This document shows, piece after piece, positions 1-40,388 of a stretch of 40,388 nucleotides of DNA. The first letter of the stretch is position 1, and each line of letters starts with the position of its first letter. The notes beneath the pieces were generated by a model. That model saw only the letters and a program-made list of their open reading frames with translations. It was not told the DNA's origin and did not search any database. The stretch is from Microbacteriaceae bacterium (GTDB lineage Bacteria; Actinomycetota; Actinomycetes; Actinomycetales; Microbacteriaceae), in assembly GCA_027490915.1 (NCBI GenBank), contig JAIXXG010000012.1:1-40388 (forward strand). The letters are read 5' to 3'. The translations under genes and the position numbers were made by a program.

Positions 1-109
1 CGACCCGTTCATCGCCGTCATCGTCACCCTGCTCTCGCTGCTCGTCGCTGTGCTGCTGCTGCTCGTCATCGGGCGCCTCGGCCGCGGCACCACCCGGAGG
101 ACCTCATGA
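1..109 (+). CDS. ABC transporter permease, C-terminal end (partial)
   Basis: An open frame enters the window (first full codon at base 2) and stops at the TGA at 107-109. The visible 35 residues are one very hydrophobic segment rich in Leu and Val, followed by a basic tail ending GRLGRGTTRRTS, as expected for the last membrane helix and cytoplasmic end of a permease. Its stop overlaps the ATG of the next gene in an ATGA, and that gene is an ABC importer ATPase, so a permease subunit of the same importer is the natural reading. Too little is present to name the substrate. Confidence 0.6.
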   Translation, partial: DPFIAVIVTLLSLLVAVLLLLVIGRLGRGTTRRTS

Positions 110-1206
110 GCGACACCGCCCCCACCCCCGTCACGACCGTCGACACCGACACCGGGGCGCTCCGGGTCGCCGCTCCGGTCTCGTTCGTCGACGTCGTCAA
201 GCGCTTCCCGGGCGGGACGACTGCGCTCGATGGCATCTCGCTCGACCTCGCACCGGGTGAGCTCGTCGCCCTGCTCGGCCCGTCGGGCTGCGGCAAGACC
301 ACCGCCCTGCGCGTGCTCGCAGGTCTCGAGAGCGCCGACGAGGGGCACATCCTCATCGACGGCGTCGATGTCATCGGCACGCCCACCAACAAGCGCGACA
401 TCGGCATGGTCTTCCAGTCGTACTCGCTCTTCCCGCATCTCACGGTGCTGCAGAACGTCGAATTCGGGCTCCGGATGCGCCGCGTCGCCGCACCCGATCG
501 CCGACGCCGCGCGGCGCAGGCGCTCGAGCTCGTGGGCCTCGACCACCTCGCCGAGCGCTACGCCCACCAGCTCAGCGGCGGTCAGCAGCAGCGGGTCGCC
601 CTCGCCCGCGCCCTCGTCACGCGCCCGCGCGTGCTGCTGCTCGACGAGCCGCTCAGCGCCCTCGACGCGAAGGTGCGGTTGCAGCTGCGCGAGCAGATCC
701 GCGTCATCCAGACCGAGCTCGGCATCACGACGGTGTTCGTCACGCACGACCAGGAGGAGGCGCTCGCCGTCGCCGACCGCGTCGCCGTCATGCGCGCCGG
801 CCGCATCGAGCAGGTCGGCACGCCGGAGGAGCTGTACGCGCGCCCGGCGACGGCATTCGTCGCCGACTTCGTCGGGCTCAGCAACCGCGTACTCGGCACG
901 GTCGCCGATGGTGTGATCACGGTCGGGACGCAGCCGCTTCCGCTCATCGACGATGCCGCGCCCGCGGGCCCCGCCGTCGCGCTGGTGCGACCCGAAGACG
1001 TCGTGTTCGCCACGGCGGGCGACCCGGATGCGCGACCGGCCGTGGTGCTGACGAGCGCGTTCCTCGGCTCACTGCGCCGCACCCGCGTGCGCCTCGACGA
1101 CGGCGTCGAACTGGTGCTGCAGCATGACGTGGGTCGCGACCCGGCCGCGGGCGAGGCCGTGCACGTGCGCCTCACCGGGCGACCCGTCGCCGTCGCGCCG
1201 GCCTGA
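106..1206 (+). CDS. ABC importer ATP-binding protein (spermidine/iron/phosphonate type)
   Basis: This 366-residue protein is predicted to power import by the permease encoded just upstream, binding ATP on the cytoplasmic face. Visible motifs are Walker A GPSGCGKTT (about 58-66), Q-loop Q104, signature LSGGQQQ (156-162), Walker B LLLDEP with catalytic Glu181, and switch His214 in VTHDQEEA. The roughly 110 residues after the nucleotide-binding domain, with VRPEDV, resemble the TOBE-type regulatory domain of the PotA/FbpC/CysA group. The ATG overlaps the permease stop, so the two are translationally coupled. Homologues in this group carry polyamines, ferric iron, sulfate or phosphonates, and the sequence alone does not decide which. 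The substrate-binding protein would lie upstream of the window. Confidence 0.88.
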   Translation: MSDTAPTPVTTVDTDTGALRVAAPVSFVDVVKRFPGGTTALDGISLDLAPGELVALLGPSGCGKTTALRVLAGLESADEGHILIDGVDVIGTPTNKRDIGMVFQSYSLFPHLTVLQNVEFGLRMRRVAAPDRRRRAAQALELVGLDHLAERYAHQLSGGQQQRVALARALVTRPRVLLLDEPLSALDAKVRLQLREQIRVIQTELGITTVFVTHDQEEALAVADRVAVMRAGRIEQVGTPEELYARPATAFVADFVGLSNRVLGTVADGVITVGTQPLPLIDDAAPAGPAVALVRPEDVVFATAGDPDARPAVVLTSAFLGSLRRTRVRLDDGVELVLQHDVGRDPAAGEAVHVRLTGRPVAVAPA

Positions 1207-1265
1207 CCGGGGCGCCCGTGCATGCCGCGGCGGGCATCCCGCAGCCCCTGCCGATGCGCGCCTCG

Positions 1266-1271
1266 TAGACT
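1266..1271 (+). promoter_or_regulatory. -10 element TAGACT, leaderless promoter
   Basis: TAGACT ends exactly six bases before the ATG at 1278 and there is no Shine-Dalgarno sequence between them. Transcription would begin at or next to the start codon, giving a leaderless mRNA for the AI-2E family gene and the overlapping ilvA. The same arrangement recurs at several other genes in the window. Confidence 0.6.
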
Positions 1272-1277
1272 GGCGGA

Positions 1278-2441
1278 ATGTTCTGGCGACAGAGGGCCGA
1301 GCCGACGCCGCCCGCGGGCGACGACGCGGTCTCGCCCGGCATGCGCACGGCGGCGGCCTGGGCCTGGCGGTTCCTCGTCGTCATCGCGGCCGCCGGGGTG
1401 CTGGTGTGGATCATCATCCAGCTGCGCCTCATCGTCATCCCCGTCATCATCGGCGTGCTGCTCGCGGCGCTGCTCGTGCCGTACGCCGCCTGGCTGCAGC
1501 GCCGGCTGCGTTTCCCGCGCTGGCTCGCGATCACCACGGCGATGCTCACCCTGGTCGGCGTCGTCACGGCGCTCATCTGGCTCGTGGTGGCGCAGGTGCG
1601 GGCCGGGTGGCCGAGCCTGCGCGATCGCTCGGTCGTTGCCTGGGACGAGTTCCTCGACTGGCTGAGCGCCACGTTCGGGCTCAGCGCCGACGAGATCACC
1701 GACTGGGTCGACACGCTCGTCGGCGAGCTCGACCTCTCGACCGACGGGCCGCTCGTCACCGGCGCCCTCTCTGTCGGGTCGACCGCGGCCGAGGTGCTCG
1801 CCGGCGCGGTGCTCGTGCTGTTCTCGCTGCTGTTCTTCCTCATCGACGGGCCGGGCATCTGGCGATTCGTGGTGCGGCTGTTCCCGCGCCGCGCGCGCAC
1901 GCCCGTCGACGGCGCCGCCCGTGCGGGCTGGATCACCCTCACCAACTTCGCCAAGGTGCAGATCTTCGTCGCCTTCGTCGACGGCCTCGGTATCGGCCTC
2001 ATCGCCTTCTTCCTCGGCGTGCCCCTCGCGCTGCCGATCGGCGTCGCGGTCTTCCTGGCGAGCTTCGTGCCGTTCGTCGGCGCGGTCGTCACCGGTGCTC
2101 TCGCCGTGCTCATCGCGCTCGTCTACAACGGGCCGTTCGTGGCGCTGCTCATGCTGGCCGGCGTGCTGCTCGTGCAGCAGCTCGAGGGCAATGTGCTGCA
2201 GCCCCTCGTCATGGGCCCGGCTGTGCGGGTGCACCCGCTCGCGGTGGTGCTCGCTGTCACCGCCGGCGGGCTGCTCGCGGGCATCCCGGGCACCCTGTTC
2301 GCGGTGCCGATCGTCGCCTTCGTCAACGTGTTCGTGCGCTACATCGCCGCGAAGCGCTGGCGCACTGTGCCGAACCCGACGCTCTCCGACGTCCTTCCAC
2401 CGCCCGACCCCGCACCCCGCACTGATCAGGAGCGCTCATGA
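1278..2441 (+). CDS. AI-2E family transporter
   Basis: A 387-residue polytopic membrane protein with about seven or eight hydrophobic segments. The arrangement is the AI-2E (YdiK/PerM) one: two N-terminal helices (about 30-85), a soluble middle part, then closely packed C-terminal helices. The C-terminal part contains FVDGLGIGLIAFFLGVPLAL and ASFVPFVGAV, which match the conserved region of the family. Members have been linked to autoinducer-2 export or to sodium/proton exchange, but most are uncharacterised, so the substrate is left open. The ATG follows a -10 element by six bases. The stop overlaps the ilvA start in an ATGA, so the two genes are probably co-transcribed, although no functional link is obvious. 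Confidence 0.85.
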   Translation: MFWRQRAEPTPPAGDDAVSPGMRTAAAWAWRFLVVIAAAGVLVWIIIQLRLIVIPVIIGVLLAALLVPYAAWLQRRLRFPRWLAITTAMLTLVGVVTALIWLVVAQVRAGWPSLRDRSVVAWDEFLDWLSATFGLSADEITDWVDTLVGELDLSTDGPLVTGALSVGSTAAEVLAGAVLVLFSLLFFLIDGPGIWRFVVRLFPRRARTPVDGAARAGWITLTNFAKVQIFVAFVDGLGIGLIAFFLGVPLALPIGVAVFLASFVPFVGAVVTGALAVLIALVYNGPFVALLMLAGVLLVQQLEGNVLQPLVMGPAVRVHPLAVVLAVTAGGLLAGIPGTLFAVPIVAFVNVFVRYIAAKRWRTVPNPTLSDVLPPPDPAPRTDQERS

Positions 2442-3679
2442 CCGCCCCCCTCGCGATCGCCGGCCCCACTCTCGCCGAGGTCGAGGCCGCGCGCGTCATC
2501 GTGCAGCGCGTGGCCCAGGTGACGCCCATGGAGACCTCGCGCTACCTCGCCGAGGTGCTCGGGGCGCCCGTGCTGCTCAAGTGCGAGAACCTGCAGCGCA
2601 CCGGCTCGTACAAGATCCGCGGGGCGTACCACCGCATCTCGCAGCTGAGCGATGACGAGAAGGCGCGCGGCGTCGTCGCCGCGAGCGCCGGCAACCACGC
2701 TCAGGGCGTGGCGTTCGCCGCGCGCGAGCTGGGCATCCCGGCCACGATCTTCATGCCGATCGGTGTGGCCCTGCCTAAGCTGCAGGCCACCCGCTACTAC
2801 GGCGCCGAGGTCGTGCTGCGCGGGCACACGGTCAGCGAGCCGCTCGCGGCCGCGCAGGAGTTCGCCGAGCGCACGGGTGCCGTGTACATCCCGCCCTTCG
2901 ACCACGCCGACGTCATCGCGGGGCAGGGCACGCTCGGCCTCGAGCTGCTCGAGCAGGCTCCCGAGCTGCAGACCGTGATCGTTCCGATCGGCGGGGGAGG
3001 GCTCATCTCGGGCGTCGCGAGCGTGCTCAAGCGCACCGCGGCCGAGCAGGGGCGCCGCATCCGTGTGATCGGGGTGCAGGCGGCGAATGCGGCCGCGTAC
3101 CCGGTGTCGCTCGCGGCCGGAGCGGTCACCGAGATCGCGATCGCGCCGACCATCGCCGACGGCATCGCGGTGGCCAAGCCGGGGCGCCTCAACTTCGAGA
3201 TCGTTCGGGATGCGGTGGACGAGGTCGTGACGGTCGACGACGACGACATCGCGCGCGCGATGCTCGTGCTGCTCGAGCGCGCGAAGATGGTGGTCGAGCC
3301 GGCCGGCGCCGTCGGCGTCGCGGCGATCCTCACCGGGCAGGTGCAGCCGGAGGGTCCGACCGTCGTGGTGCTCTCGGGGGGCAACATCGACCCGCTCATC
3401 ATGGAGCGCGTCATCGCCCACGGCCTCGCCGCCTCGGAGCGGTACCTCAAGTTGCGCATCCCGCTGCCCGACCGGCCGGGGCAGCTGGCCCGCACGAGCG
3501 AGATCATCGCCGAGCAGAACGCCAACGTGGTGGAGGTGCTGCACACCCGCCACGGCACGGGCCTCGCCATCAGCCAGGTCGAGCTCGAGCTGCACATCGA
3601 GACCCGCGGGCCCGAGCACGCCGACCAGGTGCTGCAGGCGCTGCGGGATGCGGGGTACGACCCGCGCGTCAGCTTCTAG
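2438..3679 (+). CDS. ilvA: Threonine ammonia-lyase (threonine dehydratase)
   Basis: This cytoplasmic enzyme deaminates L-threonine to 2-oxobutanoate and ammonia, the first committed step toward isoleucine or part of threonine breakdown. PLP-binding Lys59 lies in GSYKIRGAY, the SAGNHAQG loop is at 83-90 and the glycine-rich phosphate loop GGGGLISG is near 185. The last 80 or so residues (from about 335, KLRIPLPDRPGQLARTSEII) form a single ACT-like domain. At 413 residues it fits the medium-length one-ACT form rather than the 500-residue IlvA with two regulatory repeats, so a catabolic or dual role is possible. It overlaps the upstream AI-2E gene by four bases. Its last codons and stop lie inside a 31-bp sequence repeated beside greA. 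Confidence 0.93.
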   Translation: MTAPLAIAGPTLAEVEAARVIVQRVAQVTPMETSRYLAEVLGAPVLLKCENLQRTGSYKIRGAYHRISQLSDDEKARGVVAASAGNHAQGVAFAARELGIPATIFMPIGVALPKLQATRYYGAEVVLRGHTVSEPLAAAQEFAERTGAVYIPPFDHADVIAGQGTLGLELLEQAPELQTVIVPIGGGGLISGVASVLKRTAAEQGRRIRVIGVQAANAAAYPVSLAAGAVTEIAIAPTIADGIAVAKPGRLNFEIVRDAVDEVVTVDDDDIARAMLVLLERAKMVVEPAGAVGVAAILTGQVQPEGPTVVVLSGGNIDPLIMERVIAHGLAASERYLKLRIPLPDRPGQLARTSEIIAEQNANVVEVLHTRHGTGLAISQVELELHIETRGPEHADQVLQALRDAGYDPRVSF

Positions 3680-3787
3680 CGTTCGCGCGCAAGGCTGGCG
3701 CCTTGGGTGCCTGGTGATCAATCAGGTAGCTCGTTCGCGCGCGACGCTGACGCGTCGCGGGGTACGACCCGCGCGTCAGCTTCTAGC
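3650..3787 (+). repeat. 31-bp perfect direct repeat flanking the ilvA-greA junction
   Basis: The bases at 3650-3680 recur without change at 3757-3787. The first copy encodes the last codons and stop of ilvA (+). The second covers the intergenic end and supplies the stop of greA (-). A shorter element, GTTCGCGCGC, follows the first copy (3681) and recurs at 3733 before the second, so the segment looks like a degenerated local duplication of the ilvA 3' end. No integrase or insertion element lies nearby. Confidence 0.85.
3691..3726. terminator. Two small hairpins between convergent ilvA and greA
   Basis: AAGGC-TGGC-GCCTT (3691-3704) is followed by CCTGGT-GATCA-ATCAGG (3710-3726, one G-U pair). 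They lie between convergent genes and could end transcription from both sides. Neither has a U-tract and the stems are short, so the call is moderate. Confidence 0.4.
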
Positions 3788-4271
3788 CGGTGTAGGTCGC
3801 GACGTCGACGATCGTGACCTCGATCGTCTTGCCGTTGGGGGCGACGTACGACACGGTGTCGCCGACCTTCGCGCCCAGGATCGCCTGCCCGAGCGGGCTC
3901 GCCTCGCTGTAGACGTCGATGTCGGAGGCGTCGCCTACGATCTCGCGGTTGCCGAGCAGAAACCGCTCGTCGTCGCCGAGGATCGTCGCGGTGACCACCG
4001 TGCCCGGCTCGACGACGCCGTGCGCGGTCGGCGGCTCGCCGACGACGGCCGTGCGCAGCAGCTCGGTGAGGGTGCGGATGCGCGCCTCGATCTTGCCCTG
4101 CTCGTCTTTCGCGGCGTGGTACCCGCCGTTCTCCTTGAGATCGCCCTCCTCGCGCGCGGCCTCGATGCGCTTGGCGATCTCGGTGCGGCCCGTCGTCGAG
4201 AGGTGCTCGAGCTCGGCGGCGAGACGATCGTGCGCCTCCTGCGTGAGCCACTGGGTGCTCGCGTCGTTCAT
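3783..4271 (-). CDS. greA: Transcription elongation factor GreA
   Basis: GreA enters the secondary channel of stalled RNA polymerase and stimulates cleavage of backtracked RNA. The 162 residues match the usual length. The N-terminal coiled-coil hairpin contains KRIEAAREEGDLKENGGYHA (about 34-53), with the acidic tip D-L-K-E-N that positions the catalytic metal. The C-terminal FKBP-like half ends with SPLGQAILGAKVGDTVSY. The ATG at 4271 is preceded by GAGAGGAGAGACC, a good ribosome-binding site. It is followed on the same strand by nothing; its stop lies in the 31-bp repeat shared with ilvA. In mycobacteria the neighbouring gene is also a DUF4307-type protein, as here. Confidence 0.95.
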   Translation of the reverse strand: MNDASTQWLTQEAHDRLAAELEHLSTTGRTEIAKRIEAAREEGDLKENGGYHAAKDEQGKIEARIRTLTELLRTAVVGEPPTAHGVVEPGTVVTATILGDDERFLLGNREIVGDASDIDVYSEASPLGQAILGAKVGDTVSYVAPNGKTIEVTIVDVATYTG

Positions 4272-4310
4272 GGTCTCTCCTCTCGCAGAGTCGTCTCTCC
4301 GACACAGCAG

Positions 4311-4330
4311 AACCGGCCCGCAGGCCGGTT
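4311..4330 (-). terminator. Hairpin between the DUF4307 gene and greA
   Basis: AACCGGCC-CGCA-GGCCGGTT is a perfect 8-bp stem with a 4-base loop. It lies 22 bases beyond the stop of the DUF4307 gene, upstream of the greA start. It should end or attenuate transcription entering greA, which then needs its own promoter in the 40 bases before its ATG. Confidence 0.6.
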
Positions 4331-4352
4331 CACTCCGATGATTCCGGCGAGC

Positions 4353-4769
4353 CTACGTCAGCCAGCAACGGTACGGCAAACCGGTGACGGCGGGCTCGGC
4401 CGTGCGCAGCGTCTCGACGAAGACCCGGGTGCGCTCCGGGGATGCGGGCAGCTCGATGACCCGCCACCCCACGATGCCGAAGCTCTCGTTGAGGGCCTGC
4501 ACGGCGCAGCTCACCGACGTGCCCGGCTCGACCGACACCTCCCACCGCACCTCGATCGAGGTCTCGGTGGCGTTGGCGTAGCCCAGGTCGCGCACCTCGA
4601 GCTCGGCGTTCGTGCCCGACAGGCCGCCCCACACCACCCAGGCCGTGAACACCGCCGCGAACACGATGCCCGCGATGATCATCAGCCGGCGGGTGCGGCG
4701 CTCGGCGCCCGGTGTGCGACCGTAGCGCTCGTCGAGGCGCTGCTGCGTCGTGGTCGGCGCGCTGGTCAT
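4353..4769 (-). CDS. DUF4307 membrane-anchored protein
   Basis: A 138-residue protein with a charged N-terminus (TTTQQRLDERYGR), one transmembrane segment at about 29-48 (LMIIAGIVFAAVFTAWVVWG) and an extracytoplasmic beta-rich domain with two Cys residues (about 87 and 135). This is the DUF4307 pattern of actinobacteria (Rv1081c in M. tuberculosis, from memory), which has no assigned function. The ATG is preceded by AGGAGCCCCCGCC. It lies upstream of greA on the same strand but is separated from it by a hairpin. The topology suggests a protein exposed outside the membrane whose two cysteines may pair. Confidence 0.8.
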   Translation of the reverse strand: MTSAPTTTQQRLDERYGRTPGAERRTRRLMIIAGIVFAAVFTAWVVWGGLSGTNAELEVRDLGYANATETSIEVRWEVSVEPGTSVSCAVQALNESFGIVGWRVIELPASPERTRVFVETLRTAEPAVTGLPYRCWLT

Positions 4770-4902
4770 GGCGGGGGCTCCTGGGTTCTGGACCGCGACG
4801 GGTCGTCGTGCTCAGCGGGGGTCGATACCCTGGGGTCAGCGTAGAGCGCCCAGGTTGGGGTTCGCTCGACCCGCGCCTTCCTGAACCGAGACGGGAGCAT
4901 CC

Positions 4903-5208
4903 GTGATCTCTGCCTTCGCCGCCCGCCTGCTGCCCAGCGGCATCGGGCCGAACCCGGTCGATGAGCCGACGCTGCCGCCGGGCTTCGACCCGAACACGGT
5001 GACGCCCGGGGTCGAGGGTTTCATCGCGATCGCGCTCGTCGCGATCGCCGCGATCTTCCTGCTCGTCGACATGACGCGCCGCATCCGACGGGTGCGCTAC
5101 CGCGGCGAGCTGCGCGAGCAGCTGGAGGCCGAACAGCGGATGATCTCCGAGGGCGGCCCGGTCGAGCCCGAGACCGAGCCCGACGCCGAGGAGAACCCCG
5201 GCCGCTAG
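4903..5208 (+). CDS. Small single-pass membrane protein, unknown function
   Basis: A 101-residue protein with a GTG start, supported by GGGAG seven bases upstream. The N-terminal half is proline-rich and probably outside (GIGPNPVDEPTLPPGFDPNT). One helix lies at about 40-60 (FIAIALVAIAAIFLLVDM), followed by a strongly basic stretch (RRIRRVRYRGELR) and an acidic tail rich in Glu and Pro. Positive-inside logic places the C-terminus in the cytoplasm. In position it corresponds to the small gene after mca in mycobacteria (Rv1083), but homology is inferred from context only. The mca gene itself is missing here. Confidence 0.7.
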   Translation: MISAFAARLLPSGIGPNPVDEPTLPPGFDPNTVTPGVEGFIAIALVAIAAIFLLVDMTRRIRRVRYRGELREQLEAEQRMISEGGPVEPETEPDAEENPGR

Positions 5209-5218
5209 CCCGACTCCG

Positions 5219-5974
5219 CTACCCGCCGAACGGCGGGTCGAGGGCGACGAGCAGCACCGCCGTCCAGTGGCAGAGGAACGCCACCACGGTGAGCGTGTGG
5301 AAGATCTCGTGGAAGCCGAACACGCCCGGCACGGGGTTGGGCTTCTTGAGCGCGTAGACGACGGCGCCGGCCGTGTACGCCAGCCCGCCCACGATGACGA
5401 GCACCATCATCGCGAGGTTCGCGTTGAGCAGGTCGACGATGTACAGCACCGCGGCCCAGCCCAGTAGCACGTACAGCGGCACGTAGGCCCAGCGCGGCGC
5501 ACCGATCCAGAACACGCGGAACCCGATGCCGATGAGCGCGCCCGTCCAGACCAGCACGAGCAGCAGGTAGCCCTTCTCGGGCGGCAGCGCCATGATCGAC
5601 AGCGGCGTGTAGGTGCCGGCGATGAGCAGGAAGATGTTGGCGTGGTCGAGGCGCTTGAGCATGACCCGCGCCCGCTCGCTCCAGTTGAAGCGGTGGTAGG
5701 TCGCCGAGATGCCGAACAGCAGCAGCGACGACAGCACGAACACGGCGCTCGACCAGCGCGCGGCGGGGTTGGCGCCGAGGGCGATGAGCACGATGCCGAG
5801 GATGATCGCGGTCGGGAAGGTGACGGCGTGGATCCAGCCGCGCCACGTCGGCTTCTGCTCGAGAGCGCGGTACTCGATCGCCTCGTCGAGCAGCGGGATG
5901 TTGGGGATGTCAGCCCCCGGTTCGCGGTCGGCGTCGTGCGGGGCGGCGTCGGGGGCGGCGGGGGAGGAGGTCAT
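5219..5974 (-). CDS. trhA: Hemolysin III family membrane protein (TrhA-like)
   Basis: A protein of the PAQR/hemolysin III family, 251 residues from the chosen ATG at 5974, with seven predicted membrane helices. Family marks are H-R-F-N-W after SATYH, HANIFLLIAGTYTP in the middle, and FGFHEIFHTLTVVAF near the end. The conserved His, Asp and Ser positions are thought to bind a metal. Bacterial members have been linked to membrane-lipid homeostasis rather than true haemolysis. The reading frame is open 19 codons further upstream, but the start MTSSPAAP follows TATCAT by six bases, so a leaderless transcript is likely. It is divergent from uppS, the pairing also seen at Rv1085c-Rv1086. Confidence 0.88.
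   Translation of the reverse strand: MTSSPAAPDAAPHDADREPGADIPNIPLLDEAIEYRALEQKPTWRGWIHAVTFPTAIILGIVLIALGANPAARWSSAVFVLSSLLLFGISATYHRFNWSERARVMLKRLDHANIFLLIAGTYTPLSIMALPPEKGYLLLVLVWTGALIGIGFRVFWIGAPRWAYVPLYVLLGWAAVLYIVDLLNANLAMMVLVIVGGLAYTAGAVVYALKKPNPVPGVFGFHEIFHTLTVVAFLCHWTAVLLVALDPPFGG
5221..5238. terminator. Hairpin between convergent small membrane gene and trhA
   Basis: ACCCGCC-GAAC-GGCGGGT is a perfect 7-bp stem located 12 bases after the stop of the upstream + gene. It overlaps the last codons of trhA on the other strand. The position suits termination of the + strand transcript. Confidence 0.45.
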
Positions 5975-5980
5975 GTCGCG

Positions 5981-5986
5981 ATGATA
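5981..5986 (-). promoter_or_regulatory. -10 element TATCAT, leaderless trhA promoter
   Basis: Read on the minus strand, TATCAT (one mismatch to TATAAT) is followed by CGCGAC and then the trhA ATG. No ribosome-binding site precedes the start, which supports leaderless transcription and the choice of start. Confidence 0.65.
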
Positions 5987-6047
5987 CGTGAGCCACAGCA
6001 TCCGGCCGCATCGATTGGATGCCCGCCACAAGCAATTCCGCGTCGAC

Positions 6048-6053
6048 TACCGT
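6048..6053 (+). promoter_or_regulatory. -10-like element TACCGT before uppS
   Basis: TACCGT followed by AGGCGT and a GTG at 6060 repeats the six-base spacing seen at other leaderless genes in the window. It is the main reason for choosing the 6060 start over the in-frame GTG at 5988. Confidence 0.45.
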
Positions 6054-6059
6054 AGGCGT

Positions 6060-6842
6060 GTGCGATCGTCGAGAACTCCGCGGGGTCGTGGGCCGCTCTA
6101 CCGGCTGTACATGGGGCGCCTGCGGCGGCAGCTCGCTGGGGCGGTGCACCCCCGGCACGTCGCCATGATCATCGACGGCAACCGTCGCTGGGCGCGGCAG
6201 TGGGGCGAGTCGAGCGAGCATGGCCACCGCGCCGGGGCCGTCAAGGTGCGCGAGTTCGTCACCTGGTGCGACGACGCCGGCATCGACGTCGTGACCCTCT
6301 ACCTGCTGTCGACCGACAACCTCACCGGCCGCGACTCCGCCGAGCTCGCCGCGCTGACCGGCATCATCGCCGACCTCGCCGATGAGCTCTCGGGAGTGCG
6401 CGACTGGCGGGTGCACCACGTCGGCAGCCGCGACGGGCTGCCCGACGAACTGGTCGCCGCGCTCGATCGCGCCGCCGAGGCGACCGTCGGGCATCCGGGG
6501 CTGCACATCAACCTCGCGGTGGGCTACGGCGGTCGTCGCGAGATCGCCGACGCCGTGCGCGCGATCGTGCACCACCACGCCGAGAGCGGCGGAACGCTCG
6601 ACGAGCTCGCCGAGCTCGTCACGCCCGAGAAGATCGCCGAGCACCTCTACACGGGCGGGCAGCCCGACCCCGATCTGGTGATCCGCACCTCGGGCGAGCA
6701 GCGGTTGAGCGACTTCATGCTGTGGCAGAGCGCGCACAGCGAGTTCTACTTCGTCGAGGCCCTCGGGCCCGACCTGCGCGAGGTCGACTTCCTGCGCGCC
6801 CTGCGCGACTTCTCGCGCCGCCAGCGGAGGTTCGGGCAGTGA
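6060..6842 (+). CDS. uppS: Polyprenyl (Z-isoprenyl) diphosphate synthase
   Basis: This cis-prenyltransferase adds isopentenyl diphosphate units to an allylic primer to make the lipid carrier used in cell-wall synthesis, or its short Z,E-farnesyl precursor. With the start at 6060 it has 260 residues. Catalytic Asp39 is in MIIDGNRRWAR, and the C-terminal pyrophosphate-binding motif is RTSGEQRLSDF. LYLLSTDNLTGRDSAEL resembles the short-chain Rv1086 type more than the long-chain Rv2361c type, so the product may be C15. An in-frame GTG at 5988 would add 24 residues lacking family similarity. The neighbouring divergent hemolysin III gene supports the assignment. The TGA overlaps the GTG of the next gene. 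Confidence 0.9.
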   Translation: MRSSRTPRGRGPLYRLYMGRLRRQLAGAVHPRHVAMIIDGNRRWARQWGESSEHGHRAGAVKVREFVTWCDDAGIDVVTLYLLSTDNLTGRDSAELAALTGIIADLADELSGVRDWRVHHVGSRDGLPDELVAALDRAAEATVGHPGLHINLAVGYGGRREIADAVRAIVHHHAESGGTLDELAELVTPEKIAEHLYTGGQPDPDLVIRTSGEQRLSDFMLWQSAHSEFYFVEALGPDLREVDFLRALRDFSRRQRRFGQ

Positions 6843-7969
6843 CCCCGCCGCTCACGATGCCCGAGTTCGTCGCCGGATTCATCGACGAGCCCGGCTACCT
6901 CGACCACCCCCGGCTCTCGCCCATCGGCGAGCACGCCCTTGCCGAGCAGCGCGTCATCACCGACGTGCACGCCCGCGCGCGCTTCGGCTCGTACGCGGCC
7001 CTGGAGGAGCAGGACGAGCGGGTGCGCACGGCCGTGGCCTCCCTCGTGCGGATGCGGCCCGATCAGATCGTGTTCCAGCCGAGCACGAGCCAGGCCCTCA
7101 TGCACGTCATGTTCGGGCTCACCGGCGGGGTGGCGGCGTCCCCTCTCGAGTTCCCGGCGGTCGGCTACGCCATGACGCGCGCCGCGCAGAGCCTCGGGGT
7201 GCTCGTGCCGCACGCGATCACGCCCGAGCACGACCGCATCACGCCCGGGGTCGTCCGCGAGCAGCTGTCGAGCTCGGTCGTGGCCGTCGCCGTCAGCCTC
7301 GTCGACTACCGCACCGGCCACCTCGTCGATCTCGAGGGCATCCGCCAGGTGATCGGCGACCGCCTCCTCATCGTCGACGCCATCCAGGGGGCGGGCATCG
7401 TGGATGCCCCCTGGGAGCTCGTCGACGTCATCGCCTCCGGCGGGCAGAAGTGGCTGCGGGCCGGGCAGGGCACGGGATTCCTCGCGCTGAGCGATCGTGC
7501 GCGCGAGCAGCTGACGCCCGTGTGGTCGGGGTGGCTCGCGCACGGGCGCCCCGAGCTGCTGCACGACGTGGTCGAGCCCGCCTCCGACGCCGGCGCCTTC
7601 CGCGTGGGCTACGCCGACGCGGCCGCGCAGGCGCGCCTCGCCGGAGCCGTGGAGGCCGTGCTCGCCGTCGGGGTGCCGAGCATCCGCGACATCATCATCG
7701 AGCGCACTGCGCAGCTCATCGCGATCGCCGACGAGGCGGGCATCGAGGTCGCTTCGCCGCGAGAGGATGCGGAGCGCGCGGGCATCGTCGTGCTCGCTCC
7801 CCACCCCGAGTTCACGAGCGCCCTCGCCGCCGCCCTGCACAACCACGGCGTCTCGGCCACCGTGCGCGACGGGCGCGTGCGCCTGGGTGCGCACGTGTCG
7901 ACGGGCGACGACACCCTCGACCAGCTGCGGGCGGCGCTCGCCGAGTTCACGGCCGGGCTGACCGTCTGA
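6839..7969 (+). CDS. Class V aminotransferase / cysteine desulfurase-like PLP enzyme
   Basis: A 376-residue fold-type I PLP enzyme. Lys of SGGQKWLRAGQG binds PLP as a Schiff base, and DAIQGAG carries the Asp that contacts the pyridine nitrogen. The family includes cysteine desulfurases, kynureninases and isopenicillin N epimerase-like enzymes. No reactive Cys loop of a SufS/IscS desulfurase is evident near the C-terminus, so simple sulfur transfer is not supported and the substrate is unknown. The GTG start overlaps the uppS stop in GTGA, so expression is coupled to uppS. An in-frame ATG at 6857 is a possible alternative start. Confidence 0.8.
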   Translation: MTPPLTMPEFVAGFIDEPGYLDHPRLSPIGEHALAEQRVITDVHARARFGSYAALEEQDERVRTAVASLVRMRPDQIVFQPSTSQALMHVMFGLTGGVAASPLEFPAVGYAMTRAAQSLGVLVPHAITPEHDRITPGVVREQLSSSVVAVAVSLVDYRTGHLVDLEGIRQVIGDRLLIVDAIQGAGIVDAPWELVDVIASGGQKWLRAGQGTGFLALSDRAREQLTPVWSGWLAHGRPELLHDVVEPASDAGAFRVGYADAAAQARLAGAVEAVLAVGVPSIRDIIIERTAQLIAIADEAGIEVASPREDAERAGIVVLAPHPEFTSALAAALHNHGVSATVRDGRVRLGAHVSTGDDTLDQLRAALAEFTAGLTV

Positions 7970-8023
7970 GCCGCGCGACGGCGGGTGATCGCGCCGCGCC
8001 GCGCGACGGCGCGTGCTGTCCGC

Positions 8024-8040
8024 GAGCCGCATGACGGCTC
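8024..8040 (+). terminator. Hairpin after the uppS-aminotransferase operon
   Basis: GAGCCG-CATGA-CGGCTC is a perfect 6-bp stem 55 bases past the aminotransferase stop. It may end that operon. There is no T-run. Confidence 0.4.
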
Positions 8041-8043
8041 GGT

Positions 8044-8116
8044 GACACGCGCGTGTCGCTCCCGGCGCCGGGCGTGCGCGGGCATAGCGTGACGCTCATC
8101 GGGCATCGCGCCCGAT
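8044..8116 (+). promoter_or_regulatory. Promoter region and palindromes upstream of the PIN-PhoH gene
   Basis: Three perfect inverted repeats lie in a row: GACACGCGCGTGTC (8044-8057), CCCGGCGCCGGG (8061-8072), and ATCGGGC-ATCGC-GCCCGAT (8098-8116). TAGCGT at 8085-8090 could be a -10 element. Transcription from it would place the third repeat at the 5' end of a roughly 110-base leader. The first two could bind dimeric regulators upstream of the promoter. No -35 match is clear. Confidence 0.4.
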
Positions 8117-8207
8117 CGGGACGGCCGGCGAGATCGTCCTGCGACCTTCCGGCCGATCCGCTCACAACAGGTCCGGGGTCGCCCGCGTCCCCGGGGATGG
8201 AGCACCG

Positions 8208-9560
8208 GTGGCCGCTGCGAAGACCTCCCGTCAGAACACCTCGACCTCGAGCGCCGGGAGGGAAGTCGCGCAGCGCACGTACGTGCTCGACACCTCGGTG
8301 CTGCTGAGCGACCCGAAGGCGATGTTCCGGTTCGCCGAGCACTCGGTCGTGCTGCCGGTCGTGGTCATCGCCGAGCTCGAGGCGAAGCGCAACGACCCCG
8401 AGATCGGCTACTTCGCGCGCCAGGCCCTGCGCAACCTCGACGAGCTGCGGGTGCAGCACGAGCGCCTCGACTTCCCGATCGCGGTCGGCGACGAGGGCGG
8501 GTCGCTGCGGGTCGAGCTCAACCACTCGAACCAGTCGGTGCTGCCGAGCGGGCTGCAGCTGGGCGACAACGACTCGCGCATCCTCGCCGTCGCGATGAAC
8601 CTCGCCAACGACGGGCTCGCCGTGACGGTCGTGTCGAAAGACCTGCCGTTGCGCGTCAAGGCCTCGTCGATCGGCCTCGCGGCCGAGGAGTACCGGGCCG
8701 AGCTCGCCGTCGACAGCGGATGGACGGGCATGGCCGACATCACCCTCTCGAGCGACCAGATGGCGCAGCTCTACGAGCGCGAGGTGCTGCGCACCTCCGC
8801 TGTCTCGGCCCTGCCGGTGAACACCTCGCTCGTCATCCACAGCGACCGCGGCTCGGCGCTCGGTCGCGTGGTCGGCGACGACGAGGTCGCGCTCGTGCGC
8901 GGCGACCGCGACATCTTCGGGCTGCATGGCCGATCGGCCGAGCAGCGCCTGGCGATCGATCTGCTCATGGACCCGCAGGTCGGCATCGTCTCGCTCGGCG
9001 GCCGAGCGGGAACCGGCAAGTCGGCCCTCGCGCTGTGCGCGGGCCTCGAGGCGGTGCTCGAGCGGCAGCAGCAGCGCAAGATCATGGTCTTCCGGCCCCT
9101 GTACGCGGTGGGCGGGCAGGAGCTCGGCTACCTGCCGGGCGACGCCGGCGAGAAGATGAACCCCTGGGCGCAAGCGACCTTCGACACGCTGGGCTCGGTC
9201 GTCTCGCAGAACGTGCTCGACGAGGTCATCGACCGCGGGCTGCTCGAGGTGCTGCCGCTCACGCACATCCGCGGCCGGTCGCTGCACGACGCCTTCGTGA
9301 TCGTCGACGAGGCGCAGTCGCTCGAGCGCAACGTGCTGCTGACCGTGCTGAGCCGCATCGGCCAGAACTCGAAGGTGGTGCTGACCCACGACGTCGCCCA
9401 GCGCGACAACCTGCGCGTGGGCCGGCACGACGGCGTGGCGAGCGTCATCGAGACGCTGAAGGGCCACGCCCTGTTCGGGCACATCACCCTCACCCGCTCC
9501 GAGCGCAGCGCGATCGCCGCGCTCGTGACCGAGCTGCTCGAGGGCAACGAGCTCGCGTAG
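8208..9560 (+). CDS. phoH2: PIN-PhoH family protein (PhoH2-like RNA helicase/RNase)
   Basis: A 450-residue fusion of a PIN ribonuclease domain and a PhoH ATPase. The PIN part (about 25-150) begins [13 protein letters not shown], giving the first catalytic Asp, followed by acidic [12 protein letters not shown] and later GDNDSRIL. The PhoH part has Walker [10 protein letters not shown] at about 266-274 and Walker [10 protein letters not shown] at about 364. Mycobacterial PhoH2 with this layout unwinds and cleaves RNA. The GTG start is supported by GGAG five bases upstream. The gene has its own promoter region with several palindromes and converges with the minus-strand regulator at 9619. In M. 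tuberculosis it sits near fum, as it does here apart from the dab genes. Confidence 0.9.
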
Positions 9561-9585
9561 CGCATCCCGCCCCTGATCGCCCGCG

Positions 9586-9610
9586 CCGATCGGTCACCGT
9601 GACCGGTCGG
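9586..9610. terminator. Bidirectional terminator between phoH2 and the dab regulator
   Basis: CCGATCGGTCAC and GTGACCGGTCGG are 12-base arms with a single T/C difference (a G-U pair in RNA), separated by one base. The hairpin sits 25 bases past the phoH2 stop and 8 bases past the convergent regulator gene. A protein-binding palindrome is an alternative reading. Confidence 0.6.
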
Positions 9611-9618
9611 CGCGGCGG

Positions 9619-9900
9619 TCAGTCAGCAGGAGCGGAGACCGCGGTGAGCAGGTCGCCGATCGTGTGCGAGCGCTCAAGGGGGTGGCGCAGCGGCCGGTCG
9701 GTGACGACGCGGTAGCGGTTGCGCCGCCCGTCGCGCTCTTTCTCGAGGTACCCGCTCGCGACGAGCTCGGCGACGATGCGCTGCGTCGCGCGCTCGGTGA
9801 TGCCCACGCGCTCGGCCATGTCGCGGATGCGCAGGTCGGGGTCGTCGGCGAGGCACACGAGCACGTGCGAGTGATTGGTCAGAAAGGTCCACTCGGCCAC
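9619..9900 (-). CDS. Winged-helix transcriptional regulator beside the dab operon
   Basis: A 93-residue DNA-binding protein with no separate ligand domain. The helix-turn-helix spans about 24-48 (RIRDMAERVGITERATQRIV), followed by the wing EKERDGRRNRYRV. The opening WTFLTNHSHVLVCLADDPD and the PLRHPLE tail recall a widespread actinobacterial family of short winged-helix proteins. The GTG start at 9900 follows TACAGT by six bases, so the mRNA is probably leaderless. It diverges from dabB across 107 bases containing an inverted repeat laid over the dabB promoter. That makes it the prime candidate for controlling the dab operon, most simply as a repressor. The signal sensed is unknown. Confidence 0.8.
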   Translation of the reverse strand: MAEWTFLTNHSHVLVCLADDPDLRIRDMAERVGITERATQRIVAELVASGYLEKERDGRRNRYRVVTDRPLRHPLERSHTIGDLLTAVSAPAD

Positions 9901-9906
9901 CCGCCC

Positions 9907-9912
9907 ACTGTA
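9907..9912 (-). promoter_or_regulatory. -10 element TACAGT for the winged-helix regulator
   Basis: On the minus strand TACAGT is followed by GGGCGG and the GTG start, again with six-base spacing and no ribosome-binding site. It is 47 bases from the inverted repeat of the divergent dab promoter, so autoregulation is possible. Confidence 0.55.
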
Positions 9913-9956
9913 CGCCGCTGTTCGCCGGCCCCGGCGACACGAATCGGCAGAATCGC

Positions 9957-9984
9957 TTTACACGACACAAAAGACGTGTATTGT
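9957..9984 (+). promoter_or_regulatory. dab operon promoter with overlapping inverted-repeat operator
   Basis: TTTACA (9957-9962, five of six matches to TTGACA) and TATTGT (9979-9984) are separated by 16 bases, a good sigma-70-type promoter. The inverted repeat TACACG (9959-9964) / CGTGTA (9975-9980), with a 10-base spacer, overlaps both hexamers, so a bound protein would block RNA polymerase. The stretch is strikingly AT-rich for this genome. Downstream, AGGAGG at 9996-10001 is a strong ribosome-binding site for dabB. Confidence 0.7.
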
Positions 9985-10007
9985 GATGCGGGATAGGAGG
10001 TTCACCC

Positions 10008-11330
10008 ATGACCCCGCTCGACCTCAGCTGGCGGCTCGACCCCACCGCGATCCTGCTGCTCGTGCTCGTCGTCGGCATCGCCGCCGCGGTGCTGCCCTTC
10101 GCCCACCGCTCGCTGCGCGGCGACCGCCACGGCACCGGCGTCACGCTCGCCATCGCGGGCATGCTGGCGGCGACCGCCCTGCTCGTGGTCACCGGTGAGC
10201 TCTGGATGCTCGCCCTCGCCTGGAGCCTCGCCACCGCCGCGACGCTCACCGCACTGGGGCTCGGCGGCGGGCGGCGCGCCCTGCGGCGCTCCGGCCCGTG
10301 GCTCGTGCTCGGCGACGTCGTGCTGTGGCTCGCGGTGGTGCTCGCCGCCTCCGGCACGGCGGGCGAGGCCCCCGCCGTGCTGCTCGTGGTCGCGGCCGCC
10401 CTGCGCTGCGCGCTGCCGCCGGCCCACACCTGGCTCGTCGACTCGCTCTACGCTCCGACCCCGGTGAGCGCGGCCCTGCACGGCGGCATCGTCAATGGCG
10501 GCGGCATCCTGGTCATCACCCAGTTCGCGATCATCGCGGCCAGCCCGATCGCCGTGAGCCTGCTCGCCGCGCTCGGTGCCGTCGCGATCGTCGCCGGCGT
10601 GCTGGCAGCCCTCGTGCGCACCGACATCAAGGGGCGCCTGGTCGCCTCGACGATCGCCCAGATGGGCTTCATGCTGCTCGTCGCCGCTCTCGGCCTGCTC
10701 GCCGCCGCCCTGCTGCACCTCGTCGCGCACGGCTTCTACAAGAGCTCCCTGTTCCTCTCCTCCAGCGATGGCATCGACCGGCGCGCCGCAGAGCGCCGTG
10801 CCCCGCGGCCGTTCCTGACCTCGGCGACCGAGCGCCGGGTCAGGGCGGTCGCGGGGGCCCTCGTGCCGGTCGCGGCGCTGGTCGCCGTCGCCCTCATCGC
10901 CTACCCGGGCGGTCGCGGACCGGCCGAGGCGGTGCTGCTCATCGTCATCGGCGCCGCCTTCGCCGCAGCGGGTGCCCGTGCGGCCGCGCTCGCGCCGTCG
11001 CGCGCCCGCGTGGCCGCGATCCTCGCCCTGCTGGCGGTCGCCGCCGTCGCCTTCGCGGCGGTCACCTCCGCACTCACCGGACTGCTCGCTCTCACGCGCC
11101 CGGCCGACCTCGCCGCGCAGCCCGTCGCCCTGGCGCTGGCCGCTCTCGCCCTGGTGGCACTCGCCGCCATCGCCGCCGTGCGCCACTGGGCGCCCACCAG
11201 CCCGCTCGCGCTCGTGCTGCTCGCGCTCGGGCACCGGCTCGGGTCGAGCCCGGTGCGCGTCGATCGTCTCGAGCGCCCGCGTGAGGCGCGGCCGTTCCGC
11301 GCGCCGGCCGCGAGCCCGCGCACGGCGTAG
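10008..11330 (+). CDS. dabB: DabB, proton-channel subunit of a CO2/bicarbonate pump
   Basis: A 440-residue membrane protein of the Proton_antipo_M family (NuoL/MrpA-like). PTPVSAALHGGIVNGGGILV (about 154-173) and LLHLVAHGFYKSSLFLSS (about 236-253) match conserved helices of that family, including His and Lys residues of the proton path. In characterised DAB systems this subunit passes protons down the membrane potential and drives the zinc-containing DabA to convert CO2 to bicarbonate in the cytoplasm. It is shorter than NuoL (about 600) and than the DabB proteins I recall (about 550), so peripheral helices are missing. It is first in the operon, with a strong AGGAGG site, 68 bases before dabA. 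A stand-alone Mrp or Nuo subunit is unlikely because no partner genes of those complexes are present. Confidence 0.85.
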   Translation: MTPLDLSWRLDPTAILLLVLVVGIAAAVLPFAHRSLRGDRHGTGVTLAIAGMLAATALLVVTGELWMLALAWSLATAATLTALGLGGGRRALRRSGPWLVLGDVVLWLAVVLAASGTAGEAPAVLLVVAAALRCALPPAHTWLVDSLYAPTPVSAALHGGIVNGGGILVITQFAIIAASPIAVSLLAALGAVAIVAGVLAALVRTDIKGRLVASTIAQMGFMLLVAALGLLAAALLHLVAHGFYKSSLFLSSSDGIDRRAAERRAPRPFLTSATERRVRAVAGALVPVAALVAVALIAYPGGRGPAEAVLLIVIGAAFAAAGARAAALAPSRARVAAILALLAVAAVAFAAVTSALTGLLALTRPADLAAQPVALALAALALVALAAIAAVRHWAPTSPLALVLLALGHRLGSSPVRVDRLERPREARPFRAPAASPRTA

Positions 11331-11398
11331 CGCCCCCACGGCCTCGCGCGACTCCGCATCCTGACCCCCATCGCCTCGACCCCGAACGGAGCCCCGGC

Positions 11399-13804
11399 AT
11401 GACCGCAACCCCCGCCGCGCAGCGCAGCGACACCGCCCGCGCCCTCCGCGTGCGTGCCCGCGCCGACCTCGCCGCCAACGTGGTCGCCCCGTACTACGGC
11501 CTCGACGCGGCGATCGCCGTGAACCCCGTGCTGCCCTCGCTCGGCGACGGTTTCGCCGCCGCAGTGTCGAGCGCCGCGCCCGCCCTGGGCGGCCGCGGGG
11601 TGCTGACCGAGCAGCAGTTCCGCTCGCACCTCGCGGCGGGACGCATCGGCGCGGGCGAGCTCGCGGCGAGCATCCGTCGGCACCGCCCGGCGACCACGGG
11701 CGACGACGCGACGATCGTCGAGGGCTTCCTCGCCGAGCAGGTGCCCGCGACCGGCTCGGTCATCGAGGCGTCGGCTGAGCCCGACCCGATCGACGAGCTC
11801 GTGTCGAGCTGGTGCCGCGCCGCCCTCGCGCCCGAGGCAGCGTCGTGGCCGGTGCCGATCGACCAGCTCGGGTTCTTCGGGGCCTGGCGTGCGCTCGCGC
11901 TGCGCGACCCCGCTCTGCCGCGCGCCGCTCGGGCGCGCATCGCCGAGCTGCCCGAGGCGGCCGACATCGCGCTCGCGAGGGTGCTCGACCTGCTCGGCAT
12001 CGCCGACGACGCCCACCTCTCGGCGCTGCGCGCGCACCTCGCGGCCCTGCCCGGCTGGGCGGCGTACATCCGCTGGCGCTCGATGACGAGCGGCGACGTC
12101 GAGGTGCTCGACCTGCTCGCGGTGCGCCTTTGCCTGGTGTGGGCGCTCGGGGCCGAGCCGCTGCCCGCCGCGCGCCCGGTCGGGCCCACGGGCTCGGCGC
12201 TCGAGCGCGCGCTCATCTGGCAGGAGGCCTTCGAGGCCGCCCCGCACGCCGCGGTGCTCGCCCGGCTGACGCCCGGCGCGGCGCCCGCCGTCGAGCAGCC
12301 CGCCGCGCAGCTGGTGTTCTGCATCGACCCGCGCAGCGAGGGGCTGCGGCGCCACCTCGAGAAGCAGGGCCCGTACACGACGGCCGGCTTCGCCGGATTC
12401 TTCGGCATCGCCGCCGCCGTCGAGCCGCTCGCCGCCTCCGCGGCCTCGGCCGCGTGCCCGGTGCTGCTGACCCCGCGCTACCAGGTCGTCGAGCGACCCG
12501 AGCCCGGAGCCTGGCGCGCCGCCGTTCGGCTGATCGACCGCCTCGCCACCCGTCGCGCGCTGCGCTCGGCCGTGAAGGCTCCCGACGCGATCGCCGGGGC
12601 ACCCCTGGGCTGGGCCGAGGTCACCGGCTGGATGCTCGGCCCGAGCGCGATCGCCCGCAGCGTGCTGGCGGGCCGGGGCGGGCGGGCGGCGCGTCCCGAC
12701 GAGGCTTCGGCCCCGACGCTCTTCGACCTCGACTCGGCGCTGACCCCGGCCGACCAGGTCGACACCGCCGAGGTCATCCTGCGCACGATGGGACTCGTCG
12801 AGAACTTCGCTCCGGTCGTGGTGCTCGTCGGACACGGCACGACGACCACCAACAACGCCTACCGCACGGCGCTCGACTGCGGGGCGTGCGGCGGGCACCG
12901 CGGTGCCCCCAACGCGCGCATCGCGGCCGCGCTGCTCTCGTCACCGGTGGTGCGGGCCGGGCTCGCGGAGCGCGGCATCCGCATCCCCGACAGCACGATC
13001 GTCATCGCCGGCGAGCACGACACCGCCACCGACACGCTGGCCCTGTTCGGCACCGAGGCGCTGCGCATCGACCACCGTCACGCGGTCGAGAAGCTCGCGC
13101 GCGACGCCGCGGCGGCCGGCCGAGGGCTCGCAGCCGAGCGGGCCGCCGAGCTGCCGGGGGCGCAGCGTGCGGCGCGCGGCCGTTCGGGCCGTCGGGCCGC
13201 GGCCGCGGTCGCCCGCCGCGCCGGCGACTGGGCGCAGGTCTACCCCGAGTGGGGTCTCGCGCGCAACGCGGCCCTCATCATCGGCCCGCGCTCGCTGAGC
13301 GAGCAGGCCGACCTGGGTCGCCGCACGTTCCTGCACTCGTACGACGCCCGGCACGACTCGGAGGGCATCGCGCTCGAGACGATCCTCACCGCGCCGCTCG
13401 TCGTCGCCCACTGGATCAACGCGCAGTACTACTTCTCGGCCGTCGACCCCGAGGTGTTCGGGGCGGGCACGAAGACCGTGCACAACCTCGTCGGGGGAGC
13501 GGGCGTCGTCAGCGGGCCGACGGGCGACCTGCGCCTCGGTCTGCCCTGGCAGTCGATCGGCACGCGCGCAGGTCTGCACCACGAGCCGGTGCGCCTGCTC
13601 GTGGTCGTCGATGCGCCGCGCGAGAGCATCGACCGCATCATCGGCAGCGCCGAGATCGTCGCCGACCTCGTGCACGGAGAATGGGTCATCCTGGTGCGCC
13701 CCGGCGCGACACCGGGCAGCTGGGAGCGGCGCACCCGCGACGGGTGGCAGCCGTACACGCAGGAGGGCGCGCTCGGCGCCCCGATCACGGAGGAAGCAGC
13801 ATGA
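11399..13804 (+). CDS. dabA: DabA (DUF2309), zinc-containing CO2-hydrating subunit
   Basis: An 801-residue protein of family DUF2309/UPF0753, now known as DabA. The predicted active site resembles a beta-carbonic anhydrase: C308-I-D310-P-R312, then H479 in VLVGHGTTTTNNAY, then C494 in LDCGACGGHRG. The spacings (2, 2 and 15 residues) equal those I recall for C351, D353, R355, H524 and C539 of Halothiobacillus DabA2. The protein has no obvious transmembrane helices and should bind DabB at the cytoplasmic face, hydrating CO2 one way into bicarbonate. A GGAG site lies 8 bases before the ATG. Its stop overlaps the PII-like gene in ATGA, coupling the two. All catalytic residues are present, so it should be active. 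Confidence 0.93.
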   Translation: MTATPAAQRSDTARALRVRARADLAANVVAPYYGLDAAIAVNPVLPSLGDGFAAAVSSAAPALGGRGVLTEQQFRSHLAAGRIGAGELAASIRRHRPATTGDDATIVEGFLAEQVPATGSVIEASAEPDPIDELVSSWCRAALAPEAASWPVPIDQLGFFGAWRALALRDPALPRAARARIAELPEAADIALARVLDLLGIADDAHLSALRAHLAALPGWAAYIRWRSMTSGDVEVLDLLAVRLCLVWALGAEPLPAARPVGPTGSALERALIWQEAFEAAPHAAVLARLTPGAAPAVEQPAAQLVFCIDPRSEGLRRHLEKQGPYTTAGFAGFFGIAAAVEPLAASAASAACPVLLTPRYQVVERPEPGAWRAAVRLIDRLATRRALRSAVKAPDAIAGAPLGWAEVTGWMLGPSAIARSVLAGRGGRAARPDEASAPTLFDLDSALTPADQVDTAEVILRTMGLVENFAPVVVLVGHGTTTTNNAYRTALDCGACGGHRGAPNARIAAALLSSPVVRAGLAERGIRIPDSTIVIAGEHDTATDTLALFGTEALRIDHRHAVEKLARDAAAAGRGLAAERAAELPGAQRAARGRSGRRAAAAVARRAGDWAQVYPEWGLARNAALIIGPRSLSEQADLGRRTFLHSYDARHDSEGIALETILTAPLVVAHWINAQYYFSAVDPEVFGAGTKTVHNLVGGAGVVSGPTGDLRLGLPWQSIGTRAGLHHEPVRLLVVVDAPRESIDRIIGSAEIVADLVHGEWVILVRPGATPGSWERRTRDGWQPYTQEGALGAPITEEAA

Positions 13805-14124
13805 GCCGCGAATCGCTCACCCGCATGACCAAGATCGAGGTCGTCGCCCGCACGGTCGACGCCGACGCGGTGCGACGCCAGATCGTCGCCGCCGGGGCGA
13901 CCGGCTACACGAGCCTGCCCGCCGTCACCGGCCTCGGGCACCACGGCGCGCACGAGGGCCGGCAGCTGTTCAACGACCGCGACGCCCTGACGCTCACCAT
14001 CACCGTCGTTCCCGACGACCGCGCCGACGACCTCATCGAGGGTCTGCGCGCGCTGCTGGAGGGCACCGCGGGCGTCATGTTCGTCTCCGACACCTACGTG
14101 AGCCGGCCGCACTACTTCCGGTGA
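13801..14124 (+). CDS. PII-like signalling protein of the dab operon
   Basis: A 107-residue protein with the ferredoxin-like beta-alpha-beta pattern of the PII superfamily. MTKIEVVARTVDADAVRRQI is strand 1 and helix 1, ATGYTSLPAVTGLGHHG leads into a T-loop-like segment, and TLTITVVPDDRADDLIEGL is strand 3 and helix 2. It lacks the classic GlnB signatures, including the uridylylated T-loop Tyr context. Similar proteins beside carbon-uptake genes, such as SbtB and the CPII type, bind adenine nucleotides or bicarbonate. The ATG overlaps the dabA stop, so it is made with DabA and probably adjusts the pump to energy or carbon state. An internal ATG eight codons in (residue 9) is a possible alternative start. 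Confidence 0.82.
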   Translation: MSRESLTRMTKIEVVARTVDADAVRRQIVAAGATGYTSLPAVTGLGHHGAHEGRQLFNDRDALTLTITVVPDDRADDLIEGLRALLEGTAGVMFVSDTYVSRPHYFR

Positions 14125-14130
14125 CGGATG

Positions 14131-14172
14131 CCGCGGGGCGCACGGTGCCGCACCGGCACCGCCGCCCCGCGG
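14131..14172 (+). terminator. Strong hairpin ending the dab operon
   Basis: A 10-bp outer stem CCGCGGGGCG (14131-14140) / CGCCCCGCGG (14163-14172) encloses a 6-bp inner stem GGTGCC-GCACC-GGCACC (14144-14160). It begins 6 bases after the stop of the PII-like gene. No U-tract follows, as is common in actinobacteria. It may also stop transcription coming from fumC on the other strand. Confidence 0.7.
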
Positions 14173-14307
14173 AGGAGTACAGTGAGCCGCGGCTCGCGTC
14201 GGCCCCGAGTGCTTCCCGAACCGGTGGTGCGGATCGGATGGACCAGGTTCCGGCGCGAGCCGCCCCTGCGGCGGTGCTGAGGGATGCGGAGCCGCAGCTC
14301 GCGCGGG

Positions 14308-15705
14308 CTACAGCCCCGGCGCGGTCATCTTCAGCACGTCGAGCGCGCTGTCGAGCTGCTCGAGCGTGACCTCGCCGCGCTCGACGAAGCCGAGGTCGAT
14401 GACGGCCTCGCGGATGGTCAGGCCCTTCGCCACCGAGTGCTTGGCGATCTTCGCCGCGGCCTCGTAGCCGATGACGCGGTTGAGCGGCGTGACGATCGAG
14501 GGCGAGCTCTCGGCGAGCGCGCGAGCACGCTCGAGGTTGGCCTCGAGGCCGACGACGGTCTTGTCGGCGAGCACGCGCGTCGAGTTGGCGAGCAGGCGGA
14601 TCGACTCGAGCAGCGAGGTGCCCATGACGGGGATCGCCACGTTGAGCTCGAACGAGCCGGAGGCGCCGGCCCACGCCACGGTCGCGTCGTTGCCGATGAC
14701 CCGGGCGCAGACCATGAGCACGGCCTCCGGAACCACGGGGTTGACCTTGCCGGGCATGATCGACGAGCCCGGCTGCAGATCGGGGATGTGCAGCTCGGCG
14801 AGGCCGGTGTTCGGGCCCGAGCCCATCCAGCGGATGTCGTTGCAGATCTTCGTCAGCGACACGGCGAGCACGCGCAGCGCGCCCGAGGCCTCGACGAGAC
14901 CGTCGCGCGCGCCCTGCGCCTCGAAGTGGTCGAGCGCCTCGGTGATCGGCAGGCCGGTGGTCGCGGCGAGCTCGGCGATGACCTTCTGCGAGAAGCCGAG
15001 CGGGGTGTTGATGCCCGTGCCCGTGGCGGTGCCGCCGAGCGGCACCTCGGCGACGCGCTCGATCGTGGCCTGCACGCGGGCGATGCCGAGGCGGATCTGC
15101 CGCGCGTAGCCGGCGAACTCCTGCCCGAGCGTGACGGGGGTGGCGTCCATGAGGTGGGTGCGGCCGGCCTTGACCGCCGTCTTCCACAGCGCGGCCTTCT
15201 CCTCCAGCGCGCCGGCGAGGTGCTCGAGCGCAGGGATGAGGTCGTGCAGCAGCGCGGCCGTCACCGCGAGGTGCACGGAGGTCGGGAAGACGTCGTTCGA
15301 CGACTGCGACGCGTTGACGTGGTCGTTGGGGTGCACCGCGAGGGAATCCGTCGAGGCGAGCGTGGCGAGCACCTCGTTCATGTTCATGTTCGACGAGGTG
15401 CCCGAGCCGGTCTGGTAGGTGTCGACCGGGAACTGGTCGTGGTGCGCGCCGCCGATGATCTGGTCGGCGGCGGCGACGATCGCCTGCGAGCGTTCGGCGT
15501 CGAGGATGCCCAGCTCGGCGTTGACGATCGCGGCGGCGCGCTTGATCTGCGCGAGGGCGACGATCTGGCCGCTCTCGAGGCCGGTGCCCGAGATGGGGAA
15601 GTTCTCGACGGCGCGCTGCGTCTGCGCCCGGTAGAGGGCGCTGCGCGGAACGCGCACCTCGCCCATGGTGTCGTGCTCGATGCGGTACTCGGTCTCGGTG
15701 CTCAC
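14308..15705 (-). CDS. fumC: Class II fumarate hydratase
   Basis: This TCA-cycle enzyme interconverts fumarate and malate without an iron-sulfur cluster. The 465 residues fit the class II length. Visible marks are [13 protein letters not shown] (about 98-110), the [14 protein letters not shown] segment near 133-146, and the superfamily signature [12 protein letters not shown] near 315. The GTG start at 15705 is preceded by AAGGA. It lies 81 bases downstream of the beta-carbonic anhydrase gene on the same strand and is probably co-transcribed with it. It converges with the dab operon, and the gap of 183 bases between them holds the dab hairpin and further inverted repeats. Confidence 0.95.
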
Positions 15706-15786
15706 GGCGGTGTCCTTATGTGACGGATCGGTTGAGGGAGGGTCGCGGTGGCAGGCGGTCGGCTGCGGCGTGGGCGGGATGCCCGG

Positions 15787-16440
15787 CTAGAGCTGACCGA
15801 CGACGACATCGGGCACGACCCGGCCTTCGCGCAGCCGGTAGTTCGCACCCACGATGGCCAGCGTACCGGCAGCGACCTCGTCGCTGATGAGCTCGCTGGC
15901 GGCCAGCAGGGCTCCGACCGTGTCGCGCAGGTGCTCGCGGCCGACCTCGGCGGGGTCGAGAGGCGCCGCGTCGATGCCGTCGGCGTCCGCCTGGCCGGCG
16001 GCGAGCCGCACGCGGTCGACGGCGGGCACGATCTGGTCGACGATGCCGCGGATGTGCGCGGGCAGCGCGGGCGCCTCCGGTCCGACCGACTGGATGGCCG
16101 CGGCGACCGCTCCGCACTCGTCGTGCCCGAGCACCAGGATCAGCGGCACCTTCAGCACCGCAACCGCGTACTCGAGCGAGCCGATGACGCTGTCGCTGAT
16201 CACCTGCCCGGCGTTGCGCACGACGAAGAGGTCGCCGAGGCCCTTGTCGAAGATGATCTCGGCCGCGAGCCGCGAGTCGCTGCATCCGAAGAGGGCGGCG
16301 TGCGGGGCCTGGAAGCTGGCGAGCTCGGCCCGCCGGTCGACATCCTGGCGGGGATGCTGGGGCTCACCCGCGACGAACCGCGCGTTGCCCCGCTCCATCT
16401 CGCGCCACACCTGGGCGGGAAGGCGACGGTCGGTCGGCAT
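15787..16440 (-). CDS. Beta-class carbonic anhydrase
   Basis: A 217-residue soluble zinc enzyme that interconverts CO2 and bicarbonate. Zinc ligands Cys53 in CSDSR (53-57), His106 and Cys109 in HDECGA are all present, as is the Asp55-Arg57 dyad and the RNAG motif at 75-78. No signal peptide is seen, so it is cytoplasmic. AGGAG precedes the ATG. A -10-like TACGCT at 16478-16483 gives it its own promoter, with fumC downstream. Placed less than 2 kb from the dab operon, it offers a second, reversible route to bicarbonate, and would partly short-circuit a one-way pump if both were abundant together. Confidence 0.93.
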   Translation of the reverse strand: MPTDRRLPAQVWREMERGNARFVAGEPQHPRQDVDRRAELASFQAPHAALFGCSDSRLAAEIIFDKGLGDLFVVRNAGQVISDSVIGSLEYAVAVLKVPLILVLGHDECGAVAAAIQSVGPEAPALPAHIRGIVDQIVPAVDRVRLAAGQADADGIDAAPLDPAEVGREHLRDTVGALLAASELISDEVAAGTLAIVGANYRLREGRVVPDVVVGQL

Positions 16441-16477
16441 GAGGCTCCTGGGCGGACGCGGGGCGGGGTGCCTTTCG

Positions 16478-16483
16478 AGCGTA
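16478..16483 (-). promoter_or_regulatory. -10-like element TACGCT for carbonic anhydrase-fumC
   Basis: On the minus strand TACGCT ends 37 bases before the carbonic anhydrase ATG. This leaves a short leader that contains the AGGAG ribosome-binding site. The upstream DUF4245 gene ends at 16528, so this promoter would separate the two transcripts. Confidence 0.4.
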
Positions 16484-16527
16484 GTGCCGCGGGGCTCCGT
16501 CGGTGGGCAGTGCCGTCGGTGGGCAGC

Positions 16528-17148
16528 TCAGTCGGCGGGCAGCTCGGCGGCGACCGCTGTGGCGAGCAGCTCGAGGTCGGCGTTGCTGGCCGTGCCGTAC
16601 AGCACCACCGTGCTGTCAGGGGTGCGGGTGACGAGCGCGACCTCGCGCAGGCCGATGCCGTCGACGCCGCGACGGTCGTAGTACTGCCACTCCCGACCCG
16701 CGACCGTGACGGTCTCGCCCTCGCCGGGGTCGCGCAGGGCATCCCGCAGCCAGGTGCCCTCGTCGGTGAAGCCCTGCAGCACGGCGAGGAAGGTGTCGTC
16801 GGCGGTGATGAACCCGATCGCCCACTCGTCGACGCCGCCGCTGCCGCCGAGCTCGGCGCGGTTGGCCTGCCAGGTGGGCGGAACGATGGGCGCGACGACG
16901 TCGGTGCCGAGGCTCGCCTCGGCCTCGGCGGCGGCCGCGAGGTGGTCGATCTCGAGTGGTGCCGGGTCGGGGCGCACGACCACGAGCACGAGGAAGAGCA
17001 CGATGCCGAGCGAGGCGATGAGCGAGCCGATGAGGTTGCGCGTGGTCTGGTTGGCGCGGCGCTTGCGGCGGGCCTCGGCGATGCGGTCGGCCTTCTGCTG
17101 CGGCGATTCGGTTCCCGGCTCGAACGATCCGGTGCTCGGGTCGGTCAT
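16528..17148 (-). CDS. DUF4245 membrane-anchored protein
   Basis: A 206-residue protein with a charged cytoplasmic N-terminus (QQKADRIAEARRKRRANQTTRN), one helix at about 42-60 (LIGSLIASLGIVLFLVLVVV) and an extracytoplasmic domain ending LYGTASNADLELLATAVAAE. This is the DUF4245 pattern (Rv1100 in M. tuberculosis, from memory), which has no known biochemical role. The ATG at 17148 lies five bases past the xseB stop. The frame is open further upstream inside xseB, but the extra residues are arginine-rich shadow sequence. Order and spacing suggest an xseA-xseB-DUF4245 operon. Confidence 0.8.
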   Translation of the reverse strand: MTDPSTGSFEPGTESPQQKADRIAEARRKRRANQTTRNLIGSLIASLGIVLFLVLVVVRPDPAPLEIDHLAAAAEAEASLGTDVVAPIVPPTWQANRAELGGSGGVDEWAIGFITADDTFLAVLQGFTDEGTWLRDALRDPGEGETVTVAGREWQYYDRRGVDGIGLREVALVTRTPDSTVVLYGTASNADLELLATAVAAELPAD

Positions 17149-17153
17149 CCGGT

Positions 17154-17375
17154 TCAGCCCTCCGCGGCGGCGCGCGCCGCGTCGAGACGCTCTTTGGCGC
17201 CGATCAGCCACTGCTCGCAGCGGCGGGCGAGGGCCTCGCCGCGCTCCCACAGGGCGATCGACTGCTCGAGGGTGGCACCGCCCTGCTCGAGCTCGGTGAC
17301 GACGCGCACGAGCTCGTCGCGCGCCTGCTCGTAGCTGAGGGCGGCGATGTCGGCGTCAGAGGTCACGTCGTTCAT
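17154..17375 (-). CDS. xseB: Exodeoxyribonuclease VII small subunit
   Basis: A 73-residue protein of the XseB family, which packs as helical hairpins along XseA to form single-strand-specific exonuclease VII. The diagnostic stretch is [20 protein letters not shown] (about 18-37), followed by [19 protein letters not shown]. The ATG at 17375 is one base beyond the xseA stop, so the subunits are coupled. The frame is open upstream within xseA, but only the short version matches the family in length and start. Confidence 0.92.
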
Positions 17376-17376
17376 G

Positions 17377-18666
17377 CTACGCAGGCCTTCCTTCGGGGGC
17401 GGTGGGAGCGGGGGCGGGAGCGGCGGTGGAGGAGCCGTCGCGCGGGTCGGGCGCCGGGCCCCCGGCGGTGGCGGCGAGCCGGCCGTCGGCGAGCAGCAGG
17501 GTGAGGGCATCCCCGGCGGCGACCGCGGAGGCGGCGCGCACGACGTCGCCGCCCGCGGTCTGCACGATGGCATAGCCGCGGTCGAGGGTGCGCTGCGGCG
17601 ACAGGGCCCGCAGCTGCCCGCGCCGCTCGTCGAGCTCGAGGTGCGCGCGCTCGAGCAGTCGCGTGCTGAGCTCGGCACCGCGGGCGACGAGGCGGGTCAG
17701 CTCGTCGGCGCGCGTGTCGGTGATCCAGGCCGAACCCGAGAGCACCGGCCGCGACCGGATGCTCGCGATGCGCTCGATCTCGGTGCCGATGAGCCCCGTC
17801 ACGCGGGTGAGCAGTCGCGCCCGCGCCTGTTGCACACGCGCGAGCTCGTCGCCGACGTCGGGCACGACGCGCTTGGCGGCGTCGGTGGGGGTCGAGGCGC
17901 GCAGGTCGGCGACCTCGTCGAGCAGGGGCCGGTCGTTCTCGTGGCCGATCGCGCTCACGAGCGGGGTCTCGCAGGCCGCGGCCGCGCGCACGAGGCCCTC
18001 GTCGCTGAACGGCAGCAGATTCTGGAAGTCGCCGCCGCCCCGGGCGACGATGATGACGTCGACCTCGGGGTCCGCATCCAGCTGCCGGATCGCCGCCGTG
18101 ACCTCGCTGACCGCGCGCTCGCCCTGCACGGCCGCGTGCACGACCCGGAAGCGCACCGAGGGCCACCGCAGCTGGGCGTTGCGCAGCACGTCTTTCTCGG
18201 CGTCGCTGTCTTTTCCGGTGACGAGCCCGATGCACTGCGGCAGGAAGGGCAGCGGCTTCTTGCGCTCGGGGGCGAAGAGGCCCTCGGCGGCGAGCGCGGC
18301 GCGCAGGCGCTCGAGCCGCTCGAGCAGGTCGCCGAGGCCGACGCGGCGCATCTGCGACACCTGCATGCTGAGCGTGCCGCCCTTGACCCACCAGTTGGCC
18401 TTGACGAGCGCGGTGACGCGGTCGCCCTGGCCGAGCCCCTCGGGCAGCGAGGCGCGCACCGACGACCAGATGACGAACGACACCGTGGCGTCCTGCGCCA
18501 CGTCTTTGAGCTTGCCGTAGACGTTGCCGCCCGAGATGCCCCACTGGGCGATCTCACCCTCGACCCAGACCTGGCCGAGGCGGTCGATGTACTCCTTGAG
18601 CTTCGCCGACAGCTGGGCGACCGGCCACGGGGCGTCCGGGCTGGAGGGCGCGGGCGCATCCGTCAC
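17377..18666 (-). CDS. xseA: Exodeoxyribonuclease VII large subunit
   Basis: The catalytic subunit of exonuclease VII, which degrades single-stranded DNA to oligonucleotides in repair. The N-terminal OB-fold (about 20-120) contains [20 protein letters not shown]. The catalytic domain has [36 protein letters not shown], and the [20 protein letters not shown] motif. A helical region follows, then a low-complexity Ala/Pro tail. The GTG start at 18666 gives 429 residues and is chosen because AAGGAGGG lies six bases upstream. An upstream in-frame extension lacks similarity. It is divergent from the ABC transporter at 18752. Confidence 0.94.
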
Positions 18667-18702
18667 GGTGGGCCCTCCTTGCGTCGCGTGGTGTGCTTCG
18701 CC

Positions 18703-18708
18703 AGGGTA
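18703..18708 (-). promoter_or_regulatory. -10-like element TACCCT for xseA
   Basis: On the minus strand TACCCT lies 37 bases before the xseA GTG in the 85-base divergent gap. It would give a leader holding the strong AAGGAGGG site. No good -35 is visible. Confidence 0.35.
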
Positions 18709-18751
18709 GTCGAGAGCGCCGACCTCACGGCCTCGTTCTGCAAGGAGCCGC

Positions 18752-19708
18752 ATGCGCACTCCCACCCCGCTCACCGTCGAGTCGCTCACGAAGGTCTACG
18801 GCGAGGTCACCGCCCTGCGCGACGTCTCCTTCACCGCCCAGGCTGGCCGCGTCACGGGCTTCCTCGGCCCGAACGGTGCCGGCAAGACCTCGACCCTGCG
18901 CATCCTGCTCGGGCTCAATCGCCCGACGGCGGGGCGCGCGCTCATCGACGGCCAGCGCTACCGCGAGCTCTCCGCGCCCCTGCGCCGCGTGGGCGGCTCG
19001 CTGTCGAGCGACGTCTTCCACCCCGGCCGCAGCGGCCGGGATCACCTGCTGACGCTCGCGCTCGCCTCGGGCATCGAGCGCGCGCGCGTCGACGCGGTGC
19101 TGACGCAGGTTGGGCTCGCCGACGCCGCCCGCCGTCGCGTCGGCGGCTACTCGCTCGGCATGCGGCAGCGCCTCGGGCTCGCCGCGGCCCTGCTCGGCGA
19201 CCCCGACGCGCTCGTGCTCGACGAGCCCATCAACGGCCTCGACCCCGACGGCATCCGCTGGATGCGCGGCCTGCTGCGCCAGCTCGCCGACGAGGGCCGC
19301 ACCGTGCTGCTCTCGAGCCATGTGCTGAGCGAGGTGCAGCAGACGGTCGACGATGTCGTGGTCATCCGTCACGGCCGCATCGCCTTCGACGGCCCGCTGG
19401 AGGCTCTCGAGGCCGGGACCGCGCGGGTGCGCGTCGACGCCGCCGACCGCGATGCCCTGGCGGATGCCCTCCGCCGCGCCGGCGCGACCGTCGAGCCCGG
19501 CCCCGCGGGCCTGTCGGTGCTCGGCCTCGACGTCGCCCGCACGGGCGAGGTCGCCCTGGCTGCAGGCCTCGCGCTCACGCACCTCAGCGACGAGACCGAC
19601 GGGCTCGAGTCGGTGTTCCTCGCGCTCACGGCGGATGAGGCGCAGGCCGCCGCCGCCCCGGCCGACGCGCCCGGCGTCGCGACCAGCGCAGAGGGGAGCG
19701 CCGCATGA
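18752..19708 (+). CDS. ABC transporter ATP-binding protein
   Basis: A 318-residue exporter-type ATPase. Walker A is FLGPNGAGKTST (about 38-49), the variant signature YSLGMRQRLGLA is near 131-142, Walker B LVLDEPINGLDPDG follows, and the switch His is in LLSSHVLSE. The DEPINGLDP form and C-terminal extension are typical of the large DrrA/BcrA/CcmA-like group associated with antibiotic or lipid export and with ABC-2 permeases. AAGGAG precedes the ATG. Its stop overlaps the permease gene by four bases. The substrate cannot be inferred. Confidence 0.88.
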   Translation: MRTPTPLTVESLTKVYGEVTALRDVSFTAQAGRVTGFLGPNGAGKTSTLRILLGLNRPTAGRALIDGQRYRELSAPLRRVGGSLSSDVFHPGRSGRDHLLTLALASGIERARVDAVLTQVGLADAARRRVGGYSLGMRQRLGLAAALLGDPDALVLDEPINGLDPDGIRWMRGLLRQLADEGRTVLLSSHVLSEVQQTVDDVVVIRHGRIAFDGPLEALEAGTARVRVDAADRDALADALRRAGATVEPGPAGLSVLGLDVARTGEVALAAGLALTHLSDETDGLESVFLALTADEAQAAAAPADAPGVATSAEGSAA

Positions 19709-20568
19709 GCACGCTCACCGCCCTCGGCCGCGCGACGGCCTCCGAGCTCGCCAAGGTCTTCTCGCTGAAGAGCTGGTGGCTGCTCGGCCTCATCTTGGTC
19801 GCCTACGTCGGCATGACGGCCGCGGGCCTCGCCTTCTTCCTCAGCGACGCGGGCGCGCTGCTCGCCGGCGCGGCCGGTGGGGGAGCCCCCGCCCCCGAGC
19901 TCGACCCCGTTGTCATCGCCAACCTCGTCTACAGCAGCGTCACGGCCGTCGGCCTGGTGATTCCGCTGCTGTTCGGTGCGCTCATCGTCACGACCGAGTA
20001 CCGCCACGGCACGCTGACCCCGACGACGCTCGCGCAGCCGCGCCGCGGCATCGTGCTGACCGCGAAGGCAATCGTCGCGGCCCTCATGGGCGCGCTCTAC
20101 GGTGTGCTCGGCCTGATCGGCTCGGTCGGCCTCGGCGCTCCGGTGCTCGCGGCCCTCGGAGAGGACACCGCCCTCGGTGAGCCCGAGGTCATCGGCGTGC
20201 TGCTGCGCACGCTCGTCGCGACCGCCCTGTGGTCGCTGCTCGGCCTCGGCCTCGGCGCTCTGCTCACGAGCCAGATCGCCGCGATCGTCATCGTGCTCGC
20301 CTTCACCCAGTTCGTCGAGCCGATCCTGCGGCTCGTCGCCGGCGTGTGGGAGTGGTCGGCACAGCTCGGCCGCTTCCTGCCGGGGTCGGCGACCGACGCG
20401 CTGGTCGGGGCGGGCATCCTGAGCTCGCTGAACGCGCTCGACCCCACGGTTCCTGTGGCGGCGGTGGATGCTCTCACGTGGTGGCAGGGAGGCCTCGTGC
20501 TCGGCGGCCTCGCCGCGGTGCTGCTCGTGGCCGCAGCCCTCACCACGGGCCGCCGCGACGTGGAGTAG
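19705..20568 (+). CDS. ABC-2 type transporter permease
   Basis: A 287-residue membrane protein with about six hydrophobic helices, starting in the ATGA overlap with its ATPase. A short cytoplasmic N-terminus (ALGRATASELAKVFSLKSWW) precedes the first helix. A loop containing TTEYRHGTLTPTTLAQPRR (about 93-111) is typical of ABC-2 permeases that remodel after the first two helices. Together with the upstream ATPase it forms a complete two-gene exporter. There is no regulator beside it. Gene order places it between xseA and ispH, so it interrupts a block that is otherwise housekeeping. Confidence 0.82.
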   Translation: MSTLTALGRATASELAKVFSLKSWWLLGLILVAYVGMTAAGLAFFLSDAGALLAGAAGGGAPAPELDPVVIANLVYSSVTAVGLVIPLLFGALIVTTEYRHGTLTPTTLAQPRRGIVLTAKAIVAALMGALYGVLGLIGSVGLGAPVLAALGEDTALGEPEVIGVLLRTLVATALWSLLGLGLGALLTSQIAAIVIVLAFTQFVEPILRLVAGVWEWSAQLGRFLPGSATDALVGAGILSSLNALDPTVPVAAVDALTWWQGGLVLGGLAAVLLVAAALTTGRRDVE

Positions 20569-20592
20569 CAGGCTCCCCGCAGACTCCCCTCG

Positions 20593-20598
20593 TAGACT
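20593..20598 (+). promoter_or_regulatory. -10 element TAGACT, leaderless ispH promoter
   Basis: TAGACT followed by GACTCC and the GTG at 20605 repeats the hexamer and the six-base spacing found before the AI-2E gene at 1278. No ribosome-binding site is present, so ispH is probably translated from a leaderless mRNA. Confidence 0.65.
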
Positions 20599-20604
20599 GA
20601 CTCC

Positions 20605-21681
20605 GTGAGCACGATCACCAATGGCGCCCTCGGCACGACTCTGACGGCCCCCGTCATCCCGCAGCGGCGCGAGCGGCTGCGGCCGGTCGAGGTCGACCGT
20701 CCGAAGCGCGTGCTCCTCGCCGCCCCGCGCGGCTACTGCGCGGGCGTCGACCGTGCCGTGATCGCGGTCGAGAAGGCGCTCGAGCAGTACGGGGCGCCGG
20801 TGTACGTGCGCAAGCAGATCGTGCACAACGTGCACGTCGTCAGCGAGCTCGAGAAGCAGGGCGCGATCTTCGTCGACGAGGTCGACGAGGTGCCGCCCGG
20901 CTCGCACATCGTGTTCTCGGCGCACGGCGTGAGCCCCGCCGTCGTGCAGGGTGCGGCCGACCGCGACTTGCAGGCGATCGACGCCACCTGCCCGCTGGTG
21001 ACGAAGGTGCACCGCGAAGCGGTGCGGTTCGCGAAGCAGGACTACCGCATCCTGCTCATCGGCCACGCCGGCCACGAAGAGGTCGAGGGCACGATGGGCC
21101 ACGCGCCCGAGCGCACGATCCTGGTCAACGACCCCGACGAGGCCGACCGCATCGAGGTGCCCGAGACCGACGCGCTCATCTGGCTGTCGCAGACGACGCT
21201 GAGTGTTGACGAGACGATGGAGACCGTGCGACGTCTACGCGCGCGCTTTCCGCACCTGCAAGACCCGCCCAGCGACGACATCTGCTACGCCACGCAGAAC
21301 CGCCAGGTCGCCATCAAGAAGGTCGCGCCCGAGGCCGACCTCGTGATCGTCGTCGGCTCGGCCAACAGCTCGAACAGCGTGCGCCTCGTCGAGGTGGCGC
21401 TCGAGTACGGCGCGAAGGCCGCCTACCGCGTCGACTACGCGAGCGAGATCAAGCAGGAGTGGTTCGAGGGCGTCGCCACCGTCGGCGTCACGAGCGGCGC
21501 GAGCGTGCCCGAGGTGCTCGTCGAGCAGGTGCTCGCCGACCTGCGCGACGCCGGCTTCGACGCGGTCTCCGAGGTCAAGACGGCGGAGGAAGACCTGCAG
21601 TTCTCGCTGCCGAAAGAGCTGCGGCGCGACGCGCAGGGCAACGTCGACGAACGGGCGCTCGGCGGGCGCATCCGCGACTGA
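20605..21681 (+). CDS. ispH: 4-hydroxy-3-methylbut-2-enyl diphosphate reductase
   Basis: The last enzyme of the MEP isoprenoid pathway, which makes IPP and DMAPP. The three cysteines holding the iron-sulfur cluster are C45 ([11 protein letters not shown]), C129 ([11 protein letters not shown]) and C227 ([10 protein letters not shown]). Substrate-binding [22 protein letters not shown] with catalytic Glu159, and [11 protein letters not shown] are all intact. The first 30 residues are extra relative to the E. coli enzyme. The GTG start follows TAGACT by six bases. Its product IPP is the substrate of the uppS enzyme encoded about 14 kb away. Confidence 0.96.
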
Positions 21682-21730
21682 GCCGCAGCCGACGACACGA
21701 CGGGGGATGCGAAGTGACGGGGTGGGGGGC

Positions 21731-22918
21731 ATGACGAACGTCGGCCTACCGCGCCCGGTTGCCGCCCGCATCACCGTGCACGGGCTCGCGACCACCCAGC
21801 GCGTCGTCGCGGTCATCGGGTCGCTCGTGGCCGCCACGATGATCATCGATGTTCTGGCCGCGTACGACGCGCTCGCATCGGCACCGGTCGTCATCGCGCC
21901 CCTCATCGGGGTCGGGATGCTCGCCCTGCTGCTGCTCTGGCGCCCGACCGTTCTCGTGGCCGCCGTCTTCGTGCTCGGCGGCGCCGTGTTCTCGGCGGCC
22001 TTTCCCGCCCTGCTCATCGCCGCCGCCCCCGAGGTCGTGGAGACCGGCCCCTACCTGTTCAACCGCATCGCGACGGCGATCTGCCTGGTCGGCGCGATGG
22101 GCGGCCGTGCGCTGAGCGGGGTGCTGTGGACGGCCGTGGCGTTCGCGGCCGCGCAGGTCAGCGTGTTGGTCGGGCTCGCGATCGTCGACGCACCGGTGCG
22201 CATGGGTGCCGGGCCTCTGATCGTGGCCTCGATCGGCATCGCGTCGTACGCGACGCTGGCGATCGCGCAGCGCCAGACCGAGCGCCGGGTGGCCGGGCTC
22301 GAGCTCTCGGCGATTGAGCAGTCAGAGGTCGAGCGGCGCCGGTCTCTCGAGCTGCGCGCGGCAGCCGTGGTGCACGACACGATCCTCGCCGATCTCACGC
22401 TGATCGCCCGGAGCCCCGGCCCGGTCGACGCTCGCACCGCCGAGGTGCTGACTGAGCATCTCGACCAGCTCGCGAGCGCCACCGTGGCGGATCGCGGCGA
22501 CGTCTCGAGCGAGGCGCACAGCGCCCTGGGCGCGGCGCTGCTCGAGCTTGCCCGTGAGTACCAGTGGAGCGGCGTGCGCGTCGACGTCAGCGGCCTCGAG
22601 CTGCTGCCCGAGACGATGAGCTCGCCGGCGCGCCACGCACTGCTCGGGGCGGCGCGGGCCGCGCTCGACAACGTGGTCGCCCACGCCGGCACCGACCGTG
22701 CCGAGCTCGTGGCCGGCGCGCGAGGAGACTCGGTGTCGGTGCTCGTGGTCGACGACGGCCACGGTTTCGACGCGGATCAGATCGGCGACGACCGGCTCGG
22801 CCTGCGCACCTCGGTGGTGCAGCGCATCGAGCAGGTCGGCGGCGCCGTGCGGGTGTGGTCGGGGCCCGAGGGCACGACGGTTATGCTCACCGTGCCCCGG
22901 GGGGAGGGTGCGCGATGA
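21731..22918 (+). CDS. Membrane sensor histidine kinase, NarX/DesK-like
   Basis: A 395-residue protein (start at 21731; an in-frame ATG at 21707 would add eight residues). About five or six N-terminal helices (roughly 20-180) lead to a coiled stretch and a HisKA_3-like helix with the likely phospho-acceptor His215 in VVHDTILADL. The ATPase domain retains Asn314 in ALDNVVAHA, DGHGF (342-346) for nucleotide binding, and RLGLRTSVVQRIEQVGG with the final GTTVMLTVP strand. It should autophosphorylate. No response regulator follows. Instead the next gene overlaps by four bases and encodes a similar-looking protein without kinase motifs. The signal is probably sensed in the membrane, as there is no large extracellular loop. 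Confidence 0.75.
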   Translation: MTNVGLPRPVAARITVHGLATTQRVVAVIGSLVAATMIIDVLAAYDALASAPVVIAPLIGVGMLALLLLWRPTVLVAAVFVLGGAVFSAAFPALLIAAAPEVVETGPYLFNRIATAICLVGAMGGRALSGVLWTAVAFAAAQVSVLVGLAIVDAPVRMGAGPLIVASIGIASYATLAIAQRQTERRVAGLELSAIEQSEVERRRSLELRAAAVVHDTILADLTLIARSPGPVDARTAEVLTEHLDQLASATVADRGDVSSEAHSALGAALLELAREYQWSGVRVDVSGLELLPETMSSPARHALLGAARAALDNVVAHAGTDRAELVAGARGDSVSVLVVDDGHGFDADQIGDDRLGLRTSVVQRIEQVGGAVRVWSGPEGTTVMLTVPRGEGAR

Positions 22919-24111
22919 GGGGTTCGTCGTGGCTGCGCAGCCCGTGGGAGGCCGACCCGCTCAGCTGGTTCACCTCGCCCAACCTTCCGCTCGCCGCCGC
23001 TGCGATCGTGCTCGGGCACGGGGTGCTCGTGCTCGGCCCCGCGGGGCAGGCCGGCAGTCGCCCGCTCGTGCAGGCGGCCGCTCTCGCCCTGTCGGTCATC
23101 TCGCTTCTCTGGGTGCACGTCATGACCCGACCGCGGCGCGGACCCTTGACGGCCATGGAGGCCGCGGTCGCGACGGCGATGGCGGCCAGCGCGCTCGTGC
23201 TCTCGGCGATCGGGTACATCGGCGAGGTCTTCGCCCTCGGCCTCTGGTGGGCGCCGCTCTCGGTGTCGCTGCTGCTGCTCGCCCTCGTTCCGTACCTCTC
23301 GGCGGTGCGCCTGGCCCTCTGCGGCGCGGCGCTCATCTCCACGGGCATTCTGACGGTTCTGCTGCTCGTCGTGCCCGATGACCCGACCTGGCCCCCGTAC
23401 TCCGCCGCGGTGATCGCGATCTTCCCCCTCATCATCGGCACGGTCGGCGGCGTCGTGATGATCCGCACGATCACGTCGTCGATCGCTCGTTGGAACGAAC
23501 GACCGCTCGAGGTGGTGGCATCGCCGCCGCCCGATGAGGGTGCTCTGGTCGAAGCCGTCGACGCGGCCACGACCGAGCGCGTCGCCTCCGCCCGCGCCTT
23601 CATCGCCGCGGTGCTCGCCCGCGGTGAGGTCACCGCGGGAGACACTATGCGGGCCGCCGCGATCGCAGAGCGGTTGCGCAGCGAGCTCACCGGAGAGGTC
23701 GACCGCACCTGGCTCGAACGGGTCGCCGAGGGGCGCGCGGTCATCATCGACGACCCCGAGCGGCTCGTCGAGCAGCTGGACCTCGCGCAGCGCACCGCTG
23801 TGCGGGCCCTGCTGGATGCCCTCCTGGGCAGCACGGATGCCCCGGCCGGCTCGGCGCGGGTCGAGCTACGCCGCACCGAGGCCGGCGCGATCGCCGTGGC
23901 CCTGCGCATCCGCAGCAGTCTGCCGGAGGGTCGGCGCGAGACCTTCCTCGCCCCGTACTACGTGACCCTGCAGTCGACCGTCGACAATCTGCGCTGGCGC
24001 ACCGGCGCGGTGACGGCCGTCGAGTTCGAGGTGCACGGCGGCGCCGGGCGCTCGGCGCGCGTGCAGCGCACCCCCGAGCCGGGCACGCCCGGCGGCCCGG
24101 TCGCCCACTAG
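22915..24111 (+). CDS. Membrane protein resembling a degenerate histidine kinase
   Basis: A 398-residue protein starting in the ATGA overlap with the upstream kinase. Five or six helices (about 25-190) are followed by a cytoplasmic part with a helical stretch (TTERVASARAFIAAVLARGE) and a C-terminal alpha/beta segment. LAQRTAVRALLDALL could correspond to the N-box helix, and TVDNLRWRTGAVTAVEFEVH to the last ATPase strands. There is no acceptor-His motif, no Asn in the N-box position and no DxGxG loop, so it should not bind ATP in the usual way. The shared layout suggests a duplicated kinase turned into a partner or inhibitor of the first. This is inference; no family was recognised by motif. 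Confidence 0.6.
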   Translation: MRGSSWLRSPWEADPLSWFTSPNLPLAAAAIVLGHGVLVLGPAGQAGSRPLVQAAALALSVISLLWVHVMTRPRRGPLTAMEAAVATAMAASALVLSAIGYIGEVFALGLWWAPLSVSLLLLALVPYLSAVRLALCGAALISTGILTVLLLVVPDDPTWPPYSAAVIAIFPLIIGTVGGVVMIRTITSSIARWNERPLEVVASPPPDEGALVEAVDAATTERVASARAFIAAVLARGEVTAGDTMRAAAIAERLRSELTGEVDRTWLERVAEGRAVIIDDPERLVEQLDLAQRTAVRALLDALLGSTDAPAGSARVELRRTEAGAIAVALRIRSSLPEGRRETFLAPYYVTLQSTVDNLRWRTGAVTAVEFEVHGGAGRSARVQRTPEPGTPGGPVAH

Positions 24112-24119
24112 CGCGACGG

Positions 24120-24173
24120 CTCGCCGCACGACGACGGCTCGCCGCACGACGACGGGCGCCGCACGACGACGGG
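24120..24173 (+). repeat. Tandem repeat of a 17-18 bp unit
   Basis: CTCGCCGCACGACGACGG occurs at 24120-24137 and 24138-24155. A 17-base variant beginning GCGCCGC follows at 24156-24172, and a partial copy runs into the next hairpin. It lies between convergent genes and encodes nothing evident. It has no spacers, so it is not a CRISPR array. Confidence 0.8.
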
Positions 24174-24198
24174 CGCCGCTCCCGGAGGAGCGACGCCC
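24171..24198. terminator. Bidirectional hairpin between the kinase-like operon and fbaA
   Basis: GGGCGCCGCTCC and GGAGCGACGCCC pair over 11 of 12 positions around CGGA. The hairpin is 16 bases from the fbaA stop and 60 bases past the convergent + gene, so it can end both transcripts. Confidence 0.65.
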
Positions 24199-24214
24199 GT
24201 GGGTCGTGCCGAAC

Positions 24215-25243
<1,029 letters not shown>

Positions 25244-25294
25244 GACTCTCCTCAGTGCGGGGCGTGGTGGACGCGGGGTGGTGCGTGCGGTTCG

Positions 25295-25300
25295 AGTCTA
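25295..25300 (-). promoter_or_regulatory. -10 element TAGACT for fbaA
   Basis: On the minus strand TAGACT lies about 51 bases before the fbaA ATG in the 167-base divergent region. It is the same hexamer as at 1266 and 20593, but here with a leader carrying GGAG. Confidence 0.5.
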
Positions 25301-25334
25301 GCCAGCGGCGGTGCCGCGCAGGCCGTCGCGCCGA

Positions 25335-25340
25335 TACGCT
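25335..25340 (+). promoter_or_regulatory. -10-like element TACGCT for glpX
   Basis: TACGCT lies 70 bases before the glpX GTG and only 34 bases from the divergent fbaA -10, so the two promoters share upstream DNA. A single regulator bound between them could affect both directions. Confidence 0.4.
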
Positions 25341-25410
25341 GGGGGTGCGCTGACCTACCACCCGGCGCGTCCTGCTCATTGAACCGTTCGTCGACGGAAA
25401 GGACGCCCCT

Positions 25411-26403
25411 GTGGTGACCACGGAAACCGGAACCCTGTTCCTGCACCCCGACCGCAACCTCGCCATGGAGCTCGTGCGGGCCACCGAGGCCGCGGCCATC
25501 CGCTCGGCGCCCTTCATCGGCAAGGGCGACAAGCTCGCCGCCGATGGGGCGGCGGTGGATGCGATGCGCAAGTTTCTCGGAACGGTCAACTTCACCGGCG
25601 TCGTCGTCATCGGCGAAGGCGAGAAGGACAATGCGCCGATGCTGTTCAACGGCGAGCAGGTGGGCACCGGCAACGGGCCGATGTGCGACATCGCCGTCGA
25701 CCCGATCGACGGCACCTCGCTCACCGCCGCGGGCCGCAGCCACGCGATCTCGATGATCGCCGTCGCCGACCGCGGAACGATGCTCGACGCCTCGAGCGTG
25801 TTCTACATGGAGAAGATGGTCGCCGGGCACGAGGGCATCGGGGTGCTCGACATCCGCCAGCCGATCGGCGAGAACATCCGCGCGCTCGCCGCCGCGAAGG
25901 GCAAGCCGGTGGAGGACCTGCGTGTGGCCGTGCTCGACCGCCCGCGGCACGAGCAGCTCATCGCCGACATCCGCGCGACCGGCGCCGGCACGCGGCTCAT
26001 CCTCGACGGTGACGTCGCCGCGGGCATCAACGCCGCGCGGCACGACAGCCGCATCGACCTCGCCGTCGGCATCGGCGGCAGCCCCGAGGGTGTCGCCACG
26101 GCGTGTGCGGTGAAGGCGCTCGGCGGCTTCATCCAGGGTCGCCTCGCGCCGGGCAGCGATGCCGAGCGCGAGCGCGGCGCCGCCGCGGGCCTGAAGTTCG
26201 GCCACGTCTACGAGGCCAACGAGCTCGTCAGCAGCGACAACACGTTCTTCGTCGCCACGGGCGTCACCGACGGCGAGCTCGTGCGCGGCGTGCGGCGGGA
26301 AGGCCGCATCATCACGACCGAGTCGATCGTGCTGCGCTCGCGCTCGGGCACGATCCGGCGCGTCACCGCCGACCACCTCGTCGACAAGTGGCTCGACAGC
26401 TAG
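25411..26403 (+). CDS. glpX: Class II fructose-1,6-bisphosphatase
   Basis: This gluconeogenic enzyme removes the 1-phosphate of fructose 1,6-bisphosphate. The lithium-sensitive phosphatase motifs are clear: VIGEGEKDNAPML (about 65-77), then CDIAVDPIDGTSL (about 92-104) with the metal-binding Asp pair and catalytic Thr. The 330 residues match the actinobacterial GlpX, which is the main FBPase in this phylum. The GTG start is supported by AAAGGA eight bases upstream. Divergence from fbaA puts two steps at the same node under a shared control region. In M. tuberculosis glpX sits beside fum; here it is about 10 kb from fumC and on the other strand. Confidence 0.95.
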   Translation: MVTTETGTLFLHPDRNLAMELVRATEAAAIRSAPFIGKGDKLAADGAAVDAMRKFLGTVNFTGVVVIGEGEKDNAPMLFNGEQVGTGNGPMCDIAVDPIDGTSLTAAGRSHAISMIAVADRGTMLDASSVFYMEKMVAGHEGIGVLDIRQPIGENIRALAAAKGKPVEDLRVAVLDRPRHEQLIADIRATGAGTRLILDGDVAAGINAARHDSRIDLAVGIGGSPEGVATACAVKALGGFIQGRLAPGSDAERERGAAAGLKFGHVYEANELVSSDNTFFVATGVTDGELVRGVRREGRIITTESIVLRSRSGTIRRVTADHLVDKWLDS

Positions 26404-26475
26404 GGGCGGGTGTTCGCTGAGGGCGGCACGCTCGGTGCGGGCATCCCGTGCTGACGGGTGAAGAATGAGCAGGCC

Positions 26476-28209
26476 ATGCTCGCGTCTCTCCTCCGCCGCT
26501 ATCTGCGGCCCTTCGTCGGCTTGATCGTCGGCGTCATCGTCTTCCAGCTCGCGCAGTCGATCGCCTCGCTCTTCCTGCCCGCGCTCAACGCCGACATCAT
26601 CGACAACGGCATCGCCCGCGGTGACACCGGCTACATCCTGATGGTCGGGGGCGGGATGCTCGCCATCACGCTCGTGCAGATCGCCTGCGCCATCGCGGCC
26701 GTCTACTTCGGCGCTCGCGTCGCCATGGCGTTCGGCCGCGACCTGCGGCAGGCCGTGTTCGACCACGTCGGCACGTTCTCCGAGCGCGAGGTGACGCGCT
26801 TCGGCGCCCCCTCGCTCATCACGCGCACGACCAACGACGTGCAGCAGGTGCAGATGCTCGTGCTCATGACGAGCACCATGCTCGTGAGCGCGCCGATTCT
26901 CGCCATCGGCGGCATCGTCATGGCTCTGCAGCAAGACCTCGAGCTGTCGCTCATCATGGCCGTGGCCATCCCGGTGCTGCTGCTCTCGGTCGGCGCGATC
27001 ATCGTGCGCACCGTGCCGCTGTTCCGCGTGATGCAGGAGCGCATCGACACGGTCAACCGGGTGCTGCGCGAGCAGCTCACGGGCATGCGCGTCGTGCGCG
27101 CCTTCGTGCGCGAGCGGCACGAGGTGGCGCGCTTCGCCGACGCGAACGCGCAGCTCACCGAGACGGCCCTGAAGTCGGGGCGCCTCTTCGCCCTGATGTT
27201 CCCGATCGTGCTGCTCGTGCTGAACGCCTCGAGCGTTGCCGTGCTGTGGTTCGGCGCCGGGCGCATCGAGAGCGGCCAGATGCAGGTCGGGGCGCTCACG
27301 GCCTTCCTCACCTACCTCATCCAGATTCTGATGGCCGTGCTCATGGCCACGTTCATCGCCGTGCTGCTGCCGCGGGCGGCCGTGTCGGCCGACCGCATCG
27401 GCGAGGTGCTGCAGACGCCCTCCTCGGTGGTGCTGCCGAGCAGCCCGGTCGTTCCGAGCGACTCGCGCGGGCACGTCGAGCTGCGCGACGTCGTGTTCGC
27501 GTATCCGGGAGCGGAGCATCCGGTGCTCGACGGCGTCAGCCTCACCGCCGAGCGCGGTCGCATGACCGCCCTCATCGGCAGCACCGGCGCCGGCAAGACC
27601 ACGCTCGTCAGCCTGCTGCCGCGCCTCATCGACGTCACCGGCGGAGCCGTGCTCATCGACGGCGTCGACGTGCGCGACCTCGACGCCGAAGCCCTGTGGA
27701 GCCGCATCGGCCTCGTGCCGCAGCGCCCCTACCTCTTCTCGGGCACGGTCGCGAGCAACCTGCGCTTCGGCAAGCCCGACGCCACCGACGACGAGCTGTG
27801 GGCGGCGCTCGAGACCGCCCAGGCCGCCGACTTCGTTCGCGCCATGCCCGACGGCCTCGACACCGCGGTCGCGCAGGGCGGCACGAGCGTATCGGGCGGC
27901 CAGCGGCAGCGTCTCGCCATCGCGCGCGCGCTCGTCAAGCGACCGCCGATCTACGTCTTCGACGACTCGTTCTCGGCCCTCGACACGGCGACGGATGCGC
28001 GACTGCGGGCCGCGCTGCGTCGCGACGCCGCCGACGCCACCGTCATCGTGGTCGCGCAGCGGGTGGCGACCGTGCTCGACGCCGACGAGATCATCGTGCT
28101 CGAGCGCGGCCGCATCGTCGGCCGGGGCCGGCATGCCGAGCTGCTCGAGAGTTGCCCGACCTACGCCGAGATCGTCAGCAGCCAGCAGCGCGCGGAGGTG
28201 GGGGCATGA
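26476..28209 (+). CDS. ABC exporter half with degenerate ATPase site
   Basis: A 577-residue fusion of six membrane helices (about 10-300) and an ATPase domain. Walker A IGSTGAGKTT is near 367 and the signature VSGGQRQR is intact. The Walker B end reads YVFDDSFSALD, with Asp497 replacing the catalytic Glu, and the switch His is replaced by Gln528 in VVAQRVATV. These are the marks of the inactive site in heterodimeric exporters such as TM287/288 or BmrCD. The start at 26476 matches the usual MLxxLLRRYLRP opening; a GTG at 26458 would add six residues. Its stop overlaps the partner gene in ATGA. Drugs or lipids are usual substrates, but none is proven here. Confidence 0.9.
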   Translation: MLASLLRRYLRPFVGLIVGVIVFQLAQSIASLFLPALNADIIDNGIARGDTGYILMVGGGMLAITLVQIACAIAAVYFGARVAMAFGRDLRQAVFDHVGTFSEREVTRFGAPSLITRTTNDVQQVQMLVLMTSTMLVSAPILAIGGIVMALQQDLELSLIMAVAIPVLLLSVGAIIVRTVPLFRVMQERIDTVNRVLREQLTGMRVVRAFVRERHEVARFADANAQLTETALKSGRLFALMFPIVLLVLNASSVAVLWFGAGRIESGQMQVGALTAFLTYLIQILMAVLMATFIAVLLPRAAVSADRIGEVLQTPSSVVLPSSPVVPSDSRGHVELRDVVFAYPGAEHPVLDGVSLTAERGRMTALIGSTGAGKTTLVSLLPRLIDVTGGAVLIDGVDVRDLDAEALWSRIGLVPQRPYLFSGTVASNLRFGKPDATDDELWAALETAQAADFVRAMPDGLDTAVAQGGTSVSGGQRQRLAIARALVKRPPIYVFDDSFSALDTATDARLRAALRRDAADATVIVVAQRVATVLDADEIIVLERGRIVGRGRHAELLESCPTYAEIVSSQQRAEVGA

Positions 28210-30146
28210 GCACCGAATCGAGCAAGCCGACCGCTGCGCCGACCGCCGCACCCGCGCGCCCCGCGGGCCCTCCCGGCGGCGTGCGCCGCGGGCCGATGGG
28301 CGGCCCGATGGGCGGCGGCATCGGCCTGCCGGTCGAGAAGGCGGCGAGCTTCGGCCCCTCGGCTCGCCGACTGATCGGGCGGCTGCGCCCCGAGCTGCGG
28401 CTCGTCTGGGTCGTGATCGTGCTCGGCGTCGTGAGCGTCGTGCTCTCGGTCGTCGGCCCGGCGCTGCTCGGGCTCGCGACCAACGTCATCGTCGACGGCG
28501 TCTTCGGCGAGGGCGCCTTCGTCGGGGGAGCGGGAGCCGCCGGCTCCGCATCCGGCATCGATACCGACCTGCTGCACCTCGTGCTCGGCGGCGTGCTGCT
28601 GGTCTACGTATTCTCGTCGGTGTTCGCCTGGCTGCAGGCCTATCTGCTGACGGGCGTCACGCAGCGCACGGTCTACCGCCTGCGCGAGGAGGTGCAGGGC
28701 AAGCTCGACCGGCTGCCCCTGACCTACTTCGACCGCGTGCAGCGCGGCGAGGTGCTCAGCCGGGTCACGAACGACGTCGACAACATCGCGCAGACGCTGC
28801 AGCAGACCCTCAGCCAGCTGCTGACCTCGCTGCTGACCGTGATCGGCGTCATCGTGATGATGCTCGTCATCTCGCCGATTCTCGCGCTCGTCTCGCTCAT
28901 CACCGTGCCGCTGACGCTCGTCATCACCGCGATCATCGCCAAGCGCTCGCAGCCGCTGTTCGCGGCCCAGTGGGCGCACACCGGCGAGCTGAACGGTCAG
29001 ATCGAAGAGACCTTCACAGGCCACGCGCTCGTCAAGGTGTTCGGGCGGCAGCGCGAGGTCGAGCAGCGGTTCCGCGAGAAGAACGCCGAGCTCTACGCCG
29101 CCAGCTTCGGGGCCCAGTTCGTGAGCGGCATCATCATGCCCGCGATCATGTTCGTCGGAAACCTCGTCTACGTCGCGATCGCCGTCGTCGGCGGCCTGCT
29201 CGTCACCAGCGGGGCGATGACGATCGGCGGCGTGCAGGCGTTCATCCAGTACTCGCGGCAGTTCACCCAGCCGCTCAGCCAGCTCGGATCGATGGCGAAC
29301 CTGCTGCAGTCGGGCGTCGCGAGCGCCGAGCGCGTGTTCGAGCTGCTCGATGCCGACGAGCAGAGCGCGGATCCGCATCCCGCCGCCACGCCCGCCACGA
29401 GCACGGGGCGCCTGGTGTTCGAGGATGTCGCGTTCCGCTACGACCCCGACGTTCCGCTCATCGAGGGGCTCTCGCTCGTGGCCGAGCCGGGGCAGACCAT
29501 CGCGATCGTCGGCCCGACCGGCGCGGGCAAGACCACGCTCGTCAACCTCATCATGCGGTTCTACGAGCTCAACGGCGGGCGCATCACGCTCGACGGCGTC
29601 GACATCGCCACGATGACGCGCGACGACCTGCGGTCGCGCATGGGCATGGTGCTGCAAGACACGTGGCTGTTCGCGGGCAGCATCCGCGACAACATCGCCT
29701 ACGGCCGGCCGGATGCGTCGCTCGACGACATCATGGCCGCCGCTCGCGCCACCAGCGTCGACCGGTTTGTCGGCGCCCTGCCCGACGGCTACGACACCCT
29801 GCTCGACGACGACGGCTCGAACCTCAGCGCGGGCGAGAAGCAGCTGTTGACCATCGCGCGCGCGTTCCTCGCGCAGCCGAGCGTGCTCATCCTCGACGAG
29901 GCGACGAGCTCGGTCGACACCCGCACCGAGGTGCTCGTGCAGCACGCCATGGCCGCGCTGCGCCGCGACCGCACGAGCTTCGTCATCGCGCACCGTCTCT
30001 CGACCATCCGCGACGCCGACCTCATCCTCGTGATGGAGGCCGGCAGCATCGTCGAGCAGGGCACGCACGAGCAGCTGCTCGCCGCGGGCGGCGCCTACGC
30101 GCGGCTCTACGAGGCGCAGTACGCGCAGGCGCTCGACGAGGCGTAG
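28206..30146 (+). CDS. ABC exporter half with consensus ATPase site
   Basis: The 646-residue partner of the preceding protein. A Gly/Pro/Met-rich N-terminal tail of about 45 residues (GGVRRGPMGGPMGGGIG) precedes six helices, with an inserted Gly/Ala-rich loop between helices 1 and 2. The ATPase domain has Walker A VGPTGAGKTT, catalytic Glu565 in LILDEATSSVD, and switch His596 in IAHRLST. Its signature is LSAGEKQ (540-546), not LSGGQ. The altered signature faces the degenerate site of the partner, so all three deviations fall in one composite site. Together they should form a heterodimeric exporter with one working ATPase site. Confidence 0.92.
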   Translation: MSTESSKPTAAPTAAPARPAGPPGGVRRGPMGGPMGGGIGLPVEKAASFGPSARRLIGRLRPELRLVWVVIVLGVVSVVLSVVGPALLGLATNVIVDGVFGEGAFVGGAGAAGSASGIDTDLLHLVLGGVLLVYVFSSVFAWLQAYLLTGVTQRTVYRLREEVQGKLDRLPLTYFDRVQRGEVLSRVTNDVDNIAQTLQQTLSQLLTSLLTVIGVIVMMLVISPILALVSLITVPLTLVITAIIAKRSQPLFAAQWAHTGELNGQIEETFTGHALVKVFGRQREVEQRFREKNAELYAASFGAQFVSGIIMPAIMFVGNLVYVAIAVVGGLLVTSGAMTIGGVQAFIQYSRQFTQPLSQLGSMANLLQSGVASAERVFELLDADEQSADPHPAATPATSTGRLVFEDVAFRYDPDVPLIEGLSLVAEPGQTIAIVGPTGAGKTTLVNLIMRFYELNGGRITLDGVDIATMTRDDLRSRMGMVLQDTWLFAGSIRDNIAYGRPDASLDDIMAAARATSVDRFVGALPDGYDTLLDDDGSNLSAGEKQLLTIARAFLAQPSVLILDEATSSVDTRTEVLVQHAMAALRRDRTSFVIAHRLSTIRDADLILVMEAGSIVEQGTHEQLLAAGGAYARLYEAQYAQALDEA

Positions 30147-30158
30147 CGCGGCACGAAC

Positions 30159-30198
30159 GACGACGGGGGCAGAGCCCGTCGGCTCTGCCCCCGTCGTC
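30159..30198. terminator. Bidirectional terminator, perfect 18-bp stem
   Basis: Bases 30159-30176 and 30181-30198 are exact inverted copies around the loop CGTC, including GGGGGCAGAGCC and its complement. It lies 13 bases past the exporter stop and 10 bases past the convergent symporter gene. This is the strongest hairpin in the window. Confidence 0.8.
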
Positions 30199-30208
30199 GA
30201 GACCCGCG

Positions 30209-31173
30209 CTACAGCAGGTTCGGGATCTTCTGCTCGGCCGCCGTGTTCGCGCGACGGAAGATGAAGGTCACGACCGTCGAGATGAGCACGATGAACAGTG
30301 AGTACAGCGCCGGCACGATCAGGATGAGCCCGATGTCGGGGCTTCCCTGGAAGGTCAGCAGGATGATCGCGATCGCGAGCGGGCCGTTCTGGATGCCCGT
30401 CTCGAGCGCGATCGTGCGCGCGTTCGCGGGGTGCAGCCGGATCGCGCGCGAGATGCCGTAGGCGATGAGGATGCCGAACAGCCCGAGCCCGATCGCGACG
30501 ACGTAGGTCTGCCAGGCCGTCGAGGTCAGCAGCGCCCAGTTGCGCGGCACCCAGGTCGCGACGAGGAACACGATGAAGAACAGCCCGAAGAATCCACCCA
30601 AGAGCTCGAGCACGGCACCGACGTTCGCGCTGTAGCGGCGGATGGTCATGCCCAGCACCACGGGGATGAGCAGAATGGCGATCGTCACGATGATGTTCGC
30701 GATCGGGATCTGGAACTCGGAGTTCTCACCCCCGAACAGCAGGCCGCCGAAGATCGCCAGCGCGAGCGGCGTCATGATGATCGCCCAGAGGGTCGAGTTG
30801 GTCGTCATCATGACGCTGAGCGCGAGGTTGCCCTTCGAGAAGTACGTGAACATGTTCGACGTCGTTCCGGCGGGCACCGCGCCCATCAGCAGCGCGCCGA
30901 TGGCGAGCGGCGCCGCCACCTCGGGAGCGAGCTGGAAGAGGAACACGACGCACAGCACGTACGCCAGCACCGGCATGATGCCGAACTGCGTGATGAAGCC
31001 GATGATGAGCCCGGCCGGGCGCTTGAGCGCGAGCTTGAAGTCGCGCGGCGTGAGGCCGGCTCCGAGGCCGAACATGATGACGAACACCAGGCCGACGAGC
31101 AGGTTCTGCTCGAAGGGCGTCACGACGTCCTGCTCGTTGACGACCGCCTGCGTGGCGATGATGGCGGGCGTGA

Positions 31174-31177
<4 letters not shown>
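30209..31177 (-). CDS. Bile acid:sodium symporter (BASS) family transporter
   Basis: A 322-residue protein with about ten predicted helices of the BASS fold. Recognisable parts are FGLGAGLTPRDFKLALKRP near 36-54, MGAVPAGTTSNMFTYFSKGN near 98-117, and ALETGIQNGPLAIAI near 250, which holds the conserved Glu and Gln-Asn of the sodium sites. Bacterial members carry organic anions such as bile acids, pyruvate, pantoate or other carboxylates with sodium. The GTG start overlaps the stop of the acyl-CoA ligase gene by four bases. That coupling suggests import of a carboxylic acid that is then activated with CoA. Confidence 0.85.
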
Positions 31178-32916
<1,739 letters not shown>

Positions 32917-32938
32917 CGTTGATCTTTCGCCGGAGGGG

Positions 32939-32964
32939 CATCGTCGGCGGGACCACCGACGATG
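32939..32964 (-). promoter_or_regulatory. Inverted repeat in the leader of the acyl-CoA ligase operon
   Basis: CATCGTCGG and CCGACGATG are perfect 9-base arms separated by CGGGACCA. The repeat lies 22-48 bases before the ligase ATG and just downstream of a likely -10. It could be the operator of a TetR/FadR-like repressor or an RNA hairpin in the leader. Confidence 0.55.
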
Positions 32965-32978
32965 GTGAAACGCGATTC

Positions 32979-32984
32979 ATGATA
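32979..32984 (-). promoter_or_regulatory. -10 element TATCAT for the acyl-CoA ligase-symporter operon
   Basis: TATCAT on the minus strand (five of six matches to TATAAT) lies 62 bases before the ATG, in a locally AT-rich stretch of the 136-base gap. GGAG in the leader serves the start. No convincing -35 is seen. Confidence 0.45.
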
Positions 32985-33052
32985 TCTCGCAACACCCTTC
33001 GGCCCGCCGAGTGTGTTGATGCCCTCCAAAAGGAGTGCGGATTCCTGCGACC

Positions 33053-33442
33053 TCAGTCGGCGTTCTGCAGCACCGCGATGATCGTGCCGGCCGGGTCGGT
33101 GCACCAGGCGATGTCGGGCCCCTGCCCGGCCGCGATGCCGCGCACGATGCCGCGATCGTCGTGGTGGAACCCCGGGTACCGCACGAACTGCACGCCGCGC
33201 GCGGTGAGCTCATCGACGGCAGCGTCGATGTCGGCCACCTCGAGGTTGAGCGCCGTGTAGGTGGCGGGCGTGTGGTCGGGCTTCGGGTAGAGCAGCACCC
33301 AGCCGCCGCCGGGCAGGTCGATCGACAGCTGGCCCATGTCTTCATCGGTCACCGTCAGCCCGAGCACGTCACGGTAGAACGTGCGGGCGGCGTCGATGTC
33401 GGGCACCCCGAGGCCGGGGAAGGCGAAGACGTAGTCGGGCAT
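33053..33442 (-). CDS. VOC family protein (glyoxalase/dioxygenase-like)
   Basis: A 129-residue protein with the two beta-alpha-beta-beta-beta repeats of the vicinal oxygen chelate fold. PGLGVPDIDAARTFYRDVLG opens the first and NLEVADIDAAVDELTARGVQ the second, and the C-terminal CTDPAGTIIAVLQ strand carries the usual metal-site region, though an acidic ligand is not obvious there. The family includes glyoxalase I, bleomycin-binding proteins and extradiol dioxygenases, so no reaction is assigned. The ATG at 33442 is chosen. A GTG at 33451, two bases beyond the rmuC stop with GGGGAG in front, is an equally good coupled start. Confidence 0.78.
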   Translation of the reverse strand: MPDYVFAFPGLGVPDIDAARTFYRDVLGLTVTDEDMGQLSIDLPGGGWVLLYPKPDHTPATYTALNLEVADIDAAVDELTARGVQFVRYPGFHHDDRGIVRGIAAGQGPDIAWCTDPAGTIIAVLQNAD

Positions 33443-33452
33443 GGCCCGCACG

Positions 33453-34742
33453 CTACTCCCCGGCGGGATCGCCGTCGAGGGCGCGCGGCGCGTCGGAACC
33501 CTCCGGTGCGTCGAGGGACTCCGGAGCGTCGAGGGCCTCGGTCAGCTCGGCGGCGGTCAGCTGGCGCGGCTGCTCCTCGATGACGCGCGGAGCCGGGATG
33601 ACCTTCGACTCGTCGAGACTCTCAAGGCGACGAGCGGTGACGAGCACCCGGGTCTCGAGCGAGCTCGCGAACTGGTTGTAGGCCTTGACGCTGCGCTCGA
33701 TCGCGCCGCCGAGCGCGTCGGCGTGCTCCGCGAGCTTGGCCACGCGCGCGTACAGCTCTTTCGACAGGTCGAACAGCTGCTTGGCCTCGTCGGTCAGCAC
33801 CTCCTGCTGCCAGGTGAACGCCACCGTCTTCAGCACCGCCCAGAGGCTGACGGGGCTCGCGAGCGCGATGCGCTTGCTGAAGGCGTACTCGAGCAGCATC
33901 GGGTCTTTCTCGAGCGCCGCCGCGAGCAGGGGCTCGTTGGGGATGAACGCGATCGTGAACTCGGGGCTCGCGTCGAGCCCGGTGAAGTAGTTCTTGGCCG
34001 ACAGCTGGTCGACGTGCGCCTTGACGCGCTTCGCGTGCTCGGCCAGCAGCGAGTTCTTGCGCGCCTGCTCGGCGGCATCAGCGGTGGCCGGAATCGCGCT
34101 CGCCTCGATGTAGCTGTTGTAGGGCACCTTCGCGTCGACCGCGATCGCCTTGCCGCCCGGCAGGGTGAGCACCATGTCGGGGCGGCGCGCGCTGCCGTCG
34201 GCGTCGATCGACTGCTGGGTGAGGAAGTCGACGCGGTTGATGAGGCCTGCCGACTCGACGAGCGACCGCAGCTGCGTCTCGCCCCACACGCCCCGAGTGG
34301 CGTTGTTGCTCAGCGCCGACGCGAGCTGCTCGGCCGTGGCGCGCAGGCGGTCTTCCGCCTCGGTCGCCGCGCGAAGCTGCTGGCTCAGCTCGCCGTGCTG
34401 GCGGCTGCGCTGCTGCTCGAGCTCGTCGACCTTCTGCTGCATGGCGCGCAGGGTCTGGGCGACGGGCGCCAGCGCCTCGAGCACGCGACCCTCCTGCTTC
34501 TCGCGCGACTCGCGCTCCGCATCCCGCTGCCGGGCGAGGGCGAGCTGCTCGTCGAGGGCGATCGCGCGGGCTTCGGCCTGCGCGACCCGCACCTCAGCGG
34601 CGGTCAGCTGCTGCCGCAGCGCGTCGTGCTCGGCGACACCGACCCCGGCGCCCGCGCCGCGCCGGCCGATGAGCAGGCCGACCACCGCCCCGAGCAGTGC
34701 TCCGACGACGAGACCTAGCAGCAGCGGCGTGATGAACTCCAT
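33453..34742 (-). CDS. rmuC: DNA recombination protein RmuC family
   Basis: A 429-residue protein with an N-terminal membrane helix (about 4-26), a long coiled coil (about 40-145), and the RmuC nuclease-like core. The core contains TRGVWGETQLRSLVESAGL, ARRPDMVLTLPGGKAIAVDAKVPYNSY with the PD-(D/E)xK-like Asp and Asp-Ala-Lys, and FIPNEPLLAAAL. RmuC limits inversion at short repeats in E. coli. The C-terminal tail is a low-complexity Ala/Asp/Glu/Pro stretch. GACACT lies six bases before the ATG, suggesting a leaderless mRNA. The VOC gene follows almost without a gap. Confidence 0.92.
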   Translation of the reverse strand: MEFITPLLLGLVVGALLGAVVGLLIGRRGAGAGVGVAEHDALRQQLTAAEVRVAQAEARAIALDEQLALARQRDAERESREKQEGRVLEALAPVAQTLRAMQQKVDELEQQRSRQHGELSQQLRAATEAEDRLRATAEQLASALSNNATRGVWGETQLRSLVESAGLINRVDFLTQQSIDADGSARRPDMVLTLPGGKAIAVDAKVPYNSYIEASAIPATADAAEQARKNSLLAEHAKRVKAHVDQLSAKNYFTGLDASPEFTIAFIPNEPLLAAALEKDPMLLEYAFSKRIALASPVSLWAVLKTVAFTWQQEVLTDEAKQLFDLSKELYARVAKLAEHADALGGAIERSVKAYNQFASSLETRVLVTARRLESLDESKVIPAPRVIEEQPRQLTAAELTEALDAPESLDAPEGSDAPRALDGDPAGE

Positions 34743-34748
34743 GCGCTC

Positions 34749-34782
34749 AGTGTCTCAGCCGCCCCCGACGGCGGCCTACGCT
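34749..34782. promoter_or_regulatory. Divergent leaderless promoters of rmuC and the LysR gene
   Basis: The 46-base gap holds GACACT on the minus strand (34749-34754), six bases before the rmuC ATG, and TACGCT on the plus strand (34777-34782), six bases before the LysR ATG. The two -10 elements are only 22 bases apart, so polymerases would compete for this DNA. Confidence 0.5.
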
Positions 34783-34788
34783 GGGCGC

Positions 34789-35703
34789 ATGAGCGCCGGG
34801 CCCGAGCCGCACGAGGTGAGCGCCGACGACCTGCGGTACCTGCTCGCGGTCGCGCGGGTCGGCCGGCTCGTCGCCGCCGCGGCGCTGCTCGGGGTCGACC
34901 ACACGACGGTGCGGCGGCGGCTCGACCGGCTCGAGGCCGCCCTCGGCGCGCGCCTGCTCGACCGCGGTGCCGACGGCTGGCAGCTGACGGCGATCGGCCG
35001 CGCCATCGTCGAGCGGGCCGCGCCGCTCGAGGGCATCGTCGAGCAGGTGGTGGCCGCGGCGTCGGGCGGCGATGCCGTGCGCGGAACCGTGCGGGTCGCG
35101 GCGCCCGAGGGTTTCGGCTCGCTGTTCGCGGCGCCGGCGCTCGCGCGGGTGCGGGCCGAGCATCCGGGCATCGCGCTCGAACTGGTCACCTCGACGCGCC
35201 CGCTGAGCCTGCGCGGCTCGGGCTTCGACCTCGCCGTCACCGTCGGGTCGCCGGCGGGTGCGCGCGTGCGCGCCGAGCTGCTCACCGAGTACGCGCTGCG
35301 GCTGTACGCGGCGCCGAGCTACCTGGCCGCGCGGCCGCCGATCCGCGCGCTCGCCGACCTCGAGGGCCACGACCTGGTCTTCTACGTGGATGCTCTGCTC
35401 ACGGTGCGCGAGCTCGACCTCGCCGCCGAGCTCGAGGGCATGCGGCTCGGGTTCGGCTCGACGAACGTGTTCGCCCAGCTCGAGGCGACCCGGGCCGGAG
35501 CGGGCATCGGCCTGCTGCACGCCTTCATGGGCGAGGGTGCGGCGGGCCTCGAGCCGGTGCTGCCGCGGGTCGTCGACTTCCGGCTGCCGTTCATGCTCTC
35601 GACCCGGCCCGACAGCCCGGCGGTCGATGCCGTCGCGATCGTGCGCGACGCGCTGCGGGCCGAGGTCGCCGCGCGGCGCGACGAGCTTCTGCCGCCGCGC
35701 TAG
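34789..35703 (+). CDS. LysR family transcriptional regulator
   Basis: A 304-residue regulator. The winged helix-turn-helix is at about 13-70 (DLRYLLAVARVGRLVAAAAL and VDHTTVRRRLDRLEAALGARL). The effector domain starts near 95 (GTVRVAAPEGFGSLFAAPAL) and follows the two-lobed LysR pattern. The start at 34789 is supported by TACGCT six bases upstream; the frame is open much further upstream but only as antisense of rmuC. Downstream on the same strand is mmsA, separated by 100 bases with an inverted repeat, so control of mmsA is a reasonable but unproven guess. LysR genes are more often divergent from their target, here rmuC. Confidence 0.88.
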   Translation: MSAGPEPHEVSADDLRYLLAVARVGRLVAAAALLGVDHTTVRRRLDRLEAALGARLLDRGADGWQLTAIGRAIVERAAPLEGIVEQVVAAASGGDAVRGTVRVAAPEGFGSLFAAPALARVRAEHPGIALELVTSTRPLSLRGSGFDLAVTVGSPAGARVRAELLTEYALRLYAAPSYLAARPPIRALADLEGHDLVFYVDALLTVRELDLAAELEGMRLGFGSTNVFAQLEATRAGAGIGLLHAFMGEGAAGLEPVLPRVVDFRLPFMLSTRPDSPAVDAVAIVRDALRAEVAARRDELLPPR

Positions 35704-35718
35704 TGATATCTGCAGAAT

Positions 35719-35774
35719 CGCACATCCCCTGTGCGCCGATGTCGCTTGATCGCAGAGCGCGCACCCCGCAGACT
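35719..35774 (+). promoter_or_regulatory. Likely mmsA promoter and inverted repeat
   Basis: CGCACA-TCCCC-TGTGCG (35719-35735) is a perfect inverted repeat. It is followed by TTGATC (35746-35751) and, after 17 bases, CAGACT (35769-35774), a plausible -35/-10 pair. AAGGAG precedes the mmsA ATG. The repeat may be an activator site or the end of the LysR transcript. Confidence 0.45.
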
Positions 35775-35803
35775 GAGCACGAACCCCCTACGAAGGAGCC
35801 CCC

Positions 35804-37291
<1,488 letters not shown>

Positions 37292-37305
37292 CGGGGGTCG
37301 GACGA

Positions 37306-37337
37306 GCGGGCCGGGGCTGCGTGCAGCCCCGGCCCGC
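37306..37337. terminator. Terminator between mmsA and the convergent lipoprotein gene
   Basis: GCGGGCCGGGGCTGC (37306-37320) and GCAGCCCCGGCCCGC (37323-37337) form a perfect 15-base inverted repeat. It sits 14 bases after mmsA and 9 bases beyond the end of the opposite gene. Confidence 0.78.
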
Positions 37338-37346
37338 ATCCGTTCG

Positions 37347-38033
37347 CTAGATGAGGCTGCGCGAGGGGTAGGGCGCGCTGATGCGCATGATCGTGCCGTC
37401 GCCGTCGACCACCGCCGCGACCATGTCGGTCGAGTTCTCGAGGTCGGTCACGAGGGCCGGGTCGGCCGGGTCGACGAGGTAGGCCGTGCCCAGGGCATGT
37501 GGGTAGTTGAGCGGTGGCGAGAGTGCCAGCACCTGGGCGAGCGTGCCGCCGACGCGCAGGCCGTCGCCGGTGCGGATGCTCACGCCGTTGATCGGCTCGC
37601 CCGTGTCGACCTGCACGGTCGCGGGCAGGAAGTACTCGGCGCGCGGCTTCTCGAGGTTGATCGCGGTGAAGTAGGTGAACCCGCCGAGAAACTCGTAGGC
37701 CTCGTAGTCGGCGTAGTGCGTGCCGTCACCGGCGCGGATGCTCGGCACGGGTGCCGGCCCGAACGCGAGCTCGAGCACCGCGAGCGCGGTGGCCGTCTCG
37801 TCGGCCCAGGCGAAGGCGCCGATCTCGGTGCCGGCCGAGTCGTAGAGCTGCACGCCGACGCTGCGCACGACGAGCTCGGCGGGCACCGGCGCGCTCGGGG
37901 TCGTCGGCGTGGGGCTGGGGGTGGCGCTCGCGGCGGCCGGGGCGGCCGTGGGGGTCGAGCTCGGGGCGGGGGCGGCGCAGGCCGTGAGGCTCAGCACGGC
38001 GAGTGCGGCGAGGGCGAGAAGGCGGCGCGGCAT
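37347..38033 (-). CDS. Putative lipoprotein, unknown function
   Basis: A 228-residue protein with a lipoprotein signal: basic MPRR, a hydrophobic stretch, then LSLTAC, where Cys18 would be lipidated. A Pro/Ser/Thr/Ala linker (about 20-52) leads to a soluble domain containing EIGAFAWADETATALAVLEL and ending APYPSRSLI. The domain has strand-rich stretches such as MVAAVVDGDGTIMRI but no family I recognise. The start MPRRLL is chosen because it begins the signal peptide; the frame is open 22 codons upstream. GATGCT lies six bases before this ATG, a weak leaderless-type -10. It converges with mmsA and diverges from the dioxygenase gene. Confidence 0.75.
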   Translation of the reverse strand: MPRRLLALAALAVLSLTACAAPAPSSTPTAAPAAASATPSPTPTTPSAPVPAELVVRSVGVQLYDSAGTEIGAFAWADETATALAVLELAFGPAPVPSIRAGDGTHYADYEAYEFLGGFTYFTAINLEKPRAEYFLPATVQVDTGEPINGVSIRTGDGLRVGGTLAQVLALSPPLNYPHALGTAYLVDPADPALVTDLENSTDMVAAVVDGDGTIMRISAPYPSRSLI

Positions 38034-38102
38034 GAGCACAGCATCCCGCCGCCGCGACCGCGGAGGCAATGAGTATTCTCCCCTACGGCGTGGGAGCAAA
38101 GG

Positions 38103-38108
38103 TATGAT
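38103..38108 (+). promoter_or_regulatory. -10 element TATGAT, leaderless dioxygenase promoter
   Basis: TATGAT (five of six matches to TATAAT) is followed by CTAAGC and the ATG at 38115. It is among the best -10 matches in the window, with the same six-base spacing and no ribosome-binding site. Confidence 0.7.
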
Positions 38109-38114
38109 CTAAGC

Positions 38115-38999
38115 ATGACCACCGCTGTTCAGCCTCTCGTCATGCACGACGCCGTCGATGAGGCCTTCGTCGCGCAGTACGCCCGCGACGGCTACGCCAT
38201 TCTGCGCGGCGCCCTCACCCCGGCCGAGGTCGAGGCCGTCAACGCCGAGGCCCTGCGCATCTGCCGGGCAGGCCTCAACCCCGCCGATTCGGGGGTGGAT
38301 GCCCACCCCGGGCAGTCCGACGCCGACGTGCTGCGGCAGTACCTCTGCATCCACCACCCGCACAAGATCAGCGAGGTCGCTCGGCAGATCATGCGGCACC
38401 CTCGGATCGTCGACGGCCTCACGCGCGTGATCGGCCCGAACGTCAAGGCCATGCAGTCGATGCTCTTCATCAAGTCGGAGGGCAAGCCGGGTCAGGCCTG
38501 GCATCAGGACGAGCACTTCATCCCCACGCGCGACCGCTCGCTCGCCGGCGTGTGGATCGCACTCGACGACGCCACGACCGAGAACGGCTGCCTCTGGGTG
38601 CTGCCCGGCTCGCACGCCCGTGGCGTGCTCTACCCCGACCGCGAGCAGACCGACGACCGCTTCGACTGCACCGACGAGGCCTACGGGTTCCCCTACACCG
38701 ACGACGACGCGGTGGCCGTCGAGGTGCCCGCGGGCGCCGCCCTGTTCTTCAACGGGTACCTGCTGCACCGCTCGCTCGAGAACAGCGGCAAGCACGGCTA
38801 CCGGCGCGCGCTCGTCAACCACTACATGAGCGCCGAATCGCTGCTGCCCTGGCAGAACAGCGAGGGCCGGTACTTCGCCGAGTACGACTTCCGCGACATC
38901 GTGATGGTGGCGGGGGAGGACCCGTACGCCTACAAGGGCCTGCGCGACCTCAGCGTGCCGGGCTCGCGCGCCGACAAGTCGGGCGGCTGCGACCGCTGA
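38115..38999 (+). CDS. Phytanoyl-CoA dioxygenase (PhyH) family protein
   Basis: A 294-residue Fe(II)/2-oxoglutarate oxygenase. The iron-binding triad is His130 and Asp132 in AWHQDEHF and His218 in YLLHRSLENSG, and Arg230 or Arg231 in GYRRALVNHY would hold 2-oxoglutarate. VWIALDDATTENGCLWVLPGSHA is the typical PhyH core. Family members hydroxylate many small molecules, so the substrate is unknown; phytanoyl-CoA itself is unlikely to be implied by this match. The gene appears single, with a leaderless promoter before it and a hairpin after it. A LuxR-type regulator gene follows on the same strand. Confidence 0.88.
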   Translation: MTTAVQPLVMHDAVDEAFVAQYARDGYAILRGALTPAEVEAVNAEALRICRAGLNPADSGVDAHPGQSDADVLRQYLCIHHPHKISEVARQIMRHPRIVDGLTRVIGPNVKAMQSMLFIKSEGKPGQAWHQDEHFIPTRDRSLAGVWIALDDATTENGCLWVLPGSHARGVLYPDREQTDDRFDCTDEAYGFPYTDDDAVAVEVPAGAALFFNGYLLHRSLENSGKHGYRRALVNHYMSAESLLPWQNSEGRYFAEYDFRDIVMVAGEDPYAYKGLRDLSVPGSRADKSGGCDR

Positions 39000-39012
39000 C
39001 CCGCGGAAACGG

Positions 39013-39038
39013 GGGAGTTTCGCTCCGGTGAAACACCC
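39013..39038 (+). terminator. Hairpin after the PhyH-family gene
   Basis: GGGAGTTTC and GAAACACCC pair around an 8-base loop with one A/A mismatch. It starts 14 bases past the stop and is followed by a T-rich stretch (CTTTCTTCT). It could alternatively be a regulator site upstream of the LuxR-type gene. Confidence 0.55.
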
Positions 39039-39072
39039 TCGCGCTTTCTTCTGCAGCGCGCCGGTCGCTCAT

Positions 39073-39078
39073 TAGGCT
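39073..39078 (+). promoter_or_regulatory. -10 element TAGGCT for the LuxR-type gene
   Basis: TAGGCT followed by CCCGTC and the GTG at 39085 gives the six-base leaderless spacing again. Confidence 0.55.
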
Positions 39079-39084
39079 CCCGTC

Positions 39085-39801
39085 GTGGAGAACCTCGAGT
39101 CGGCCGACCTGCGTCGACTGCTCGATGCCGCGGCGGCGCTCGCCGCGACCACGGGCCGCGCGGCGCTCCGCGAGCTCGCGGTGGGCATCCTGTTCGATCT
39201 GGTGCCGGCGACCCGGGCCGGGTGGGTCTCGATCGACCTCACCACCGGCGTCATGAGCGGCAGCCACCTGCCCGAGCCGATCCCGTTCGTCATCCCGCTC
39301 ATGCCGCGCGATCTGGCCGACGTGCCCATGGTCACCGAGCTGCTCGCCGCACCCCAGCCGGGGTCGCTGCGCATCAGCGACACCCTCACCGAAGCCGAGT
39401 GGCACGCGCGTCCGCTCTACCAGGCGGTGTACAAGCCGATGGGTGGTGACCACCAGATCGGCTCGCTGCTGTCGGTCGACAACGGGCTGGTCGAGACGCT
39501 CGCCGTGTTCCGGGCCGACAGCGACTTCACCGACCGCGAGCTCGCCCTCGTCGAGGGACTCGCCCAGCAGGTGCGCGCGACCCTCGGCCGGCTGCGCGCG
39601 ATGGAGGCCCGCGACGCGCGAGGGCTGCTGACGCCGCGGCACCGGCAGGTGCTCGCCGAGCTCGAGACCGGCGCTACCGTGCGCCAGGCCGCGATCGCCC
39701 TGGGCATCACCGAGAAGACGCTCGAGAACCACCTGCAGGCGATCTACCGCCGCCTCGGGGTGTCGAGCCGCACCGCCGCACTGCACCGACTCACGGGCTG
39801 A
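39085..39801 (+). CDS. LuxR-type transcriptional regulator with GAF-like sensor domain
   Basis: A 238-residue regulator. The C-terminal helix-turn-helix (about 178-236) is of the LuxR/GerE type: LTPRHRQVLAELETGATVRQ followed by ITEKTLENHLQAIYRRLGVS. The N-terminal 165 residues look like a GAF-type sensor (LRELAVGILFDLVPATRAGW; DFTDRELALVEGLAQQV near its end, typical of the last GAF helix). There is no receiver domain, so it probably binds a small ligand. The GTG start follows TAGGCT by six bases. The neighbouring dioxygenase and lipoprotein genes are possible targets. Confidence 0.85.
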   Translation: MENLESADLRRLLDAAAALAATTGRAALRELAVGILFDLVPATRAGWVSIDLTTGVMSGSHLPEPIPFVIPLMPRDLADVPMVTELLAAPQPGSLRISDTLTEAEWHARPLYQAVYKPMGGDHQIGSLLSVDNGLVETLAVFRADSDFTDRELALVEGLAQQVRATLGRLRAMEARDARGLLTPRHRQVLAELETGATVRQAAIALGITEKTLENHLQAIYRRLGVSSRTAALHRLTG

Positions 39802-39830
39802 GAACCGGGCGCCGTCGGCCGCTCTGCGCT

Positions 39831-39874
39831 GGGGGATTTCCCCCATCGAGGGGGCATGAGGTCCTCCCTACACT
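39831..39874 (+). promoter_or_regulatory. G/C-run inverted repeats and -10 of the last lipoprotein gene
   Basis: GGGGG (39831-39835), CCCCC (39840-39844) and GGGGG (39850-39854) form two alternative inverted repeats. TACACT (39869-39874) is a -10 element six bases before the ATG at 39881. Because the repeats are upstream of the promoter they should act as DNA sites. The downstream neighbour of a LuxR-type gene is a natural target for it. Confidence 0.5.
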
Positions 39875-39880
39875 GCGGCC

Positions 39881-40388
39881 ATGACTTCTCGCCTGCCGCT
39901 CGCGGCCGCCCCCGCCAGCCTCGCCCTGCTCGCCCTTCTGCTCGCCGGATGCGCCGCTCCGGCCGCCGACCCCGCGACCGACCCGGGCTCCGGGTCGGAG
40001 GGCACGACCGAGACCGAGCCGCCCGCCGACGCGGGCTCGGGGCTCGACCTGCCGGGGCAGACCGTCGGCTCCGAGACCGACTGCTCGTTCGTCAGCAACG
40101 ACCAGATCACCGAGGTGTGGGGCTTCGACGTCGTCGACCTCGACATCTCGATGGTCATCGAGGCGGGAGGCGTCGGCGGCATCCTCTACGGCTGCGACTA
40201 CAACCAGAGCGATGACGGCACCGGGCTGACGATCGGCGTCGACGTGCGTGAGTACGTCTCTGCCGACGGCCCGACGCAGTACTTCGCCGACGCCCTCAGC
40301 GGTGCCGAGTTCGACGGTGAGGGCGGCATTCCCATCGAGCCCGTGAGCGGGGTCGGCGACCAGGCGGGCGTGCAGACCGACGCCGAGC
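39881..40388 (+). CDS. Putative lipoprotein (partial, runs off the window)
   Basis: The frame opens with the ATG at 39881 and stays open to the last base, giving 169 residues. A signal of about 23 residues ends LLAGC, so Cys24 would be lipidated and the protein held on the outer face of the membrane. An acidic, Thr/Pro/Gly-rich linker (to about 60) precedes a domain with two Cys (ETDCSFVSNDQITEVWGFDV and later YGCDYNQSDDG). The opening of that domain recalls DUF3558-type actinobacterial lipoproteins, but this is a weak match by eye. The -10 TACACT is six bases before the ATG. Confidence 0.75.
   Translation, partial: MTSRLPLAAAPASLALLALLLAGCAAPAADPATDPGSGSEGTTETEPPADAGSGLDLPGQTVGSETDCSFVSNDQITEVWGFDVVDLDISMVIEAGGVGGILYGCDYNQSDDGTGLTIGVDVREYVSADGPTQYFADALSGAEFDGEGGIPIEPVSGVGDQAGVQTDAE

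Follow-up and report, generated by a model that had tools for sequence, protein, structure and literature searches.

We describe here a four-gene cassette in the window (the whole 40,388-nucleotide stretch of DNA analysed, from a genome that is kin to Microcella), in which a small winged-helix regulator, here named REG, stands divergent from the genes of a DAB-class inorganic-carbon (Ci) pump, an assignment that its sequences make firm, and of a PII-like protein. REG and the same palindrome are also found beside SbtA, a bicarbonate transporter unrelated to DAB. This suggests that Ci uptake at the loci compared is under a local switch not described before. The association of REG with both DAB and SbtA is new. 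DABs in heterotrophs are already known, from MpsAB of Staphylococcus aureus (PMC6689103, in the part available to us), and the literature surveyed, which was available in part, names no regulator of a heterotroph's DAB. How heterotrophs control the spending of ion gradients on bicarbonate is little understood, and REG with its one predicted 26-bp site offers a compact, testable handle on it.

Four genes between two hairpins

The first-pass annotation had placed four genes between two hairpins at 9619-14172, and this was confirmed by coordinates, Pfam matches and folding against shuffled sequences (Table 1). The start of the PII-like gene overlaps the dabA stop by ATGA, and a gap of 68 bp separates dabB from dabA. 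The hairpin at 9575-9620 (-41.4 kcal/mol, z -6.8 on the + strand; -31.8 kcal/mol, z -4.0 on the - strand) was equalled by 0 of 200 shuffles, and the one at 14131-14172 (z -3.3 on the + strand, z -4.0 on the - strand) by 1 of 200, while a sequence scan of both hairpins found the T-run of an intrinsic terminator in neither. No NCBIfam model was passed at its cut-off by REG, DabB, DabA or the PII-like protein. The four-part layout singled out by the annotation is present but not special to this genome, since 14 of the 16 family DAB loci that were compared carry all four genes, the remaining two being cut by contig ends. An AGGAGG 5' of a dabB start is also seen at three other loci of the genus (L018, L019, L020). 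Judging from dN/dS against the nearest relative, L085 (REG 0.07, dabB 0.18, dabA 0.14, PII-like gene 0.02), and from values of 0.14-0.22 for dabA and dabB across two pairs, the cassette genes are under purifying selection.

Table 1. Features of the cassette and its surroundings (positions in the window)
Feature	Position	Strand	Description
Hairpin, GC-rich	9575-9620		Gap between a phoH-like gene and REG, convergent ends; folding against shuffles
REG	9619-9900	-	93-aa winged-helix regulator, divergent from dabB
Predicted REG operator	9957-9982		TTTACACG-N10-CGTGTATT, 14/16 to consensus AATACACG-N10-CGTGTATT
dab promoter-like site	9957-9984	+	TTTACA-16-TATTGT, overlapped by predicted operator
Shine-Dalgarno of dabB	9995-10000	+	AGGAGG, direct sequence reading
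dabB	10008-11330	+	440 aa, antiporter-like membrane subunit
dabA	11399-13804	+	801 aa
PII-like gene	13801-14124	+	107 aa
Hairpin, GC-rich	14131-14172		Gap between the dab operon and a convergent fumC-like gene, 3' of the PII-like gene; folding against shuffles
Beta-carbonic anhydrase gene	15787-16440	-	PF00484; neighbour, not member, of the cassette

DabA and DabB keep key residues of a DAB pump

Two profile searches that the first-pass annotation had asked for both gave matches, DabA to PF10070 with 714 bits (2.8e-214, cut-off 25) over model positions 3-747 of 747, and DabB to PF00361 at 1.9e-24. Together with the active-site and finger residues, they bear out its identification of the system as a DAB. 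The DabA residues to which it had attributed a characteristic spacing, C308, D310, R312, H479 and C494, align with C351, D353, R355, H524 and C539 of DabA2, from DAB2 of Halothiobacillus neapolitanus (DabA2/DabB2, PDB 9rd0/9rd8/9rd9), and the H-to-C spacing is 15 residues in both proteins. The Cys, His and Cys ligands of the Cys2His zinc site and the Asp-Arg dyad are therefore all kept, and L620 equals Leu658 of DabA2, the Leu that replaces the Gln/His of carbonic anhydrases. By motif match, E407 in WAEVTGW is the membrane-finger Glu (Glu444 of DabA2, in FVESAGL); in the family alignment 15 of 16 DabA rows have the AE of WAEVTGW, and the sixteenth (L029) is cut before it. A loss of the finger glutamate, as read from a pairwise alignment that pairs Glu444 with an Ala 6-8 residues off, was rejected on the basis of this conserved AE. 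The part of PMC13144422 available to us reports that the zinc ligands, the dyad and the finger Glu are essential in the solved DAB2, and that DAB2 is Na+-independent.

The best sequence match of DabB among solved chains is DabB2, whose proton-path residues S256, H260, K310, S316, H339, H343 and K347 correspond to S154, H158, K208, S214, H237, H241 and K245 in the window; adjacency of the dab genes is a further likeness to DAB2. A Foldseek search with DabB (model pLDDT 90) placed complex I NuoL first and returned no DAB2 chain among the 50 matches listed. Unlike DabB2, which has 551 aa and 15 helices in the structure, the window's DabB has 440 aa, and its 13 predicted membrane helices are taken to be TM3-TM15; it lacks TM1-2 and about 19 residues ahead of TM7, so that coupling could differ. 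The ion-pair Lys235 of DabB2 is replaced by Arg133, and the alignment gives no clear counterpart of its Arg182. A short DabB is common to five rows of the window's clade in the DabB alignment, where gene starts in relatives were picked by script and a few rows may begin late. The shortened subunit is a natural test case for which helices the mechanism of DABs requires, and possibly a smaller pump for engineering.

A PII-like partner in a host lacking a RuBisCO match

The PII-like protein matched PF00543 at 8.5e-19. Its closest solved sequence is 5d4n/5d4l (62 bits, residues 6-107, 3.7e-16), which we take to be CPII of Thiomonas, as against 17.1 bits at most for canonical PII, and from these comparisons the protein is CPII/SbtB-like. 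CPII itself is carboxysome-associated and bicarbonate-regulated, according to the part of Wheatley 2016 available to us, whereas the operon partner of the window's protein is a DAB. The pairing of a transporter with a PII-like protein also resembles SbtA-SbtB.

The genome-wide search for RuBisCO proposed in the first-pass annotation found no PF00016 match anywhere in the genome, with control matches in 5 of 14 genomes. This sets the host apart from that of DAB2, as do REG and the PII-like protein as partners, and apart from an autotrophic CO2-concentrating mechanism with a RuBisCO-feeding DAB, so that heterotrophic use is the plain reading. One pyruvate carboxylase-type match was detected in the genome, and PEPC was not found by profile search. 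The annotation's proposal that the pump feeds anaplerotic and biosynthetic carboxylases agrees with the lack of a RuBisCO match and with the pyruvate carboxylase match, but Ci supply is not left to DAB alone, because a beta-carbonic anhydrase gene lies 1.7 kb from the cassette. That gene gave the genome's single match in a search that covered the PF00484 class. A fumC-like gene, which it also adjoins at all four cassette-less loci checked (L043-L046), separates it from the cassette. MpsAB is likewise a DAB homologue with a heterotrophic host, but S. aureus genomes are without carbonic anhydrase (PMC8567241), and no REG or PII-like gene is named for MpsAB (PMC6689103), as far as the available parts of these sources go. 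The beta-carbonic anhydrase gene, the promoter-like site with its palindrome and the short DabB were absent from the first-pass annotation.

REG and its predicted operator

REG, a member of the WTFLTNH family, matched MarR_2/HTH_24 (PF12802, PF13412) at 1.3e-08, with 35.3 bits for PF12802 (cut-off 27). In its AlphaFold model (pLDDT 86) the order of elements is H-H-H-E-E-H, and the closest folds by Foldseek are the wHTH domains of AspA, MarR and ArsR, most MarR matches spanning only about 60 columns with a TM-score of about 0.38 by target length. MarR repressors have about 140 aa, and their wHTH domain is flanked by long dimerisation helices; these helices are absent from the REG model, in which one short C-terminal helix (81-88) follows the wing. 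REG thus resembles MarR/ArsR repressors in its DNA-binding domain and differs from them in its 93 aa, without a known metal or ligand site. As modelled, it is without a sensor domain and has no room for a separate one.

The promoter-like site of dab is the sole match of its kind in 9560-14400 (mean of 50 shuffles 0.0). Read from the layout, REG would be a repressor rather than an activator. The palindrome AATACACG-N10-CGTGTATT is common to the DAB and SbtA classes of REG loci, and its copy in the window is the only site of the genome with at most 2 mismatches. A wider REG regulon was rejected, 15 places with 1-3 mismatches being found versus 12 for a reversed-pattern control. With this single operator, and with REG in every one of the 15 DAB genomes among those sampled from the family, REG looks like the dedicated regulator that had been proposed.

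Operator counts were made on 67 intergenics, reduced to 53 non-redundant ones (41 DAB, 12 SbtA); 14 REG loci classed as other were left out, including L123, with dabB downstream in the same direction, and at 5 of the 52 loci classed as DAB (L112, L127, L131, L133, L139) dabB lies about 2.6 kb off. L127 carries a second REG-like gene between REG and dabB. In a motif-free search the top 5-letter dyad was the palindrome itself, at 7 of 53 loci (shuffle maximum 3), and the top dyads for DAB loci alone (5/41, shuffle maximum 3) and SbtA loci alone (4/12, shuffle maximum 2) were registers of it. With 4-letter arms, AACA-N16 ranks first at DAB loci (9/41), and at SbtA loci GATC-N0, TGAT-N7 and CGCT-N20 reach 5/12 each versus 4 for registers of the palindrome. 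By consensus scoring, all 12 SbtA loci have at least 13 of 16 letters (null 0.08%) and 18 of 41 DAB loci at least 12 of 16 (null 0.46%), scores that are partly circular, because the 16-letter consensus was picked after inspecting the same sequences, whereas the motif-free dyad counts are not. Against a shared operator, 11 of the 41 non-redundant DAB loci score below 11 of 16. Eleven distinct SbtA-locus stretches stood outside the choice of the motif: three have p <=0.015, two p 0.025-0.045 and five p above 0.1, and one, entered twice, has p 0.095 and 0.16.

REG accompanies two unrelated Ci transporters

Among 249 genomes of the family, REG was present (E 1e-15) in 31 of 35 with DAB or SbtA versus 5 of 214 with neither (Fisher's p 5e-30, with relatedness ignored); up to 20 candidates were scored per genome with a profile from DAB-linked rows, and the threshold was our choice. 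The 39 REG copies of this sample divide into 16 beside DAB, 16 beside SbtA, at distances up to about 1.2 kb, and 7 beside neither. SbtA belongs to PF05982, outside the DabA and DabB families, and beside REG it often has a PII-like partner. REG is absent at 1e-15 from 4 of 20 SbtA genomes, whose SbtA loci (L186, L189, L203, L204) gave no REG match, two of them being contig fragments. In a wider set, the best 80 of at least 580 REG relatives, neither pump is visible at 13 loci; this set leans towards those rows of the query alignment that are linked to DAB, and the family counts are less biased. In the REG tree, loci with DAB group together and so do those with SbtA (10 and 7 changes of label versus shuffled means of 33 and 22), while an alignment of only 98 columns for its 99 rows, with several branches being long, leaves the deep order undecided.

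We give about even chances to a general form of these findings, in which this small winged-helix family would be a common local Ci-responsive repressor of Actinomycetota, acting through one palindrome on DAB and SbtA within an interchangeable heterotroph cassette of REG, palindrome, pump and PII-like protein, the pumps often having a PII-like protein of their own. Mutual exclusion of DAB and SbtA was considered and dropped: both occur together in 0 of 249 genomes, with 1.2 expected (p 0.62), and Cryobacterium flavum, with REG-SbtA and REG-DAB loci on one contig (L125, L136), counts against it. A long-distance transfer was considered for the cassettes of Tessaracoccus (L157) and Microbacterium (L163) but was not used, since their 97.8% identity spans 7.5 kb including the flanks, which makes contamination or misnaming equally likely.

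Proposed mechanism and alternatives

We consider it likely that the cassette is a DAB pump for heterotrophic carboxylation, with REG as local repressor and tuning by the CPII/SbtB-like protein. In this reading a zinc site buried in DabA would hydrate CO2, with ion flow via DabB and the DabA membrane finger as the driving force, and the bicarbonate would stay in the cytoplasm for use by heterotrophic carboxylases, e.g. pyruvate carboxylase. REG, probably as a dimer, would sit on the palindrome over the -35 to -10 region of dab and come off in response to inorganic carbon or to a proxy such as pH, and the PII-like protein may tune the pump post-translationally, in the manner proposed for SbtB and SbtA. 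The sequences compared show directly the family, the catalytic and proton-path residues, the purifying selection, the overlap of operator and promoter, and the linkage of REG to two unrelated Ci transporters; which way transport runs, which ion is used, whether REG represses or activates, what signal it answers to and what the PII-like protein acts on are inferred.

That the cassette is instead an MpsAB-like Na+/HCO3- symporter, with REG sensing Na+ or alkaline pH, appears distinctly unlikely. MpsAB is argued to use sodium (PMC13144422, PMC6689103, both available in part), TerC-family genes lie beside REG in several relatives, and with TM1-2 lost the DabB ion path is less certain; however, every zinc-site residue that DAB2 needs is kept, the proton-path residues match DabB2, and DAB2 itself runs without Na+. 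Unlikely, too, is a role of REG in pH, Mn2+ or envelope stress with the Ci genes as just part of its targets. TerC (PF03741) lies beside REG or within 2.7 kb of it in L146, L148, L171 and L173, and the 13 loci without DAB or SbtA have neighbours such as an MFS carrier, a P-type ATPase or a CNNM/CorC protein, but 32 of the 39 family REG copies adjoin DAB or SbtA and the window genome has a single operator. Because low CO2 goes physically with high pH, Ci and pH readings of REG overlap.

Divergence at the locus could also suggest a decaying system, with a truncated DabB and a fast-evolving DabA, being lost from Microcella: three loci of the genus are only 62-66% (DabA) and 59-64% (DabB) identical to the window, versus 90-93% for fumC and 92-93% for PII, DAB is missing in 1 of 5 genus genomes, and the relative L086 has kept an orphan REG without dabB, dabA, PII or operator. 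The genes have no internal stops, and against decay stand also their low dN/dS, the retention of all functional residues, and a short DabB that five rows of its clade share and that is modelled at pLDDT 90; we regard decay as highly improbable. For the PII-like protein, REG or carboxylases in place of the pump seem unlikely targets, even though PII proteins are known for many partners and co-transcription does not name the target. Action on the pump is favoured by the frequent PII-like partner of REG-adjacent SbtA and by the complexes that cyanobacterial SbtB forms with SbtA (PMC8352866, in the part available to us).

The dab cassette and its pump residues

The four genes and both bounding hairpins reported by the first-pass annotation, namely a winged-helix regulator gene (here REG, 93 residues), dabB, dabA and a PII-like gene, were confirmed where it had placed them. 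The spacer between REG and dabB is 107 bp, the gap from dabB to dabA is 68 bp, and the start of the PII-like gene overlaps the end of dabA by ATGA. DabA matches the PF10070 profile over its full length (714 bits), and the five residues that had been singled out in it (C308, D310, R312, H479 and C494) align with those that bind zinc and form the Asp-Arg dyad in the solved DabA2. Its E407 is equivalent to Glu444, the finger glutamate at which substitution left DAB2 inactive, and its L620 to Leu658, strictly conserved yet dispensable in DAB2; the seven DabB2 proton-path positions, where mutation impaired DAB2, are all kept in the aligned window DabB (for DAB2, PMC13144422). The pump itself is of a known type, and DABs in heterotrophs are already known.

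Features located in the window
Feature	Position	Strand	Remark
REG	9619-9900	minus	divergent from dabB
Predicted REG operator	9957-9982		overlaps promoter-like site TTTACA-16-TATTGT
dabB	start 10008	plus	divergent from REG
fumC-called lyase	14308-15705

At 440 residues, the window DabB is shorter than DabB2 (551). Its AlphaFold model (pLDDT 90.5) has 13 membrane helices, which we read as TM3-TM15, with TM1-2 missing, and its loop ahead of TM7 lacks about 19 residues compared with family relatives. An AGGAGG seven bases upstream of the start codon, together with the divergent promoter, supports this start, and dN/dS values of 0.18 and 0.20 in two pairs argue against decay of dabB. In a 38-row alignment, the short form is common to five rows of the window's clade (the window, L085 and three Microcella-named rows) and is also present in two rows from one other genome; the DabB of L088 has about 25 additional, non-membrane residues.

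Recurrence of the cassette

DabA was detected in 15 of 249 Microbacteriaceae genomes and in 23 of 396 genomes of the phylum, the window's genome being counted in both. Among 16 family DAB loci (15 fetched plus the window), the order REG, dabB, dabA, PII is the same in 14, and in the other two the contig ends after REG-dabB-dabA. One genome placed in this family, G066, carries two DAB loci. The cassette lies between phoH-like and fumC-like genes in four of the five genus genomes sampled and elsewhere in other genera, where phoH and fumC stand together with no cassette between them in both genomes checked (G076 and G084). At L086, named Microbacterium, an orphan REG 89-90% identical to the window's is found between phoH and fumC (5880-6010), and dabB, dabA, PII and the operator are all gone.

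REG accompanies two unrelated inorganic-carbon transporters

At E 1e-15 or better, a REG profile search of the 249 family genomes found 39 copies, spread over 36 genomes; 16 copies neighbour DAB, 16 SbtA and seven neither. SbtA is a Na+/bicarbonate transporter unrelated to DAB, and at several of these loci it is accompanied by a PII-like protein of its own; its assignment to PF05982 was confirmed for three loci (L100, L114 and L173). By genome, REG is present in all 15 with DAB, in 16 of the 20 in which a separate search found SbtA, and in 5 of 214 with neither. G137, a genus member without DAB, has REG-SbtA plus TerC instead (L173).

Across named genomes, among the best 80 loci of at least 580 relatives, dabB is upstream of and divergent from REG in 52 and downstream in the same direction in one (L123); SbtA is present in 14 and neither transporter in 13, five of these with a short upstream contig (four under 900 bases, the fifth 1331). 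We found no report of REG, its palindrome or the DAB/SbtA sharing in an open-access library, although a prior mention elsewhere is possible.

Several loci deserve separate mention. REG, a TerC-type gene and SbtA form a compact cluster in small-genome family members (L170, L171, L172 and L178-L181; PF03741 confirmed for L171), and TerC is near REG in L146 and L148 too, with no SbtA seen there. L127 (Nocardia) has two REG-like genes (3886-4803 and 6001-6300), one directly adjoining dabB. At the Arthrobacter REG locus L093:356-652, sequence resembling the beginning of SbtA gives way to something unrelated, possibly a broken SbtA. The Tessaracoccus (L157) and Microbacterium (L163) contigs are 97.8% identical over 7.5 kb, reflecting either recent transfer or contamination, and the name Acidobacteria isolate G2_35 carried by L104 and L109 looks wrong.

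A predicted operator on the dab promoter-like site

The top exact five-letter dyad in 53 non-redundant spacers between REG and its pump gene was ACACG-N10-CGTGT, present in seven (maximum of 3 in 200 shuffled sets), and several next-ranked dyads were registers of the same palindrome. With five-letter arms, a palindrome register also ranked first in DAB loci alone and in SbtA loci alone; with four-letter arms, other dyads ranked equal to or above its registers. Scores against AATACACG-N10-CGTGTATT, partly circular since this consensus was picked after viewing the same spacers, reached at least 12/16 in 12 of 12 SbtA and 18 of 41 DAB spacers (about 0.5% of shuffles). The palindrome is perfect at L088 (Microcella pacifica) and at L158, a Salinibacterium SbtA locus. 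It is weaker in SbtA loci outside the motif choice: the palindromes of G204 and G146 are diverged but clear, that of G137 is weaker, two further stretches reach p 0.025-0.045, and the others do not exceed chance.

In the window, the predicted operator sits on the single promoter-like site of the cassette region, and no second site with two or fewer mismatches was found elsewhere in the genome. Judged from sequence, a local repressor would be arranged in this way.

Proposed mechanism

The most likely scheme is a regulated pump. With ample inorganic carbon, REG would keep the dab promoter shut; upon scarcity it would leave the promoter, and DabB, DabA and PII would be made. Ion flow via DabB would then drive one-way CO2 hydration. 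Of the solved chains, CPII is the closest to the PII-like protein, which probably gates the pump according to the state of nucleotide and, perhaps, of bicarbonate. As modelled, REG is without a sensor domain, which makes its signal the weakest point of the scheme; given the TerC neighbours, the signal may be pH or a metal.

Genome setting and the neighbouring carbonic anhydrase

The window's genome (2.57 Mb, 99.98% complete) has its relatives in Microcella. A genome-wide search found no RuBisCO, extending the absence noted in the window, and no PEPC; there is one pyruvate carboxylase-type match. The single PF00484 match is a beta-carbonic anhydrase two genes downstream of the cassette. This gene and the fumC-like gene adjoin also at the four of four loci without the cassette that were checked, and the anhydrase is therefore part of the old neighbourhood. 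Its proximity is no argument against the pump, because co-expression of DAB and carbonic anhydrase in E. coli or Cupriavidus was not deleterious (PMC9894237); for a bicarbonate transporter, the S. aureus group took the contrary view (PMC8552792). A beta-carbonic anhydrase match directly follows the PII-like gene in 11 of the best 80 REG loci (L094, L095, L098, L101-L103, L118-L120, L135 and L145), forming a five-gene locus (REG, dabB, dabA, PII, beta-carbonic anhydrase); ten are mycobacterial by name, and the L094 enzyme was confirmed by Pfam. The fumC-called lyase scores 542.4 bits, under the NCBI class II fumarase cut-off of 664.75, and 526 bits, over the cut-off of 510, with the aspartate ammonia-lyase subfamily model, and its name may need a second look.
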